From an uncultured Tateyamaria sp. (GTDB taxonomy: Bacteria > Pseudomonadota > Alphaproteobacteria > Rhodobacterales > Rhodobacteraceae): a DNA stretch of 64,000 nt. Where the stretch lies: NCBI GenBank assembly GCA_905480645.1, contig CAJQRC010000033.1, forward strand, positions 1-64,000, written 5' to 3'. Below are positions 1 through 64,000 of the stretch, piece by piece. Both the position numbers and the translations under genes were made by a program. How positions within the stretch are numbered: position 1 is the first letter of the stretch; the number at the start of each line of letters is the position of its first letter. Below the pieces are notes generated by a model that was not told the DNA's origin, ran no database searches, and saw nothing but the letters and a program-made list of their open reading frames with translations.

Positions 1-61
1 ACGCCCAGATATACAACCACTTCAACCATGAAAGACATCTAGAAAGCAGGCAATCCTTCAA

Positions 62-268
62 GCAAAAACGTACAACTGCTCTCACAGAGTGGTTCAATTT
101 CTGTGCCGCATGATGATTGACTTGAGGTGTCTTTTACGGGTGTTCAAGTTTGTCTGACAGCACCGCAAAAACGCAGTGCCGCTCTCACAGAGTGGTTTCA
201 AATCTACGCTCCATAGATTTGTGTGATTGTGGTACTTTGGGACCTGTTAGAATTTGTCTGACAACATC
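62..268. repeat. Two diverged tandem copies of a ~103-bp unit
   Basis: The segment starting GCAAAAACG at 62 recurs at 165. Shared blocks keep a 103-104 bp period: CTCTCACAGAGTGGTT (about 79 and 182) and TTTGTCTGACA (149 and 253). The middle of each unit has diverged. It lies just downstream of the minus-strand MFS gene. I see no coding sense in it; it may be a duplicated intergenic unit or part of a longer array beginning left of the window. Confidence 0.7.
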
Positions 269-273
269 AGTTT

Positions 274-1467
274 TCATTTGGCTGACGGAACCGATGCGGC
301 TTTTTTCGTATCTTTGGTTGGCTTTGACCCAAGCGCCCCGGACAGAGCGAAGCTGAGCACGATCAGTGGCAGCCCGATCCCAAAGGTCCAGCGCAGACCG
401 AAGTGTTCTGCAATGAACCCAAGAAGGGGCGGCGCCAGCAGAAACGTCACAAAGCTGAATTGCGCCAAAGCCGCGACGTTGATGGCTGCGGGCCGGTCGG
501 TCCGTTGCGCCGCTGCAGACATGGCAAGCGGGAACATCATCGCGTTGCCTGCCCCGATCAGGGCGAACCCAACTAAAGCGACCAAGGGGTCAGGCGCAAA
601 GAAGACGGCGATAACGCCCAGTGCCATGACCGTTTGCATCCCACGGGCGACACGGGTTGGTGCGAAGCGGTCGACAAACCGGTCTCCGAAATATCGCACC
701 ATGCCTTGCGACAGGGCTGCGGTTGCGACGCCGATAGCACCCATCTCTGGAATCGCTACAAAGACACTGTCCATGTAGATCGCTGTCCAATCGATAGAAG
801 CTCCTTCGAGCAGCATTGATGACAATGTCACCCCAACAAGGACCATAATCGCGAATGTTGGTTTTGCAACGATCGGTGGTTTGTCGTGACTATCGGTGGC
901 GCGGATGGTGGCCGGTTGAAAGGCCTGCAGGCACAGCCACGTCAGAAGGATGCAAATCGGAATGCTTGCCATCAGCTGGGTCTGAGGTGTGATCCCGAAT
1001 TTGACCATGATTGCGCTGTAGGCAGCCGCCCCGAAGAACCCAAGGCTCCAGAATGCGTGCGCGCGACTCATGATGCGGCGGTCCATGCCTGCTTCGACCC
1101 TGTCGGCTTCAACGTTGATGATAATTTCAACCGCTCCAATACACAGGCCTGCTAGGATTAAAAGAAAGAAAAAGGCCAAGGGATCGTTTGCGAAAGAGGC
1201 AATTGCGAAGAACAGCGACATTGCCGGAACAAGTGCGAGCATTGCAATCCGATGGCCAATCTTGGTCACAAGCGCCGTGCTGAGCGTGAGCGCTGTGATC
1301 GTTCCAACCGAAATCCCCATCAGCGCCAGACCCAAAGCGCCTTCTTCGATCCCCATCGCGAATTTGATGTCTGGAAGGCGCGGGAAGATTTGACCAAGGC
1401 CAAACGCATAAATCGCGAAGACCGCGAAGACGCGGTGATGCGGTTGGAGGCGGGCAGACAGAGACAT
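274..1467 (-). CDS. MFS transporter, YbjJ-like
   Basis: A 12-helix major facilitator superfamily permease of about 398 residues, predicted in the inner membrane. Hydrophobic segments span the whole length. The stretch NVEADRVE in the first half resembles the INVEG-type signature of the YbjJ/fucose-permease-like subgroup, so a sugar or small-metabolite substrate is possible but not shown. I chose the ATG at 1467 (MSLSARL); the frame extends upstream only through a TTG at 1506. There is no clear Shine-Dalgarno sequence. It is a single gene on a G+C-rich island, with no co-oriented partner. Substrate unknown. Confidence 0.8.
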   Translation of the reverse strand: MSLSARLQPHHRVFAVFAIYAFGLGQIFPRLPDIKFAMGIEEGALGLALMGISVGTITALTLSTALVTKIGHRIAMLALVPAMSLFFAIASFANDPLAFFFLLILAGLCIGAVEIIINVEADRVEAGMDRRIMSRAHAFWSLGFFGAAAYSAIMVKFGITPQTQLMASIPICILLTWLCLQAFQPATIRATDSHDKPPIVAKPTFAIMVLVGVTLSSMLLEGASIDWTAIYMDSVFVAIPEMGAIGVATAALSQGMVRYFGDRFVDRFAPTRVARGMQTVMALGVIAVFFAPDPLVALVGFALIGAGNAMMFPLAMSAAAQRTDRPAAINVAALAQFSFVTFLLAPPLLGFIAEHFGLRWTFGIGLPLIVLSFALSGALGSKPTKDTKKAASVPSAK

Positions 1468-1851
1468 GGGTATAGCTTTCAAAAAAATACACACAAGCTT
1501 GTACAATTACGCGAAAGTGGCCAGATTTTTGGATAATTGTAAATATCGGAATTAGGCATCCTTCTCAGCGCCTTAAATGAGCTGGTAAGATGCGGACGAA
1601 CCAGCCGTTCAGGATCCAAAATCGAAAGACTGCTTCCCACTCTCGGTCATCTGTCTACGCTCTGCATATCCCAGGCTTTGAGCAGTCTTGGTAGTGCCTC
1701 TTCCCAGTCCATGACACCGACTTGTTCTGCCGATGAGTCGTACTGCCCTACAAGGTTGTTCTCGAACTGAGAGTGTCGCCCTACTAGGTTGTTGGGCACT
1801 GTCAGAAGAAACTAACTTGAGACGGGTAGGGCGGTTTCGTAGTTTTGCTCT

Positions 1852-1962
1852 ATGACAAAACGCTCTCCATTCAGGTACTTCAATACGAGCCCAGAGATCA
1901 TCCGCTTGGCTGTGATGCTGTACGTTCGGTTTCCACTTTCTCTTCGTAATTTGGAGGGTTGA
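1852..1962 (+). pseudogene. IS6-family transposase, N-terminal remnant
   Basis: Thirty-six codons beginning MTKRSPFRYFNTSPEIIRLA resemble the N-terminus of IS6-family transposases common in roseobacters. The frame stops at TGA 1960-1962. A further fragment in another frame (W-T-A-F-G-T-A-F, about 1985-2008) may match the following WxxFG block, so the gene is frameshifted as well as truncated. GGCACTGTC near 1796-1804 looks like an IS6 terminal repeat about 50 bp upstream. The rest of 1468-2071 shows nothing I can identify. Confidence 0.65.
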
Positions 1963-2071
1963 TTGAGAGCAGTTGCTTGCTCGTGGACCGCTTTTGGTAC
2001 CGCTTTTTGAAATCTGAATTATTTTAAGTATCTGATATTAAATAATTTATTAAATTAAATTTTGCCGTGTG

Positions 2072-2177
2072 GGGGCACCATAATCCAAGCCAAAGCATTG
2101 TAATACCTTACTAATTACACTTAGTAAGTGAGCCGTAGACCATGCTGGCAACCAAATCTAACAGCTATACGTTCCAA
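2072..2177 (+). repeat. Left arm of a 106-bp inverted repeat spanning the integrase start
   Basis: These 106 bp recur as the reverse complement at 5438-5543 with four mismatches by eye. The arm contains the leader, the ATG (2142) and the first 12 codons of the truncated recombinase. It also contains a perfect 8-bp palindrome (CTTACTAA...TTAGTAAG, 2107-2128) just upstream of the start, a candidate operator or recombination core. The repeat is direct evidence of a duplication that brackets the DUF2157 pair. Confidence 0.9.
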
Positions 2178-2705
2178 AAGGACGGCGTTTGGTATTTTTC
2201 AAGAAGAGTGCCCGCTGATTTACGCCAGCATTATAGAACAGGCAGGATTGCTTACTCCTTGAGAACTAAATCCATCAGGGGTGCCCGTGTTAGGGCTATG
2301 AGTGATGCGGCTAAATTAGACAGGCATTGGCATATCCTGAGAATTTCTTCCGATGATCTACAAGGGAAGCATCTACTCGTTGATGCCGTGCAAGAGCCCC
2401 TGGCTGAGGCTTCTATCGATGACCATTCGTTTAAAGCTGCTGTGGCAGTCTATCTCCGCTTAAAGGACAATGATCGCCCACCGACCTTTGAAGCTGCTGT
2501 GAGGCGTTCTTGTGGCTACCTGATCGATTGCTGTGGGATGAAAAACCTCCATAATTATGTGCAGTCTGACGCTACCAAGTTCCGTGATTACCTTTTTGCC
2601 AAAGGCCTGAACGGGGCTTCTGTGGCTAGGATATTTGGGACAGTACGAGCCATTATAAACTTAGCCCTTATTGAGTTTGGGCTTTCCGATCCTTTGGCGT
2701 TTTAG
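2142..2705 (+). pseudogene. Tyrosine recombinase/integrase, truncated before the catalytic domain
   Basis: The 187-residue product has the N-terminal DUF6538-type arm (VWYFSRRVPADLRQHY near residue 17) and a SAM-like core-binding domain (about residues 85-180, ending LIEFGLSDPL). That is the usual entry to the catalytic domain of phage/island integrases of about 400 residues. The frame then stops, and no catalytic R...H-x-x-R...Y region follows here or elsewhere in the window. It should be inactive alone. Its promoter and first codons are duplicated inverted at 5438-5543, so it is the fossil of an integrated element. Confidence 0.8.
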
Positions 2706-2735
2706 GCTGAACGAGCGCGAATGGCCTAAAGTTGC

Positions 2736-3245
2736 CTATTTCCCACCCCTATTTTTGGGGGCCAGAATTTCATCGAAGGCTGAGTCAGCTAAGCCGACTA
2801 GTATGGCGCGCCCAGATGGTGACACTTTGAAAACACCATACTCAGCACCTTGGTAAGTCTCTGCGGTGCCGTTTTGAAAATAGTAACGTGGAGCCCCAAA
2901 GGTTATGCCGCGACTGCGGCGAACGTAATTTATGCGGATTTCATTTTCACCTAGGTTCCTAGTGTCTGCAATCCTGCTTACTTTACCCAGGCCATTTTCA
3001 TCTAACGTTAGAATTATTTGACCAGAGGGCGCCAAGTCCTTCGGCAAGATTTCTGAGTTTTCTTCTACATATGCCAGCGTCATAAAATCCCCCATCATCA
3101 ACGCCCTTGGATCGGCCGGGCGTAAATCTAGCAAGACTGTTTTGCCACCCCGTCTTATATTTTCCAAATCTTTGATTTGACTTATGAAAAAGCCGGCAAT
3201 CGTGAGTGCGCCAAATGCTATCACTATATATCGCAAAGGTGTCAT
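2736..3245 (-). CDS. GDYXXLXY domain protein
   Basis: A 169-residue protein with one N-terminal membrane segment (about residues 3-22) and an exported domain carrying the family motif as GDFMTLAY near residue 65. Such proteins are typically encoded beside DUF2157/DUF4401 membrane proteins, as here. I chose ATG 3245 because it overlaps the upstream gene's stop by four bases (ATGA), indicating translational coupling; a longer frame reaches 3281. Molecular function is unknown; an envelope role is inferred from topology. Confidence 0.8.
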   Translation of the reverse strand: MTPLRYIVIAFGALTIAGFFISQIKDLENIRRGGKTVLLDLRPADPRALMMGDFMTLAYVEENSEILPKDLAPSGQIILTLDENGLGKVSRIADTRNLGENEIRINYVRRSRGITFGAPRYYFQNGTAETYQGAEYGVFKVSPSGRAILVGLADSAFDEILAPKNRGGK

Positions 3246-5314
3246 GCTAAGACTTCCCTCTTTTGGCGGACAAAGACCCAAACTCCAGAAAATACCAATC
3301 CTGACAAAAACAAAATTATTGACTTTGTTATAAAATCAAGACTGAGTTCATAGTAAAACATCGTCAGAAAATAGACTTGTAATAGGGTTCCGGTGATAGC
3401 CAAAGCCTGAGATCCGAAGATGTATCCTGCAAGCATCAATAACAGCGCTGAAGCGCCGCCTAATGGCACGAATGCTGCCCCAATTAGAAGCGGAATCAAG
3501 GCCGTTATGGGCGGATTAAAAGCCGCAATGGTTTTGCCTATGTTTAGATATACGGTGCAGCTTAACAAAACGATGAGACTTATAATACGGGCCAACCAAT
3601 CATCCGAAAAACGCGAGGCGTCCGCAATGCCCTCCCAATTTTGCGTGTGGATTAAAGTAATTCCTAAGAGAGCAGGCGCTATCATAAAGGCTGTGCCAGC
3701 CGCTTTATAAAGGCGCATTCTAATCGGCAATGTTAACAAAACGACGCCGAGAACTGTCGCGACGATAAGAATGATGCTCTCAACCATCGGCACATTCCAG
3801 TGATATAATTCTGCGCCAACCAATATAATTATTGCCGCTGCTGACAAAAATTCCAAAATTCGGTCGCGCACAAAGGTTATGACGATAAGGCTTAGTGCAA
3901 GAAGCAAAATAATCATCGCGTCGAAACTATCGAGTTCGTACCCAAAACCGAATGCTATCAAAATACCGCCCACAATAATCAGGGTGTTAAGCATATTTTG
4001 CACATAAAGGGATATGGTTCTTCGCCTCTCAAAAATCGAGAACCCAAAGACAAAGCTACCTAGAATACCAAATAATATTAGGTTCTCAATCTCCATAGTT
4101 ATCCAGAGAATGCCCCCGAATAAAACAACGCCAAGCATAGCGGTTACAATACCTGCAACAGCTAAAAATAGCTGCATATACCAAGGATGCCTGCCTTCGA
4201 CATCACTTGCTAATATATTAGAAACTTCGCTCTCTGCCAGTCCCATTTGTCCACAAAATTCCGTCAATGATATCACAAATCGAATGCGATCGTCGTCAGC
4301 TTTCGAAGCCTCAATACTCAGCCGCGAGCTGGGTAGAGTTAAAAAGTGTCGAAAAGCTTTGACCAATCCAAGCGTCAAGCCACCCATCAATATGAACTGG
4401 AGGAAGAAAATTCCAACAATACCCTCGTCTGCGACCTCAAAAAGTTTAAAAGTGAATTGAGCCACTAATATGAACACGCCAAAGCCAGCCAATGCCAGTG
4501 TCCCAAGACTGGGCTTCGAATAATACAGATAGCCCAAAAGCCCGCATATTAGCCCAAGTGAAAGAAGCCAAAGCCCTTGGCCATTAACCCAAAAGCTTTC
4601 TGTAAAACTGATAAAAGAAAAACCGATAACAGCTAGAACCAGGAGGATACGAAACCACTCTGCGCGCGCCCAAACAAGGCGAGGTGACAGAATTTTATCC
4701 AGCAAGATAAGCGCCACGATTAGCCCGCCCGAAACCGCAATGTTAAGCATGTTGGCTGCAATAGGGTACCCCGCTAGGCGCAGCCCGGAATTAGAGTAGG
4801 CTGTAATGGCTATAATCAATATGACCAACCAAACCGTCCAATGCGCCAAATTTCTAGAGGCCAAGGCAAATGGCAATGTCAAAATTGCCCAAAATACAAA
4901 AGGTGTATGTAACATCGCTGGCGTTTGGTATACCTGTCCTAATACAGCGAACATCGCGCCAACCAGGACAGTGGCTCCAATTGCAAAAGCCTGACCCGTG
5001 GGACTGTCGAGTTTTGCAATTACCCAGGCAATCAGACAAGTTAATATACCGCAACCAACGGCTGCGAATTTGGCCATTTCGGATAAATCATTCCAATTAA
5101 AGGCAAAGAAAAAGATAATCCCAGACAACATATGCCCAACCGCCATTGCGAGAAGAGCCTGAACGGCCCAGTCTTTCCAAAAACCTCCATCTCGCAAAAG
5201 CGAGACTGCATTTAAATATTGGTGGCTCGACAGGGAGCCACGTTCTACAATTAGTGAAATATCGTTCAGTGACACAGTCGATACTTTGGTCAAAGTAACC
5301 CTTTCTGGCCGCAT
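3242..5314 (-). CDS. DUF2157/DUF4401 polytopic membrane protein
   Basis: A 690-residue protein with a short soluble N-terminus (about 60 residues) followed by some twenty hydrophobic segments. The order fits an N-terminal DUF2157 domain and a C-terminal DUF4401-like domain, the known partner of GDYXXLXY proteins. It forms a two-gene operon with the coupled gene downstream. The biochemical role of the family is not established. No good ribosome binding site precedes ATG 5314, so the start may lie slightly downstream. The pair is cargo between the two inverted integrase-start repeats. Confidence 0.75.
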   Translation of the reverse strand: MRPERVTLTKVSTVSLNDISLIVERGSLSSHQYLNAVSLLRDGGFWKDWAVQALLAMAVGHMLSGIIFFFAFNWNDLSEMAKFAAVGCGILTCLIAWVIAKLDSPTGQAFAIGATVLVGAMFAVLGQVYQTPAMLHTPFVFWAILTLPFALASRNLAHWTVWLVILIIAITAYSNSGLRLAGYPIAANMLNIAVSGGLIVALILLDKILSPRLVWARAEWFRILLVLAVIGFSFISFTESFWVNGQGLWLLSLGLICGLLGYLYYSKPSLGTLALAGFGVFILVAQFTFKLFEVADEGIVGIFFLQFILMGGLTLGLVKAFRHFLTLPSSRLSIEASKADDDRIRFVISLTEFCGQMGLAESEVSNILASDVEGRHPWYMQLFLAVAGIVTAMLGVVLFGGILWITMEIENLILFGILGSFVFGFSIFERRRTISLYVQNMLNTLIIVGGILIAFGFGYELDSFDAMIILLLALSLIVITFVRDRILEFLSAAAIIILVGAELYHWNVPMVESIILIVATVLGVVLLTLPIRMRLYKAAGTAFMIAPALLGITLIHTQNWEGIADASRFSDDWLARIISLIVLLSCTVYLNIGKTIAAFNPPITALIPLLIGAAFVPLGGASALLLMLAGYIFGSQALAITGTLLQVYFLTMFYYELSLDFITKSIILFLSGLVFSGVWVFVRQKREVLA

Positions 5315-5437
5315 AATAAGCTGGTTGGCGCAATTTTCGCTTCGTCTAAGTGAACCAATTTTAGCATAGCTATATCACACAAAAGTTTCACGGATTATTT
5401 GACCTCCCAATCTTTCCAATCAATGGATGCCAATCAC

Positions 5438-5543
5438 TTGGAATGTATAGCTGTTAGATTTGGTTGCCAGCATGGTCTACGGCTCACTTACTAAGTCTAA
5501 TTAGTAAGTTATTACAATGCTTTAGCTTGGATTATGGTGCCCC
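5438..5543 (-). repeat. Right arm of the 106-bp inverted repeat (second integrase start)
   Basis: Reverse complement of 2072-2177 with four mismatches. Read on the minus strand it repeats the leader, ATG and 12 codons of the recombinase. The frame then leaves the homology and stops after five more codons. Its outer end at 5543 abuts what looks like the left end of an IS3-family remnant. Confidence 0.9.
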
Positions 5544-5668
5544 TGTCCTTCCCCCCTAAATTAGTGCCACGAATTTTGTTAAAACTCTCTTAAGGATGAA
5601 TTGGAATGGCCATCAAGAGACCTAAACCTGAAGAGATTGTCGTGAAGTTATGGCAGGTTGAAGTTCTG
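5544..5668 (+). mobile_element. IS3-family element remnant (left end and orfA start)
   Basis: After TGTCCTTCCCCCC (possible terminal repeat) comes an AAGGA ribosome binding site and an ATG at 5606. About 21 codons (KRPKPEEIVVKL, then QVEVL) match the start of IS3-family OrfA transposases. Homology ends near 5668, where sequence complementary to lodB begins. The element is a left-end fragment fused to the lodAB segment. Confidence 0.7.
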
Positions 5669-6772
5669 CGAGCGGCGATCCCAGAACGGCAGACCCGTAA
5701 AGCGCCTCTCTCGCCCGTACAACTGTGCTCGGTCGGTACGGAATTTCAGAACGCCTGCGCTAACGGCATTGGCGTAGTCGGTCAGGGCGTCAGGCTCGGC
5801 ATTGGCCAGCCAAGGGGTTAGAGCGTCAACAACCCTTGCGCCGGACCAGAGAGCTGTCGTCATACCGTGAGAAGATAGCGGATCAAATGTCGCCGCTGCG
5901 TCTCCGATCGCCATCCAGGCGGCGCCGTGGCACATGCCCACCGGTGGGTCGATCCAGGTGGTCCCGGCACTGCCAACACTGGGCGCGTCCTCAAGCGTGA
6001 AGCCCGCATCCTCGATCCATTGGCTGACGTTGGGGCTACCAGAGACTAGGTCACGCCACATTGCCAGATCACCAGATAGGCCACGGGGGATCAGGTCCGG
6101 ATCGCTGAAATAGGCGAGCGATAAACGCTGGTCTGGCAACAGGGCCGCGTACCACCACCCGTCCGCCACCGCCTCAATCAATGTGGCGGGAGTGGGATCG
6201 ACCGTTCGGTCACGATGGAGCGGGAACGCGTAGGCAACGGCCATCCGGTCGTCCCGTCGCAGAGTTGCGAACTTTCGGACGAATGCCGCCGCCCGGCCGG
6301 TCGCGTCGACCAGGGTCCGCGCCCTGAGCGGCGGTGCGTATTCAGTTGTGATGGTCCACACGCTATCTTCGGCAGTGGCGGTGAGAACCGTTTCTCTGCG
6401 GCGCTGTACGACTGTCTGCGCCCGCGCCCGCAGATCCTTCTCGAAACGCGGGCGGTCGAGCACCCAGCCCGGTCCGCGCAGTTGCACGATCGCATTCCGC
6501 TCTACCAAAGCTTCCCGTCCCCAGGCGGTGAAGGTTGCGTTTGCGGGACGATGCCCGGTGGTCACGAGATCGCTGAGGCCCAGCCGGTCGAGGATCGGTC
6601 CGGCAGTCGACGGCAGGCTCTCTCCAACGCGATCTTCGAAAGGTTGGTCTGGCGCGAACCAAGCCGTGCCGTCCGCCAGACCAGCCCAGCTCAATGCCAC
6701 GCATGCAGCCGCTCCGGCGATCCCGCCGCCAATCACCACTACATCCTTGAGAGCATCGTCTGCCGAGGTCAA
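5648..6772 (-). CDS. lodB: LodB-like FAD-dependent maturase of the LodA-type oxidase
   Basis: A 374-residue flavoprotein of the tryptophan-halogenase/LodB group. It has the Rossmann FAD motif GGGIAG at about residues 15-20 and the second FAD motif with GDAA near residue 290. In characterised systems LodB is needed to build the cysteine tryptophylquinone cofactor of the partner oxidase. It starts in a four-base overlap with lodA (ATGA at 6769-6772), so the two are translationally coupled. The last residues and stop codon are read from the complement of an IS3 transposase fragment, so the native C-terminus has been replaced; length is still close to the family's (about 370). G+C-rich relative to the surroundings, suggesting transfer. 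Confidence 0.8.
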   Translation of the reverse strand: MTSADDALKDVVVIGGGIAGAAACVALSWAGLADGTAWFAPDQPFEDRVGESLPSTAGPILDRLGLSDLVTTGHRPANATFTAWGREALVERNAIVQLRGPGWVLDRPRFEKDLRARAQTVVQRRRETVLTATAEDSVWTITTEYAPPLRARTLVDATGRAAAFVRKFATLRRDDRMAVAYAFPLHRDRTVDPTPATLIEAVADGWWYAALLPDQRLSLAYFSDPDLIPRGLSGDLAMWRDLVSGSPNVSQWIEDAGFTLEDAPSVGSAGTTWIDPPVGMCHGAAWMAIGDAAATFDPLSSHGMTTALWSGARVVDALTPWLANAEPDALTDYANAVSAGVLKFRTDRAQLYGRERRFTGLPFWDRRSQNFNLP

Positions 6773-8814
6773 TTCGGTAAATCACCCATGGACGGGTTCC
6801 ACTTGAAGCGAGCTTCCATATTGTCCCGTCCGACCTCGACGAATATTTCCTTGGGAATGCCAGCGGGTTTATCCGCATCAATCGGGCCAGGCCGTTTCAT
6901 AACGAACCCCAAACGCTCCCATAGGGTGATCATATTGGTGATGCCATCCCAGTAGCTGGCATTTGCGTGGTAACCGATGCCGGCGACGGCGCGGGACCAA
7001 GCCTCCCGAGTTTCGAAAAATTTGACCCGCTCGTCCGCCGACAAATCGGCGTTTAAAGCTTCCTTATAGTATTTCTCCGGCAACACGTCGATCGGAAGCA
7101 GAGCGGGCCACCAGACGGCGGTCGGGAAATCTTCCTGCATTAGCACCTGTTGACAGCTGAAGGCGTCACACTGCCATGGCAGCCCCATCCAGCGAGTCAG
7201 ATCGCCCGCCCATTGCGGGCCGATCGGAGGTGGTGCTCCGAGGTCGGGGTTGCCTTTGAACGCGGTCTCCGCGGTCAGCAGGAAGCCGATGTTTTGCACC
7301 AGTGTGTCCCGCTTGCCTAAGGCGAGGCGGAACGGTTCAGCCTTCGGGTCGGTGTTGCGGGCATACATCTTCTTGATGCGAAGATAGTAGGTCAGCTCGA
7401 CCCCTGGATGGAACCCACCGCCTGAACATGGTTCTAGCGCGGCTTCCGTCAGGGCATCGGGCTGTTGGGCCAAATCTAGATCGTCGAGGGTGCTGATCGC
7501 ATCAGCGCCAGGATCCTCGTAATCATCAGTGAAGTTGCCGATCGCCCATTGTGCCAGATCGTCGTACTGCTTCAGTGGGAAGCGGAACCATTGCAAGGGG
7601 CTGCCGTCATAGTTCACCCCGCCCCCCAGCATCAACGGCATCTTCAGCCGCTCAGTGATATAAGCGTCGGGCGCGTCGTTGTACGGGTTCCGGAACTTCT
7701 TGAAGACAGATTCCCGAAACGTACGATTTGCGGGGCTGGGATCCCGCAATTTCGCGAGATAGGTTGGGTCGGAGAAATCACCGATATCAAGCCAACCCTG
7801 GCGCAAATTAGCTTCGGCGGAGACCCATTCCATCAACGCCAATCGACGGAAAGTCGGATAGACCTGCGCTCGGAACGAAATTGGCCCAACCAGGGGTGGA
7901 ACCCAACCTTCGGCAAGGTTTAGGCTGTTGATCACATCGTAAAGCGTCGAGACTGGCGGTATTTCGGGGGCGAAGTTTGGTCCAACACTGGCCACCCAAG
8001 CATGATCGGCTGCAAGCTCGGTCCCGTCCGCCAAGGTGACCGTCGCCTCGACTGGCCCGTCGCACCAGTCGTCATGCCAGCCGTCATTGTCGGCGAAGCT
8101 GGTGATCGCGGAGTTGTTGGGACTGTCGGACTTTCCGTCCGACGGGAACACCAGAAGGCGCCCGGCATCATCGGTGCGCAACTGTCCCAAACCGACTTCG
8201 ATCTCGTCCCAGAATTGGCCACCCATCGCATAGGCCTCGCCCGTGCCGTCGGCGTTTGTGTTGGTGCCGGTGATTGTGGTCTCGCCACCGTCGATCACCA
8301 GCATGTTCTCCCGTTCTTGGTCGGTGACGAAATACTGGTTCCGACGTTGTCCCGGGAGGCCCGGCGCCTTGTCGCCATTGTCCAAAGGATTATTGAACCC
8401 GTACCAAGCCGCCTTGGTGTTGGCGACGTGAACGCACCATTCGATCTTCCCATCAGCGGCGGTCACCTCCTTGATCACCTGACCCTGATCGTCGAACGCA
8501 TAGATCCGAAAGCGCTGAACCTGCTTCTTGATGCTTTGCGTGCCGTCCTTGTAATCGCCGTTGGTATCCGGCAGCACACCCGGAACTTCGGGGGCGAGGA
8601 ACCATTTATCACTGCCGCCGACCCGGGAGATGCCAATCGGTGGGTATATTCCGAGGCGCGCGATGGTGGCGTTCGCCGGTGCGGCCTTGCGCGTGGAGGA
8701 CGCCAAGGCGGGCTTGCTGGGAAAGGGAAAGGCCGAAAGCAGGGCTGCCGCGCCGACACCGGCTAGAAAGTCACGTCGTTTGGTGGGTTTGACGGGCGAT
8801 GTGGTATCGGCCAT
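6769..8814 (-). CDS. lodA: LodA/GoxA-type quinoprotein amino-acid oxidase with Tat signal
   Basis: A 681-residue member of the LodA family, whose known members oxidise amino acids (lysine epsilon-amino, glycine) with release of ammonia and hydrogen peroxide, using cysteine tryptophylquinone. Likely cofactor residues are Cys463 (in PCSGGGFHPGVEL) and Trp547 (in RWMGLPWQCDAF). I assign them by motif, so substrate remains open. The N-terminus is a twin-arginine signal: KRRDFLAG, a hydrophobic stretch, then an Ala-rich cleavage site near residue 35. ATG 8814 has a GGAGGA ribosome binding site. First gene of the lodAB operon. Peroxide-producing LodA (marinocine) is antimicrobial, so a competitive role is possible. 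Confidence 0.85.
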   Translation of the reverse strand: MADTTSPVKPTKRRDFLAGVGAAALLSAFPFPSKPALASSTRKAAPANATIARLGIYPPIGISRVGGSDKWFLAPEVPGVLPDTNGDYKDGTQSIKKQVQRFRIYAFDDQGQVIKEVTAADGKIEWCVHVANTKAAWYGFNNPLDNGDKAPGLPGQRRNQYFVTDQERENMLVIDGGETTITGTNTNADGTGEAYAMGGQFWDEIEVGLGQLRTDDAGRLLVFPSDGKSDSPNNSAITSFADNDGWHDDWCDGPVEATVTLADGTELAADHAWVASVGPNFAPEIPPVSTLYDVINSLNLAEGWVPPLVGPISFRAQVYPTFRRLALMEWVSAEANLRQGWLDIGDFSDPTYLAKLRDPSPANRTFRESVFKKFRNPYNDAPDAYITERLKMPLMLGGGVNYDGSPLQWFRFPLKQYDDLAQWAIGNFTDDYEDPGADAISTLDDLDLAQQPDALTEAALEPCSGGGFHPGVELTYYLRIKKMYARNTDPKAEPFRLALGKRDTLVQNIGFLLTAETAFKGNPDLGAPPPIGPQWAGDLTRWMGLPWQCDAFSCQQVLMQEDFPTAVWWPALLPIDVLPEKYYKEALNADLSADERVKFFETREAWSRAVAGIGYHANASYWDGITNMITLWERLGFVMKRPGPIDADKPAGIPKEIFVEVGRDNMEARFKWNPSMGDLPN

Positions 8815-9235
8815 GCGTTCATCCTCCGATGCTGAAAAAGGCTTATTATCCAACATTCCCCAAGTAGCCTGCTGTCTAAGGTCAAGATCGACTAATTTTA
8901 CTAGTTGAACAAGCATTTTTCGTCCTGAGCGATGTCTTTGGTTGCGCAAATACTTTGATCTTTCTGCATTAGCCTCACTTACCCAAAGAGCCAATGTCTA
9001 TATATATAGGCTTTTGGCATATCCACCCGCTTTTCATCGGTATTCCATCGACTTCAAAATCCAATGACAGCTATGCTTTAGCTGAAACCAATGGTGCGTC
9101 CACGGTGGCGGACCGTATACTAATTTTAGCGGCTCGTGGTGCAGAGGTATTGGACGCTATGTAACTGGCTATGCTCTCAGTTTGAGCCGGATCAATATGA
9201 CCCTTGCAATCTAATGCTGGGCTGCAAAATTTAGA
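8815..9235. other. Intergenic region upstream of lodA
   Basis: About 420 bases separating lodA from the 3' end of the next minus-strand gene. The lodA promoter should lie here. The frame upstream of lodA stays open to 8994 but has no conserved coding sense. I see no RNA gene or clear terminator. Confidence 0.4.
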
Positions 9236-10465
9236 TCAAAGGGTACGTTCGACGCTCTTTTTTTTACTTGGTCCACTCGCTCGTATAATTGTGGTGGCCA
9301 AAAGTACAGTTCCCAGACCACCGGCTAGACTAAACGCCAGCGAGACTCCAATATGATCAGCTAAGCCTCCCAAAATTATTGCCCCCGTGGCGGTTGCACC
9401 GATACTAACCATAGTCCAAAGGCTCATAACACGGCCGCGAAAGTCATCATCCAGATCGATTTGAATCGCTGTTTGGACCGATATACCAGCTAAGGTTCCC
9501 GAAAATCCGATATAGAAAATACATAAAAGTGTAAGATTCCAAGAATTGGATAGTCCTACCAGGGGCATTAGGCCTATACCAAGTAATGCGCTAGCGAGCG
9601 CAAATTTTGGTAATTTTCTGACTGTTTGACTGGGTGTAAATGCTTTTATTACTCCAGCAATTAGCGCACCAAATCCTGCGCTGGATGTGAGTAAACCAAG
9701 CCCTGTGGCGCCTCTGCTGAAAACGCCATCGGCAATGACAGGAAGAATTTCTAAGGTGCCTCGGATCAGAAAAGCATAAAGTGCTGTGACTAAAAAAGCT
9801 TGACGAATAAGTGTGTTTGCAAGAGCGTATTTAATACCATTTTGAAGAGCAGCGATAAAAGGCTCATTATTAATTATGGAAGATGATCGCTGTCGAGGGT
9901 GTAGCAGACTTATTGCGAAGATGAACGGCAAATAGAAACCGGTTTGAACAAGTAGAGCTGTGCTTATACCCCAGCTCGCTATTAGCCATCCACCAATGGC
10001 GGGTCCTGTCAATCTTGCCAAATTGAAATTGATTGCGACAATTGAGACCACTGAAGCAACCGAGGTACGATCAACCAACCTTGGAGCCAGTGACAACCTA
10101 ACGGGATTGTGAGCTGAAGTGACTAATCCGGATAAAAAAGACAGAAATGAAAGAAGTATCTCATCAAGAATTCCGAAGGTAAAAAAAAGATAAAAACCAA
10201 GAGAAATAATTAATAAAAGTATCTGTGTCAGCTTTGCTACTTGCGTTATTCTCATTCTGTCGACCAAGACCCCAAATAACGGTCCGGTGACCATTGCGGG
10301 AGCGAAATTGACGAAAGCGATAAATCCTACAAATGTTGCTGATGATGTTAAGTCCCACGCGATCCAACCAATAGTAACCCTTTGCATCCAAAGTGCGTTT
10401 ACTGCAAATAAATTACCGCCCAGATAGATGCGGAAATCTCTGAACTTGAGCGCAGATAGATTCAT
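9236..10465 (-). CDS. MFS exporter, MFS_3/EntS-like
   Basis: A 409-residue, 12-helix major facilitator protein. The N-terminal pattern (FRDFRIYLGGNLFAVNALWMQ, followed by VDRMRIT after the second helix) is typical of the EntS/MFS_3 group of drug and siderophore exporters. Transport of a hydrophobic compound outward is the family inference; substrate unknown. A 13-bp palindrome sits just upstream of the ATG. A small gene of unknown function on the same strand starts 370 bases upstream. Confidence 0.75.
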   Translation of the reverse strand: MNLSALKFRDFRIYLGGNLFAVNALWMQRVTIGWIAWDLTSSATFVGFIAFVNFAPAMVTGPLFGVLVDRMRITQVAKLTQILLLIISLGFYLFFTFGILDEILLSFLSFLSGLVTSAHNPVRLSLAPRLVDRTSVASVVSIVAINFNLARLTGPAIGGWLIASWGISTALLVQTGFYLPFIFAISLLHPRQRSSSIINNEPFIAALQNGIKYALANTLIRQAFLVTALYAFLIRGTLEILPVIADGVFSRGATGLGLLTSSAGFGALIAGVIKAFTPSQTVRKLPKFALASALLGIGLMPLVGLSNSWNLTLLCIFYIGFSGTLAGISVQTAIQIDLDDDFRGRVMSLWTMVSIGATATGAIILGGLADHIGVSLAFSLAGGLGTVLLATTIIRASGPSKKKSVERTL

Positions 10466-10472
10466 CTGAAAC

Positions 10473-10485
10473 AGATACTGTATCT
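10473..10485. promoter_or_regulatory. Palindrome upstream of the MFS exporter
   Basis: AGATACTGTATCT is a perfect 13-bp palindrome ending 8 bases before the exporter's start. A further AGATACT lies 8 bp beyond it, at 10493-10499. The position fits an operator or an RNA structure masking the start. No regulator gene is adjacent. Confidence 0.35.
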
Positions 10486-10611
10486 ATTCAGCAGATACTA
10501 CGCGAATTTATCTTTGATAATTCAAAATCTCAAAGATATGTAACAACAGTTCCACTCATGATTCCATCGAAAATAGCCCTGCCAAGCACTGCGGTCTTTG
10601 CAAAGAAGTCG

Positions 10612-10833
10612 TCATCCATGAGATTTTTGCACTCGATTTTCGTACTCAGTTGTCTCGCAGTTTATTTGGACAACTGAACCGTTTACGCAAGCTGACAAAA
10701 AGTTGGACGTAAGGCAGTTCTTGTTAGCCGAGCCATAATAAATATTGATCCGATCTCCAATGCGGTTCAGCAATTCGCAGATGTCGTTATTGCTTAGACC
10801 GTCCGCAAGTTTAGTGATTTCTGCATTTGTCAT
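10612..10833 (-). CDS. Small protein of unknown function (73 aa, three cysteines in C-terminal half)
   Basis: ATG 10833 has a good ribosome binding site (GGGAGA, six bases away). Residues 1-30 (TNAEITKLADGLSNNDICEL) look helical and acidic. Residues 31-73 are Ser/Thr/Asn-rich with Cys at about 40, 49 and 59. I do not recognise the family. It sits downstream of a ~115-bp element that recurs upstream of another small gene at 40.5 kb. The leader/core look could suggest a modified peptide, but no modification enzyme is nearby, so I do not assign that. Confidence 0.55.
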   Translation of the reverse strand: MTNAEITKLADGLSNNDICELLNRIGDRINIYYGSANKNCLTSNFLSACVNGSVVQINCETTEYENRVQKSHG

Positions 10834-10865
10834 TTTTGGTTCTCCCTGAATTGTGTTCGGGTAAT

Positions 10866-10980
10866 TCTAAAAGATCTCAGCACAACTCCGTTATTATATA
10901 AATCCATAATTTTACTCAATAAAAACAATGATGAATTTTCCAGAAATCACCAAAAAAGGTGTTATGTTGAGGTCTTTTTA
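10866..10980 (-). promoter_or_regulatory. Conserved upstream element, copy 1
   Basis: Read on the minus strand, this segment aligns without gaps to 40195-40310, at roughly 80% identity over its last 90 bases. It holds a conserved promoter-like pair, TTGAGT and TATAAT/TATAAG with 15 bases between, then CGGAGTTGTG. It ends about 33 bases before the 73-residue gene. I infer a shared promoter or regulatory leader. Confidence 0.6.
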
Positions 10981-10994
10981 ATTCAGCAAGAAAT

Positions 10995-11543
10995 CTAAAC
11001 AATGTGAGCGTAAGCAGTCGTCATTGTCTGGATAACTATTATGATCAGCATTAAAACAGAGGGATAAAAAGTTAACGCAAACCCAAAAGCCCTCGCTGCT
11101 GGTCCTTTCGCATAACCATAAAAAAATAAGAAACGACCGATAACAAAACTAAGTGCTGCTATTGGGACTGCAGATAGCCATCCGCTCGGCATTAGAAATG
11201 CCCAGCAATTATAAATGATAACCGCGATTGTTGTTTGCTCCAGTGTATTTTGTAATAACGCTTGGAGTATTTTAGCCTGAGCCGTTGCCTGAGTTAAACC
11301 GCTGCCATTAATATCAGCAGGAGTAAAAAAACGGTGTTTTGCTAAACGTCCAATGCATATAGTCAATACTAAACAAAGCAGAGCAATAGAGCTGATTGCA
11401 ACCCTGAGACGTTCATTGTTATCCAATGTTTGGCCGAAATTAAATGGGTTAAAGATGGAACCAAAAACTATGACTACTAATGCCACCCCTAGACCTGAAA
11501 GCATGCCTAGCAGAGTGCCTTTTTGTTCAACTGTTAAAACCAT
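10995..11543 (-). CDS. MAPEG-family membrane protein
   Basis: A 182-residue integral membrane protein with four to five hydrophobic segments. The motif QALLQNTLEQT (about residue 95) and the later RFLFFYGYAKG...RAFGFALTFYPS pattern fit the MAPEG superfamily (membrane-associated eicosanoid/glutathione metabolism). Bacterial members are often of unknown substrate. GAGGGG lies six bases before ATG 11543. It is followed, after the conserved upstream element, by the 73-residue gene on the same strand. Confidence 0.75.
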   Translation of the reverse strand: MVLTVEQKGTLLGMLSGLGVALVVIVFGSIFNPFNFGQTLDNNERLRVAISSIALLCLVLTICIGRLAKHRFFTPADINGSGLTQATAQAKILQALLQNTLEQTTIAVIIYNCWAFLMPSGWLSAVPIAALSFVIGRFLFFYGYAKGPAARAFGFALTFYPSVLMLIIIVIQTMTTAYAHIV

Positions 11544-11645
11544 TTAATTTCCCCTCTACCATTTGGTAAAAGCGGCTCTAAGGAGGGCCAGTTAATCAGG
11601 CGTTCTATCTCATCCAAAGCGCCCAATACCGAGAATTCAAGAAGA

Positions 11646-12045
11646 TCATGCATGGTTAATTGGGCGGGTTGGCTCGTAAAGCGTTTTCTCATGCTCTTTT
11701 AATAAAGCGCAATAAACTGCGAAGGAACCCTTATGATGGCCATTTTTGGTCTTCTGCTCCCTAACTATCAGGGCGGACCCCTTCAAAGGGGGAGGCTCAA
11801 TGTCTGCCGTCAGCACTAATGGGTCCAAATCGGATAATGTTGTAAGAGGGTATTTCTGATTCATCTTATCGATTTGGAGATCAAAACTAAGAGGATTTTG
11901 AAGTCGTAAAATTATAATTTCAAAATCCTCTCAATCTCGATCTTATATTCTGCAAGATGTTCCAAACCCTCTCTTAATTTGAGACGCCTTTGGACCCAAA
12001 TACTCTAATAACGGACAGCGTCTGTCTTCGGTGAATTCCAATGTA
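11646..12045 (-). repeat. Longest copy of a dispersed degenerate repeat
   Basis: On the minus strand this segment holds two blocks that recur elsewhere. Block 1 (about 11945-12030) includes GTCCGTTATTAGAGTATTTG and a short open frame ending ...EIERILKL. Block 2 (about 11670-11880) includes an open frame starting MNQKYPLTTLSDLDPL (72 codons, 11646-11864). Block 1 recurs near 14610-14685 and 15360-15445, part of block 2 at 14532-14605, and its far end near 24955-25010. The 72-codon frame may be a decayed gene; no family recognised. Confidence 0.6.
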
Positions 12046-12119
12046 AACTGAATATCCAAAACACCCGTGCCGGTCTCAAGGCCGCTGCAAAATGCGGGGA
12101 AGCGGCCGGCGACATGAGC

Positions 12120-12242
12120 CTATGGTGCGACGAACAAGCCCTTGTATTTTTCAAGCAATGCCTTCTTTTGTACCTCGCCTGTCGCATCACGTGGCAGTCC
12201 AGGCAGGACAACTAGTTTTTGTGGATGTGCGACGTGATCCAG
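12120..12242 (-). pseudogene. 3' fragment of an acyl-CoA synthetase (AMP-binding) gene
   Basis: Forty in-frame codons ending in TAG 12120-12122 read LDHVAHPQKLVVLPGLPRDA, then TGEVQKKALLEKY. This is the characteristic C-terminus of acyl-CoA/benzoate-type AMP ligases, with the PRDATGKV motif and its catalytic Lys region (E-V-Q here). Nothing upstream continues it: the fragment meets the start region of the alcohol dehydrogenase. It is a recombination scar on a G+C-rich segment. Confidence 0.65.
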
Positions 12243-12258
12243 CAAAGGGAAACATAAC

Positions 12259-13434
12259 ATGAATAACCCTGAAATTTTGGAACCGCAGGATTGGACGTTT
12301 CCAATACCTATTGCCTATGGGCCGGGTCGGCTGTCCGAAATTGGGCGACGCTGCGTAGCGATGGAGGTTTCCAACCCGTTGATCGTCACTGACAAAGGCA
12401 GCCGCGACCTGCCGTTCATTTCGCAACTACAAGAGTATTTGACCCAGCCGGGGCTTTCATCGGGCATATTCTCGGATATCTCGCCAAATCCGCGTGATGA
12501 TGAAATTGGCGCCGGGCGCGAGGCATTCCGGTTGGGCAATCACGATGCGATCATCGCCATTGGTGGTGGAAGCGCGATGGATGGTGGCAAAGCTGTCTGC
12601 TTGACCGCGAGAAATGATATCGATCTGTGGGCTTTTGAATGGGAAAAACTGCCTACAGATATCGATACATACCAACCCTTTCCAACGCTGATCACAATCC
12701 CAACAACTGCTGGAACCGGAGCGGAGACCGAAAGTACTGCCATGATTACGCATACAGGAAAGGGCATGAAGTTCTGCATCTGCCATGCTGCCCTAAAGCC
12801 ATCCTTGGCGCTGCTTGATCCGGACCTAACAGTCGGGCTTCCTGCCAATCTGACCGCCTGGACAGGGGTCGACGCCATGGTCCATGCAATTGAGGCCTAC
12901 TGCGTGCCCGGGTTCCATCCCCTCTGTGACGGGCTGGCGCTCGAAGGTCTGGCGCTGGTGGCAAAATGGTTGCCCATTGCGGTGCGCGATCCAAAGAATT
13001 TGGCGGCGCGGGGTGGTATGCTGATGGGGTCCTGTTTGGCAGGGATCGCTTTCCAAAAAGGTTTGGGTCACGTGCATGCAATCAGCCACATGATCGGGGC
13101 TGAATTCAACACCCAACATGGGCTGACCAATGCAATTATCTTACCGGTTGTGTTGCGTTTCAATTTGCCGGGCATGGAGAGCAAGGTAAAACGGATGGCC
13201 GAAGCGATGGTCCTTGAAGAGACTTCAGTTGATGGCTTCGTGGCTAAGATCGAGCAGATGCTTGATGAAATCAATATCCCCCGGTCCCTGAACGAAATCG
13301 GTGTGCCCGCCGATTGCACTCAGCGGATCGCTGAGAAAGCGTTGCTCGACAGCGCCGCAGGGACAAACCCCAGAAACGCCAATGTTGCCGAAATGCGAGA
13401 TATCATCGAAACCGCCATCACAAAAGCACGTTAG
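12259..13434 (+). CDS. Iron-containing alcohol dehydrogenase (group III)
   Basis: A 391-residue cytosolic NAD(P)-dependent oxidoreductase. The nucleotide-binding motif GGGSAMDGGKAV is near residue 98, and PTTAGTGAETE near residue 150. Metal ligands are expected in the DAMVHAIEAY region (about residue 208) and in GHVHAISHMIG and NTQHGL (about 270-290), all intact. It oxidises a primary alcohol or reduces an aldehyde; substrate not determinable. ATG 12259 follows an AAGGGA site. It is a lone gene on a G+C-rich segment, next to a ligase scar, so probably imported. Confidence 0.85.
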   Translation: MNNPEILEPQDWTFPIPIAYGPGRLSEIGRRCVAMEVSNPLIVTDKGSRDLPFISQLQEYLTQPGLSSGIFSDISPNPRDDEIGAGREAFRLGNHDAIIAIGGGSAMDGGKAVCLTARNDIDLWAFEWEKLPTDIDTYQPFPTLITIPTTAGTGAETESTAMITHTGKGMKFCICHAALKPSLALLDPDLTVGLPANLTAWTGVDAMVHAIEAYCVPGFHPLCDGLALEGLALVAKWLPIAVRDPKNLAARGGMLMGSCLAGIAFQKGLGHVHAISHMIGAEFNTQHGLTNAIILPVVLRFNLPGMESKVKRMAEAMVLEETSVDGFVAKIEQMLDEINIPRSLNEIGVPADCTQRIAEKALLDSAAGTNPRNANVAEMRDIIETAITKAR

Positions 13435-13748
13435 AACACAAGTGGCCCGTGGTTTCATCTAGGTTACAGTATTTAATGCATCTAGAGCAAGCCTGACTTC
13501 TAGATAACTGATCCAAGAAGGTTCACTGAGGTTTGACCCTAGCACCATCAAGCACCACATTTATATTCCCCCTATATACGATCTGGAAGATATTGTTACC
13601 TTTGGCTCCACACTTCTGACAACGGAACTTCTGGCGTACACCTTGGACTGTAGTATTTATGTTTAAGACTACTCTAAATTATGAACTAGACGCAGCTAAA
13701 TAATTAGATCACGAATCTAATTTAAAATCAAAATGAGGATCATATATC
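13435..13748. other. Intergenic region, no gene seen
   Basis: About 310 bases, AT-rich toward the right end. A short match to the dispersed repeat (TTCTGACAACGGA near 13614-13626) is the only recognisable item. The promoter for the following small gene is presumably here. Confidence 0.35.
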
Positions 13749-14033
13749 ATGTTAGTAAAACTCACTCAGGACCTATCCCGTGGCTTCATGCCTTGGAAAG
13801 AAATGTTTCAAGAGAATGAGGCTACCTTGAACGCGCTTGGAGGAAAGCTGGTTTTCGCGGGAACCGAGAAAGATGATGATAATAAGCTAACGGTTATAAT
13901 CGATTTTGAATCTCCCGAAGCCATGAAAGCGTTTGGAGGCCATGAGGAACTGAAAGCTAAAAGAGCAGCTGCAGGCGCTATCTTGGAAACCACAGTGGTA
14001 ACACCAATGAGTGGCGAATCCTTCACTCGATAA
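13749..14033 (+). CDS. YCII-related small protein
   Basis: A 94-residue protein with the ferredoxin-like fold pattern of the YCII/dimeric alpha-beta barrel superfamily: a Trp-containing helix (FMPWKEMFQENEATLNALGG), then strand (KLVFAG) and DFESPEAMKAF. Members are often small isomerase- or dehydrochlorinase-like enzymes or of unknown function. GAGG precedes the ATG. It is followed 61 bases later by an NTF2-like small gene, and the two may be co-transcribed. Confidence 0.6.
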   Translation: MLVKLTQDLSRGFMPWKEMFQENEATLNALGGKLVFAGTEKDDDNKLTVIIDFESPEAMKAFGGHEELKAKRAAAGAILETTVVTPMSGESFTR

Positions 14034-14094
14034 AGAGTAACTTAATAAGATGGGGCAAACTTTACGAATTTTCCGGAGCATAGGGATAATATAA

Positions 14095-14424
14095 ATGTCG
14101 TTATACCAAAAATTAGCAAAAGTCATGGATGATCGGAATATCGAGGGTTACATTGAGCTTCTTCACGAAGACGCAGAAATTGTTTTTCATAAATCAGGTA
14201 ACAAATTCACAAAAAGTGAATGGGCTTCTATGGTCGTTGATATGATGGGGAACCCAAAGTTTGTAAACGATGCATCTCGTTGCGTTTATGAAAATGATGA
14301 AATTTTAGTTTCACATGATTTCATGTCTTACCCTGACGATACTAAAGAAGCAGTTATGCTGGTTTGCATGATAAAAGATGGACAAATAATTCGTATGGAA
14401 ACTGGAGCAACTCCACTCACCTGA
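14095..14424 (+). CDS. NTF2-like/SnoaL-type small protein
   Basis: A 109-residue protein with the pattern of a cone-shaped NTF2-like fold: an N-terminal helix (YQKLAKVMDDRNIEGYIELLH), then EDAEIVFHKSG and later strands ending in a dimer-type sheet. Such proteins bind small hydrophobic ligands or act as isomerases; the substrate is unknown. A hairpin terminator follows at 14482. Likely co-transcribed with the YCII-like gene. Confidence 0.6.
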   Translation: MSLYQKLAKVMDDRNIEGYIELLHEDAEIVFHKSGNKFTKSEWASMVVDMMGNPKFVNDASRCVYENDEILVSHDFMSYPDDTKEAVMLVCMIKDGQIIRMETGATPLT

Positions 14425-14481
14425 TGAATTGACCTACCAATAGATAAAGCAAGTTGTAGAAACCGTGAAACTCAAAATCGA

Positions 14482-14511
14482 AAGTGGGACCTCAAGCTAG
14501 TGGTCCCACTT
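14482..14511 (+). terminator. Hairpin after the NTF2-like gene
   Basis: AAGTGGGACC and GGTCCCACTT form a perfect 10-bp stem with a 10-base loop, followed by AATTTC. This fits an intrinsic terminator, although the T-run is short. Confidence 0.65.
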
Positions 14512-14529
14512 AATTTCTACACATCTTCG

Positions 14530-14690
14530 GACTTTATGTATCGGCCGTCAGCCCTAGTGGGTCCATATAGGATATTTTGATAAGAGAGTACTTCTGGTTC
14601 ATCTTATCGAATATGAGCGTCCGTTGTCAGAGTATTTGGATACAATGGCGCCTCAAATTAAAAGAGGGTTCGAATACCATGGTTTGGCAA
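14530..14690. repeat. Dispersed repeat, rearranged copy
   Basis: 14532-14605 (minus strand) matches block 2 of the 11.6-12.0 kb repeat, including the MNQKY-type frame start. 14610-14685 (plus strand) matches block 1. The two blocks therefore lie in opposite orientations, unlike the long copy, so a rearrangement happened here. It supplies the apparent 5' end of the PPOX pseudogene. Confidence 0.6.
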
Positions 14691-15223
14691 CAATCAAGTC
14701 CGCTCTGGAAGCCTTTGCTGCGGACATAAGAGGCGCGGCACCGTTTCCAATATCACCGGAAGAAATCTATCCACGTGAAATCTCAGCATTTCGTATAGTG
14801 GATGATCATCATGTTATCTATTCAGACAGAACTGGAAGTGGTAATGAAACTGCTGCACATATGCTTGCTGACGGTCGTCTAACTATAATGTTTTGCGCCT
14901 TTTCTGGAACTCCACAAAGTATGTAGTGGTATGGCACCGGCACATCGGTTGGTTGGGAAAAAGCTGAATTTGAGGGTTTAATTTCTCAATATTACGGCCG
15001 CGTTACACCTCTTGGTACAAGACAGATAGTGAGTTTAAATTTTTATCTCGTTCAAACATCCTGTGGTTACGGAGTTTCCCTATTTCGCTATAAAGGAGAC
15101 TGTTCTGTGACAGACAACTGGCACGACGACAAAGGACCAGACGGTATTAAGTCATACTGGGAACAGAAAAACCTAAGTAGTATCGATGGCCTTCCCACAG
15201 GTCTTAAGGTCAACAAGGAATAG
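14624..15223 (+). pseudogene. PPOX-class pyridoxamine-phosphate-oxidase-family protein, nonsense-broken
   Basis: From about residue 45 on, the frame reads as a flavin-binding split-barrel protein. It includes RTGSGNETAAHMLADGRLTI, then MFCAF, and downstream QTSCGYGV and KNLSSIDGLPTGL, all hallmarks of the short PPOX-like family. A single in-frame TAG at 14924-14926 splits it; both halves are in one frame. The first 20 or so codons come from the dispersed repeat, so the native N-terminus is lost too. Confidence 0.75.
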
Positions 15224-15359
15224 AAATTTAAGTTCATGGATTCGTACGAAACTTCATGTCATCTGACGTCTACTTTGGACGAGATAAAGCAATCCTAAAA
15301 CAAAGAGAAAGTATAAAACAAAAGACTTTTGAAGGACGGCGCTTGCAACACCGTCGCAT

Positions 15360-15450
15360 AATAATATTAATAAGATGATCCAGACCCTTTCTTAGTTCAG
15401 GACGCCCTTGAACCCTAATACTCTGACAACGGACAGCTGGCGTCAGGCAC
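15360..15450 (-). repeat. Dispersed repeat, block 1 copy
   Basis: On the minus strand GTCCGTTGTCAGAGTATT and the following 60 bases match the block at 11945-12030 and 14610-14685. A shared short frame (VRCQSI.VQ...LR.GL.HL) is kept in all three, suggesting descent from one coding sequence or a mobile element I do not recognise. Confidence 0.55.
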
Positions 15451-15561
15451 TGTATGATCTATTTCCTTTTATTCTGGAGTTACTTCTGTGCTATACAATT
15501 TTTGTCCTTTTGGAGTTTATAGCTCTTTGCCCAAAATTATTTATATCTAAGGAGAACTTAG

Positions 15562-17331
15562 ATGACTGAAGATCAGATTATTCGCAAAATAGCAGTTATA
15601 TTCGTGACAGACGTCGTTAATTTTAGCACGCTTATGGAAAAAAATGAGAATTCTACACTGAGAAGTCTTCGGGCCTGTCGTGATATCATGGATCAACTTT
15701 TCAAGAAATATGATGCCCGTATCTTTAATACAGCAGGAGACTCAGTTCTTGCCGAATTCCAGAGTGCAGTAAATGCAGTAGTTTGTGCTACTGAGTTTCA
15801 GAAAATGATTAATAAACGTAACCTTTCTGTATCAAAAGATTTGCAGATGCAGTTCCGTATTGGTCTTAATGTGGGTGATGTTATTGTAGAGGGAACAAAT
15901 CTTTATGGCGAGGGGGTAAATAATGCTGCACGGTTAGAAGTATTAAGCCAACCAGGGGGGGTTTCTTTATCAAAAGCAATATATGAATTTGCAAATAAAA
16001 AAGTGGAATTTAAATTTACCGACCTCGGTACTCAGAAAATAAAAAATACTGTATTACATGCTTATGACGTGATCATAGAAGGTTTAGAACAGCGGGTTTT
16101 AGGTTCTTCAAATGAGCCAAGCGAAATAACTGAAAGCAAGCCACCAACAATTGCCGTAATGCCGTTCAAAAATATGACTAATGATGAAGAACAAGAATAC
16201 TTTGTTGATGGGGTTACAGAAGATATAATTGCTAATCTCTCTTCTTGGAAATCTTTTCCAGTTATCGCTAGAAACTCTACCTTTAGCTTCAAAGGACAAG
16301 AAATAAAACCATCAGAACTGGGTCAGCGATTGGGAGCAGATTATATTGTCGAGGGCAGCATACGCAAAGGTGGCAATAAGATACGAATTTCAGCAAGCTT
16401 AGTAGATTCAAAAGATGATCAACAAGTTTGGTCTAAACGTTGGGATCGCTCATTGGATGATATTTTTGAGGTACAAGACGAGGTATCACAGGAGGTGGCA
16501 ACATTAATTTTTCCTGCTCTTAAAGGAAAAGAGCACGAACGCATACGAACTAAATCGCCTTCATCTTTGTCTGCTTGGGACAATTACTTAAAAGCCTTGG
16601 CTATATATAACCAGACATGGGCTGGTGACGATCCAGATGAAGCTGCAAACAAGGTATTTTTCGGACTTTGCGATAGCGCAATAGCTATGGATTCAGATTT
16701 GTGTGACGCTTATGTGCTAAAAGCTAAACGCATTTATGGCAACTTATTTATGTCTGTGCATCAACACCAACGCACAGAAAACGAGTTATTATTTCATGAT
16801 CTGTCTTTCAAAGCTTATTCTATTGATCCTAATAATCCTGAAGCAGTCGCTATGTATAGTAGATCGTTTAATCTTAAAAAAGATTATCCACAGAGATTGA
16901 AATATGCCAGACAGGCATTGGACCTGAACCCAAGTCACGATGGTTCAAATAATGACTATGGCTGGGCTCTATGTAATGATAAACATTTTGAAGAAGCAGA
17001 ATATTATCTGTTAAGAGCAATGGAAATGAATCCAATTGGCAGGAGAGGCTATGAAGGTTTAATGCCTTTCCTTTACATGGCAATGGCTAATTCTAATAAG
17101 AGCTTAGAGTGGTGCAATATTCTGTATGATAGGGGTTCGCACAGTCGTTATAATGGTTGGAGGGCGGCAATCTATGTTCATCTGGGAGATTTTGAGAACG
17201 CTAGAACATTTTTGAAAAAATTTCGTGAAGAACGTCCAGAAGTGAAAACAATAGAAGATTATGAAAAAGTTGCTCCTTCTATTTGTAAGGACTATCTAAT
17301 TGACGGGTTGAGTCCAATTTGGAAGGATTGA
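15562..17331 (+). CDS. Class III adenylate/guanylate cyclase with TolB-like and TPR domains
   Basis: A 589-residue signalling protein. Residues 8-175 form a class III cyclase domain with both metal-binding aspartates (Asp17 in FVTDVVNFS, Asp60 in NTAGDSVLAEF) and the GEGVNNAARLE segment. Residues 190-330 resemble the TolB N-terminal-like domain (TIAVMPFKNMTNDEEQEYFV). Residues 360-560 hold tetratricopeptide repeats. No membrane segment is visible, so it is probably cytosolic. It would make cAMP (or cGMP) in response to a ligand or protein sensed by the C-terminal part. AAGGAG lies seven bases before the ATG. A single gene. Confidence 0.88.
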   Translation: MTEDQIIRKIAVIFVTDVVNFSTLMEKNENSTLRSLRACRDIMDQLFKKYDARIFNTAGDSVLAEFQSAVNAVVCATEFQKMINKRNLSVSKDLQMQFRIGLNVGDVIVEGTNLYGEGVNNAARLEVLSQPGGVSLSKAIYEFANKKVEFKFTDLGTQKIKNTVLHAYDVIIEGLEQRVLGSSNEPSEITESKPPTIAVMPFKNMTNDEEQEYFVDGVTEDIIANLSSWKSFPVIARNSTFSFKGQEIKPSELGQRLGADYIVEGSIRKGGNKIRISASLVDSKDDQQVWSKRWDRSLDDIFEVQDEVSQEVATLIFPALKGKEHERIRTKSPSSLSAWDNYLKALAIYNQTWAGDDPDEAANKVFFGLCDSAIAMDSDLCDAYVLKAKRIYGNLFMSVHQHQRTENELLFHDLSFKAYSIDPNNPEAVAMYSRSFNLKKDYPQRLKYARQALDLNPSHDGSNNDYGWALCNDKHFEEAEYYLLRAMEMNPIGRRGYEGLMPFLYMAMANSNKSLEWCNILYDRGSHSRYNGWRAAIYVHLGDFENARTFLKKFREERPEVKTIEDYEKVAPSICKDYLIDGLSPIWKD

Positions 17332-17728
17332 GTAGCTTAAACTTATTAGTGGATCATGAATTAAACGGTGCTTCCACACTGCGCTGAGTTCCTGCTTACA
17401 TCTTGATATCATTGTCCGTTATCAGATTAGGTAGTATTAACTGGAAAGGTTATACAAGTGCAGGATGGAGACACTAATCAGGTAAATGGGGTCCCAACCA
17501 ACTTAGCAGCCCTAGACTGCCCGAAGAGGTAATTGAGGGCAGCGGCTATGCAACTGAGATTTCCCAAAACTTTCAGGGCTTACAGCTGACTTGTGATTAT
17601 ATAGGTGCTAAACATACAACCGCTTAATTTGATACTGCAGTACAAACGGTGCAGACTTTGGGCGATAAATGATGATCAACTCTTCCTATGAGCTTTGGGA
17701 GAAATACAGTATGTGGGATTTCTATTAA
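17332..17728. other. Intergenic region, possible coding debris
   Basis: About 400 bases between the cyclase and the sugar dehydrogenase. Short open stretches (for example around 17600-17670, reading DTAVQTVQTLGDK) look like eroded coding sequence, but I cannot name a family. No terminator or RNA seen. Confidence 0.3.
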
Positions 17729-18859
17729 ATGCGTACAGCTATTTTAATATTGCTAATAAATCTTGCTTCAAGTGCTTGGGCCAATAATGTTATGATTGGA
17801 AGTGCAGGTAGCAAATTGAAAGGGGAAGTTGTCTCTGAATTTAACAGTCCTTGGGCGATGTCTTTCATTAATAGCGACAGCCTACTGGTCACCACAAAAG
17901 CTGGAAAACTTTGGCTCGTAAGTACGAGTGGTGAAAAGTATTTAGTAATTGGAGTCCCAAAAGTTTTTGCAGGGGGCCAAGGAGGATTAGGTGATGTCAT
18001 TCTTCATCCAAAGTATGAAAAAAATAAACTAGTCTATATTTCTTACATCAATTCAGACAATGCAGGGAAGACACGATATGCGTCCGTAATACGAGGCACA
18101 TTAGAAAACTCAAAAAAACCCCAGCTAAAAAATATTGAACCTATTTGGCGGCAAATACCCGCTCGACAAGGGAAAGGACATTTTTCCCATAGAATTGCGT
18201 TTGGTCTCGACGGAACACAACACGCTGGAAAGATTTTCATCACATCTGGTGACAGGCAAGAGCAAACCCCTGCACAACAGTGGGACATGGCGTTAGGAAA
18301 AATTATCCGTCTTAACGAAGATGGAACTGTACCTACGGACAACCCATTTCAGGACAAAGGTGAGCTTGCAAAAACCTTTTGGACCGTCGGTCACAGGAAT
18401 GCCCTTGGAATCGCATTTGATAAAAATGGTCAACTTTGGTCGCACGAAATGGGCCCAAAGCATGGAGATGAGCTTAATTTAATAGTTGCTGGTGAAAATT
18501 ATGGATGGCCGCTGGTATCTGAAGGTGATCATTATAGTGGTGCAAAAATTCCTGTTCATAAAACAAGGCCAGATTTCAAAGCACCTAAACTTTTTTGGGT
18601 ACCTACCGTGGCTCCATCAGGATTAGTTTTTTATGAAGGGGATGAGTTTTCTGAATGGAATGGAAATGCATTCATAGGAGGGTTGAAAAGCAAAGCCTTA
18701 GTTCGAATTGATTTTAAAAATAAAAAGCCTTTCGAGGCTGAACGATTTAGCTGGTCCCAAAGAGTAAGAGAGGTTGAAATGGGTTATGATGGTGCCATTT
18801 GGGTGCTGGAAGATGGCCCATCTGGCAGGTTAATTAAATTCACAAAACCAAACGAATAG
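17729..18859 (+). CDS. PQQ-dependent aldose/sorbosone dehydrogenase, exported
   Basis: A 376-residue six-bladed beta-propeller of the GSDH/soluble aldose-sugar-dehydrogenase family (usual length about 350-380). An 18-residue signal peptide ends ...SAWA. Conserved stretches are GGLGDVILHPKY (about residue 86), GHFSHRIAFGLDG, and HEMGPKHGDELN (about residue 237), the latter expected around the PQQ/calcium site. It would oxidise a sugar or aldehyde in the periplasm, passing electrons to the respiratory chain. No PQQ synthesis genes are in the window. Confidence 0.82.
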   Translation: MRTAILILLINLASSAWANNVMIGSAGSKLKGEVVSEFNSPWAMSFINSDSLLVTTKAGKLWLVSTSGEKYLVIGVPKVFAGGQGGLGDVILHPKYEKNKLVYISYINSDNAGKTRYASVIRGTLENSKKPQLKNIEPIWRQIPARQGKGHFSHRIAFGLDGTQHAGKIFITSGDRQEQTPAQQWDMALGKIIRLNEDGTVPTDNPFQDKGELAKTFWTVGHRNALGIAFDKNGQLWSHEMGPKHGDELNLIVAGENYGWPLVSEGDHYSGAKIPVHKTRPDFKAPKLFWVPTVAPSGLVFYEGDEFSEWNGNAFIGGLKSKALVRIDFKNKKPFEAERFSWSQRVREVEMGYDGAIWVLEDGPSGRLIKFTKPNE

Positions 18860-18995
18860 ATTGCTTTTTAGGTAGGCTTTTCCCTCCTGAGCCCATGTCT
18901 ATTTTTACCGCATTCCCAGAGAAGGTACTGACGAAAATATAAGACACTGCGTCAAGCCTGATGGCTAGACGTTCAATCCGTTCTTCGTTCGTCAT
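18840..18995 (-). CDS. Possible 51-residue protein of unknown function
   Basis: ATG 18995 is preceded by a strong site (GGAGGAAG, six bases away) and the frame begins MTNEERIERLAIRLDAVSYI, a plausible helical N-terminus. It runs 20 bases into the 3' end of the opposite-strand sugar dehydrogenase. The later part has little coding character, so it may be the surviving start of a longer gene. Confidence 0.35.
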   Translation of the reverse strand: MTNEERIERLAIRLDAVSYIFVSTFSGNAVKIDMGSGGKSLPKKQSIRLVL

Positions 18996-19103
18996 GAAAA
19001 CTTCCTCCACCCCAAATCAGGAATTTACAGGAAGTATCCCGAAATTCTGTAAATATCCAAATAGCTTACTTTGGCGGACCTATCAGTTTAGACGCGCCGT
19101 TTA

Positions 19104-19850
19104 TCAGTCGTCGTGGTTAAAGATGGAACGTCCTAATGGCGCAACCTTCGGAAAGCGGGCCATACCCATATAAAGAACTGTTTTAAACGGCAGTGGGCCA
19201 AATGTTATATCGAACTGGCGGTTTAAGCCGCGCGGTCCCAACCCCGTTTGGGGTCCGACGGTTAGCCCAGCATTCATGATCGCTGTGCGAAGCTCACGCG
19301 GTTTGATAAACATTGCCGGATCATGGGTGCCCTTGGGCAAAAGACGTAAGACATCTTCGGCGACGGTGATGGTGGCAAGGCGCGCGATCGGATTGCGGTT
19401 TATTGTATCATACAAAAATAGACCGCCGGGTTTGAGAACGCGCGCAACCTCGGCCAAGACCTGGCTTAGATCGCGGACGTGTTCTAGAACATCAACGCAG
19501 ACGACAATGTCGAATGTGTCATCGGAGTACGGCATGTGTTCGCCCACACCAACGTCGTATGTGATATCGAGATCACTGGTTTTTGCGTGTTGTTTTGCGG
19601 CCTGAATGGCGTCTTGCGCTGGGTCAATTCCGCTGACACGCGCGCCCTTGTGCGCCAATGCCTCGGCCATGAATCCACCTGCGCACCCGAGATCGAGAAC
19701 GGATTTTCCTTGCCAATCGGTCAGTTTATCGAACCATTTCAGACGTCCAGGGACGAGGTTTTTTAATGTCCTAACCCAACGGATTTCATCAGACCACCAG
19801 TTGGCGGCGACATCATTATAAATTTTAAGGTTGTTGCGCCGGCCTGTCAT
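19104..19850 (-). CDS. SAM-dependent methyltransferase, UbiG-like
   Basis: A 248-residue class I methyltransferase. Motif I (VLDLGCAGGFMAEALA) is at about residues 51-66, an acidic motif II at GIDPAQDAI, and motif III at VVCVDVLEHV. The overall pattern is that of UbiG/Coq3-type O-methyltransferases, including DVAANWWSDE near the N-terminus. However, UbiG is normally encoded elsewhere, and coupling to an ICMT-like gene suggests a specialised substrate. Its ATG overlaps the upstream stop by four bases (19847-19850). Confidence 0.75.
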   Translation of the reverse strand: MTGRRNNLKIYNDVAANWWSDEIRWVRTLKNLVPGRLKWFDKLTDWQGKSVLDLGCAGGFMAEALAHKGARVSGIDPAQDAIQAAKQHAKTSDLDITYDVGVGEHMPYSDDTFDIVVCVDVLEHVRDLSQVLAEVARVLKPGGLFLYDTINRNPIARLATITVAEDVLRLLPKGTHDPAMFIKPRELRTAIMNAGLTVGPQTGLGPRGLNRQFDITFGPLPFKTVLYMGMARFPKVAPLGRSIFNHDD

Positions 19851-20656
19851 TGCGACGGTTTCCTGAAAATGCGGGGGATCATGTAGGGCACTTTTTTTCG
19901 GTAGCGGGCAAAGCGGTCACCGTAACGTTTGGTAAAGCGACGTTCCTTTAGCTGTGGGGCAAGTACGCAATACGTAGTCAGGCCGACTGCTAAAAACAAC
20001 TGATCCGACGTCCATACAGGTACGGTCCATGTGGTCAGGGCAAACGCGGCATAAATCGGTTGGCGGATGATGCTAAACAAACCGTGGGTGGGCATATCGG
20101 GAAAAACTGGTTTGATGTTTTGCATCAATGACATCCAACCCAATGCGCCGGATTGAACTTCTGCACCGGCGTCAGCGCTGGCCCACAACAGTAACAGCCA
20201 AGACAGTCCATACATGATACAGATCGCGACAAACACACCACCCGATGCCTCCCACCAGATCGTGCCGCATGGCGTCCACAATGCGAACAATGTAAGCAAC
20301 TGCATCGAAGCGATGGTGGCGTAGATCGTCGTGGACAGCGTTTTAGCATGTTGATTTGGTGCTAGCCATGCCAGGATTCGCTTCCCCTTCGACGTCAAAA
20401 GCAGGGAGTGAACAATCGGGAACTGAAGGATTAAGGCAGTATTTGCCAGAATAGCGTAGGGCGCAGGCACCCGCCCAAAGCTCATACTCATGCCAAAAAA
20501 CATTGCTACTATCATAGACAGGACCGCGAGGGCGAACAGCATGTGGCACACCACCCCGTATGCCAGTGCGGTCGCAATACGCGCACGCCCAGGTGGCGGA
20601 CACAAAGTTGAAATAGATAATTTGATAAATCGCACGAGCGGTGATTTTTTTGTCAT
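19847..20656 (-). CDS. ICMT/PEMT/NnrU-like integral membrane methyltransferase
   Basis: A 269-residue protein with six or so membrane segments. The C-terminal half has the catalytic signature of the isoprenylcysteine-carboxyl-methyltransferase fold: SIIRQPIYAAF (about residue 205) and LKERRFTKRYGDRFARYRKKVP. Length and N-terminal pattern (ILQFPIVHSLLLTSKGKRIL) recall the methanethiol S-methyltransferase (MddA)-like subgroup, an assignment I hold only loosely. First gene of a coupled pair with the soluble methyltransferase, and divergent from the photolyase-like gene. G+C-rich. Confidence 0.65.
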   Translation of the reverse strand: MTKKSPLVRFIKLSISTLCPPPGRARIATALAYGVVCHMLFALAVLSMIVAMFFGMSMSFGRVPAPYAILANTALILQFPIVHSLLLTSKGKRILAWLAPNQHAKTLSTTIYATIASMQLLTLFALWTPCGTIWWEASGGVFVAICIMYGLSWLLLLWASADAGAEVQSGALGWMSLMQNIKPVFPDMPTHGLFSIIRQPIYAAFALTTWTVPVWTSDQLFLAVGLTTYCVLAPQLKERRFTKRYGDRFARYRKKVPYMIPRIFRKPSQ

Positions 20657-20798
20657 GGGAGTGAGGTGTTTCAGGTTTGGTGGATTTCAAGAGTGGTGTG
20701 CAACACGCCGCGAACAAACGGCAGATGTTTCAATTAAAATGGAACCGATTATCGGATTGAACCGTATTACTGATAAGTGACAGAAAAGGAACACGATA

Positions 20799-20969
20799 AT
20801 GCCTGACATCAAAGCAGACGCAATTGTTTTTGCCCGGTTTGACTGCCCGTCAGAAACGTTGGTGCGCAAAAATACTGAGCATGCTCCTTGGCATGAAGAT
20901 GGTCGCCATGCGAACGATAAATCACAGCATCGTCGGTATCACGGACTTTTCGAAGACCTGATGAACTAA
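20799..20969 (+). CDS. Small protein of unknown function (56 aa) before the photolyase-like gene
   Basis: ATG 20799 has GGAA nine bases upstream. The 56-residue product (start MPDIKADAIVFARFDCPSET) is rich in His and charged residues in its second half and ends four bases before the next gene's ATG. Family not recognised. Its position, close spacing and G+C-rich codons argue for a real gene or the remnant of one. Confidence 0.45.
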   Translation: MPDIKADAIVFARFDCPSETLVRKNTEHAPWHEDGRHANDKSQHRRYHGLFEDLMN

Positions 20970-20973
20970 ATTC

Positions 20974-22200
20974 ATGGCAGAATTTGTTGGGACCCGTGCA
21001 GCTGGCCTTGCCGCAATGCAAACGTTCGTGGCTAGTATGGGGCGACGGTATGAGCAGGGCCGCAATTATGACAATGGGCCAGGACAGCACACCAATGTGT
21101 CGATGCTGTCGCCCTACATCCGCCGTCGCCTGATAACGGAGCATGAGGTAATCACCGCTGCGCTTGACGCGCACGGCCCTGATGATGCGTCCAAGTTCGT
21201 CGAAGAAGTGATCTGGCGCGGATACTACAAGGGATGGCTGGAACGCCGGCCGCAGGTTTGGGACAGCTATGTCGTGGGCCGTGACGCGGATTTTGCCGCG
21301 GTAAAGCGGGATGGCAGATTGCGTCGTGATATTGAACTGGCTGAGGCGGGAAACACCGGCTTCAATTATTTTGACAGTTGGGCGCAGGAATTGACGCAGA
21401 CAGGGTATTTGCACAACCACGCGCGGATGTGGTTTGCCTCTATCTGGATTTTTACGCTTGAGCTGCCCTGGCGATTGGGCGCAGATTTTTTCTACCGCCA
21501 TCTTTTGGATGGGGACGCCGCGGCAAACACGTTGAACTGGCGATGGGCGGCGGGCCTGCACACACGTGGAAAACCCTATCCTGCAAGACGCCAGAACATT
21601 GATATATTCACCAACGGGCGTTTTACCCCTGAGCACGGCGAACTGGCCGAGGTGAGCAAAGGTTTAGAAGCATCCGAACCTGATGGGCTGCCCACCGTTC
21701 AACCCATTAGGGACATGCAAACAGCGAAACCTGACGTGCCAACAGCAGTTTTGATCACCGATGAAGATTGTCTTATTGAAGATTTCAATCTGGGCGCATT
21801 GAATGTGCAAGCTGTGGCCGCACTGGCATGCAGTCAACTGCGGTCTCCGCGTGCCGTGTCAAATACAGTTTGTCAGTTCGAAGAAGTGGCCTTGCGTGAT
21901 GTGGCAAACCGCCTGAACTGCGCGTCGCAGACCCTAACGGCGAAGGATCCCACAGGTCTTGCTGATTGGGCGACATCTGCAAATGTACAACAGATATTCA
22001 CGCCTTATGTCACGTATGGCCCCTTGCGCGATTGGCTTGATGCGGCCCTGCCAACCCTTGCGTCCCGAGGTATATCTTTGTGCGAACAAAGACGCGATTG
22101 GGACGAAGCGATCTGGCCTCATGCCACGGCTGGATTTTTTAAAGTCAAAAAACAAATCCCACGCATTTTGGACCAAACAATGATTTGTGCGTCCACATGA
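20974..22200 (+). CDS. Photolyase/cryptochrome-like protein, apparently circularly permuted
   Basis: A 408-residue protein. Residues 8-220 match the FAD-binding helical domain of photolyases/cryptochromes (NTGFNYFDSWAQELTQTGYL, HNHARMWFASIW, then a W-R-W-A-A-G-L-H stretch). The usual alpha/beta N-terminal domain is absent in front. Instead residues 245-400 contain alpha/beta-like sequence: TAVLITDEDCL, TPYVTYGPLRDWLDAA and WPHATAGFFKVK, as if it had moved to the C-terminus. It could be a light sensor or repair enzyme; the order is by-eye inference. Followed by an overlapping small gene and a FolB-like gene, a possible source of pterin-type antenna. Confidence 0.75.
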   Translation: MAEFVGTRAAGLAAMQTFVASMGRRYEQGRNYDNGPGQHTNVSMLSPYIRRRLITEHEVITAALDAHGPDDASKFVEEVIWRGYYKGWLERRPQVWDSYVVGRDADFAAVKRDGRLRRDIELAEAGNTGFNYFDSWAQELTQTGYLHNHARMWFASIWIFTLELPWRLGADFFYRHLLDGDAAANTLNWRWAAGLHTRGKPYPARRQNIDIFTNGRFTPEHGELAEVSKGLEASEPDGLPTVQPIRDMQTAKPDVPTAVLITDEDCLIEDFNLGALNVQAVAALACSQLRSPRAVSNTVCQFEEVALRDVANRLNCASQTLTAKDPTGLADWATSANVQQIFTPYVTYGPLRDWLDAALPTLASRGISLCEQRRDWDEAIWPHATAGFFKVKKQIPRILDQTMICAST

Positions 22201-22547
22201 AAGGCCGCACTGCTGACCTTGTGAGCCGCTATATGGTACTGACAAAAGAAACCATGCCAATGCTTGCGCGAACGTCACACATGCATTGGCCCATCCGCAA
22301 TAATCATTGTTTTCAACGCGTTGTCCTCGACGCAGTGTGTGGCGGTGTTTGGTACGATTACGTGCCGCAACCTGCCTACAAGCATCTGACACAAGACCAA
22401 GCTGCCAAAGCGGTAGAGCTGTGCGAGGCGATCTTGTCTGGGGTTACAGATTTGGGAGTGTTGAACCAGCAATCCTTAGCATGGCGCGGCAAAAGGCGTG
22501 TGATCAAAAAAACTGACTTAGGGAATGGTCCTTCATCTCAAAGGTGA
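22197..22547 (+). CDS. Conserved small protein of unknown function beside photolyase
   Basis: A 116-residue protein starting in a four-base overlap with the photolyase-like gene (ATGA 22197-22200). The core reads HWPIRNNHCFQRVVLDAVCG, GVWYDYV, LCEAILSG and LNQQSLAWRGKRR. I believe this arrangement next to permuted photolyases is common in Rhodobacterales, but I cannot name a function. Translational coupling supports a joint role. Confidence 0.6.
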   Translation: MKGRTADLVSRYMVLTKETMPMLARTSHMHWPIRNNHCFQRVVLDAVCGGVWYDYVPQPAYKHLTQDQAAKAVELCEAILSGVTDLGVLNQQSLAWRGKRRVIKKTDLGNGPSSQR

Positions 22548-22681
22548 TGCACTGAGGAGAGGTGCTGAGCCTTTACCCGTTATGGCAGTCGATTCAAATA
22601 AACAACAACTTGCCCAATGTGAGGCTACACCTATCTGATATGAAACTTTGTTTATGTCACTAACCATGGAGGCCCTGCCCA

Positions 22682-23074
22682 ATGGCGACCACCAGTTCAA
22701 TTGAGCTCAAAGATCTAATTCTAAATACAAACATCGGGACATATGGGCCTAATGATCCAGTGCCCGACTATCACCTGCTTGATTTGACGTTGCAGATTGA
22801 CCCGGTAAATGTCCTGATCCTGCAGGACCGCATGGCGGATGTTTTTGACTATGATCCACTCATCTCCAAACTCATGGCTTTGGCGCTAACGAGTCACCGC
22901 GAAACACAAGAATGGCTGATCACACAAATAGCTCAGCTGTGTGCACAAGAACCCGCGATCCAAACGGCTGAAATTTACCTTCGCAAATTTCCGGTTGATC
23001 AAGGATCAGGCACCCTCGGCGTGCGCCTGATGCTGGATCAGGCTGATTTCGCGCAGCTTCGCAAAAACCCATAA
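22682..23074 (+). CDS. Dihydroneopterin-aldolase-like protein (FolB family)
   Basis: A 130-residue T-fold protein. The N-terminus (IELKDLILNTNIGTYGPN...) follows the FolB/QueD pattern, in which IG.Y.ER opens the active site. The usual glutamates are not obvious, so catalytic competence is uncertain. FolB converts 7,8-dihydroneopterin to 6-hydroxymethyl-dihydropterin in folate synthesis. GGAGG lies eight bases before the ATG. Position behind the photolyase-like gene suggests a pterin chromophore role rather than housekeeping folate synthesis. Confidence 0.65.
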   Translation: MATTSSIELKDLILNTNIGTYGPNDPVPDYHLLDLTLQIDPVNVLILQDRMADVFDYDPLISKLMALALTSHRETQEWLITQIAQLCAQEPAIQTAEIYLRKFPVDQGSGTLGVRLMLDQADFAQLRKNP

Positions 23075-23365
23075 TATGCAATCCAACCCGTTCTAAGGGG
23101 CCAAGACAAGACCCATTACAAAGCGCTCAGAAACAAGCTTCGGTAAATAGCCAAGTGTCTCATCAGCCCGTTTGCGCTACAGTGGTATGTAGTACAGCCC
23201 TGTTGGTCCAGTGGAGACGAGTTTTGCCTTGTCTGATGGCACCTCGACTGTGCTATCGAGACCGACAGATAATTCGGTTACCACGATTTACGTAGTGCCG
23301 TTCGGTGACAAACGGATATGGTCCTTTCTCGTAAGGAACCCGAGTGGTTTGTTCTACGTTCATGG
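23075..23365. other. Intergenic region with eroded minus-strand reading frame
   Basis: On the minus strand from 23363 an open frame begins MNVEQTTRVPYEKGPYPFVT and continues for 36 codons to TAG near 23254. Coding-like sequence then resumes in another frame (KLVSTGPTGLYYIPL). This looks like the wreck of a small gene downstream of the glutamate decarboxylase. Family not recognised. Confidence 0.35.
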
Positions 23366-24763
23366 TCAATGATGAAAGCCTGAAGTTGTATCAGATGAGA
23401 GCGACTGGGTTGTCGGATTGGCCTCGAGGTGACTTATTGCTTTCCGCATATCTCGCATTAAAAGCTCTGCCAGATCTCTGCTCACACCCTGACGAACGAG
23501 AATCCGCTGGATTGCTATGGTCTCGCAATTGGCGGGGAGTGTGTAGGCTGGAACTTGCCAGCCATAGATTCGCAGCCTGTCTGCAAGATCAAACAGGTTG
23601 TACCCTGGGTCGGCTTCTGGTTTTAAAGTCCAGCAAATTGCCGGTATTCCGGTGGAGGGGTCGCCGTCAAATTGAACGTCAAACGGACCCAAAGCCGATA
23701 TCTCGGTCGCGAGTGCGTGGGCAGTCTCGTAGCACGCTCCATGAATTTTGGCATAACCTTCATGCCCAAGACGCAGAAAGTTGTAGTATTGGCAGGCAAT
23801 TTGACCGCCAGGTCGTGAGAAATTAAGGCCGATATCGCGCATATTTCCACCCAGATAGTTCACCCAGAATACGAGATTATCGGGCAGGTCTTGCGGAGTT
23901 CGCCACATAATCCATCCAACGCCAAGTGGTGCGAGACCAAACTTGTGACCCGATGCGTTGATTGATCTAACGCGTGGTAATCTAAAATCCCACTCAAGGT
24001 CTGGTGCGCAAAATGGGGCAAGAAAGCCTCCTGATGCACCATCGACATGGATCGGAATATCGATCCCCGTATCTGCCTGAAAATTGTCGAGCACATTGGC
24101 CACTTCCTTCACTGGTTCGTACTGTCCGGTGAAAGTCACTCCGAGTGTTGGGACTACGCCAATGGTATTTTCGTCGCATCGTTTTAGGACTTCCTCTGGC
24201 GTCATTAGCAGGCGACCGTTTTCCATTGGGATTTCACGATGCTCAATATCCCAATAGCGTGTGAACTTGTGCCAGCAAACCTGCACGGGGCCTGTAATTA
24301 GGTTGGGCTTGTCGGTTGGCTTTTCTTGGGCTTTGCGCTGCGCTTCCCATCGCCGCTTCATGGCAAGGCCACCCAGCATCGCAGCTTCGCTGGACCCGGT
24401 TGTTGAACACCCATAGCCTTCCTTTGTATCTGGAGCATGCCAAAGATCTGCAAGCATTCGCACGCAGCGTTGCTCAATCTCTGCTGATTGGGGATATTCG
24501 TCCTTGTCCACCATGTTTTTGTCAATGCAGTCATCCATTAATTGGTGGATTTCTGGCTCTTCGTAAGTTTGGCAGAAGGTTGCAAGGTTTTGTCGGGCGT
24601 TTCCGTCCAGCATCAGCTCATCGCGAATGGCGGCATAAACATGTCTTGGATCTTGAACAGGTCGAGGAAAACCCTTCGTAGACAGCGCTTCAGAGAGATC
24701 TCTGGCTCCATAGAGCGGTGCCGCTTCCTGATCCTCTGTGAGGGGTTTCTTTCGGTCGTTCAT
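23366..24763 (-). CDS. gadB: Glutamate decarboxylase
   Basis: A 465-residue PLP enzyme (usual length 460-470) converting glutamate to GABA and CO2 with proton consumption; cytosolic, used in acid tolerance or GABA metabolism. The start at 24763 (MNDRKK) has a GGGAGG site; the longer frame upstream is unsupported. Motifs visible: [21 protein letters not shown] (about residue 125) and the PLP-lysine stretch [17 protein letters not shown] (about residue 275). No GadC-type antiporter is adjacent. Confidence 0.92.
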
Positions 24764-25518
24764 ACGGACCTCCCAATGTTCTATAAAATTTCTTCTTACT
24801 GGACGTCTAGCAATCGCGCAACAAACTAGAACGGACAGCCGATTGAGCACCGTCCAATTTCATGAATAAAATTGGACGGAAATAAATTAGTGGCTTTGGG
24901 TAATTGTTTTACAACTGATGCCAAAGTAATAGACGACTGCGTTATCAGAACAAATCTTTTTCTCATGCACTTTTAATACAGCGCAATCAACCGCGAGGGA
25001 ATCCCATAGTTTCGCTGAGGTCTCTGAAAGCTATTTTAAAAGTTCATATTTTCGCAGTGAGTATTAAAGCTATCACATTTTAAAATTGTTCAACTTAATC
25101 AAAGTAAAGTCTGAGTAAAAAAGTTTCTATGCTGAAGTTTTTTAGTTTATAACCATATTTTCCTAAAGCCATATTTTTTCTTTGGCCTCAGTATAAATTT
25201 ATAACTTAATATTAATCGTCCTTTCATATGAAGTAATGGGGGGGACAGGTTAAAATTTAGTTTAAGCGTATTTCTATAATTTCTACGGAGTGCTGATGAG
25301 GTGAATTCAGGTTTCTAAATTGAATATTTTTGGGAGGTGACCATTCGAGAAAAACTCTGTGTGAAGATTGCGTCTGAGGTTTGCTAGCAAAGGGGGGGTG
25401 AGGGTGCCTGTTTTATAATCCTGATGGATTTTAGATTTGGAAAGCTAGGGTGCCTTGGCGTCAAAATTGGATTTTTTGGCAGAGGATGACTGAATGCAAC
25501 AAAATCTGAAATGTGGTT
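24764..25518. other. Long AT-rich intergenic region with a repeat fragment
   Basis: About 750 bases without a supportable gene. 24955-25010 (minus strand) matches the far end of the dispersed repeat at 11.69-11.75 kb (TTGCGCTNTATTAAAAGNGCATGAGAAA), but with frame-breaking differences. The rest is AT-rich, with homopolymer runs and a GGGGGGG tract near 25393. No RNA recognised. Confidence 0.45.
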
Positions 25519-26409
25519 TTATGGTGTCTGCTGGAGAGTATTTTCGCGCTTCCAAATGAATAAACCTGACCCAATAATTATAATTGTCCCCAGACCTGTC
25601 CAACCAGACGGAAGCGTATCAAAAACAAAATAACCAATTACTGTTGCGTAGATAACTTGGGCATACATAGTGGGGGCGAGCGTCGAGGCGTTTGCTAGTA
25701 AATGAGCGCGGGTAGCAAGAATATGGCTAATGGCCCCAAAGACACCAATAATGACCAGCACACAAAAACCCATATTTGTTTGAGGCCAATGCCAATTTTG
25801 GAAAGCAAACGGGGCGATTGCAAAAGTTGCAACTCCACTGGACCATAATTGACTGGTTGAGTTGTTATCTTGTCCAGCCAATAGCCGGGTTAAAATAAAG
25901 TAGCCGGACGCGCAAATCAGTGCAGCGACAGAAAAAATCATTGCCCATTGGAATTCCTCTCCCCAAGGCTGAATAATGATCAAAACCCCCATGAAACCTG
26001 CAAAAACTGCCGCAAACCTACGAAGCCCGACTTTTTCACCAAGTATAAAGTAGCCAAGCACTGTTATCATCAGCGGCATAGCGAAAAAGATGGCTATTGT
26101 CGTTGTGATTGGAAGAAATTGCAGCGCCAAAAAATTAAATGTTGTACCACCTAAAAGAGCAATTGCGCGGCTGAATTGAAGCTTTGGATTATTCGAAACA
26201 AATTGGTTCAAACCACCGCGAGGAATGAAAAGTAAAATTAAAACAATGAACGCACCGCAGTATCTGGCAAAGATGACTTGCATTGCAGGCAGTCCATATA
26301 GGATGAGCCATTTCGCAGAGCTATCTATTAAGGTGAATAGAAAAACTGCCACAAACATTAAGATCACTGCGACTGTTGGCTTGTCCTCTCGTGCTGCAGC
26401 TATGACCAT
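25519..26409 (-). CDS. EamA/DMT-family exporter
   Basis: A 296-residue inner-membrane protein with ten hydrophobic helices in two EamA repeats (about residues 12-145 and 155-290). The pattern LGEKVGLRRFAAVFAGFMGV at the end of the first repeat is the family hallmark. Drug/metabolite superfamily members export amino acids or metabolites; the substrate is unknown. No ribosome binding site is evident at ATG 26409. Confidence 0.85.
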   Translation of the reverse strand: MVIAAAREDKPTVAVILMFVAVFLFTLIDSSAKWLILYGLPAMQVIFARYCGAFIVLILLFIPRGGLNQFVSNNPKLQFSRAIALLGGTTFNFLALQFLPITTTIAIFFAMPLMITVLGYFILGEKVGLRRFAAVFAGFMGVLIIIQPWGEEFQWAMIFSVAALICASGYFILTRLLAGQDNNSTSQLWSSGVATFAIAPFAFQNWHWPQTNMGFCVLVIIGVFGAISHILATRAHLLANASTLAPTMYAQVIYATVIGYFVFDTLPSGWTGLGTIIIIGSGLFIWKRENTLQQTP

Positions 26410-26505
26410 TTTGGATTATTTTGTTTTAAAATTTTCAGATTGATTTTGCAGTTTTTTACTTTCGGAAAAAATGTTCTTAGGTTTATTAAAGTCATTGCAG
26501 TAACA

Positions 26506-26850
26506 TCATTCTGCTAAACCTGAGTAATCCTCATCAGATACCTTCTCTAGCCACTCGGTTATTCGTCCACCCAACGCTTCCTGGATAGCGATGTGGTCCA
26601 TGCCAGTACTTATCTTTTGTGGGCACTCATTTTTTAGCCCAACAAGTCCGACACCACTGACCACTTGGAATGTTTGCCCCAATGGGTGTGTGTGCCATGC
26701 CGTGTGTGCGCCCGTTTCAAACGCTAAATTCAACGCCCGGAGGCTTGCTGGATCTGGAGCCTCGACAATAGGGTCCTGCCATACTGTGCCTGTGAACCAG
26801 TCAGATAATGCCTCCTTAGTTGGTCGTGATCCGGCTATCATTATTTTCAT
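26506..26850 (-). pseudogene. Cupin of the mandelonitrile-lyase-like type with internal deletion
   Basis: The 114-residue frame has cupin motif 1 (HTAWHTHPLGQT, about residue 54) and the family's C-terminal DHIAIQEALGG...EWLEKVSDEDY. Between them the family normally has PGD.VW.PPGE.HWHGA, which supplies the last metal-binding histidine. Here about 25 residues are missing in frame after LKNECPQKI. The protein is intact as a frame but lacks motif 2, so metal binding should be impaired; I class it as probably inactivated. Confidence 0.65.
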
Positions 26851-27010
26851 AGACGTTCCCTTGGAACTAAATGCTTAGTAGCGATGTCAGATAAGGCCAC
26901 GGTAGTTGGAAATATACAAGGTTCACATTCCAGTTTGCCTGTGGCGTATTGATATATTTGGTGATGTTCAGGGTCATGCCAGCCGTCATTCCGGCAAAAG
27001 TCCTTTGTCA

Positions 27011-28105
27011 TTACTCGACAAACACGTGTACGCGTTGGGCAGCATTGTTGGCAAAACCCGCCTGATCCCAAGGCGGATCAAGCGGTTGGATATTGCCATT
27101 CATATCGCTAGCACGACATCTCAAAATATATTCTCCCGGTTCAGCCTGCCAGGAGAATGTCCATTTTTGCCACGCATAGCGATATTCCTTTTCCGACAGC
27201 TGTGCTTGTCTCCATTCACCGGCAACCTCAACTTCGACTTTAACAATTGGAACACCGTCGCCTGACCATGCCCTTCCGATCAAATCAACCGCACCTGCTG
27301 ATACAAAACGCTTGCGTGTTGACCAATCGGGAACCCCGGGCGGAACCATAAGGGATTTAACGCGTATAGTTTGAATCGGGATGCCTGGATCATCTTTGTG
27401 CGCCTTAAAACGATAGGTCTTAACCTGTTGATATCCGTCATATGGTTCGGTCAATGCTCTGATATTTGTAAGCCACTTAACGCTTGCCATGCCATACCAA
27501 CCTGGAACAATGATCCGCAAAGGAGCACCATGTTGAGGGAGCAGGGGTGCACCGTTCATGGCATAGACCAGCAAAACATCCAGTTCTTTGATTTGAGAAA
27601 GTGTCAAACTACGCCCAAAGAAGTGAGGCTCACCCATGTCGTAACCGTAGTCCGCACCAGTGAACGATATCTCGGCAACATTATTTTTGGGGCAAGCTCT
27701 TTCAATTAAAGGTGCAAGTTTCGTTCCTGTCCATTCGGACGTTCCAACGGCTTCATACATCCAAGGCATAGAATGGGATCGTGGTGAAACACCGGCGCGA
27801 CCGTTTCCAGCGCACTCCATTGTTACGGGTATTGTCAATGCAGGCAAAGTCATAATTTCTGCCATCGAAAACTCAAACAGTGTTTCAAATGAACCTGAAA
27901 ATTCTAATTTATATGCTTTAGGATCCAACAACGGCACATCAAAGTGAGTGAGCAGATAATGACACCCTGTAGGGGTGATGTCTAAGGTCAAAGTCTCTAG
28001 CAAATTTCCATTGTTTCGATTTGCTAGACCAACTTCAGCTTGGCTATAAATGCCGTCCACTGTTATTGGCTTATTAGAATAAATCTGAAATGGATTTGTG
28101 CTCAT
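27011..28105 (-). CDS. Sulfite-oxidase-family molybdoenzyme
   Basis: A 364-residue protein with the sulfite-oxidase molybdopterin fold: the Mo-ligand cysteine sits in TMECAGNGR (about residue 96), followed by GTSEWTGTKLAPLI, HGAPLRIIVPGWYGMASVKW and a C-terminal Mo-co dimerisation domain (about 250-360). No signal peptide or heme domain is seen, so it probably acts in the cytoplasm or with a separate electron acceptor. I prefer ATG 28105, which is six bases from AAGGA, over ATG 28111, which abuts it. Sulfite is only the family default substrate. Confidence 0.85.
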   Translation of the reverse strand: MSTNPFQIYSNKPITVDGIYSQAEVGLANRNNGNLLETLTLDITPTGCHYLLTHFDVPLLDPKAYKLEFSGSFETLFEFSMAEIMTLPALTIPVTMECAGNGRAGVSPRSHSMPWMYEAVGTSEWTGTKLAPLIERACPKNNVAEISFTGADYGYDMGEPHFFGRSLTLSQIKELDVLLVYAMNGAPLLPQHGAPLRIIVPGWYGMASVKWLTNIRALTEPYDGYQQVKTYRFKAHKDDPGIPIQTIRVKSLMVPPGVPDWSTRKRFVSAGAVDLIGRAWSGDGVPIVKVEVEVAGEWRQAQLSEKEYRYAWQKWTFSWQAEPGEYILRCRASDMNGNIQPLDPPWDQAGFANNAAQRVHVFVE

Positions 28106-28212
28106 ATTCATTCCTTTGCTTTGAAGCTTTGTGGCACCCGACCGGAGAAGTTACAAAATCTGGAGCCATCTTTTTTAGAATAAAGCATGGCGAGGCCAAA
28201 CCCAAAAACTAC

Positions 28213-29163
28213 TTAAAAAGATTTGGATAGGATTATCCTCACCATATCGCCATCTGCACCGTTCGAGTTTCTGTTCACCACCTGGCCATAACTTACCTTT
28301 ATTGAGGTCGACCTACTGAGGTTCAAGCCAATACTTGCACCCAATGAAAAAGAACTCTGCTTATCATCGTTTGAGACACCGTTGTTGCTCGTTTCACCGC
28401 CGTTGATCCAGAGACCATCCACAGACAAAAACATTGCTCTAGTGATATTGTGGGACAGGTGAGCTTCAACTTGGTACAAGGGCTTTTGAGATATTGTTCC
28501 ACCACCAAAAGCGGAGCTATTTTTGGAATAAAAAGTTACAGATGGTGAGACCTCTAAAACAGTAAGCTTTGGATCAAGAAAGGAGTTTCCAAAGTAATAA
28601 ACAACAGGCACACCGAACTGAGCAGCCCAACGATTTGATCCCAAATTAATAGCCTTTGACTGCGAATAGCTTCCGGTGGGTAAAGTTATTTTTGCTAAAA
28701 CTCCTACGGATAAATTCGGGTTGAAAGCGGCATAATCCTGCTGTGTCAAAGCTGGTACGCCGCGTAAGGCGACAATGCCTCCAAGGATGACATCGCCAAA
28801 GCCGTTACTGTCCCCCTTTAGTCCCGCGAACGGACCACTAATCGAGCCCGTCACGTCTCCGAATGGAACAATTGCAAACGCGCCTGCTAATCGATCACCT
28901 ATCGCGAAGCTTTGGGTATACTGAGCAACTCCGATGTTCATATCAAGGTCAGCGTTTCTATTTATAACGCCTGAGTCGAAAACAGTATTTCCAGATACGA
29001 ACAAGCCATAGCCTGCAATTGTTTTCATCCCGTCGGGAGTGGGGAAGTACGCGCGAGGTCCATCACCTTGAGCGTACCCAGCATTTGATAATACGGTAAG
29101 AAAAACAACGGATGCAGTAAGTGCCCCCATCAGTTTCTGCATGAATATGGAAAGTTTTTTCAT
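28213..29163 (-). CDS. Outer-membrane beta-barrel protein, MetA-pathway phenol-degradation type
   Basis: A 316-residue exported protein. The signal peptide (about residues 1-31, ending ...AGYAQ) is followed by alternating amphipathic strands and a C-terminal Phe (ILSKSF), the mark of an outer-membrane barrel. Segments such as GFGDVILGGIVALRG fit the Phenol_MetA_deg transporter-like family. It may let hydrophobic compounds cross the outer membrane. It lies upstream of the molybdoenzyme on the same strand, with 107 bases between. Confidence 0.7.
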   Translation of the reverse strand: MKKLSIFMQKLMGALTASVVFLTVLSNAGYAQGDGPRAYFPTPDGMKTIAGYGLFVSGNTVFDSGVINRNADLDMNIGVAQYTQSFAIGDRLAGAFAIVPFGDVTGSISGPFAGLKGDSNGFGDVILGGIVALRGVPALTQQDYAAFNPNLSVGVLAKITLPTGSYSQSKAINLGSNRWAAQFGVPVVYYFGNSFLDPKLTVLEVSPSVTFYSKNSSAFGGGTISQKPLYQVEAHLSHNITRAMFLSVDGLWINGGETSNNGVSNDDKQSSFSLGASIGLNLSRSTSIKVSYGQVVNRNSNGADGDMVRIILSKSF

Positions 29164-29634
29164 CTTTTTACCTTATTAAAATTCTGCACCCAATAATGGA
29201 GCACGTTTCATTGTTTTTTAGTCTCAGGTTTCATCAAGGATCTACGAAAACAGTTGGTTGGGCACATAATTTGTCAACTTGACTTCAAATGGTTTTCCGT
29301 TTGGGGCGGTTGGCTTATTTTAGGAAAGGTTGTGCTGAGCTTAAGCATAGAAATTAGTTAGTCAAAAACCAGCTAGCAGTACAGCGGAAAGCAATATAAC
29401 TTCATTTGATGGCCCAATTTATGATATTGTATAATTTGATAATGGTCTGTGATATTTTCCTAATTTATGGTACCAGTGGATCGCCTAGCGCAGTAGGATT
29501 CACTACTTAATTTCAATTACCAAAGCGTGTAAGATGAATTAATGAAGTGTGTCTTATTGAAAACATTAAGGGGTATTCTTTCCAAAATAATTTAATTCGT
29601 CTACGACAGTTAAAACTCAAATGCGGAGCAAATA
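29164..29634. other. Intergenic region upstream of cbpA
   Basis: About 470 AT-rich bases between divergent genes; promoters for both should lie here. I looked for a heat-shock sigma-32-type promoter before cbpA and did not find a convincing one. No RNA gene seen. Confidence 0.35.
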
Positions 29635-30576
29635 ATGACACAGGACCCTTATGCCGCACTTGGCTTATCAAAGACAGCTACACCTGATGCAATTAAAAAG
29701 GCTTATCGCAAGATTGCGCGAAAAAACCACCCAGACCTAAACCCAGACGATCCAAAAGCCGAGGCGCGGTTCAAAAACGCTGGACGTGCCTACGACTTGC
29801 TTAAGGATTCTGAGCAACGCCGACGGTTTGATGCTGGTGAAATTGACGCCACTGGTGCGGAACAAGCCCCACGCGGTTATTACCGAGATGAAGCCAGCAA
29901 ACCGGAAAACCCATATACGCAAGGTCGCTCAAGCCCCGATGGAGATCCGTTTAGTGAAGGCTTTAACGCGGATGATTTTTTTGCCAACTTCGCTCGAAAC
30001 CGAAACGGTTCTGGGTTTGGCGGGCGTGAGCCTGCTGATTTGCCTGGGCACGATAGGCAGTATCGACTTAGCGTTCCGTTTCTGGATGCAGTTTTAGGCA
30101 CTAAAACACGCATAACTTTGCCTGACGGGAACGTATTGGAAGTCACGATCCCGCAGGGTTCAAAAAATGGTCAGACCCTTCGTTTGCGTGGTAAAGGCGA
30201 GTTGGGCTTTGGTGCCGGACCGCCTGGCGACGCATTCATTACTCTCGATGTTTCACCTAATCCGGATTTCGAACGCGATGGCGAGGACATTGTTGTTACA
30301 TTACCAATCTCCATAGATGAAGCGATTTTGGGTGGTAAAGTTCCAGTAAACACTGTGGCCGGCCAAGTGAATGTTACGGTTCCGCCAGGTGCAAGTTCAG
30401 GACAAATTTTGCGACTTAAAGGTCGAGGCATTAAAGGGCGTCTTGGCCAGGGAGATCAACGCATTACGCTACGCATTGTTAGCCCGCCAAACATAGATGA
30501 CGAGCTGAAAAGATTTATGGAAAGTTGGCGTGAAAAAAACGCTTATAATCCACGTGCTGGAAAGGAGGAATCATGA
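29635..30576 (+). CDS. cbpA: CbpA-like DnaJ co-chaperone
   Basis: A 313-residue class B J-protein. The J domain (residues 4-69) has the HPD tripeptide at about residue 32. A short Gly/Phe-type linker follows, then two C-terminal substrate domains (about 135-300), with no zinc-finger domain, as in CbpA. It stimulates DnaK ATPase and delivers clients; E. coli CbpA also binds curved DNA. GGAG lies seven bases before the ATG. The stop overlaps the cbpM-like start by four bases. Confidence 0.9.
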   Translation: MTQDPYAALGLSKTATPDAIKKAYRKIARKNHPDLNPDDPKAEARFKNAGRAYDLLKDSEQRRRFDAGEIDATGAEQAPRGYYRDEASKPENPYTQGRSSPDGDPFSEGFNADDFFANFARNRNGSGFGGREPADLPGHDRQYRLSVPFLDAVLGTKTRITLPDGNVLEVTIPQGSKNGQTLRLRGKGELGFGAGPPGDAFITLDVSPNPDFERDGEDIVVTLPISIDEAILGGKVPVNTVAGQVNVTVPPGASSGQILRLKGRGIKGRLGQGDQRITLRIVSPPNIDDELKRFMESWREKNAYNPRAGKEES

Positions 30577-30914
30577 CAATTATTTACGCTCCTGAAGAGG
30601 TAATTGAGACGGTTACCACCCTAACGGCTGAGCGACTAAGCCACTTCGAGAGTTTGCACATAGTAACGCCTGTGCACACACAAGAAGGTCCTCGATACCA
30701 CCAGCTAGATATCCATAGAATTACGCTGTTGTGTGAATTAACCGATGACTTTGAAGTCAACGAAGATGCACTGGTTATCATTATGTCACTGCTCGATCAG
30801 CTGCATGGTGCCCGTGGCAGGCTTGAGCAAGTGGTGGAGGCTATTGGTGCCGAACCCTCTGAGATTAAGTTGCGTTTATCGCGGCGTTTACACGATGGGT
30901 TTAAGGACGGGTAA
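30573..30914 (+). CDS. cbpM: CbpM-like modulator of CbpA
   Basis: A 113-residue MerR-like helical protein (IHRITLLCELTDDFEVNEDA and LLDQLHGARGRLEQV match the CbpM pattern). CbpM binds the J domain of CbpA and inhibits it. Start at 30573 overlaps cbpA (ATGA) with AGGAGG upstream. A weak hairpin (AAGGAT/ATCCTT, 30923-30942) follows the gene. Confidence 0.8.
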   Translation: MTIIYAPEEVIETVTTLTAERLSHFESLHIVTPVHTQEGPRYHQLDIHRITLLCELTDDFEVNEDALVIIMSLLDQLHGARGRLEQVVEAIGAEPSEIKLRLSRRLHDGFKDG

Positions 30915-31178
30915 GCACGGGAAAGGATTTTAAAAGATCCTTGCCTTATGGGAATTGAAAATTGAACACTGGTTGTCTTGAGTGTTAATCATAATTGATC
31001 GTACCAACGCAAAGCCGCAGCTAATAAAATAATAAATAGAAATAATAGTAAGAATTAAATGGTAATAGAGTCTGATAACAACTTTATCGGTAATGAAATG
31101 TGACCTTTTTCTTGTAACCAAAGGCAAGCAGTGAGATGGCACCGCTCTTTGCTTTTTCAGGCTAACCGTATTAGCTTT

Positions 31179-31712
31179 TTATCCAAGTAAATTTGGGATG
31201 AAGGTTAGGGCGAGAAAGACGATCGTTAGCAGTATAGAGATGTAAAACATCCATCCCTGCAGGCGCGGCTTTGTAGCCCTTTGATCGAGCCATCCGCCTA
31301 CCAATAACAATGGTATAGCAACTGCTGCCGAACTCATATTAAGCGTGAAACCGACCCAAAAGTTTGCAGCTGAAGGAGAATCTGTCACATAACTGCCCCA
31401 AGGTGGCAGGTACATGCCCGCTCCGGCGCCTGTTATTACAGTCAAACTTATACCGATAAAGTTGCAATAGAAACTTACGATAGTGAGGCCGCAAAACAGC
31501 CATGCATTTGCGAAACTTAAGTACAAGTAAGGACGCAAAGCGACGAAGGCGAGCATAAAAACTGACTCTAATAGGCCAAGAGTATGCGCCATGCCTATAA
31601 TAGGTGCTCCAGGTGCCTGTACCGCTACGCCAATTAGCAGCCCACACATGAAGAGGAGGCATCCCGCAATCATCATAACGGTTTGGTCAAAGGGGCGGGG
31701 GGTTATTTGCAT
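31179..31712 (-). CDS. Small four-to-five-helix membrane protein, HabA/HabB-like
   Basis: A 177-residue integral membrane protein. The first half (FMCGLLIGVAV, then AHTLGLLESVFMLAF) loosely resembles the hydroxylaminobenzene-mutase HabA/HabB family, but I would not assign that activity. The ribosome binding site is weak. A single gene, convergent with cbpM. Confidence 0.5.
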   Translation of the reverse strand: MQITPRPFDQTVMMIAGCLLFMCGLLIGVAVQAPGAPIIGMAHTLGLLESVFMLAFVALRPYLYLSFANAWLFCGLTIVSFYCNFIGISLTVITGAGAGMYLPPWGSYVTDSPSAANFWVGFTLNMSSAAVAIPLLLVGGWLDQRATKPRLQGWMFYISILLTIVFLALTFIPNLLG

Positions 31713-31996
31713 GGAAATCGATCAACTCTTTTGATTATGTGGTATAACCAGTACCTTTAAACATGTTAACTCGTGAAACTACACGGCCATTTTTAGTATC
31801 ATAACGGCTCAAATGCCGACAGGGATTATAGTGTATCTGTCGTTGTTGTAAGTCTAGAGATAAACTGTTGCGTGTATTCATAATCAACACCACATCCTGC
31901 TCAAGACCAAATGCTGTTAACCGCTTTAAAATTTTAACTAGTTTTAATTCTAATTTTGATTACCTTCTAATGGATGTTTTGAAATAGGAGATGGTA

Positions 31997-32320
31997 ATGA
32001 CTATTAGAGCAATTTTGATAGGGGCTTATGGTTCAGAAGGAACAAAGGGTATACTTGGTGGCTCTGATCGAATGGCAGCAGTGAAAGCTGTTGCGGAAGC
32101 TGCCGGAGGTTCTGTAAACCATGTGAGTTTTTTGCGTGGAGACATGGACATATATGTTGACTTCAATATTCCAGACGCAGCCACATTGATGGGTGTAGCT
32201 GCGGCTGTTCATGCTTCAGGATCTTTTGCAAATCTACAATATTATGAATGCATAGATAACGCGCCTGTAGTTGCAGCAGCTCAAAAGATACTCAAGTCAT
32301 ACGTTCCAGCTAACGCTTAA
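31997..32320 (+). CDS. GYD-domain protein
   Basis: A 107-residue protein of the GYD family: the first half ends in a Gly-rich helix (AVKAVAEAAGGSVNHVSFLR), then GDMDIYVDFNIPDAATLMGV, which corresponds to the motif G-x-YD. Fold is ferredoxin-like; function of the family is unknown. I place the start at ATG 31997, because AGGAG (31986-31990) abuts the ATG at 31991 but lies six bases from 31997. A strong terminator follows. Confidence 0.75.
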   Translation: MTIRAILIGAYGSEGTKGILGGSDRMAAVKAVAEAAGGSVNHVSFLRGDMDIYVDFNIPDAATLMGVAAAVHASGSFANLQYYECIDNAPVVAAAQKILKSYVPANA

Positions 32321-32332
32321 AACGAAAAGTTT

Positions 32333-32375
32333 CCTGCGCATTTCTTTTTTTAAGAAGGCGCAGGTGGCATTTTTT
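32333..32375 (+). terminator. Intrinsic terminator after the GYD gene
   Basis: CCTGCGC (32333-32339) pairs with GCGCAGG (32358-32364), with an inner TTCTT/AAGAA extension and a T-run at 32370-32375. A textbook intrinsic terminator. Confidence 0.85.
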
Positions 32376-32652
32376 AGAAACGAGATTAGAATTCATTTTC
32401 TGACAATATAGCCAAATGCTTGACCCATGTTGTCGGACTGGACGGTCCCTTTTTACAAATGGTTTGGGAAAGTCTCGTAGGGCGATTGGGATCTGTTTCG
32501 AAACAATAAATTTTAGCAGATAAATTTAAATAGCATCGTGACTATAGGAATAACTACTTTTATTTCATATACTGCCGTAGAGTTTTTCAGATCAACGATA
32601 AAGGTGCTTGAAAAATTACGTGACATTATCTAGGAACGTACAGAGAAAACAT

Positions 32653-33075
32653 ATGTTTGAAACCTCAAAACCCTCCAGAGTGTTTTGGTTCTCAATTATT
32701 TTAGTTTATATCTTTTTTGTATCTGCAGTTTATAGTTTAACGACTGTGCCAATAGATGCATTCAACTCTGATAATGCAGAGCAACTCCATGCCGCAATAA
32801 AGCTCTCAACTGTTCGTTTGGTGGGCATGGCTATTGTGTTAATTGGCTATCCACTCGTCCTGCTTCGGTACATGCAACATGCCAAGGACTTGACAATATT
32901 GCTTACTTTTTGGGTCATTGCTATGTATATTGACGATCACATGGTTTTGTACAGAATGATTGAATATCCGGATAGGGGTTTATTTGCGCTGGTTCAGTGG
33001 TGCCGTCCGATTATGATCGTCAGTCTGGTCTGGATGAGCATTGAACTCGCCTTACGCCGCTCGCCAATGGACTGA
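32653..33075 (+). CDS. Four-helix membrane protein of unknown function (first of pair)
   Basis: A 140-residue protein starting at ATG 32653 (MFETSKPSRVFWFS); the frame opens upstream at 32608 without a supporting site. Four hydrophobic segments. I do not recognise the family. It is followed four bases later by another four-helix protein of similar size; both have a short N-terminal cytosolic part, a long first loop and a C-terminal helix after a PRP/RPI turn, so they may be diverged duplicates. Confidence 0.55.
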   Translation: MFETSKPSRVFWFSIILVYIFFVSAVYSLTTVPIDAFNSDNAEQLHAAIKLSTVRLVGMAIVLIGYPLVLLRYMQHAKDLTILLTFWVIAMYIDDHMVLYRMIEYPDRGLFALVQWCRPIMIVSLVWMSIELALRRSPMD

Positions 33076-33079
33076 ATTG

Positions 33080-33571
33080 ATGGTAGATAAAAACAAAAAC
33101 AATCCTGAAATTACAAACATACTGGCTGGTTTTTTAGAGCAGCAGTCCAAAGTAAAAGATTTTACCATCCAATCTTCTAAATTCAGAATAATATTTTGCT
33201 TTGTAAATTTGTATGCATTACTTCTTGGGATCGTGTATTTTTTAGTAAAAGGAGATCTGGTTGAAGGTGTTAATACCGACTTTGTCAATGAAGTGTTCTT
33301 GACTGTATTAAATGGACGGACTTCAGTATTTTTTTTGCTTTTTGTAGCCCTCAACCTGTCAGCCTATTATAATTTTGGATTTAAAATCGTTTGCCTATCT
33401 ACTGTTGTTTATATGGTAAACAGTGCAATTGATAATACTGTTCTTTTTTCGGGCTTATCGAATTTAATTGATAGGCCGTATTTTTCAGCGTTTATAATCA
33501 CTAGGCCATTATTCGTTACTGCCCTAGTGGGACTCTTTATACTCCACAAAGATAAAGCCAAAAACGACTAG
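33080..33571 (+). CDS. Four-helix membrane protein of unknown function (second of pair)
   Basis: A 163-residue protein (start MVDKNKNNPEITNILAGFLE) with a charged N-terminus of about 40 residues and four hydrophobic segments. It begins four bases after the stop of the previous membrane gene, so they form an operon. Family not recognised; no catalytic motif visible. Confidence 0.55.
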   Translation: MVDKNKNNPEITNILAGFLEQQSKVKDFTIQSSKFRIIFCFVNLYALLLGIVYFLVKGDLVEGVNTDFVNEVFLTVLNGRTSVFFLLFVALNLSAYYNFGFKIVCLSTVVYMVNSAIDNTVLFSGLSNLIDRPYFSAFIITRPLFVTALVGLFILHKDKAKND

Positions 33572-34052
33572 GTCTGCGGGTACTAAAATTGACTGCATAA
33601 TCGAGCATTAGAGATTAGCGTATCGTTATTAGCAGTTTTTTACACCATCACGTAAATAACCTATAACAAAGCCTGAAAGAATTACTATATTTCTACAATA
33701 ACGGTCCGATCAAGCATTGGAACCGTCTTCCTGTGATTTAATTAAGCGGTCATTATAGCATGTGACGGGATTATCCAAAGCAACAGTTTATACGGATCTA
33801 TTGGAGGAGCAGATTGCTAGGCAATATTTTGGCGCATATGAAGTTTGTAAAAGTTTTTGAAATACGACATGTCGTTTCGCAATAGTTATGAAACATGTAT
33901 TTTTCCTACCAATTGCACTGTTTTCAGCCATAAAAATACACTTTGACCAAGTGGAATTTCTCATTTTGGTATAACATGACTTTCGACGTCATATACATGC
34001 TGGACGATACATAAATTTACTTTAGGGAACGTTTAAAAATTTCTGCGTGAGG
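33572..34052. other. Intergenic region, no gene seen
   Basis: About 480 AT-rich bases between convergent genes. Only short random frames on either strand; no convincing terminator, RNA or remnant recognised. Confidence 0.35.
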
Positions 34053-34670
34053 TCAGAAAAGATGCCGCTCTTTAGCCAATAACGCTGCTTGAGTTCTATT
34101 TGAAACTCCTAACTTGGCGAGTAAATTCTTGACGTGAAGCTTTACAGTAACTTCTTGGATTTCGAGGTTGCGAGCGATCTCTTTGTTTGACAGCCCAATG
34201 CATAACTGTTCCAGCGTTTGCATCTCACGCGCGGAGATATTGCAAAAATCACTAGAATTTTTTCCTGCTGCGGTTGATGGCTCAAAATCAAAAGGTAGGA
34301 AACGTTCCCCGGATAAAATTAATTTAATTGCATTGATAAAAGAGGTGGCTGTGAGGGATTTTGGGATGAACCCACTTGCACCTTTTGCCATTGCGCTATT
34401 TGCCACGTCACGATTAGCGACACCAGACATCAGTGCCACCTTGGATGTCGGGTAGGATGCGCAAGCTCGATCCAAACCTTCCAATCCATTCATACCAGGC
34501 ATACTGTAATCCAATATCAAAAGATCAATGGCGTTTACTCGGTTCATCAACTTAAAGGCTTGCATCAAATCAGCAGCGGTGAAAACCTTAAAATCACTTA
34601 CAGTGCCCAAATACGCGGCGATGGTATCGCGTACTAAGTCATGATCATCGGCAATAACAATATTTTTCAT
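34053..34670 (-). CDS. NarL/LuxR-family response regulator
   Basis: A 205-residue two-component regulator. The receiver domain (residues 3-118) has acidic residues Asp8-Asp9, phospho-acceptor Asp54 (in LILDYSMPG), Ser81 and Lys103 (in FIPKS). The C-terminal LuxR helix-turn-helix (about 140-200) has SAREMQTLEQLCIGLSNKEI and VTVKLHVKNLLAKLGV. It lies divergent from the hybrid histidine kinase across a dead molybdopterin gene, so that kinase is the likely partner. The 34731-34760 leader has a 15-bp tandem repeat (TTCTTCTCGCAGTTG). Confidence 0.88.
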   Translation of the reverse strand: MKNIVIADDHDLVRDTIAAYLGTVSDFKVFTAADLMQAFKLMNRVNAIDLLILDYSMPGMNGLEGLDRACASYPTSKVALMSGVANRDVANSAMAKGASGFIPKSLTATSFINAIKLILSGERFLPFDFEPSTAAGKNSSDFCNISAREMQTLEQLCIGLSNKEIARNLEIQEVTVKLHVKNLLAKLGVSNRTQAALLAKERHLF

Positions 34671-34832
34671 ATCGAATTATCAGATATCCATATTTTATTT
34701 GATATAAAAAAGATTTAGTCAGAAGATTTTTTCTTCTCGCAGTTGTTCTTCTCGCAGTTGGTTGTACCTATGTTTTTAGCTACATTACTTTAGTAAGTGA
34801 CGTAGTGGTTTTTTAAAACAAACGGATAGAAA

Positions 34833-35318
34833 ATGGTAAATCTAAATCTTTTACATCTGCCTATATTATTGCTGGTGATTTTGATATCCGCCTTTGGTTT
34901 GTGTTTATTCAGAACAAGAATGCACTGAAGATAACCATTTTGCAATCGGGCACGGTTTGAATAAATTTAAAAGCACTCAACATGTTGGAGTAAAGCCAGT
35001 TTACACAACCACGATGTGGATGAATCGCAAGAATCGGTCTCAGGGATTTTACTCAAACCCCTACCAGCGCATCTTCGGGTTAGGGGATTGCCATTCAACC
35101 TGATAGCTGTAGACGACTATGCAGTGAAAATCCCAATCGTCGGTTTTGAGGATGGTACACCAATAACTGCCTCTCATGTTGATGTTGAAATAATACCGAT
35201 CAGCAAAAATGGACCCTACTAGTTGGTTTTTCCATACTACAACCACTTGAAGTACCAGACTACTGTTACTTATGTTTGCAGTATCTTTCAATTAAAGGAA
35301 ATCATGTTTGTAAATTGA
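34833..35318 (+). pseudogene. Molybdopterin-binding (SUOX-fold) exported protein, broken
   Basis: ATG 34833 opens a signal-peptide-like stretch (NLNLLHLPILLLVILISAFG). After a frame change, coding sense resumes near 35016-35318 with LIAVDDYAVKIPIVGFEDG, ISKNGPY, an in-frame TAG at 35220-35222 where Trp is expected, then LVFPYYNH and SIFQLKEI. This is the C-terminal pattern of small exported molybdopterin-binding oxidoreductase-like proteins (DYAV.IP, KGPLW..YP, S..QL..I). Such genes often precede a histidine kinase, as here. At least one nonsense mutation and one frameshift. Confidence 0.65.
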
Positions 35319-35360
35319 AAGCATTTTGTCTCGTGTAGGGGCCTGAAAAGTGGATAATAA

Positions 35361-37877
35361 ATGCAATCTGATTTGAAAGGTTATCGGACATTAGTTTTAG
35401 TAGGCCTGCTTCTGCTAGCATTATTGTTCGGCTTGATGGTAAGCAAATTGTTTTCCGAATTGCGAGATTTATCAGTTCCCGAGGACGCTATTTTTAGTCG
35501 ATGGAATAGCTTTCAATTTGAAACTGACTTCGCAAATTTAGAAGTGGCCTTGATTGAAAGCATAGCGGATGAGGATTTGTCAAAAGATAATGTACGACAG
35601 CGCATGGACATTGTCCTACGTAAATTGTTTGTTTTTGAAAGAGGACCGTCTGGAGATTTTCTGGCGGAAAACGAGAAGGCTCAACTTTTACTTCGGCCAG
35701 TAAAACAATTTGCAACGGCCGCAAATTCAATTCTTGATAAGCCTGGTGACATTTCATTTCAAGATCTTTTGATCTTACGCAATATGGTTCGCGACGTTCG
35801 GCCTGTAGCTCATGAAATTGCATTGCTTGGAGTAAAATTAGCAGCAGTTAGGTCGTTGGAACGTCGGGAAAAATTTTCCAAACAAATCAGGTGGACTGGT
35901 GGTTTTGCGATTGTATTCATTGTTATGATGGCAGCTTTGTTACTTTTGTTGGACCTGATGTTGCGCTCTGCGATGCGCCGTGATGCTGATTTGTCGGCTG
36001 CTGCCATGCAATTAGCATCAACAGTAGCTGGCTCTCTAGATGCAATTGTCACAGCAGACAGATGGGGTAAAATAATCGAATATAACGCTTCTGCAGAGGG
36101 TTTATTTGGGTGGATGCGCGAGGAAGTCATCGGGAAAACTATGGAAGAAGTCATCTTCCCTAAAGGTCTAAGTGCTGCTTACAAAAATGCTATTAACCGG
36201 TCCCTAGAAACAGATGAGCAAAAGTCTGATGGTGACAGTCGTGTTGAATTATCTGCTTTACGAAAGAGTGGTGAAGAATTTTTTGTTGAATTAAGTATGA
36301 CGTTTGTTGAACGTAATGACCGCGCTATTTTTATGGCATACATTCGTGACATAAGTGATCGAAAGCTTATTGAGCAGACCTTAACAAATGCGCGTGACCA
36401 GGCTGAGCGTACTGATAAAGCCAAGTCGTGGTTCCTCACTGTGATGAGCCATGAAATGCGTACTCCTTTAGCGGGCATTATTAGCGTCATGGATCTGTTG
36501 AAAACAACCAAGCTCACGAAAAAGCAGGATCATTACAGGCAGATTGTCATGTCCTCTAGTGAAGTTTTACTTGAGCATATCAATGAAGCTCTTGATATCA
36601 CGCGAGTAGAATGTGGTGAATTACAATTTTCTATCCAGAATTTTAGCTTACCCACTTTAGCCACATCACTGGTTGACGTACTTGAACCACTTGCCGTGGA
36701 AAAGAAAGTGGATTTAAGACTTCAAATTGATGACAATGCTCGGTGTAATTTCATGGGGGATATTAACCGAATTAGACAGATTTTGACAAATCTGGTGGGT
36801 AATTCCATAAAGTTTACTGATGATGGATACATCAACCTTGCGATTAGTGGCACTGAAAACGATGGCATAGTTTATCTTAAATTTAAAGTCACCGACACTG
36901 GTGCAGGTATCGCTCCAGAAAATCAAGAAAATATTTTTGAAGATTTTGTGGCTCTTTCCTTTGGTGATAGCCGTCAAAGGCGGGGTGATGGATTGGGGCT
37001 TTCCATTTCCCGCAAAATTGCGCGTCTAATGGGTGGCGATATTGAGGTGAAAAGCGATGTTGGAAAAGGAGCGATATTTACTTTAAGTATTCCGGTACAA
37101 CCGGTTGATAAAAATGAAGATAAGTCAATAGAACAAGCAGATTTTTCACAAGTCAGGGTCAACGCGATTAATGCTCTTATAGCTGAGGATAATAATATTA
37201 ATAGAAAAGTTCTCTGCGATATGCTCACGGTGTCTGGACATACTGTAAGCACGGCTGCGAACGGTCTAGACGCATTGCAGCAAGCTGATAACCAATTGTT
37301 TGACATTATTTTTATGGATATCAGCATGCCAGTCATGGGTGGCCTTGAAGCAACCAGTCGGCTTCGCGCCGATGGTGGATTAAACGCCAAGGCCTACATC
37401 GTAGGGTTGTCAGCGCATGGCAGTGAAGAATTTCGTGAGCAAGCGGAAAGTGCGGGTATGGATTGTTTCCATACAAAACCAATTCGGATGAACGCTTTAC
37501 ATAAGATTATTGCAAATATTTCGTCTGCTCCTCAGTTGACCCCTGTTGATGAGAAATCGTCCCTAGTGCTGCAAGAATTAAGCGCAGCAATTGGTCAAGA
37601 GAAGGTTTTGAAAGCTGGTGCAACTTTCTATAAAGAACTGGATATATTTATCTATCAGTCCGTCAATGGTGAGTTGGTAGGAGATTGCACCGCACTGGCG
37701 CAGGCCACTCATAAAATGAGAGGTGCCGCAGCTTTGTTGGGACAAAAAAGGCTAGAAAAGCGACTGGCTAAACTCGAAAAAAATGCCCGTGATGGCGATG
37801 TGGCCGATTGGAGTAATGACATTCAAAACCTTCAAAACATTGCTCAACAATCGAAAGCGTCTTTCGACAGTTTTTAA
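35361..37877 (+). CDS. Hybrid sensor histidine kinase (PAS-HisKA-HATPase-REC-HPt)
   Basis: An 838-residue membrane sensor. Helices at about 9-30 and 178-202 enclose a periplasmic segment. A PAS domain (about 215-335), HisKA with His364 (in SHEMRTPLAGI), a HATPase domain (about 465-585; DTGAGI and GDGLGLSISR), a receiver with Asp653 (in FMDISMPVMGG) and an HPt domain with His784 (in ATHKMRGAAALLG) follow. A complete phosphorelay in one protein; the divergent LuxR-type regulator is the likely end acceptor. The periplasmic part may sense through the neighbouring molybdopterin protein, now a pseudogene. Confidence 0.9.
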   Translation: MQSDLKGYRTLVLVGLLLLALLFGLMVSKLFSELRDLSVPEDAIFSRWNSFQFETDFANLEVALIESIADEDLSKDNVRQRMDIVLRKLFVFERGPSGDFLAENEKAQLLLRPVKQFATAANSILDKPGDISFQDLLILRNMVRDVRPVAHEIALLGVKLAAVRSLERREKFSKQIRWTGGFAIVFIVMMAALLLLLDLMLRSAMRRDADLSAAAMQLASTVAGSLDAIVTADRWGKIIEYNASAEGLFGWMREEVIGKTMEEVIFPKGLSAAYKNAINRSLETDEQKSDGDSRVELSALRKSGEEFFVELSMTFVERNDRAIFMAYIRDISDRKLIEQTLTNARDQAERTDKAKSWFLTVMSHEMRTPLAGIISVMDLLKTTKLTKKQDHYRQIVMSSSEVLLEHINEALDITRVECGELQFSIQNFSLPTLATSLVDVLEPLAVEKKVDLRLQIDDNARCNFMGDINRIRQILTNLVGNSIKFTDDGYINLAISGTENDGIVYLKFKVTDTGAGIAPENQENIFEDFVALSFGDSRQRRGDGLGLSISRKIARLMGGDIEVKSDVGKGAIFTLSIPVQPVDKNEDKSIEQADFSQVRVNAINALIAEDNNINRKVLCDMLTVSGHTVSTAANGLDALQQADNQLFDIIFMDISMPVMGGLEATSRLRADGGLNAKAYIVGLSAHGSEEFREQAESAGMDCFHTKPIRMNALHKIIANISSAPQLTPVDEKSSLVLQELSAAIGQEKVLKAGATFYKELDIFIYQSVNGELVGDCTALAQATHKMRGAAALLGQKRLEKRLAKLEKNARDGDVADWSNDIQNLQNIAQQSKASFDSF

Positions 37878-38443
37878 TGTAAACTATAAAATTTATATGC
37901 TTTGGTATTGACGCCTATACCTCGTGGTATTTGTACTTCGTCCTTTTGCTAATTTTGCACATTATTCAATGTGATAAAAAAATAAGAGCGTTAGCCGTTT
38001 TGTAGCCCATGCTGCTGGGTGGTGTAACAACGCCCATTAGGTAAAGTAACCATTTAAATGTTCTGCAAGCTAAATGATTGAAGCAGGCATATGGGTAACA
38101 TCGGAACAGTCAATGGATCACACGTTGAAGGCTGTCTTACCCCTTTTTTAGTGGTGATAATTTGAAATTACAGAAACCCAAAGCAGCAATACTTTACCAA
38201 TTGGATGGGCACTAATACCATATTATTGATAGCAGTGGTGTCAGCATTAATCTGGTTAAATACTTTATTCGTTTTTTAAGTACTCAAGTACTCATCCACT
38301 GGTTGGAGTGCAGTTCCGGTTGAAGAACGTGCGAGCTACCATAGTGGGATAATTGTGCCGGCAGGGAGAAGATCTGACAGTACACTAGGGTGGAAATTGG
38401 AGGATGCAAAACACAGTAGTAGGATTGGTGGGTTATCGTCTAT
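37878..38443. other. Intergenic region, no gene seen
   Basis: About 565 bases between convergent genes. No open frame with coding character, no clear hairpin with a T-run, no RNA recognised. Confidence 0.35.
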
Positions 38444-39865
38444 TTATTCCCGGGCATAATCGTCTTCATGACGTACTATATCATCCTCTCCTAGATAAGA
38501 ACCTGTCTGGACTTCAATAATAACCAATGGCAGCTTTCCAGGGTTTTCCATTCGATGGATAGCGCCAAGGGGGATATAAACTGATTGGTTCTCACCAACG
38601 ATTTGTTCACTATCATTGATGGTCACTTTTGCGATACCTTCGACAACTATCCAGTGTTCAGAACGATAATAATGGTTTTGTAGTGACAAAGCCGCCCCTG
38701 GACGTACTGTTATGCGTTTGACCTGAAATCGGTCGCCGGTCACAAGGTTTTCGAACCAGCCCCATGGGCGGTGGCTCATTGGGAAAGTGGTAGCTTGCTT
38801 GATTTTCTTGTCTGTAAGTGTTGATACAGCTATTTTCACATCCTGCGCGCGGGACGCATCCGCCACCAATACGGCATCAGGCATTGCCACGGTGATAATA
38901 TTATTCAAACCAATTCCAACAACTTCAAGCGCGCTATCCTCTGAGCGCAACAGCGTGTTATCGCAGTCAATTGCCGTAGCCGAGCCAGATGTCGCAACGC
39001 CGCGTCCATCCTGTTGGGTTTCACGCCAAACTGCATCCCAACCACCAAGGTCAGACCACCCTGTTGTGAGAGGGATTACAGACAAGTTGTCAGCCTGCTC
39101 CATGATTGCATAGTCGATGGAAATGTTAGCTGCGCTTGACCAAGCGGCTGGATCCAGCCTGAAAAAACTAAGATCTGGCTTTCCGCGATTCACTGCGGCG
39201 CGCACTGCTAACACCAGGTCGGGAGCGTGAGTTGTGAAGGCTTGAATAATATTCTTAACAGAGAAAAGAAAAATGCCGGCGTTCCAAAGGAAGTTTCCTG
39301 CAACGACCATATCTTTTGCACTTACTGCATCGGGTTTCTCAACAAAGCGTTTTAGTTTGTAAGGTTTAGTCTTAATCTTGTTAGGATTTTCCATTAATTC
39401 CAGATAGCCATAACCAATTTCTGCATAGGTTGGTTTGACGCCAAAGGTTACAAGCTGGTCACTCTTAGCATTTTCAACCCCTGCCTGCACTGCCTCGTAA
39501 AACGCTTGGGTATTGTCAATAACATGGTCTGAGGGCGTGATTAGCATGAGACCGTCAGGATCAGTTTTCTCAAGCCAAAATGCTGCTGCAAGAATGGCTG
39601 GCGCAGTATTACGGCTTTCAGGCTCGATGATAACTGCCTCTGGATATACACCCAATTCACACAATTGCTCTGTTACGATAAAACGAAAATCTGAATTAGT
39701 CAGTACCAGCGGTGCCTTAAACTCTTTACCGGATAAGCGTCGGGCGGTTGCTTGAAACAATGTTAATTCACCCGTTAATGGTACAAATTGCTTAGGGTAA
39801 GATTTGCGTGACAACGGCCAAAGGCGTGTTCCGGAGCCGCCGCACAAGATAACTGGTGTGATCAT
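38444..39865 (-). CDS. manC: Mannose-1-phosphate guanylyltransferase / mannose-6-phosphate isomerase
   Basis: A 473-residue bifunctional type II enzyme (usual length 465-480). The nucleotidyltransferase domain (1-330) has LCGGSGTRLWPLSRKSYPKQF (residues 7-27) and FVEKPDA (about 175). The C-terminal cupin (about 350-465) has the type II PMI pattern (RPWGWFENL, NHYYRSEHWIVVEG). It makes GDP-mannose for polysaccharide or glycan synthesis; cytosolic. No other polysaccharide genes are adjacent, so it stands alone. Confidence 0.93.
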   Translation of the reverse strand: MITPVILCGGSGTRLWPLSRKSYPKQFVPLTGELTLFQATARRLSGKEFKAPLVLTNSDFRFIVTEQLCELGVYPEAVIIEPESRNTAPAILAAAFWLEKTDPDGLMLITPSDHVIDNTQAFYEAVQAGVENAKSDQLVTFGVKPTYAEIGYGYLELMENPNKIKTKPYKLKRFVEKPDAVSAKDMVVAGNFLWNAGIFLFSVKNIIQAFTTHAPDLVLAVRAAVNRGKPDLSFFRLDPAAWSSAANISIDYAIMEQADNLSVIPLTTGWSDLGGWDAVWRETQQDGRGVATSGSATAIDCDNTLLRSEDSALEVVGIGLNNIITVAMPDAVLVADASRAQDVKIAVSTLTDKKIKQATTFPMSHRPWGWFENLVTGDRFQVKRITVRPGAALSLQNHYYRSEHWIVVEGIAKVTINDSEQIVGENQSVYIPLGAIHRMENPGKLPLVIIEVQTGSYLGEDDIVRHEDDYARE

Positions 39866-40194
39866 TCAATGTTGCTATCTATTTTTGCTTAGGTCGTTTT
39901 TCCGCTGTTTTGGAAAGCAACTATGCGTCTGAAAAATGCCTTGTTGCAAGGATATAGCGTATGTTTATTCCAAACGCTCCAGATTGTCGACATCTATTAG
40001 TTTGTGGGACTGATTATCAGGTTTTAATGCATCGCAACTAAGCTCACCTTTGAAGCCAATCACGTGGGTAATTATTTTACTTATTAAATTAGTGATGTGC
40101 GCTGAAGCGCAGGATCGTACCCGTTAGGATAAAAGTAATTTTGATCAAAATCTAATTCCAGAAGGGTGTCGTATTCTTTTTACGTTAATTTAGG
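39866..40194. other. Intergenic region, no gene seen
   Basis: About 330 bases between manC and the conserved upstream element. The manC promoter should lie here. No further feature recognised. Confidence 0.3.
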
Positions 40195-40312
40195 GTGACC
40201 TCAGAAAAATACTTTTTTTGGTGATTTTTGGAAAATTTACCATTGTTTTAATTGAGTTAAATCATGGATTTTTATAAGATCGGAGTTGTGTGGAAATTTC
40301 TTAGAATTATTG
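40195..40312 (+). promoter_or_regulatory. Conserved upstream element, copy 2
   Basis: Gap-free match to the minus strand of 10866-10980. Shared blocks include GACCTCA, TTTTTTGGTGATTT, GGAAAATT, ATTGAGT, ATGGATTT, TATAA and CGGAGTTGTG. TTGAGT (about 40254) and TATAAG (about 40275) are promoter-like with a 15-base gap. It lies about 200 bases before a small gene of unknown function. Confidence 0.6.
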
Positions 40313-40507
40313 AAGGTAAATAGTTTTTCCCTCAAATAGTCTCCTCTCAAACGGCGATAATCAGGTAGACAACTAAGATCGCCCGTGCCTAAGATGAACA
40401 ATTATTCAATTATTGGGTTCAATACTTTAACCACTCTACTATTTATATTAGTTTCGCATGAATTTCGGTATATAATGCAAATCATAAAATTAAATAGGAG
40501 AATGAAA

Positions 40508-40912
40508 ATGCTTGGTGCTAAAGCAGGAACATTGACATTAAAGGAAACCAGTAAGCCGATAGCTTCCGGAAGATATGGATTGCCGGCTATGGAAACACAC
40601 AATGTTGGAAGCGGAAAACTAGTAGGCCACGATGTTATGGGACGGGCAACATTTACAGCAGCGATGCGCCCAGACGGTTCGTGGGTAGGTGAATGTCCGG
40701 CTGGGATCATAGCTTGCTCAGAAGGTGTGGCCACATTCATTTGTAACGGTGTTGGAAATATGACGGAAGATGGTGGCGTATCGTTTAGGGGTGGCGCTTC
40801 ATTTGAAACTACATCTGATGCGTTATCTGAACTAAATGGGAAGTATTATATGTTTACCTACGATTCCGATGCAGACGGAAATGCAGAATGGAATCTTTAC
40901 CCCTGTAAGTAA
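40508..40912 (+). CDS. Conserved protein of unknown function (134 aa)
   Basis: Start ATG 40508 is seven bases from AGGAG (40496-40500); the ATG at 40502 is only one base away. The product (MLGAKAGTLTLKETSKPI, later ATFTAAMRPDGSWVGECPAG and DGGVSFRGGASFETTSD) is Gly-rich and beta-strand-like, without a signal peptide or membrane segment. Pattern suggests a small beta-barrel. I do not know its function. The leader carries the shared upstream element. Confidence 0.6.
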   Translation: MLGAKAGTLTLKETSKPIASGRYGLPAMETHNVGSGKLVGHDVMGRATFTAAMRPDGSWVGECPAGIIACSEGVATFICNGVGNMTEDGGVSFRGGASFETTSDALSELNGKYYMFTYDSDADGNAEWNLYPCK

Positions 40913-41284
40913 CAAAATTCTTAGTTTAGATTTTTGAAAGTCACCTTAGCTCTTCTTTTAAAGGTTTTTATAGGCAGCCAGAACTCAAAAGTTGCTCGCG
41001 TAAAATTGGTACACAATTATTTTTGTGAGAACTAAGCTTCAAAAGTATAGAATTGAACAGATTTTAAAATTTGGGATCAGAACAGCCCATCCTTTGACGA
41101 CTTTGAACAGGAGAATTCTAAACAAAGAATTTTGGAAAAATTGAAAAGTAATCAATGGAATCTATCAATAATTTTGATGCAATAGGACCATAGTTTGACA
41201 TGAAAAATAGTATCTTTACGTTTTTATAACGTTATTATTAGCAACAATTGTAAATGCTGAAGAAAATGCTTTAGCATAAATTTA
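40913..41284. other. Intergenic region, no gene seen
   Basis: About 370 AT-rich bases between convergent genes. No open frame with coding sense or convincing terminator recognised. Confidence 0.3.
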
Positions 41285-42169
41285 TTACTTATTTTGACGC
41301 TGTGATACGATTTGTTCGCGCCACATTATGTAAACTCCAGATGCTATTACCAACGCTGAACCGATAAGCATTGACAAACTTGGTCGCTCTTCAAATACCA
41401 AAATGCCCAAAATAAGCAGAAAAACGATACGAGAATATCTAAACGGCATTATAGCAGATAGTTCGCCAATCCGGAGAGATGTGATTAGCAATAGGTATCC
41501 TACAGAACCAAGTATAATCATGCAGGCAATTATGCCCCAATTTATTTCTGCTGGGAAAAACATGTCTCCATTTAAAAGAACCCAAGCAGTGGTAAATGGG
41601 AGAGCTGCAATCATGGTGAAGGTTGCTAGACTTGCTGATGAAATATCTGGTGGAGTTAGTCGTGTTACAAGATCTCTAATAGAAAAAGCTATCAGTGCTA
41701 CAGCCGCCCAGATTACTGAATAATCTAAGCCTTCTTCCCCAGGTTGAATGACAAGTAGAACGCCCAAAAAGCCAATAAAAATTGAACTCCAACGGCGCCA
41801 ACTTACTTTTTCCTTTAGAAAAATTACGGCTCCTACCGCAACCAAGATAGGGGATGCCTGCGTCACAGCACCTACTATTGAAAGTGGTACTTTAGTCAGG
41901 CACATGACCATGCCCAGTAGACCAATCATTTCTGCACAATACCGCACCAGTAAAACTGGTTTGAGGGCTCTAGGATCTTTTAGGTTTTCGCCTTTCAGTA
42001 GGGCAATCAATGCAAATATTATAAAGCCACCACTGATTAGAAAAAGCATGATTTGAGCAGGAGATAAGAAAGATCCAGACATTTTGATAAATGTGTCGGC
42101 AACAGCAAATATTGCCATCGACAGCAGCATCAGTATTATGCCTTTGGTATTCTTATGACTGGTTAACAT
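41285..42169 (-). CDS. EamA/DMT-family exporter
   Basis: A 294-residue, ten-helix protein with two EamA repeats (about 8-140 and 150-285); FLKEKVSWRRWSSIFIGFLG closes the first repeat. ATG 42169 has GGAG seven bases upstream, which decides it over 42214. Similar in kind to the exporter at 25.5-26.4 kb but clearly diverged. Substrate unknown. Confidence 0.85.
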   Translation of the reverse strand: MLTSHKNTKGIILMLLSMAIFAVADTFIKMSGSFLSPAQIMLFLISGGFIIFALIALLKGENLKDPRALKPVLLVRYCAEMIGLLGMVMCLTKVPLSIVGAVTQASPILVAVGAVIFLKEKVSWRRWSSIFIGFLGVLLVIQPGEEGLDYSVIWAAVALIAFSIRDLVTRLTPPDISSASLATFTMIAALPFTTAWVLLNGDMFFPAEINWGIIACMIILGSVGYLLLITSLRIGELSAIMPFRYSRIVFLLILGILVFEERPSLSMLIGSALVIASGVYIMWREQIVSQRQNK

Positions 42170-42738
42170 GTGAAAACTCCAAAAGCACAGGCGCCAGTGC
42201 TTAGAGTAAATCATTCACAATCAAAAGCATATTTAGTTAAGTATTATGATAGTTTGCTAATTCATATATAAATGTCGTGCAATATCGTTCGTTACCAAAT
42301 CACACATTTTAAGTCATGACTATGTCAGTGTTGTATCAATACAAAACTTAGTTTTGTGTCTGCTAGGTGGCGAGATTTGTCCAAAAGCAATCTCATTCGT
42401 AAAATGTGTTGAGTTCTACTTTCAGATTTAAACGTATAGAATTTTTAACATAAAACTGTTACGTTATTGGTATAGCATTTCATGAAAATAAATGGAGATT
42501 GCTATGAAATTTATAAAATTCCCACTGAATACTAGTTGGGCAAACCGATTTGTTTCTCGGCCTTGTAAGTTGTCAAAGAGATCATGAATAATCTTGACCT
42601 CAGTTTGTATATTTTGAAATTGATGGAAGTTAAAAAGAAATGCCTTCCATTCTACTGTGCTATTTGACGAGCATTTTTGATTGACGTTTCCCAAATTTGT
42701 GAAAGTGATAGCTCCTTTAAAAAAAAGAAAGCCAAATT
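42170..42738. other. Intergenic region with possible tiny ORF
   Basis: About 570 AT-rich bases. A 27-codon frame at 42504-42587 (MKFIKFPLNTSWANRF) has GGAG six bases upstream, but I know no match and do not call it. The promoter of the gapdh-arsJ pair is expected here; no ArsR-like gene is present. Confidence 0.35.
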
Positions 42739-43737
42739 ATGACAGTTTATGCTCTCAATGGCCTTGGCCGTATCGGTAAACTTGCTTTGCGTCCATTATT
42801 GGAGCGGTGAGCACAAATTGCATTTATTAATGATGCGGCTGGCACGCCAGATATGATGGCATATCTGCTGGAGTTTGACTCAGTCCATGGACGCTGGCCG
42901 GCCCAGTTTGATGCTGATGCAAACAGTATTAAAATTGATGATGAACGGATCTTGGTAACAAATTTTAAAAGGCTTGAACAACTGCCGTTGGGATCGGTTG
43001 ATGTTGTGATTGATTGTACTGGTGCATTTAAGACTGAAGCGAAATTAGCACCATATTTTCAAGCTGGGATCAAAAAAGTGATTGCCTCGGCGCCAGTTAA
43101 AGATGGACCTGCAACAAATATTGTTTACGGTGTAAATGATAAAATTTATGATGCCGATTTGCACAACATCATTACCGCAGCGAGCTGCACAATCAATTGT
43201 CTGGCTCCAGTTGTAAAAGTCCTGAATGAAGCTATTGGGATACGTCATGGTTCGATAACTACAATCCATGATGTCACTAACACTCAAACTATTGTTGATC
43301 GTCCGGCTTAAGACTTTCGGTGAGCGCGCTCTGCTTTGACAAATCTAATCCCTACAACTACAGGTTCTGCTACAGCAATCACCATGATTTATCCTGAACT
43401 AGCGGGTAAACTAAACGGCCATGCGGTTCGGGTTCCTTTGTTGAATGCATCCTTAACAGACTGTGTTTTCGAAATGAACCGAGAGACTACAGTAGGGGAG
43501 GTTAACCAAAGCTTTACGGCCGCTGCAAATGGTCCTTTGAAAGGTATTCTTGGTTTTGAGATGCGACCCTTAGTATCTTCTGATTATCGTGGAGATCCAC
43601 GTAGCGCTGTAATCGACGGACTTTCGACGATGGTCCTAAATGGGACACAACTCAAGGTCTACGCTTGGTACGATAATGAATTTGGTTATGCTAACCGATT
43701 GGTTGACGTGGCTCTCATGGTTGGTGGCCGATTGTGA
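42739..43737 (+). pseudogene. Glyceraldehyde-3-phosphate dehydrogenase of the ArsJ pair, three in-frame stops
   Basis: One continuous frame encodes a full-length GAPDH: NGLGRIGKLALRPLL (NAD site), AASCTINCLAP (catalytic Cys), [26 protein letters not shown] and [14 protein letters not shown]. It is interrupted by TGA 42808-42810, TAA 43309-43311 and TGA 43321-43323, with no frameshift. Paired with arsJ (GTGA overlap at 43734-43737), such GAPDHs make 1-arseno-3-phosphoglycerate, which ArsJ exports, giving arsenate resistance. All three stops can be explained by single-base changes. Confidence 0.85.
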
Positions 43738-44998
43738 AACAACCGCCGGGGTTTTCAGCATATATAGTAGTAACGGCAGCCTACTGGGCTTTCATGTTGA
43801 CTGATGGCGCATTGCGCATGTTGGTTCTATTGCATTTTCATATGCTGGGGTTTTCGCCAGTCCAATTAGCTTACCTTTTTGTATTCTATGAAATAGCAGG
43901 CGTAATAACCAATTTCTCTGCGGGTTGGATCGCAACACGATTTGGGCTGGCCTCTACTCTTTATGCTGGGCTTGGCCTACAGGTGATTGCGCTACTGGCT
44001 TTGGTTCAGCTTGATCCAAGTTGGTCGGTAACTGCGTCCGTTACATTTGTTATGTTGATTCAAGGTGCTTCAGGGGTTGCGAAGGATTTGACGAAAGTAA
44101 GTTCGAAAAGTGCAATAAAAATTCTTGCTCCAAAAGATCAAAGTGGCTTGTTTCGTTGGGTAGCAACACTTACCGGTTCTAAGAATGCGGTGAAGGGGAG
44201 CGGTTTTCTATTAGGGGCGGTATTGCTTGCCGTTTTTGGATTTGTTCCTTCGGTTTTGACAATGGCATTGATGCTCTTCGGAGTTCTCGTTGCTATAGTA
44301 TATTGTCTGCCGACGGGCCTTCCCAGTGGACGTAAGGGCGTAAATATTTACCAAGTTTTTTCTACAAACGACAATATTAATTGGCTTGCGGCCTCACGCT
44401 TGTTTCTTTTTGGTGCCCGGGATGTTTGGTTTGTTGTCGGTATCCCAATTTATTTCTACACAGTGCTGTCGGATGGTAGTTTGGAGGGAAACCGAGCAGC
44501 ATTTTTTATTATTGGAGCGTTTATGGCGGCTTGGACGATCCTTTATGGGGTGGTGCAAATCTGGGCACCGCAAATATTAAAGGTTAAATTGCGGTCAAAT
44601 ACAGAACTTATTGCACAGGCAAAATACTGGTGTGCTTCGTTGTTTTTTGTTCCTGCAGTTCTTTCTTTGGTGATTTGGAGTATACCCGAACCACACAGAA
44701 ACTAACGCTGACAATTGTTTTTGGCCTTATGCTGTTTGGTGCGATATTTGCGGTTAATTCTTGTCTACATTCTTTTTTGATATTGAGTTTTACTGAGGCC
44801 AAACGCGTCACAATGGATGTTGGTTTTTACTATGCGGCAAATGCTGCAGGTCGTCTAATCGGCACTTTGGCATCTGGATTTTCCTATCAGATTGCTGGCC
44901 TACCATTATGCATAGCAGTAGCGGCTGGAATGATTGGATTAAGTTGGCTCGGAACACTGAAAATCAGGGTGCAAAATTTTTGTCCTAATGAAAATTGA
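43734..44998 (+). pseudogene. arsJ: ArsJ organoarsenical exporter, frameshifted
   Basis: Starts at GTG 43734, overlapping the gapdh stop. The first 320 residues match ArsJ-type MFS exporters (YWAFMLTDGALRMLVLLHFH, then GVAKDLTKVSSKSAIK and LTGSKNAVKG). Near 44690-44705 the frame is lost (stop at 44703-44705) and the last ~95 residues continue in another frame (LMLFGAIFAVNSCLHSF, MDVGFYYAANAAGRL). Function in arsenate detoxification is from the known ArsJ-GAPDH pair; this copy should be dead. Confidence 0.85.
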
Positions 44999-45288
44999 AA
45001 ATTTCATGGCGATGGTTTTCTTTATTTCATACAGTTTAAACCATTACATGCCTGCTGCCTATTAGCTGTCATTAATGTACAATTTGATGTGTGGCTGGTT
45101 ATCTTTTAAGTACTATGAAGTGCATGAGTAAAATTGTGCAAAGTGATATGGAAATTTGATCGACGTTTAATAATAGAATTCCGCGAATTTAACCATTTTT
45201 CTGTCATTTGCTTGAAATGCCATTTTTCAACAACTTATGTTGAGGAAGTAGTGACAATTCTATTGTGTGCTAGCTACACAAAATTTTT

Positions 45289-45663
45289 CTAACTAAATAA
45301 AATAGTCAACTGCGATGCAGCTAACGCAACGGCAAGTCCTAAATTCATAACCCGCAATAAATTGTAAGGTTGACTGGAAATATCCAAGTAAGCGTTTGTT
45401 TTTTTGGTATAGTCTGTGGCATCTTTAATATGCGAAACCTGAGACTTTAAAGTGGCGTCGCCCCATACGATCGTGAAAAGCGCTGTCGCTATTATCGGGA
45501 CAGTTAAAGCTATCTCATGACTGTTTGTATCCGCAAACAAAACAAAAGTATAATTTACGCTGTTGGCCATAAAAACAATAGCAATTCCTGCTAATTGAAA
45601 AGATATAGCATGAAAAAGCCCGTTTATACTTGGATCTATAATTTGTTCTCTTTCTTTAGTCAT
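45289..45663 (-). CDS. Small membrane protein of unknown function
   Basis: A 124-residue protein with about four hydrophobic segments (20-45, 50-70, 100-122) and a charged loop. Family not recognised. The flanking 44999-45288 and 45664-45966 regions are AT-rich, and I see nothing else in them. Confidence 0.45.
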   Translation of the reverse strand: MTKEREQIIDPSINGLFHAISFQLAGIAIVFMANSVNYTFVLFADTNSHEIALTVPIIATALFTIVWGDATLKSQVSHIKDATDYTKKTNAYLDISSQPYNLLRVMNLGLAVALAASQLTILFS

Positions 45664-45966
45664 TGCTTGCTGCTCCCAATTTTCAGTATTTACGCGACTT
45701 TTTTCCTTAGCGACTTACTACTGCAGTACACTTCAAGTATTTCAAGAAGAAATGAAATCAACTGAAAGTATTCTTTGAGCATTTGATCTTTGTCTAAAGT
45801 TTAATGAAAATCGGTATCGTTTGGTTACAGTTATACATAAGCTAATTTATATTTACCTTGAGTACTATTCAGCAACGATATTATAGAAAATATGAAATCG
45901 TATTTGTAGAATTGACCCTGTTTTAAACATGGAAAATATAATTTAACCAGCACGAGCCTGATAGAA

Positions 45967-47142
45967 TTAGCTAAAAACTTTGTGATCAATTTGATTTTTA
46001 CTAATGTAATCCCAATCGTATTCCGCCCCAATGCCAATTCCTTCTGGAACCCCGATACAACCATTCTCATCTATACATTCTAGCTGATCTGAGTAGCCAC
46101 ATTTGTATACGGGTGCGACAGCGTTTGGACAGTTTGGGCCAACTAATGCAACTTCGTAAAAGTTTGAATTACGGGACATACTAACGAGGTGTCTGTGTGC
46201 TGGACCGCACGCATGAACTTCAACATCCATTCCCAAGCTTTCAGCTAAATGATGGATTTTCATACATCCTGTGATCCCCATATCATATTCTGGATCCGAA
46301 CGTAAAAAGTCTGTACCTCCAGCAAGCACAAAGTCGGCCTTTGGCTCGACACCCCTAATATGCTCTGTTTGAAGCAGCGGTGTCTTGAGCATTTCTCTTA
46401 GCTTTCGATGTCCAAATGCGGATACACCACTATCACGATACGGATCTTCAAACCAAAAATAGTTTGCCTCGTCACATGCCCGTCCCACGTAGAGCGCATC
46501 TGCAAAAGTACGCAGTTCGCAAGCAGGATCTAGCATTAAGGTCATATCATCGCCAACTATTTTACGAACGTGCAGTACCAATTCAGCCTCTTCTTTGGCG
46601 TTGCCGTCATGCCAGCCATGAATCTTAAAAGCTTTGTAGCCCATTTCTTTGCACTCAAGTGCAAACTCCCCAAAGGCTTCCTTACTATCCAAACCCCCAT
46701 TTCGATCACCGTGATAGGTGCTTGCGTATGCAGGTATATTTTTCCGATAACTCCCCAATAAACTTGATATTGAGCAACCTAGTGCACGACCTTGCCAGTC
46801 CCATAATGCGATATCCAACGGCCCATGCCCCATGTGGTCAAATTGGCGGGCCTCTCTTTTTAATTCTTCATAAATCCCTACGCGCTCTTCTGCTTGTTTT
46901 CCAATTAACATCGGAGCAAGCATTTGCATTTGGCCATAAACTGACGGAGATGCACCCCAATTTAGAACGTAGCCGCCTTTGCAGCCATCCTTTGTTATTA
47001 TTTCTACTGAGTATTTGGTAGTTAGTGTTTCAGTGTTTGCGGCGTAAGATAAACCGCCAATAGAGCTAGTATTTGCACTGAGAGCTAAATTCTTTGCATG
47101 AAATTGAAATGCACGAAGTTCAACACGTTCAATCGCTGTCAT
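45967..47142 (-). CDS. Enolase-superfamily sugar-acid dehydratase-like protein
   Basis: A 391-residue mandelate-racemase/muconate-cycloisomerase-type enzyme (usual length 370-400). Metal ligands are likely Asp205 (LMLDPACEL), Glu232 (WFEDPYRD) and Glu260 (QTEHIRG); His310 lies in VEVHACGP. The base motif is K-I-H (173-175, in AFKIHGWHDG), whereas many family members have K-x-K. Last gene of an operon after an aldolase and a PfkB kinase, which suggests dehydration of an aldonic acid to a 2-keto-3-deoxy acid. GGAG precedes the ATG by seven bases. Confidence 0.82.
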   Translation of the reverse strand: MTAIERVELRAFQFHAKNLALSANTSSIGGLSYAANTETLTTKYSVEIITKDGCKGGYVLNWGASPSVYGQMQMLAPMLIGKQAEERVGIYEELKREARQFDHMGHGPLDIALWDWQGRALGCSISSLLGSYRKNIPAYASTYHGDRNGGLDSKEAFGEFALECKEMGYKAFKIHGWHDGNAKEEAELVLHVRKIVGDDMTLMLDPACELRTFADALYVGRACDEANYFWFEDPYRDSGVSAFGHRKLREMLKTPLLQTEHIRGVEPKADFVLAGGTDFLRSDPEYDMGITGCMKIHHLAESLGMDVEVHACGPAHRHLVSMSRNSNFYEVALVGPNCPNAVAPVYKCGYSDQLECIDENGCIGVPEGIGIGAEYDWDYISKNQIDHKVFS

Positions 47143-47229
47143 CTATCTACTCCAAAACTTTATTCAGTTCATCTTTAGTAACTGAATTATACTGCTCACC
47201 TTGGCAATGCTCACGGGCTGTTGAAGCAT

Positions 47230-48261
47230 CTAATGCAACTGATTATGCCAGCCGAATTCTGATGCCAGTCTTATGCATTCAGACCACCCTACAACAGCGT
47301 CTGTTGTTCCGATATGCCTCATAGATGCTGCTGCAGTTGCATGGGCGATCCGAAGTGTTTCTTCAACAGACCAATTTTGATGAAGGCCATATAATGCTCC
47401 GGCCGCAAAAGCGTCGCCAGCTCCATTCGTTCCTATGATTGAGTTTGAGGGCATATTAACAGATGGTGCTAAAAAGTAGTTTCCATCTTGAGAAACAGCT
47501 ACTGCTCCCAGTGGAAAGTGAACAATGATGAGTTGTATATCTGTCCCATTTAAAAGTTTTTTGGCGTTTAAAATACAAGCATTTATATCAGTGTTTTGGA
47601 TGTGATCCCTCGGCTGTCCTGCTACTGCTGCAATTTCAAACTCATTTATGATCAAATAATCGAGATATTTAAGACATGGGGTAACCAGACTATTCAACCT
47701 TTTTGGGGAAAGAGAACACAATTCAAGATTGGTTCGTAACCCGGCCGTCTGTGCCTTTTTTAGTACAGCTGCCCAGCCATTTTGCTCTCCTGCCCAAGGA
47801 ACATCCATTTGAGCATGAAGCCCTGGTAGGCCAAGATGTAGAATACGGGACTCCACATCAGAAAAATCAAAGTGATTAGGATTTAATTTGTCGCTTATTC
47901 CTGAATGAAATAAGTGGGTCCTACGAGACGAATTTTGTGCGGTGAAAGCATCAGTAAAAGTAGTGCGTTGACCAGAGACGATTGTGAGATTTTGACAATC
48001 TAATCCCTCAAATTTTGCTTGCTGTAACAATAGTTTCCCATCGGAATCGTCTCCAAGTAACCCAATAGTTGCAACTGGTAATTCAGGATCAAGCCGTTTG
48101 ATATTAACGCCAAGATTACAAGCGGAGCCACCTCCACGAATTTCCTCTGAAATAATTTCCACCAGTTCTTCTTCATTTGGCCAACGCTCCACCAGCTTAT
48201 TATGGTCGGCGCACCAAGTACCGCCAGTAATAATGCCATGTCGCTGTTTTTGACTACTCAT
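47230..48261 (-). CDS. PfkB-family sugar kinase
   Basis: A 343-residue ribokinase-family enzyme. The N-terminal region has GGGSACNLGVNIKRL (about residue 43) and the ATP/catalytic motif GTNGAGDAFAAGALYG (about residue 283) includes the conserved catalytic Asp. It would phosphorylate a sugar or 2-keto-3-deoxy sugar acid. The start overlaps the aldolase stop by four bases (48258-48261) and the dehydratase follows after 87 bases. Substrate inferred only from context. Confidence 0.85.
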   Translation of the reverse strand: MSSQKQRHGIITGGTWCADHNKLVERWPNEEELVEIISEEIRGGGSACNLGVNIKRLDPELPVATIGLLGDDSDGKLLLQQAKFEGLDCQNLTIVSGQRTTFTDAFTAQNSSRRTHLFHSGISDKLNPNHFDFSDVESRILHLGLPGLHAQMDVPWAGEQNGWAAVLKKAQTAGLRTNLELCSLSPKRLNSLVTPCLKYLDYLIINEFEIAAVAGQPRDHIQNTDINACILNAKKLLNGTDIQLIIVHFPLGAVAVSQDGNYFLAPSVNMPSNSIIGTNGAGDAFAAGALYGLHQNWSVEETLRIAHATAAASMRHIGTTDAVVGWSECIRLASEFGWHNQLH

Positions 48262-49265
48262 TCGGCTTCAGGCTTTAATGTTGGATCTGTTACTTCTAGA
48301 TCTTCAAGCAGCGATCGTTGTGCAACTACATTTTTTTTTGTCAGACAATCATGATAAGCAGTGACAGCTTCTCGAGTACTTAGCCCGTTTTCTACGACAG
48401 CTCGCATAAGGCGAACAATTTCAACTGCATCTTCCGCGCCGTATATTTTCCGGCCAAAAAGGGCTACTCTTCCACCATATCGTTCGGATTGGGCCAGAAG
48501 TTCAAAGGTATCGCGCGTTGTTCCTGCAGCCCCACCTAAAACGCCAACAATTAAATTAGCCGGGTCAAAGGAAGCGAGCTCCTCCATTGCACGAGCTCCA
48601 TTATATTGCAGTTTAAGGAATAATGGTCGTTCGGTTTTTGCAACACCAGCTAGACATCGTGTGATTGCGTCATTTATGAACGTTCCCAAATTTGTGTTAG
48701 CAGTATCTATATCAAAGGCAGGGTTAAACACTTCTAAAAAATGTAACATACCAAATTTATTGGCTTCTTCACGAAAGTCACAATAAGCATTTAACATCGC
48801 TGTATCAATTTTTTGATTGTTATAAAATGTGATAGCATAAAGTCCTAATTCACATAATTCTCTAGCCTTTTTTAATCTTGCTGTGCGAAATGGTTCGGCT
48901 GGGAACTCTCTGTATTTCGCGCCGCGAAACCCCCATATGTCGGTCGCATCGTTCAAGCGTACTGCCGCGGTGATATCGCGATTATCAAAGGCTTTTTGAG
49001 CAGTTAATTCATCTGCGGACCACATTGAAGTCAGCATGATGTCCACAAGATCAGCCTCCATCATTTCAATCATGGAAGCTCTGTATTCCGCAGCAGTCTT
49101 TGCTTTCTTATTTCCATTTTTATCAACTTTAAAACCGAGACCGTTGATGCCACCACCCATATCGGCATCTTTTGCATCGGCAATTATAAAATCACTTTGT
49201 GTATAGTTTCCGTTTTTTATGGATGATAATTTTTTGGTCAGTCGGTCACTAATTTTGGTACACAT
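48258..49265 (-). CDS. DeoC/LacD-type class I aldolase-like protein
   Basis: A 335-residue TIM-barrel protein. The probable Schiff-base lysine is in RPLFLKLQYNG (about residue 224), followed by LIVGVLGGAAGTT and RVALFGRKIYGAED, resembling the phosphate-binding end of DeoC/LacD/FbaB aldolases. I start at ATG 49265; the frame opens at a TTG at 49274. First gene of the aldolase-kinase-dehydratase operon. It should cleave the phosphorylated keto acid or ketose to a triose phosphate; exact substrate unknown. Confidence 0.7.
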   Translation of the reverse strand: MCTKISDRLTKKLSSIKNGNYTQSDFIIADAKDADMGGGINGLGFKVDKNGNKKAKTAAEYRASMIEMMEADLVDIMLTSMWSADELTAQKAFDNRDITAAVRLNDATDIWGFRGAKYREFPAEPFRTARLKKARELCELGLYAITFYNNQKIDTAMLNAYCDFREEANKFGMLHFLEVFNPAFDIDTANTNLGTFINDAITRCLAGVAKTERPLFLKLQYNGARAMEELASFDPANLIVGVLGGAAGTTRDTFELLAQSERYGGRVALFGRKIYGAEDAVEIVRLMRAVVENGLSTREAVTAYHDCLTKKNVVAQRSLLEDLEVTDPTLKPEAE

Positions 49266-49621
49266 TGAGGACAAATTCCGCTCATATAATTGTTTAATCG
49301 GTTTTTAATTCTGGTAACTCTAGTCACTAACTTAATGGGTTAACAAGTTTTAGATTTTTTTTTGGTGAGGCTTTAGGGCGGCTGCAAGCGCACATTGCTA
49401 TAACGAAATTATTCTTAATACTTAGCTCTCTTCCTACCCACTCGTGCCTGAAGTAGATTTGATACAGTGTCTCAGTGACAGTACTATATATTTTATTATT
49501 TTATCGAGACACTACTAGATAAGCATTACTGATTGAACTTCGGCGAAGTTGGGATTTTTGGAATAAGCAAAGTTGCGCCGTTACCATCATATGAACAAGG
49601 ATTTGATTAGGACTTACAACA
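49266..49621. other. Divergent intergenic region
   Basis: About 355 bases between the aldolase operon and a small plus-strand gene. Promoters for both are expected. AT-rich; no palindrome strong enough to call as an operator. Confidence 0.3.
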
Positions 49622-49843
49622 ATGAACCGTAGCGAAAATGATAGTAAGCAGTTGATTTATAATGAACGAAAAGCTTTCGTACAAAAAATGTGGTCCCGTT
49701 ATAGTCACACTTTGGATGACAAAGGTGGCAATGGGGATTATCGTTTATTGGCCGAAATTTGCGAAAAGCTACCATTTTTTGAACAAAATGAGGTTGGCAA
49801 AGAAATAAGCAGAATATTAAAATTGCACTGTAAAGTTGATTAA
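49622..49843 (+). CDS. Small protein of unknown function (73 aa)
   Basis: A 73-residue, highly charged protein (start MNRSENDSKQLIYNERKAFV; end ISRILKLHCKVD), mostly helical. No signal or membrane segment. No clear ribosome binding site. It stands alone before the FMN riboswitch. Unknown family; codon use looks like that of its neighbours. Confidence 0.45.
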   Translation: MNRSENDSKQLIYNERKAFVQKMWSRYSHTLDDKGGNGDYRLLAEICEKLPFFEQNEVGKEISRILKLHCKVD

Positions 49844-50108
49844 TAAGATAACTAAGCAACATAAAAAATTTATTATCTAGCCATAATGACTTTATCTTGT
49901 GCCTAAAGGTATTTTTATTTTGATAACAAACTATGTTTTTTTGGTCCTGAAAACTTGGATAACCCCGGAATGCAAAGCTAACGCGATTAAATCGCTGGCT
50001 CAAAGTGTATGCCGCGGTAAGTTTGTGTCGTTAGCTTCTTTATCGGGTTGCGTGTAAAAATTTTTCATTTTGACCTTCATGTTTTTTTATTCTAGTGAAT
50101 GAATCATT

Positions 50109-50231
50109 CTCAGGGCGGGGTGTAATTCCCCACCGGCGGTTACAGCCCGCGAGCGCTACTTTTTAAAGTAGGTCAGCAGACACTGGTGAAATTCCAGGGC
50201 CGACGGTTAAAGTCCGGATGGTAGAGAATGG
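50109..50231 (+). promoter_or_regulatory. FMN riboswitch (RFN element)
   Basis: All conserved blocks of the RFN element are present in order: AGGGCGGGGTG near 50111, CCCCACCGGCGGT, AGCCCGCGAGCG, a variable hairpin, GGTCAGCAGAC, TGGTGAAATTCCAG, GCCGACGG and AGTCCGGATG ending with GAGAATG. It lies about 75 bases before the lumazine synthase ATG. FMN binding should lower expression of that gene. The spacer offers no obvious T-run terminator, so translation control is more likely. Confidence 0.95.
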
Positions 50232-50304
50232 GGCGGTTGGGTAGTTTATGGCCTAATCGTTTCGCACGCTCTGGGATTCTGTCATTTTGAAAGGACCAAG
50301 AGTA

Positions 50305-50778
50305 ATGACAAAATCCCCAAAATTAGCATTTATAAAGGCGAAATGGCATTCCGAAATAGTAGACCAGGCTCTGCTCGGTTTTAATCAAAGGCTGGATCAG
50401 CTTCAGGTTTTAGCAAATGTTGACGTCTTCGACGTCCCTGGTGCATTTGAATTACCACTTTTAGCACAAAATCTGGCGAATACTGTTGAATATGATGCGA
50501 TTATAGCTGCAGCATTCGTTGTAGATGGAGGTATTTATCGGCATGATTTTGTGGCCCAAGCTGTAATAACTGGACTGATGGAAGTCGGCACAAGGACTGG
50601 TGTACCTGTTTTATCTGTTTCGCTAACGCCACACAATTTTCAGTCGACAGATGCGCACGTTAATTTCTTTAAAGAGCATTTTGTCAAGAAAGGAGCGGAG
50701 GCTGCAGATGCGGCGATCGAAATTTTACGTGTGTATGACAGCATTATAAAAAAGCCGAATGCAAGAGTTGTAGCCTAG
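50305..50778 (+). CDS. ribH2: 6,7-dimethyl-8-ribityllumazine synthase, RibH2 type
   Basis: A 157-residue riboflavin-pathway enzyme joining 5-amino-6-ribitylamino-uracil with dihydroxybutanone phosphate. The sequence follows the type II (Brucella RibH2-like, decameric) pattern: KLAFIKAKWHSEIVDQA, DVFDVPGAFELPL, VVDGGIYRHDFVAQAVI and VLSVSLTPHNF, with the active-site His in YRHDF. ATG 50305 has AAGGA upstream; an upstream TTG (50287) is unlikely. Sole gene after an FMN riboswitch, away from a rib operon. Confidence 0.92.
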   Translation: MTKSPKLAFIKAKWHSEIVDQALLGFNQRLDQLQVLANVDVFDVPGAFELPLLAQNLANTVEYDAIIAAAFVVDGGIYRHDFVAQAVITGLMEVGTRTGVPVLSVSLTPHNFQSTDAHVNFFKEHFVKKGAEAADAAIEILRVYDSIIKKPNARVVA

Positions 50779-50947
50779 AAGTTTGTTGGACAAACAAGCA
50801 TCCATCAATCACTTATTGCATGAGTGCGCGGCCATAACTTTAGTCATCTATCTGGTGGTGGATGTGGCGTTTGCGCTAATATAAAATGTTAAAGAAAAAC
50901 AAAATCTGAAAGTTTTTTGAAACTTAAAATATTTAAATATTTCATTT

Positions 50948-50976
50948 AAGACGGACATATCGGATATGTCCGTCTT
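50948..50976 (+). terminator. Perfect hairpin after ribH2
   Basis: AAGACGGACATATC (50948-50961) and GATATGTCCGTCTT (50963-50976) are exact inverted copies around one base. The T-run is short (CTTTG), so it may be a bidirectional terminator or an operator. It is 170 bases after ribH2. Confidence 0.6.
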
Positions 50977-51244
50977 TGCTACCAGTTATGTATCATTGTT
51001 TAAAGTGCTTGCGCCATTCGGTTTACCAAATCGCTCTATACAATATTAATTTCAAAAATTGTGTCAGGGAGGAGATAAAATTGTGGTTAATTTTTATCTT
51101 GCAGCGTGAATTATCGTTAAGATTCGCTTTTTACAAGAAACTTCCAGTATTTTTAGCAATTATTTCCATCTTTTAGGGAGTTATTTATTGTTACGGCAAT
51201 CGCCAGGATCTTTTAATATTTTGAAAACCAATTTGATGCGTTAT

Positions 51245-51545
51245 TTACATATCGGCTCTAAAGAGGTTAGAAACTTGCGATTGTTGAAAAAAGTTTGCAT
51301 TCATTGCTGTTAATGCATCATTGGCTTCTTCATCCACATCCCCGTGAACATCTAGCCGCTTAACATCAAATAAGTTCAAGAACTCTTCGGCTATCTCATT
51401 TGAGAAAAAATCAAAGTGGTTTTTGTATGCTGTTTATTTTGAAACCGCTCATGGAGATGAATTCTACCATCCAGTTCGTACTATTCATAAAAAAATGCGT
51501 TCCCTTTATCCCGGTTTGTTGCAACCAAATTCTTGATAAAGGTTC
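51245..51545 (-). pseudogene. Antibiotic-biosynthesis-monooxygenase-like (ABM) protein, broken
   Basis: On the minus strand the frame at 51545-51450 reads GNAFFYE, TAG, YELDGRIHLHERFQNKQ. After a frame change, 51415-51245 reads AYKNHFDFFSNEIAEEFLNL, then DVHGDVDEEANDAL and ends in TAA. This order matches small ABM-fold proteins (..YEW..DG...HLHERY.....H...F...F.......VYG......). The TAG sits where Trp is expected, and a frameshift follows. The 5' end is not clear. Confidence 0.6.
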
Positions 51546-51879
51546 GTCAGTTTTTACTCGTATCCCTAGTTGCCATCAGAATATTTATTCCAATTACATG
51601 ATTATCCAAAGCGGTCGGCATGACAGTTTTCTCGAAGAGGTTGTCTGTGGTTTTCGGATCAACGTGCCATTATGTTTACACAATCTCAAGCAACTTAGTC
51701 TTTGATTAATATGAAATAGTGCAGTGGAAAGGCGGCTTGGGAGATCAGGGCGAACAAAAGAGTGCAGAGGGGAAGGGTGCATCCGTAGCCGTTTTAGGGG
51801 CTACCCCCTTCAAGGAGCCGATTTAAACTTAAGAGTGACACCTCTAAATTTGTTCAGTTTGGAAATATTAACAATGCTA
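51546..51879. other. Intergenic region before the FGGY kinase 3' end
   Basis: About 330 bases. It may hold the 5' end of the ABM pseudogene, but I cannot align it. GGGGCTACCCCC (51808-51819) gives a small hairpin that could terminate the kinase operon. Nothing else seen. Confidence 0.3.
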
Positions 51880-53331
51880 TTATTTATGTAGAGTTGTTCT
51901 TGCAACCGCTTGCCGCCAATCATCACGCGTCAGCTTTATTTTTTGAGGAAATATTGGTTCTCCATGTGCTTCCAACATAGCGAGTTCATTTAACGACGTC
52001 CAAAACCCTGTTGCAAGCCCGGCAAGATGTGCAGCACCAAGCGCTGAAGATTCAGTTTTAAGACAAGGTGTTACTGGACGTGAAAGATTATTTGCTACGA
52101 GCTGCATCAAAAACTGATTACTACTGGGGCCACCATCAACAAAAAGTTGCCCTATATCCGCCAACGTTTGCACCATAATCTCGTAAACATCTGTAACCTG
52201 ATGTGCCAGACTATCGGCAGCCGCTCGTGCGATGTGTGCTGGCTCAATGTTGAATGATAGGCCCGAAAGTAGACCGCGCGCATCAGTGTCCCAGTAAGGG
52301 GAGCCTAGGCCCACATGCGCAGGAACTAGACAGACGCCTTCTGCATCTTGGACAGTCTTCGCTAATTCCAGCAATGCATCTACGCTAGGCAGCCCCATTA
52401 TTTTGGTCAACCAAGGAAAAATAGAGGCGCTGACCAAAATGTTTCCCTCAAAAGCATAAGTTGATGTCCCATTAAGAGACCAAGCAATTGTGGTGGTTAT
52501 ACCCATAGGAGGAGTTGTAAACCTTGGAATAGTTGTCATAACGGATGATCCTGTCCCAAAGGTTATTTTTCCATCACCATTCTTAAAAGCGCCGTGACCA
52601 AACAATGCAGCGTGAGAGTCGCCAATAGCGGATGCGATTGGCACTCCATCTGGTACAACGCTGGCCCCTAAGGTCAGTGCAAAATTGTGCGATGAGTCAT
52701 GGACCTCAGGCAAACAAGTGGGATCAATGCTAAAAAGTTCACAAAGCTCTTGGTCCCATTGGTTTTGTATTAAATTAAATAGTTGTGTTCTTGAGGCATT
52801 AGATCGGTCTGTTGCATGCAGCGTACCACCTGAAAACTTCCAGATAAGCCAACTGTCTACAGTGCCGATACAGATATCGGTAACATTACCTCCATAGTTT
52901 TCAATAAGCCAAGTAACCTTGGTTGCTGGAAACATTGGGTCAAGTGGCAGGCCAGTTTTGGCAATTACCATTGGTTCGTAACCTGCCTTTTTGAGTGTTT
53001 CGCACGCGGCGGCTGTACGACGGCACTGCCACGTAATGACTGGGCCAAGCGGCTTACCCGTTTTACGGTCCCAGATCAGAACGGACTCACGCTGATTGGA
53101 GATTCCCAATCCTTTGATTGAAATTTTTGAAACGTCTTCTATACAGCTTGTAATGGCCTTTTGGGTCGCCAGCCATATTTCATCGGCATCCTGTTCTACC
53201 CAACCGGATTGTGAGTGTTTTATCGGGACAGCGGCAAATCCGGTAGAGATGATAGTACCTTTTTGATCCACAACCACTGCTTTTGCGTTAGTCGTGCCTT
53301 CATCGATTGCGAGGATAACGCTTTGCACCAC
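51880..53331 (-). CDS. FGGY-family carbohydrate kinase, glycerol-kinase-like branch
   Basis: A 483-residue ATP-dependent sugar or polyol kinase. Phosphate-binding motif IDEGTTNAKAVVVD at residue 9; SNQRESVLIWDRKTGKPLGP (about 75) resembles glycerol kinase, but the following W-Q-C-R-R-T has Cys where GlpK has Asp. FGTGSSVMT (about 260) and DGGPSSNQFLMQ (about 395) are also present. Start is GTG 53331, two bases after the transketolase stop. Last gene of the operon; ketose phosphorylation before cleavage by the split transketolase is the likely role, as with apulose kinase. Confidence 0.85.
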   Translation of the reverse strand: MVQSVILAIDEGTTNAKAVVVDQKGTIISTGFAAVPIKHSQSGWVEQDADEIWLATQKAITSCIEDVSKISIKGLGISNQRESVLIWDRKTGKPLGPVITWQCRRTAAACETLKKAGYEPMVIAKTGLPLDPMFPATKVTWLIENYGGNVTDICIGTVDSWLIWKFSGGTLHATDRSNASRTQLFNLIQNQWDQELCELFSIDPTCLPEVHDSSHNFALTLGASVVPDGVPIASAIGDSHAALFGHGAFKNGDGKITFGTGSSVMTTIPRFTTPPMGITTTIAWSLNGTSTYAFEGNILVSASIFPWLTKIMGLPSVDALLELAKTVQDAEGVCLVPAHVGLGSPYWDTDARGLLSGLSFNIEPAHIARAAADSLAHQVTDVYEIMVQTLADIGQLFVDGGPSSNQFLMQLVANNLSRPVTPCLKTESSALGAAHLAGLATGFWTSLNELAMLEAHGEPIFPQKIKLTRDDWRQAVARTTLHK

Positions 53332-53333
53332 TA

Positions 53334-54293
53334 CTAAACCTTTCGCTTAATCAATTTATATCCGCGCTCTACAATACCATTTGGTGACATGCCAAACTCA
53401 TCAAGTAGGAAATTTGCTGATCCGGTTGGTGCAAAAACTCCAGGGACACCAAGGCGCTCCATTGGAACGGGACAATGATCTACGACTACTTCGGCCACTG
53501 CACTGCCAAGGCCGCCAAAGATTGTATGCTCTTCACAGGTAAGAATAGCGCCGGTATCATTTGCCGCTTCAATTATGGCGTTTTCATCGATTGGACGAAC
53601 GCTTGCCATATTTAAGACTCGGACTGATAATCCATTGTCCTCTAGAATAGCAGCTGCCTTTAGCGCACGATTAGTCAATGTTCCATTGCTAATAATTGTT
53701 AAATCGTTTCCATCTCGCAAAATATTAGCGCGGCCTAACTTAAAAATGTAATCATCAGGCAGAATATCTGGCACGCCAATGCGGCTGAGCCGCAAAAAGC
53801 AAGCGCCATAATGTGCTGCTGCCCATTTCACAGCGGCGGCTGTCTCTATTCTGTCTGTGGGTGCTACGACAGGTATATTGGGTAATGCGCGTATCCAGGC
53901 AAAATCTTCAATAGAGTGATGTGTTGCTCCTAATTCACCATAGGCCATTCCGGAGCTGATGCCCACTAACTTCACATTAGTTTCAGAGTAGGCCACATCG
54001 GCCTTTATTTGTTCAAGTGCACGACCCGTCAGAAAGGACGAGGCGGCACACACAAAAGGTATTTTTCCACCATTTGCAAGCCCTGCACTGACGCCTACCA
54101 TATTCTGTTCTGCAATGCCGACATTGATTAAACGTTCTGGAAACTTATCGCGAAACCCAGTTAGCTTTGATGAGCCGACGGAATCATTTACAACAGCCAG
54201 AATGTCATTGTTTGCAGCACCAAGATCTTCCAATGTATCAATAAAAGCATCACGGCAATCATACAGCTTTGCAGGCCCGGTAGGTGCTTTCAT
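53334..54293 (-). CDS. Transketolase C-terminal subunit
   Basis: A 319-residue protein holding the pyrimidine-binding and C-terminal domains of transketolase: NVGIAEQNMVGVSAGLANGG (about residue 57; Glu for thiamine diphosphate activation), HHSIEDFAWIRALPN (about 125), and a C-terminal domain from 190 with GAILTCEEHTIFGGLGSAV. It works only with the N-terminal subunit, encoded upstream with a four-base overlap (54290-54293). Confidence 0.88.
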   Translation of the reverse strand: MKAPTGPAKLYDCRDAFIDTLEDLGAANNDILAVVNDSVGSSKLTGFRDKFPERLINVGIAEQNMVGVSAGLANGGKIPFVCAASSFLTGRALEQIKADVAYSETNVKLVGISSGMAYGELGATHHSIEDFAWIRALPNIPVVAPTDRIETAAAVKWAAAHYGACFLRLSRIGVPDILPDDYIFKLGRANILRDGNDLTIISNGTLTNRALKAAAILEDNGLSVRVLNMASVRPIDENAIIEAANDTGAILTCEEHTIFGGLGSAVAEVVVDHCPVPMERLGVPGVFAPTGSANFLLDEFGMSPNGIVERGYKLIKRKV

Positions 54294-55111
54294 TCTGCTG
54301 CCTTTTTAAGTTCGTCCATAGCTTGCTTATATTGTTCCGCATTTGGTACTCGGTGATGCCAGGTAACATCGTCGGACATAAACGAGATTCCTGCACCTTT
54401 ATTTGTATGAGCGACAATACACGTCGGTTTGGCGGGCACGATCTTATCTTTGTCTAGTGCGTTGACAATTTGATCCATATCATGACCGTTGATTTCCTGC
54501 ACGTTCCAGCCGAAGGCCTCAAATTTGGGACGCAGAGGAGTAATATCAATCGTATCTGCTAGGCGAGCGCCTTGTTGTAAACGGTTGTGGTCAATGATCA
54601 GTGTTAGGTTATCAAGCTTGAACTGTGCACCAGCCATGATGGCCTCCCAGTTGGAACCTTCCTGCATTTCCCCGTCTCCAGTAATGACGAAGGTACGCCA
54701 GTTTTCTCGGTTTAATTGAGCTGCTTTAGCCATACCAACAGCGATAGGGAGACCATGACCCAATGGCCCAGTGTTGGTTTCAACTCCTGGTACTTTTTTG
54801 CGATTAGGATGCCCGTTCAAACGTGAGTAAGGTTGCAGAAAGGTTTTGATTTCTTCTTTCTGTATAAACCCTTTTTCAGATAAAACGATGTAGAGAGCTA
54901 ATGCTGTGTGCCCTTTACTCAACACCAGTCTATCTCTCTTAGGATCGGACGGATTTTTGGGATTTACTGACATCACTTTAAAATAAAGTGCTGTTAGTAG
55001 ATCGATTACAGACATTTCCCCACCAACGTGCCCAGCCCCCGCTTCAAATACAGCTTGGACATCGCGCCGCCTGATGCAATTAGCAACTGTACGCAGCTCT
55101 GAAGAATTCAT
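54290..55111 (-). CDS. Transketolase N-terminal subunit
   Basis: A 273-residue protein with the diphosphate-binding domain: GHVGGEMSVIDLLTALYF (about residue 27), SKGHTALALY, TGPLGHGLPIAVGMAKA (about 115) and the thiamine-diphosphate motif GDGEMQEGSNWEA...N (about 145-175). The start MNSSELR at 55111 is chosen as a normal N-terminus; the frame opens to 55168 with a TTG. It forms the split enzyme with the next gene and moves two-carbon units. Two-gene transketolases in kinase operons occur in apiose and sulfosugar breakdown. Confidence 0.85.
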   Translation of the reverse strand: MNSSELRTVANCIRRRDVQAVFEAGAGHVGGEMSVIDLLTALYFKVMSVNPKNPSDPKRDRLVLSKGHTALALYIVLSEKGFIQKEEIKTFLQPYSRLNGHPNRKKVPGVETNTGPLGHGLPIAVGMAKAAQLNRENWRTFVITGDGEMQEGSNWEAIMAGAQFKLDNLTLIIDHNRLQQGARLADTIDITPLRPKFEAFGWNVQEINGHDMDQIVNALDKDKIVPAKPTCIVAHTNKGAGISFMSDDVTWHHRVPNAEQYKQAMDELKKAAE

Positions 55112-55275
55112 GAATAGCTCTACATATAAATTCAAATAAACGATTGCGCGCACTACTTCGCGTGTCAAGGTATCACGGCCTAATTTCTATGCCAAACTTG
55201 AACGACAGATCGTGAACCCTGAAGGTTAGGGATTTAAAATACCTCAGCCCAAATGCTTTGTATCTCAATTTCTTA

Positions 55276-55313
55276 TATACGGTTAAATTATGATTATACG
55301 GTTAAATTATGAT
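55276..55313. repeat. Perfect 19-bp tandem duplication upstream of the transketolase-kinase genes
   Basis: TATACGGTTAAATTATGAT occurs twice in a row (55276-55294 and 55295-55313). It lies between the isomerase gene and the transketolase N-subunit, about 165 bases upstream of the latter's start. Could be a regulator binding site or a simple replication slip. Confidence 0.6.
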
Positions 55314-55465
55314 GCTATGAAATTTTTAGATTTTTAATTGTGGTATTGGTCTTTTTTGTTCTAGGTAAGATTATCGTCGATATGGTCTAAAATGTTTTAT
55401 ACGATCGAAATATGATAAAATTTTAATTTTAAAGATAGCTATCGGAACGAGGACTGTTTTCTATC

Positions 55466-56932
55466 TCAGACTAATGAGGGAAGGGTAGGGATTGGTTCGA
55501 TCTCTCCATTGTGATGGTAAGTTGGGATGCGTAGATAACGTGTAACCGCTTCATACAGCGCATCTGCGTGGTGTCCGCGGACCATTGCCACGTGGTGCTC
55601 AAAACCATTTTGTGTAACGAACTGCATTAATTTGCGTAGCTTAGCTACTTGAGTTACCGCAATGCCACCATCCATCCCAAACGGATCGTCTGTGAAGAGC
55701 CCATCACCGATATAAGCCTTTAGGGTGCCGTTTTGATCATCAGAGGAAATGCGGAAGTAAGTCATATCACCGGCCTGAACCTTCCCTTTAACTGCACCGA
55801 AACACTTTGCTCTGCCAATGACCTCACCTAAAACGTCGAGCTCACTTATTTCCGGCTTCTCTCCAATGAACGATGCTGGGAAGTTACCGCAGTGAGTGCA
55901 AACGCATTTGTCAGTTACCCGTCCATAATTATTATTCCAATCAAGGATTGCAGCTGGTGCAGCCGATGCAAGAGTGAGGGCAAACATCGACACTGCCCCC
56001 ATGACGTCAACTTCACAGGCAGACGGGCTTAGATCTTCCCCCATCATTGACATAGTTACGCAGGTTGCACATCCAAAGTTATCTTGAAGAGATCGCCAGC
56101 ATTGGATTGCTGAGGTGTCACACTCGTTTTCTTCGATCCAGCGGTTTACGGCAAGTGTCCACTTTGCTTGTACAGTGATTTGTTCTTTAGTGATATGAGG
56201 TGGTATAAAACCATACTCGCTTATGCGCTTCATGACAGATAATAGCTCCGGAGCTTCGTCACGAATTTCATTTGCAGCTGCCATCATCTCTGATAAATCA
56301 ACAGTCTGAACTGTGATTCCTGAGTTTTGTAGTAACTTCTCAGAGTATCGCATTGTTTGGAATGGACCGGTGCGGGCGCCAATTGCCCCAACTCGCGCTC
56401 CACGAATACCGCGTACCGTGCGGCATGTTCTCGAAAACCGGTCAAGATCCTTCCCGAATGCAACCTTATCAAGGTCCATCGTATGCTCTGTTGTCTCTGT
56501 AAAAGGAATGCCACACTGCCAAAAGTTATTTGCAATTGATATCTTGCCGCAAAATGCATCTCGCCGAGAGTGTACATCTACCGCTTCAATTTCATCGTTG
56601 CACGCCGCGAGTAGAATAGGGATCTTCAGATCAGTGCGATTAATTAGCTCTGCAATTGCAATCTCATCTCCAAAGTTGGGACATACTATCACGAGGCCGT
56701 CTAACGTCCCACGATGCTCTTTGAAAAATGATGCATATTTTGTAGCATCGTCAACTGACTGGATTGCACCGTTGGCCGTGGCGTCAAATGGCAAGGTAAT
56801 GCAGGAAATTCCAAGTAAATTCATCTGTTTGAGAACATCTTCACGTGCCTGTGCGCAGGGTTCTGGGCTAAAAAATGCACGACTTGCTATGACTAAACCG
56901 AGGCTAATAGGGCGTTCAAAATTTCGATTCAT
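55466..56932 (-). CDS. L-fucose/L-arabinose-isomerase-like protein
   Basis: A 488-residue protein of the fucose/arabinose isomerase superfamily. Expected metal ligands fall in GEDLSPSACEVDVMGA (Glu and Asp, about residue 300-310) and in the C-terminal HHVAMVRGHHADALYEA (His, about residue 455). It probably interconverts an aldose and a ketose; the family is broad and substrate is not readable. AGGA lies six bases before ATG 56932. It opens a minus-strand group with the split transketolase and FGGY kinase, 355 bases downstream. Confidence 0.75.
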   Translation of the reverse strand: MNRNFERPISLGLVIASRAFFSPEPCAQAREDVLKQMNLLGISCITLPFDATANGAIQSVDDATKYASFFKEHRGTLDGLVIVCPNFGDEIAIAELINRTDLKIPILLAACNDEIEAVDVHSRRDAFCGKISIANNFWQCGIPFTETTEHTMDLDKVAFGKDLDRFSRTCRTVRGIRGARVGAIGARTGPFQTMRYSEKLLQNSGITVQTVDLSEMMAAANEIRDEAPELLSVMKRISEYGFIPPHITKEQITVQAKWTLAVNRWIEENECDTSAIQCWRSLQDNFGCATCVTMSMMGEDLSPSACEVDVMGAVSMFALTLASAAPAAILDWNNNYGRVTDKCVCTHCGNFPASFIGEKPEISELDVLGEVIGRAKCFGAVKGKVQAGDMTYFRISSDDQNGTLKAYIGDGLFTDDPFGMDGGIAVTQVAKLRKLMQFVTQNGFEHHVAMVRGHHADALYEAVTRYLRIPTYHHNGEIEPIPTLPSLV

Positions 56933-57262
56933 CTGATTTCCTCTAAATGAGCAGTTCTGAACAGTTACGTTGTAGTTATTATGATAAAAGGTTAGTCCAT
57001 CATTATCATTTGGTCTATTGAGAAGATGAACATATTTACGACCCTTCGGCTAAATAGAATATTAGGTCATTAAAATGTGTGGAATAAGATTTTGGATAAC
57101 ATGAAGATTTTCTTGACGTTTCTTTATGATAATTGAGGCATAACCTTCCCATTAAATGATGATGACGTTTTCTTTGTTGCAATTTGTGGGCTATTTTAAT
57201 TTTTCGTTCCAACGTGAATATCATTTTTGTATTTGTCTAAGACGTGTTGCAAAATGCATTGG

Positions 57263-57291
57263 TTGACGATCTTTTAATGTAAAATTTATCT
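57263..57291 (+). promoter_or_regulatory. Candidate promoter of the YihS-like/GMC/AroE-like operon
   Basis: TTGACG (57263-57268), a 17-base spacer and TTATCT (57286-57291) fit a sigma-70-type promoter about 115 bases before the TTG start at 57408. It lies in the 475-base divergent gap 56933-57407, which otherwise holds nothing I can call. Confidence 0.4.
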
Positions 57292-57407
57292 CATAATAAG
57301 CACTGTACTTGCGGATAAGCATTATCACTGACAATCTGAAATCTTGAAGTTATTTGGTGGGCGCAAAAAATGATTGCCTGCGGTATGGGTGTTATGGAGG
57401 CAAAAGA

Positions 57408-58718
57408 TTGAAAACAGTTAAACCCAAGCAAAATTATGAGGACAAGGTAGTAAAGGAAACTGACCTTTTAGATCGGCCAATGCATCGCATCTGGTTGCTT
57501 GACCAAGCTCGAAATTTGCTTGATTTCTTTTTACCTTCCTCGATTAATCCAAAAGGCGGATTTTTTTCTCTTAACCAACACGGAGTGCCCGTTAATTCAC
57601 TTAATCCAGCTGGCCAAGAACGCAAATTACACAGCACAACAAGAATGGTGCATTGCGCGGTAATAGCCCATCAGTTGGGGCTGCCCGGAGCTGATGACGT
57701 TATTGATCATGGTATGGACTTCATATGGTCTCGTCACCGTGATCAAGATAAAGGTGGTTATTTCTGGGCGGTTGATGACATAGGAACCGTTAACCCATTG
57801 AAACAGGCTTATGGTCATGCATTCGTGCTGTTGGCTGCGGCGTCTGCCAAGGTTGCAGGGCACCCTGGTGCTGATCAGCTCTTGGAAGATGTGACAGGAG
57901 TTTTGCTTTGCAAATTTTGGGAGCCTGAATTTGGCGCAACGAGCGAGGAGTACCAGGCAGACTGGACACCTTTTAGTGCGTACCGCGGACAAAATTCCAA
58001 CATGCACCTTACAGAATCTCTGATGGCAGCATTCGAAGCTACTGGTGAGAATAAATATCTGGATATGGCAGTTTCAATTGCTGGTTTAATTATAAACCAG
58101 CATGCAAGAGCTGAAGGTTGGCGAGTAGCAGAACATTTCGATGATAGATGGCTTATAGATCGCCATTACATTGGTGACCCAATGTTTCGACCGAGTGGTA
58201 TAACGCCGGGCCATGCGTTGGAATGGGCCCGATTGCTCGTTCAGCTATGGGAGCTTGGGGGTAGGGCCAGCACTTGGATGTTAGAAGCTGCACAATCGTT
58301 ATTCTTGACGGCTTGCGAAACGGGGTGGGATGTTGAAAAAGGCGGTTTTTATTATACGCTTGATTGGGACAATCAGCCCAATCAGTCAGACCGTTTTTGG
58401 TGGCCCTGCTGTGAGGGCATCGCAGCAGCTAGCGTTTTACATAAGGTAAGTGATAATCCACAATTTCAACAATGGTATAGGCGCATTTTGGGGTTTACCA
58501 GTCGGTACCTGATTGACCGAAAAAATGGTGGCTGGTACGCAGAGCTAGACAGTGCCCTGTTGCCTATTGAGAATGTATTTGAGGGCAAACCTGATTTATA
58601 TCACTCTTTGCAAGCTTGCTTAATCCCTATGCTTCCAAGCAATGGAAGTGTTACGCAACACCTTACCTCAACTCGATACTGTGACCTTCTATCGAGTGAT
58701 GCGAAAGGCTTGTTTTGA
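57408..58718 (+). CDS. AGE-family sugar isomerase, YihS clade
   Basis: A 436-residue (alpha/alpha)6-barrel protein. It resembles E. coli YihS (sulfoquinovose/mannose isomerase) along its length, and active-site positions appear conserved: Arg79 (STTRMVH), His200 (GQNSNMH), His269 and Glu272 (TPGHALEW) and His399 (PDLYHS). Activity on a 6-sulfo or 6-hydroxy aldohexose is inferred. The start is TTG 57408, seven bases after GGAGG; the frame opens farther upstream with a second TTG at 57354. First gene of a plus-strand operon with a GMC oxidoreductase 19 bases downstream. Confidence 0.82.
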   Translation: MKTVKPKQNYEDKVVKETDLLDRPMHRIWLLDQARNLLDFFLPSSINPKGGFFSLNQHGVPVNSLNPAGQERKLHSTTRMVHCAVIAHQLGLPGADDVIDHGMDFIWSRHRDQDKGGYFWAVDDIGTVNPLKQAYGHAFVLLAAASAKVAGHPGADQLLEDVTGVLLCKFWEPEFGATSEEYQADWTPFSAYRGQNSNMHLTESLMAAFEATGENKYLDMAVSIAGLIINQHARAEGWRVAEHFDDRWLIDRHYIGDPMFRPSGITPGHALEWARLLVQLWELGGRASTWMLEAAQSLFLTACETGWDVEKGGFYYTLDWDNQPNQSDRFWWPCCEGIAAASVLHKVSDNPQFQQWYRRILGFTSRYLIDRKNGGWYAELDSALLPIENVFEGKPDLYHSLQACLIPMLPSNGSVTQHLTSTRYCDLLSSDAKGLF

Positions 58719-58737
58719 TTAGAAATCCCGTAGCATT

Positions 58738-60267
58738 ATGACAGAGATCAATCCGGATATTGTAATTGTCGGATCAGGTGTGGGAGGTAGCGCCGTAGCA
58801 CATCAGTTGGCTGGTTCAGGTGCTCGTATTTTAATTTTGGAACGTGGTGATTTTTTACCAAAAGAGCCACAGAATTCAGATGCTGATGCAGTGTTCATTC
58901 AGTCTCGTTATCGCACCAAAGACATTTGGCAGGATTCTGAGGGGTGTCACTTTCGACCTGGCCAGTATTACTTTGTTGGTGGACACACTAAGTTTTATGG
59001 CACAGCAATGTTCCGTTTTCGTGAAAGGGATTTTGATGAAAATCAGCTGGATGATGGGATTTCGCCGGGTTGGCCATTCAGCTATGATGAACTTGAACCG
59101 TATTACACTATGGCTGAAGAGTTATTTGGAGTACGTGGTCAGGCTGGCGATGACCCAACTGAACCCGTGCGAAGCGGCGCGTATCCTCATGCCGCTATCC
59201 CGCATGAGCCCATTATTGCAAACTTAGCTAATGGTTTAAGCCGGCAGGGGCTGCATCCTTTCAAGATGCCGTCAGCAATTGATTTTGGAACAAATGGCAC
59301 CTGCCGACGTTGCGGAACCTGCGATGCGTTTGCCTGCCGTTTTGATGCAAAGGGAGATGCGGAAACAAAACTTTTACGACCTACGCTGCGTCATGCTGAT
59401 GTTACGCTTTGGAAAAGTGCTCAAGTTATGCGTTTGATTCCCGATGAAAACGGGCAACGAATTGTTGCTGCTGAGGTTCTTAGAGGTGGTGAGCGGCTGC
59501 GCGTAAAAGCTCCATTATTCATATTGAGTGCTGGTGCGATTAATTCTGCATTAATACTTCTTCGCTCAAAAACGCATAATATGCCAGAAGGATTAGCTAA
59601 TCGCTCAGGTGTTGTTGGCCGGTATCTCATGAACCATCACTTAACTGGCCTAATGGGTATTTGGCCTTTTACCCATAATAAAACGCGGTTTCCTAAAACG
59701 ATGTCAGTTAATGATTTTTACAACGGGTTACCTGGTGATCCGATGGCACGTGGGAACATCCAGATGTTGGGTAATATTTCTGGCCCAATGATCAGTTCAG
59801 TTTTTCCCCAGATTCCTAAAGTTGCCGCAAATTGGCTTGGCCGACACAGTGTAGATTTCTTGGCGATGTCTGAAGATCCACCCAATCGCGAAAGCCGAGT
59901 GCTGGCTCTAGAAGATGGTGGAGTGCAAGTTAGTTACCGCCCTCGTGGTATAAAAGAGCATGATCGGTTCGTAAATCATGTTAAAAAAACATTGCGGCAA
60001 GTCGGATTTCCGATGGTTATACGCCATAGATTTGGCATTGAATCCCCTTCGCATCAGTGTGGCACTGTTCGGATGGGCTATAATCCGAACAAGTCTGCTC
60101 TGAACGACCTATGTCAAGCTCATTCGCACCCAAACTTGTTTGTTGTTGATGCTGGTTTTTTTCCTTCATCGGCAGCGTTAAATCCCGCATTGACTGTAGC
60201 AGCGCAGGCGCTGAGAGTTGGTGCTAATTTGCGATCTCGATGGCGCAACGATATGTTAATGAATTAA
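58738..60267 (+). CDS. GMC-family FAD oxidoreductase
   Basis: A 509-residue flavoprotein. The FAD motif GSGVGGSAVA is at residues 11-20, GGHTKFYGTAMFR around residue 81, CGTVRMG at about 440 (active-site His is in SPSHQCGTVRMG), and the C-terminal FFPSSAALNPALTVAA. Four cysteines in CRRCGTCDAFAC (about residue 183) are typical of the membrane-associated sugar/polyol dehydrogenase subgroup, but no signal peptide is seen. It would oxidise a sugar or polyol hydroxyl. It shares its operon with the YihS-like isomerase and AroE-like gene. Confidence 0.85.
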   Translation: MTEINPDIVIVGSGVGGSAVAHQLAGSGARILILERGDFLPKEPQNSDADAVFIQSRYRTKDIWQDSEGCHFRPGQYYFVGGHTKFYGTAMFRFRERDFDENQLDDGISPGWPFSYDELEPYYTMAEELFGVRGQAGDDPTEPVRSGAYPHAAIPHEPIIANLANGLSRQGLHPFKMPSAIDFGTNGTCRRCGTCDAFACRFDAKGDAETKLLRPTLRHADVTLWKSAQVMRLIPDENGQRIVAAEVLRGGERLRVKAPLFILSAGAINSALILLRSKTHNMPEGLANRSGVVGRYLMNHHLTGLMGIWPFTHNKTRFPKTMSVNDFYNGLPGDPMARGNIQMLGNISGPMISSVFPQIPKVAANWLGRHSVDFLAMSEDPPNRESRVLALEDGGVQVSYRPRGIKEHDRFVNHVKKTLRQVGFPMVIRHRFGIESPSHQCGTVRMGYNPNKSALNDLCQAHSHPNLFVVDAGFFPSSAALNPALTVAAQALRVGANLRSRWRNDMLMN

Positions 60268-60283
60268 TTTTGAAGGAATGTGT

Positions 60284-61126
60284 ATGAATTTTTTGCTGCC
60301 ATTAACTGGTTCATTTGCAATGCCTGCTGCAGAAAATCCGACAGTCGCAATGATTGAGGCTGCTTTCCGCCACCATGGCCTTGATTGGCGTTACTTGAAT
60401 TGTGAAGTGGAACCACAAAATTTAGAAGATGCGGTGCGAGGGGCACGTGCAATGGGCTGGCGCGGTTTCAATTGCTCTATTCCGCACAAAGTGGCAGTTA
60501 TTAATTATTTGGACGGTTTGGGAAAATCAGCAGAGATTATTGGTGCGGTCAATACTATTGTTCTTCGGGACAATAAGTTGATCGGTGAAAACACAGATGG
60601 TCGAGGGTTTGTAAGCGCATTACAAAAGGTGGTAGATCCGGCAGACAAAAAGGTTGTGCTCTTTGGTGCAGGAGGTGCGGCGCGGGCTGTGGCTGTTGAG
60701 ATTGCCCTGGCTGGTGCTGCGCAGATCACTATTGTCAATCGTAGCCAAGACAGGGGTGAAAAACTTTCACAACTTCTAAATGAAAAAACTCCTACTCCGG
60801 CTAATTTTGTTCTCTGGCGAGAGCCTTTTTTCATTCCAAAAGACACCAATATAGTAATTCACGCAACGTCTATTGGGCTTTTCCCCGATGTCGATGCGAT
60901 GCCAAATATAGATGTCAGTAGCTTAACAGCTAAAATGATAGTTGCTGATGGCATACACAACCCTCCATTAACCAGATTTTTGATGGCTGCACAGGCGCAC
61001 GGTTGCGTAACTGTAGACGGTTTGAGTATGTTGGTACAACAAGGAGTGATCGGCATAAAATATTGGACAGGTGTTGACGTTAATCCTAAAATTATGAGCG
61101 AAGCCTTGATCAAACTGAAGCTATAA
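60284..61126 (+). CDS. Shikimate-dehydrogenase-like protein (AroE family)
   Basis: A 280-residue NAD(P)-dependent enzyme (family length about 270-290). The substrate-site Lys is in CSIPHKVAVINYLD (about residue 65), Asp in GENTDGRGF (about residue 105), and the Rossmann motif in LFGAGGAARAVA. The N-terminus (LTGSFAMPAAENPTVAMIEA) differs from the usual S-x-S of AroE, so the substrate may differ too. ATG 60284 is six bases from AAGGA; the ATG at 60278 abuts it. Its place in a sugar operon suggests a catabolic, not aromatic, role. Confidence 0.78.
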   Translation: MNFLLPLTGSFAMPAAENPTVAMIEAAFRHHGLDWRYLNCEVEPQNLEDAVRGARAMGWRGFNCSIPHKVAVINYLDGLGKSAEIIGAVNTIVLRDNKLIGENTDGRGFVSALQKVVDPADKKVVLFGAGGAARAVAVEIALAGAAQITIVNRSQDRGEKLSQLLNEKTPTPANFVLWREPFFIPKDTNIVIHATSIGLFPDVDAMPNIDVSSLTAKMIVADGIHNPPLTRFLMAAQAHGCVTVDGLSMLVQQGVIGIKYWTGVDVNPKIMSEALIKLKL

Positions 61127-61363
61127 AGATTCAAGATACCTACATCTTTTAACTTGATACGGTATATTTTTTTGAATTTTTGGGTGTTGAAATAGAATTT
61201 TAGGCAGAAGTTTTATGGAGCTAAAAATTTACGTAAGTATTTGTGTGCTAGAATATTTTTGCTGAACATCTCAAAATTAGCAAATCGGAAGTATTTGTGA
61301 AAGCTCAAGCAACCAAGGCGCGATAGGTGTGCCCAATTGCTTGAATTGTCACTTAAGTAAAAA

Positions 61364-61735
61364 CTAGTCTGCGTGTTTCCAAGGACCAAAGTCTTTACCG
61401 CCCTCAACAATTTCATACATAACGCATGGTTCATCACCCACTACCCAGCCATCGTGCCCTGGTGCAAAAAAATAGGCGTCGCCAGGACCAACTTCAATTT
61501 TTGAACCGTCATTATGTGAGCAACCTAATCGGCCAGAAATCACAACCCCAACATGACCAGCTTGGCAACTGTCTCCCCCCACTGTTGGCTTAATGCACTC
61601 AGACCATACCCAACCTGGTTGTAAAACTAATTTTGATGCATTGACGTTACCAAGTTTTACTATCTCGACAGTCGCTTTAGGAGGGTTTTTGACCTCATCG
61701 GCGTTTGAAAAGTTTTTTGCGTATAAAGTTTCCAT
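61364..61735 (-). CDS. Small cupin-domain protein
   Basis: A 123-residue single cupin. Motif 1 region is VKLGNVNASKLVLQPGWVWS, then CQAGHVGVVISGRLGC, and motif 2 is VGPGDAYFFAPGHDGWVVGD. The usual histidine pattern is only partly kept. AGGA lies seven bases before ATG 61735. Convergent with the AroE-like gene. Binding of a small organic acid or sugar is possible; no role assigned. Confidence 0.6.
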   Translation of the reverse strand: METLYAKNFSNADEVKNPPKATVEIVKLGNVNASKLVLQPGWVWSECIKPTVGGDSCQAGHVGVVISGRLGCSHNDGSKIEVGPGDAYFFAPGHDGWVVGDEPCVMYEIVEGGKDFGPWKHAD

Positions 61736-62134
61736 ATTTCATTCCTTTTGTGCTGATGATCAATTGAGCATGGCTGATCAAACTTTCTTAAATATGTGGA
61801 AACGATTTGGTTAAATCTAGTCTAAAATTTAAGTTTTTATTAAAAATGAAATATTTTAGTTATATTGTAACATACTGAAATCATTTTGATAATTGAAAGA
61901 GAAAGTTGAAGGATATGGCAGATGGAACCTTTGTGTGATTGCATTTCATAGCGGAAATTATGAAAGGTTTTGTAGTTGTAGACGAGCGTGTTTTGAGATT
62001 TATTTACAATTTATAAGATTGTAAAAAATTTACTTCAGATCGGGCGGTGGAATGGATGAAGCCAAAATGAATTGCTACAGGTAATTATAATGTAATAGAA
62101 ATTCAGCATTTGGCAGTTCTTCTTAATTTTAGAC
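61736..62134. other. Intergenic region, no gene seen
   Basis: About 400 strongly AT-rich bases between the cupin start and the small dehydratase subunit's end. No open frame with coding sense or T-run hairpin recognised. Confidence 0.3.
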
Positions 62135-62563
62135 TTAGTATCGCTTACGAAAAAGCCCCCGCATTTCATAAAAGCTAGCTGCCTCTTCTAAAAATTCCGC
62201 TAATAGAATAGCCTGCTGTTCTTCTCTGAGTTTTTTAGATACTTGCAAAATGCTTTCTTTAGAATCTGCTCGTCCAGGACGCAACAATTCGTAAATTTCC
62301 ATTACTTGTTCTTGCGATAACCGTGTCATCTCCGCCGCACGTTTTAAGTTTTTCGCTAGTGCGTGGCGTCCGACCGAACTCGCGATTTGGGCTTGATTCA
62401 CCAACGCGCAGGACGTAATTCGTAAATCCTCTATGGTCACACTGCCATCAATGACTGCTTCCATAGTCAATGCGGGTAAAGGTTTACCACGGCTTCCTTT
62501 TACATCTTCAGGCCATTTCTCAGCTATTGGATAATCACTGGCAGTCATTGAATTGTTGGGCAT
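62135..62563 (-). CDS. pduE: Glycerol/propanediol dehydratase small subunit (PduE/DhaB3-like)
   Basis: A 142-residue small subunit. YPIAEKWPEDVKGSRGKPLP, LTMEAVIDGSVTIEDLRIT, NLKRAAEMTRLSQEQVMEIY and ELLRPGRADSKE match the PduE pattern along its full length. It joins the large and medium subunits in the adenosylcobalamin-dependent enzyme that dehydrates glycerol or 1,2-diols to aldehydes. ATG 62563 shares one base with the upstream stop (TAATG), and GGAGG lies upstream. Confidence 0.88.
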   Translation of the reverse strand: MPNNSMTASDYPIAEKWPEDVKGSRGKPLPALTMEAVIDGSVTIEDLRITSCALVNQAQIASSVGRHALAKNLKRAAEMTRLSQEQVMEIYELLRPGRADSKESILQVSKKLREEQQAILLAEFLEEAASFYEMRGLFRKRY

Positions 62564-64000
62564 TAGCGGACCTCCAGAAAAGTAATTTCAAGATCTTCAG
62601 GCGAGGCGTCATCTTTTGTCATGGCAGTTTCAATCGCGTAGGTCAGCGCGACACGTGCATGAAATCTTGCACCTAGAGCCTCTCCTTTGGTTGGCACTAT
62701 AATAGGGTCTGGAAGGTCACCTCCTGCATAGACTGTAGAGTTGAAACCCAATTTTTCATAATGCTTAAGGGTAGTAATTGGCGCGTTTGAAAAGAGTTCT
62801 AAATTGTTGTGTGGAAGCCGGTTTTTCTGATGAATCACAGCCGTACCTTTGGATTGAAGACCAATCCCCAGACCTGATCCAGAAAGACGCGCTGCACTAA
62901 GTCCGAGGAACGAGGTATCAGCAGTGTGCCAGAGACGGACGAGGCGCATACTGCCATGCCCATGTTCGATCCCAGTCTTAAGGGCTGCCAATACGTCACT
63001 TAACCGATGGCCCGCTAAGGTTCTAAATATCTTTGACCCAAAGCCCGGACTAACTCCCACAACAATTTCTTTTACATTTTTGCCAATAATAGCGGGCCCC
63101 ATTGTTTGATATCTAATTGATTTAGCTTCGGTTACCTTACTGGCGGCTTCGGCGCGTAACACTTCATCTCGGTCTAGCACGTCACGAATAGCAGCAAGTT
63201 CTTTGCGACGAGCTTCAGTCAAGCGATGTCCAGTACCTGGTCCAGTGTAGTTGTTTGGATCATTGATAGCACTAAGTACGTGACCGTCACGGACTACTGA
63301 AGATGTTTGAAGATAGTCACCAGAAACTCGTAATTTAACCAAGAACAGTAGGTTCTCGGCCTCAGCATAAAATTCGCCACGATAGAGTGAGCGGATTACA
63401 TCAATAACTGTAACGCCATTCTGATTAATTTTGTCACTGATTAAAGCGACTTCACGCGGAGCGAAACTTTCTGTATCGTTTGAGCCGGACGCCACAGCAA
63501 CCGAGCGTTTCATGTCTTCAGTAGCCTCGGCCAGTTGTAAATCTTTGAGAACAAATGCTAGGGCATCTATGGCTCTGCGGCGTAGGTCAAGCGAGCGGGC
63601 GTCTTCAACTGCGGTGAGCCCGCCATCTGCCTCAAAATCGCGTTGAAGGACTAAAAACTCTTCTATTTCTTCACCGTTGAAGGACGATGGATTGAAAGAA
63701 TTATCATACTTTAAAATTGAGCCAAATCCGGAACAAATCAGATCAGAGCCTCCAATCAGATAGGGTAGTACTTTTGCGGCCACTCGCATGTCGGATTCTG
63801 AATGGCGTGCATCGTTGCCGGATGCGCACTCCAGGTCTAACCAGACAGCGATAAGGTTCTCGGCCATGATCTCACGGACACCTCCAGGTACTGTAGATGC
63901 CAAAGGTGCTCCGTCAATCCCACCGTTTTGAGTTCCTTGAGATCCCATTCCGCGTTGTAAGCAAAGACAACGCGCTTCAAGATAAAGCATTGATTTAGAT
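62563..64000 (-). CDS. Fused large-medium subunit of B12-dependent glycerol/diol dehydratase (5' end outside window)
   Basis: The visible 3' part encodes about 478 residues. The first ~250 are the C-terminal end of the catalytic large subunit (MLYLEARCLCLQRGMGSQGT, LDLECASGND with the substrate-binding Asp, YDNSFNPSSF). They run without a stop into a medium subunit (KEIVVGVSPGFGSKI, LSGSGLGIGLQSKGTAVIHQ, NNLELFSNAPITTLKHYEKL). In Klebsiella these are separate proteins. The reading frame continues past 64000, so the start, about 300 residues and any cobalamin riboswitch lie beyond. No microcompartment genes are seen. Confidence 0.88.
   Translation of the reverse strand, partial: SKSMLYLEARCLCLQRGMGSQGTQNGGIDGAPLASTVPGGVREIMAENLIAVWLDLECASGNDARHSESDMRVAAKVLPYLIGGSDLICSGFGSILKYDNSFNPSSFNGEEIEEFLVLQRDFEADGGLTAVEDARSLDLRRRAIDALAFVLKDLQLAEATEDMKRSVAVASGSNDTESFAPREVALISDKINQNGVTVIDVIRSLYRGEFYAEAENLLFLVKLRVSGDYLQTSSVVRDGHVLSAINDPNNYTGPGTGHRLTEARRKELAAIRDVLDRDEVLRAEAASKVTEAKSIRYQTMGPAIIGKNVKEIVVGVSPGFGSKIFRTLAGHRLSDVLAALKTGIEHGHGSMRLVRLWHTADTSFLGLSAARLSGSGLGIGLQSKGTAVIHQKNRLPHNNLELFSNAPITTLKHYEKLGFNSTVYAGGDLPDPIIVPTKGEALGARFHARVALTYAIETAMTKDDASPEDLEITFLEVR

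Follow-up and report, generated by a model that had tools for sequence, protein, structure and literature searches.

The three adjacent genes described here, which lie in the 64-kb window (the whole stretch of DNA analysed), are best read as a probably cytosolic module with two branches that lead to D-fructose, the second of them via 5-ketofructose (5-KF), a reading that we put forward tentatively and with slightly less than even confidence. On this reading, the isomerase would interconvert D-mannose and D-fructose, the GMC flavoprotein would oxidise a 2-ketohexose at its C5 hydroxyl, giving the 2,5-diketone 5-keto-D-fructose and passing the electrons to some acceptor, and the adjoining member of the SDH family would use NADPH to reduce 5-keto-D-fructose to D-fructose. 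The most sensible candidate substrate for the GMC protein would be L-sorbose, the C5 epimer of fructose, which is favoured over fructose itself because oxidation of the latter would be futile. Flavoprotein and reductase would then jointly epimerise C5 in two redox steps, and the fact that they stay side by side may guard against accumulation of the toxic diketone. A PfkB kinase would phosphorylate the resulting fructose; contig C28 of this genome has a gene of that family together with a CUT2-type transporter.

The three ORFs are intact, on the + strand and closely spaced (Table 1), with 19 bp between the isomerase and GMC genes and 10 bp between the GMC and AroE-like genes. ORFs and profile matches bear out the families and coordinates of the original prediction, which had also rightly seen an unusual cluster made up of an isomerase of the AGE/YihS superfamily, a GMC flavoprotein and an NAD(P) enzyme of the SDH family, with neighbours that do not resemble sulfo-EMP genes. 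Translation of the reductase may really begin at an in-frame ATG at 60284, and promoter and terminator scans of the locus gave nothing better than shuffle level.

Table 1. Features of the three-gene locus (positions in the window).
Feature	Position	Strand	Basis or remark
Probable ribosome-binding site (GGAGG) for the isomerase	57396..57400	+	sequence reading; 7 nt upstream of the TTG start codon (57408)
AGE-family (PF07221) aldose-ketose isomerase, probably of D-mannose isomerase type, TTG start	57408..58718	+	
GMC flavoprotein of fructose dehydrogenase/FAD-glucose dehydrogenase type, predicted cytosolic	58738..60267	+	
GMC codons C189, C192, C195 and C200, possible Fe-S site (putative)	59302..59337	+	
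GMC H439, aligned with fructose dehydrogenase H1147	60052..60054	+	structural/sequence alignment
GMC N482, aligned with fructose dehydrogenase N1190	60181..60183	+	structural/sequence alignment
SDH-family reductase, 5-ketofructose reductase clade	60278..61126	+	annotated aroE in relatives
Reductase K71, SDH-family catalytic lysine position	60488..60490	+	invariant in 10/10 aligned
Reductase D107, SDH-family catalytic aspartate position	60596..60598	+	invariant in 10/10 aligned

The reductase passes the cut-off of the aroE model TIGR00507 (212.2 bits against 200.2) and matches Shikimate_dh_N (72.5 bits), which means that TIGR00507 fails to tell the 5-KF reductase class from AroE. Among solved structures, its best match is the 5-KF reductase 7COK (326 bits, 55% identity over 269 aligned residues), the next SDH reaching 191 bits, and in a tree of 14 rows, where branches outside the 5-KF reductase clade are long, it falls with 7COK in a clade of eight (support 100/99), apart from AroE and YdiB. 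These scores and this placement displace the AroE-like cyclitol-type dehydrogenase that had been proposed at first. The Ser-x-Ser motif, which we take to hold the shikimate carboxylate, is absent (MPAAENP here, TPCADNP in 7COK, HSKSP in the genome's own AroE), and alignment with SDH relatives shows that K71, N92 and D107 are kept, the lysine and the aspartate being presumably catalytic in this family. A housekeeping shikimate dehydrogenase was rejected, since Ser-x-Ser is lost and a separate aroE is present elsewhere in the genome (contig C9). Reduction of 5-KF is proposed because of the identity to 7COK and of assays on an SDH-family reductase from Tatumella, which is NADPH-dependent, used only 5-KF among the compounds tested and yields fructose, whereas an SDH homologue from Clostridium with 48% similarity to it had no 5-KF activity (PMC7954740).

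Both GMC domains are found in the flavoprotein above their cut-offs (GMC_oxred_N, 48 bits; GMC_oxred_C, 52 bits). When its structure model (mean pLDDT 74.7, below 50 at residues 76-89, 185-205, 433-436, 439-451 and 477-481) was compared with the PDB using Foldseek, the nine best chains were all fructose dehydrogenase (FDH) or the alpha subunit of FAD-glucose dehydrogenase (FAD-GDH) (E 2e-35 to 7e-33), the next match being pyranose 2-oxidase (E 4e-22). The product of fructose dehydrogenase is 5-ketofructose. Sequence profiles rank FAD-glucose dehydrogenase above FDH (196 vs 167 bits), and the protein shares only about 20% identity with FDH. The catalytic His/Asn pair of FDH is present (H439 and N482) and its N1146 is replaced by Ser438, so that the sugar site differs. 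Four cysteines (C189, C192, C195 and C200) are invariant in 14/14 aligned relatives. The FAD fold begins at residue 7, which, judged by eye, leaves no signal peptide, and from its sequence the protein looks cytosolic. Genes for small and cytochrome c subunits do not adjoin it at this locus, where it is flanked by the isomerase and reductase genes. We know of no measured activity for any protein of this GMC clade.

The isomerase belongs to PF07221 (377 bits), and its best-aligned solved structure is YihS (241 bits, 34% identity). Seventeen E. coli YihS positions, a set of our own choosing, were mapped: 11 are kept (R55, Y111, N172, H176, E218, R240, H248, E251, P317, E320 and H383) and six are changed (H49 to A68, an unsure assignment as the alignment is gapped near H49, W51 to H75, R238 to M259, Q362 to A378, K373 to N389 and Q379 to P395). 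The statement that YihS-like active-site residues are kept thus holds only in part, and by this set the isomerase lacks the full YihS sugar site. The division of these positions into catalytic and sulfonate-binding ones is our assumption, apart from Glu251 and residue 320. For these two, the roles are those given in the available part of PMC6333288. The isomerase scores 367 bits on the D-mannose isomerase model NF051846, below the equivalog cut-off of 600, and this score was rejected as proof of a mannose isomerase because E. coli YihS, run as a control, outscores it (501 bits). A mannosylglycerate-hydrolase-like gene lies within about 1-8 kb of isomerase relatives in 4/48 isomerase loci, a context that may bear, circumstantially, on mannose activity. 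The isomerase is more plausibly specific for mannose than for sulfoquinovose.

GMC and reductase genes are adjacent on the same strand in 41/70 GMC loci (17-68 bp between tblastn match ends), all 41 with an upstream match to an AraC-family gene, and the four plasmid reductase matches all adjoin a GMC gene. Three of these plasmid copies are annotated as aroE, shikimate dehydrogenase (the fourth record is unannotated there), which makes the pair easy to overlook in pathway reconstructions; a literature search gave no paper on such a pair. At nine of the 70 loci no reductase was recognised next to the GMC gene, two of these loci being on short contigs; six of the genomes concerned could be searched, and a reductase was absent from five at E<=1e-60 and encoded at another place in the sixth. 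The isomerase is a looser companion, present in the fetched flanks of only 3/41 pair loci, so that sporadic co-occurrence, which the original prediction had named as its refutation, is contradicted for the GMC-reductase pair but not for the full trio. At genome level, the isomerase occurs in 29/37 pair-bearing genomes vs 50/295 genomes of the window's family, an enrichment that is partly shared ancestry; eight rhizobial-type isomerase loci have in common a metH-like gene (recognised by eye), which points to a partly inherited background. In the 40 isomerase surroundings read (from 20 of the 29 pair-bearing genomes with the isomerase and 20 of the 49 other family genomes with it), transporter genes are not regular neighbours.

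Sugar uptake and phosphorylation genes accompany some of the pairs. An FrcB-like transporter protein is encoded in 4/41 pair loci and 0/29 other GMC loci, an association that alone is not significant (p = 0.14). Pair, transporter, PfkB kinase and isomerase are all together in Ancylobacter (locus L073), and contig C28 encodes a 72%-identical transporter protein (of a CUT2-type sugar ABC transporter) with a PfkB kinase. The two kinases score 134 and 130 bits, below the fructokinase cut-off of 450. No L-sorbose gene was noticed.

In a sister GMC clade, an enzyme resembling 1,5-anhydrofructose reductase (AFR; 427 bits to 4KOA) occupies the position of the reductase, and at three loci (L038, L077 and L104) a gene of the same AraC family lies next to it. 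It is possible, although we hold this with distinctly low confidence, that these genes form a mobile, widespread 'redox epimerase' cassette. A single-subunit protein of the cytosol, related to fructose dehydrogenase, would convert L-sorbose or some other ketohexose to 5-keto-D-fructose, and the dedicated reductase encoded next to it would carry this on to D-fructose; the oxidase would be kept and the reductase swapped between unrelated families (SDH-, AFR- and perhaps SDR-type). The same AFR-like partner also points to a C2-keto pyranose, against our preferred reading. A C2-ketosugar route is a real rival, if a doubtful one: the GMC protein would oxidise a pyranose at C2 (turning D-glucose into glucosone or 1,5-anhydroglucitol into 1,5-anhydrofructose), the reductase, like the AFR-type enzyme of relatives (AFR reduces glucosone), would reduce the ketone at C2 and so give the manno form, and the isomerase would turn mannose into fructose. 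The trio would then lead from glucose to fructose by way of redox steps. Such a route would give the mannose isomerase a direct role downstream of the pair, and the structures of FAD-GDH and pyranose 2-oxidase, too, are close to that of the GMC protein. Against it, the window reductase belongs to the 5-KF reductase clade, and the Tatumella enzyme took only 5-KF among compounds tested, in a substrate table in which we did not notice glucosone and 1,5-anhydrofructose (PMC7954740).

Improbable, in our view, is that the reductase simply clears 5-KF arising in the environment or from side reactions, with the GMC protein loosely linked and acting on another polyol and the isomerase an unrelated neighbour. 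In the available parts of the sources, 5-KF is toxic and inhibits bacterial growth (PMC9253636) and reductase-bearing bacteria can grow on it (PMC7954740); several GMC genes also have no adjacent reductase. The tight pairing in 41/70 loci, however, speaks for a GMC protein that either produces the substrate of the reductase or has it in common with that enzyme. Very improbable is an electron valve, in which D-fructose would be oxidised to 5-KF and reduced back, a futile cycle or transhydrogenase through which electrons from NADPH would reach the respiratory chain: the two enzymes do resemble the forward and reverse enzymes of one couple, but no redox-balancing gene context was noticed and some loci have sugar-transport and kinase genes nearby instead. 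We give hardly any credence to catabolism of sulfoquinovose or a cyclitol, as first suggested, although YihS is the best solved match of the isomerase and the window has a PfkB kinase gene (47230-48261), PfkB being the family of YihV. The divergent operon encodes a split transketolase and a Fucose_iso_C (PF02952) isomerase that weakly matches the sulfoquinovose isomerase model NF048012 (89 bits, cut-off 700), families also used by the sulfo-TK route, but it has in addition an FGGY kinase that is absent from the available part of the sulfo-TK description (PMC9594981). The isomerase of this operon has no solved-structure match at E 0.01, and we found no sign that the trio feeds the operon. No sulfoquinovosidase was recognised among annotated neighbours of the locus, the reductase clade is that of 5-KF reductases, and sulfoquinovose as substrate, hence the sulfoquinovose reading, is unlikely given the low identity to YihS, the six changed positions and the mannosylglycerate-hydrolase-like neighbours of some relatives.

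Were the 5-KF reading true, (i) a function would be at hand for a two-gene cassette that recurs in Rhodobacter-, Rhizobium- and some Burkholderia-type bacteria, (ii) 5-KF metabolism would reach bacteria outside those covered in the sources cited here, and (iii) enzymes might be gained for producing or sensing 5-KF, which is a candidate sweetener.

The GMC protein resembles FdhL, the large subunit of membrane-bound D-fructose dehydrogenase (PDB 7W2J and variants), in its best Foldseek matches, its catalytic His/Asn and a Cys-rich stretch, and differs from it in overall sequence (about 20% identity), Ser438 in place of N1146 and the spacing of the cysteines; FdhL works with small and cytochrome c subunits, whereas the window protein has no such adjacent genes and, by eye, no signal peptide. 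The alpha subunit of Burkholderia cepacia FAD glucose dehydrogenase (6A2U, 8HDD) is its best sequence-profile match, but identity is low, its Cys-rich stretch is also spaced differently and the partner subunit gene is not adjacent here. The isomerase shares the AGE superfamily with YihS (E. coli/Salmonella) and with Pseudomonas-type D-mannose isomerase (NF051846). 1,5-Anhydro-D-fructose reductase (4KOA, 2GLX), relatives of which stand in for the reductase beside related GMC genes, is of the Gfo/Idh/MocA family, unrelated to the SDH-family reductase, and none was found in the 64-kb window. Closest of kin is the 5-KF reductase 7COK/7COL, presumably the Gluconobacter CHM43 enzyme, which shares with the window reductase 55% identity, a clade, the loss of Ser-x-Ser and the catalytic Lys/Asn/Asp positions; the window enzyme, whose 5-KF activity is predicted from sequence, differs in being paired with a GMC gene.

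All three genes of the original prediction are borne out as intact ORFs (see table), separated by gaps of 19 and 10 bp, and Pfam and NCBIfam place their products in PF07221, the GMC oxidoreductases and the shikimate dehydrogenase (SDH) family, respectively.

Features of the window, in order of position
Feature	Position	Strand	Remark
Glyceraldehyde-3-phosphate dehydrogenase gene	42853-43737	+	In-frame stop at 43311
Enolase-superfamily dehydratase, PfkB kinase, 338-aa protein	45967-49274	-	
FucI-like isomerase, split transketolase halves, glycerol-kinase-like FGGY kinase	51880-56932	-	Operon divergent from the trio
AGE-family isomerase	57408-58718	+	TTG start codon, GGAGG 7 nt upstream
GMC flavoprotein	58738-60267	+	
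AroE-like reductase	60278-61126	+	
Diol/glycerol dehydratase, end of large-subunit domain and medium-subunit domain, with the ORF that follows	62135-63999	-	Both domains in one ORF, cut by window edge

The best match of the reductase among solved structures is the 5-ketofructose (5-KF) reductase 7COK/7COL (326 bits, E 1e-96; we take the source of 7COK to be Gluconobacter CHM43), ahead of shikimate dehydrogenase 1nvt (191 bits). It is 55% identical to 7COK and 30-40% to its own genome's AroE, E. coli AroE, YdiB and three other SDHs, and in a 14-row tree, where AroE rows sit on very long branches and reliance is confined to the 7COK clade, 7COK groups with seven genome proteins including the window reductase (support 100/99). 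The Ser-x-Ser site, HSKSP in its own genome's AroE, reads MPAAENP in the reductase and TPCADNP in 7COK, whereas K71, N92 and D107 are invariant in 10/10 aligned orthologues. Another aroE, above the family cut-off, lies on contig C9 of the same genome. According to PMC7954740, an SDH-related reductase of Tatumella converts 5-KF into D-fructose with NADPH, 5-KF being its sole substrate among the compounds tested, but an SDH homologue from Clostridium, with 48% similarity to the Tatumella enzyme, does not act on 5-KF. Activity of the window enzyme on 5-KF is therefore a prediction, albeit a likely one.

The substrate of the GMC flavoprotein is fixed by neither fold nor sequence, since the nine best PDB chains for its AlphaFold2 model (built from 14 sequences; mean pLDDT 74.7, pTM 0.83, weak round the active site) mix the large subunit of membrane-bound fructose dehydrogenase (FDH) and the alpha subunit of FAD-dependent glucose dehydrogenase (FAD-GDH; E 2e-35 to 7e-33), while the sequence profiles favour FAD-GDH (196 bits) over FDH (167 bits). 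Pyranose 2-oxidase comes next in the PDB ranking (E 4e-22). In the alignment, H439 and N482 correspond to H1147 and N1190 of FDH, the position of FDH N1146 is taken by Ser438, and cysteines 189, 192, 195 and 200 are invariant in 14/14 aligned sequences. Because the FAD fold begins at residue 7 and no gene for a small or cytochrome subunit adjoins it among the ORFs at the locus, the enzyme is predicted to be cytosolic. That it makes 5-KF from a ketohexose is possible, with the balance slightly against it.

Pairing of the two genes is conserved well beyond the window. A pattern scan of genomes gave 65 GMC loci, to which we added five (56-70% identity) of the eight examined among 504 plasmid tblastn records, leaving out H6, H9 and H14 (44-47%). 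Across these 70 loci, classed without dereplication (the GMC proteins of L074 and L075 are identical), the reductase gene lies downstream on the same strand in 41, with 17-68 bp between match ends, and all 41 have an upstream AraC-family match (partial in L045, in two pieces in L036). An AFR-like (1,5-anhydro-D-fructose reductase) Gfo/Idh gene lies within 300 bp of the GMC gene in 7/70, an SDR gene is found at 13/70 (12 of them also with a distant AFR-like gene), and nine have no such partner, L092 and L103 among them on short contigs. Searching in reverse from the reductase, GMC adjoins in 4/4 plasmid matches. In six genomes with unpaired loci, the reductase was present elsewhere in one (L043) and absent at E<=1e-60 from five (L042, L044, L046, L054, L089), both positive controls (L047, L073) being matched. 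No description of the pair turned up among the PMC matches listed, 40 of 60 in the case of papers naming 5-ketofructose, with subscription journals mostly outside the coverage.

In a 73-row GMC tree, from which L103 was omitted as partial, all 42 reductase-paired rows (window included) and five unpaired ones form one clade (95/86), whose sister, not strongly supported (93/85), comprises three AFR-paired rows and one unpaired. Thus the oxidase is conserved while its neighbouring reductase has been exchanged for a member of a different family. In L038, the AFR-like protein scores 427 bits against 1,5-anhydro-D-fructose reductase 4KOA. Related, mostly betaproteobacterial clusters (L078, L085, L087, L088, L091, L093, L094, L096-L098, L102, L105) carry a clade GMC gene (52-59%) with an SDR gene directly 3' and an AFR-like gene farther off; several add, in part by eye, a sugar ABC transporter, CoA-transferase, enoyl-CoA hydratase, aldehyde dehydrogenase, second GMC or DUF993, and they represent a candidate oxidative sugar pathway.

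In the reading that we prefer, the GMC enzyme would oxidise L-sorbose (or another ketohexose) to 5-KF, which the coupled reductase would turn into D-fructose. L-sorbose is the favoured substrate on two grounds: starting from fructose, the two steps would be futile, and 5-KF reduction yields fructose or L-sorbose according to the face attacked (PMC7954740). A coupled reductase makes sense since 5-KF inhibits bacterial growth (PMC9253636). The main rival is oxidation of a pyranose at C2, reduction of the C2 ketone by the reductase and isomerisation of the resulting mannose to fructose, and it draws support from the swap of an AFR-like enzyme for the reductase beside related GMC genes. As for a fructose context of the 5-KF route, a CUT2-type transporter, which we take to resemble FrcBCA, flanks 4/41 pair loci and 0/29 others (p = 0.14). 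L073 holds the pair, transporter, a ROK-type regulator, a PfkB kinase and an isomerase; at L038 a GH32 enzyme accompanies the AraC, AFR-like and GMC genes; and contig C28 of the window's genome combines a PfkB kinase with a binding protein that shares 72% identity with its L053 counterpart. The kinases of L073 and C28 score 134 and 130 bits on the fructokinase model (cut-off 450).

The isomerase matches YihS (229-241 bits; 34% identity) and chains 3gt5 and 5x32 (195-200 bits), presumably of mannose-isomerase type, and keeps 11 of 17 mapped YihS positions (changed: 49, 51, 238, 362, 373, 379). NF051846 (D-mannose isomerase, cut-off 600) fails to separate the two activities, as control E. coli YihS scores 501 bits and the isomerase 367. 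A mannosylglycerate-hydrolase-like gene (PF22422) ~1-8 kb from relatives at 4/48 loci (L125, L166, L183, L190; L123 and L189 within the 48 are the same place) weakly favours mannose, which we consider its probable substrate. ABC transporter genes are also near at these four loci, where a mannosylglycerate to mannose to fructose route is likely.

The arrangement of the window's trio is unusual. The isomerase directly precedes the GMC gene in place of the AraC gene, which is absent from the 64-kb window and has only partial matches (25-35%) in its genome. Elsewhere the isomerase lies within the fetched flanks of the pair in 3/41 loci, namely the nearly identical Thioclava L035 and L051 (32% identity to the window isomerase) and, in Ancylobacter, L073 (54%, 7.9 kb from the pair). 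The Thioclava loci combine AraC-GMC-reductase with isomerase and SDR genes, and the L035 stretch has IS1182 transposases on its flanks, on a plasmid typed mobilizable. At E<=1e-60, the isomerase occurs in 29/37 pair-bearing genomes versus 50/295 of the window's family and 8/385 of its class. Among pair genomes taken as Rhodobacter-type it occurs in 16/20 versus 48/293 family genomes (excluding the window's own and one overlapping genome; Fisher p = 4e-9, ignoring shared ancestry and sampling differences, with pair status mostly unscreened among the 293). Part of the genome-level signal is background, because in rhizobial-type genomes (eight loci) the isomerase gene has a common place near a metH-like gene.

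Closer to home the pair is rare, which fits horizontal acquisition: of 148 genomes, only the window's own has a GMC match that is full-length and exceeds 47% identity, genome G040 having a 74-residue fragment (54%), and among 385 class genomes the reductase (E<=1e-60) is likewise confined to it. Plasmid copies of the pair include one typed mobilizable and one conjugative.

Elsewhere in the window, the split glyceraldehyde-3-phosphate dehydrogenase gene, whose first ORF lacks the N-terminal part of the domain, is either a pseudogene or a sequencing error. Judged by gene position, the dehydratase/kinase group resembles a set of dehydratase, kinase and aldolase for a sugar acid, its 338-aa member having no Pfam or NCBIfam match at the thresholds applied, and the ORF after the diol/glycerol dehydratase looks by eye like the small subunit. 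At E 0.01 no solved structure matches the FucI-like isomerase, and its one match to a sulfoquinovose isomerase model (NF048012, SftI) is weak. Its operon may have families in common with apiose routes. It also shares families with the sulfo-transketolase route (PMC9594981).
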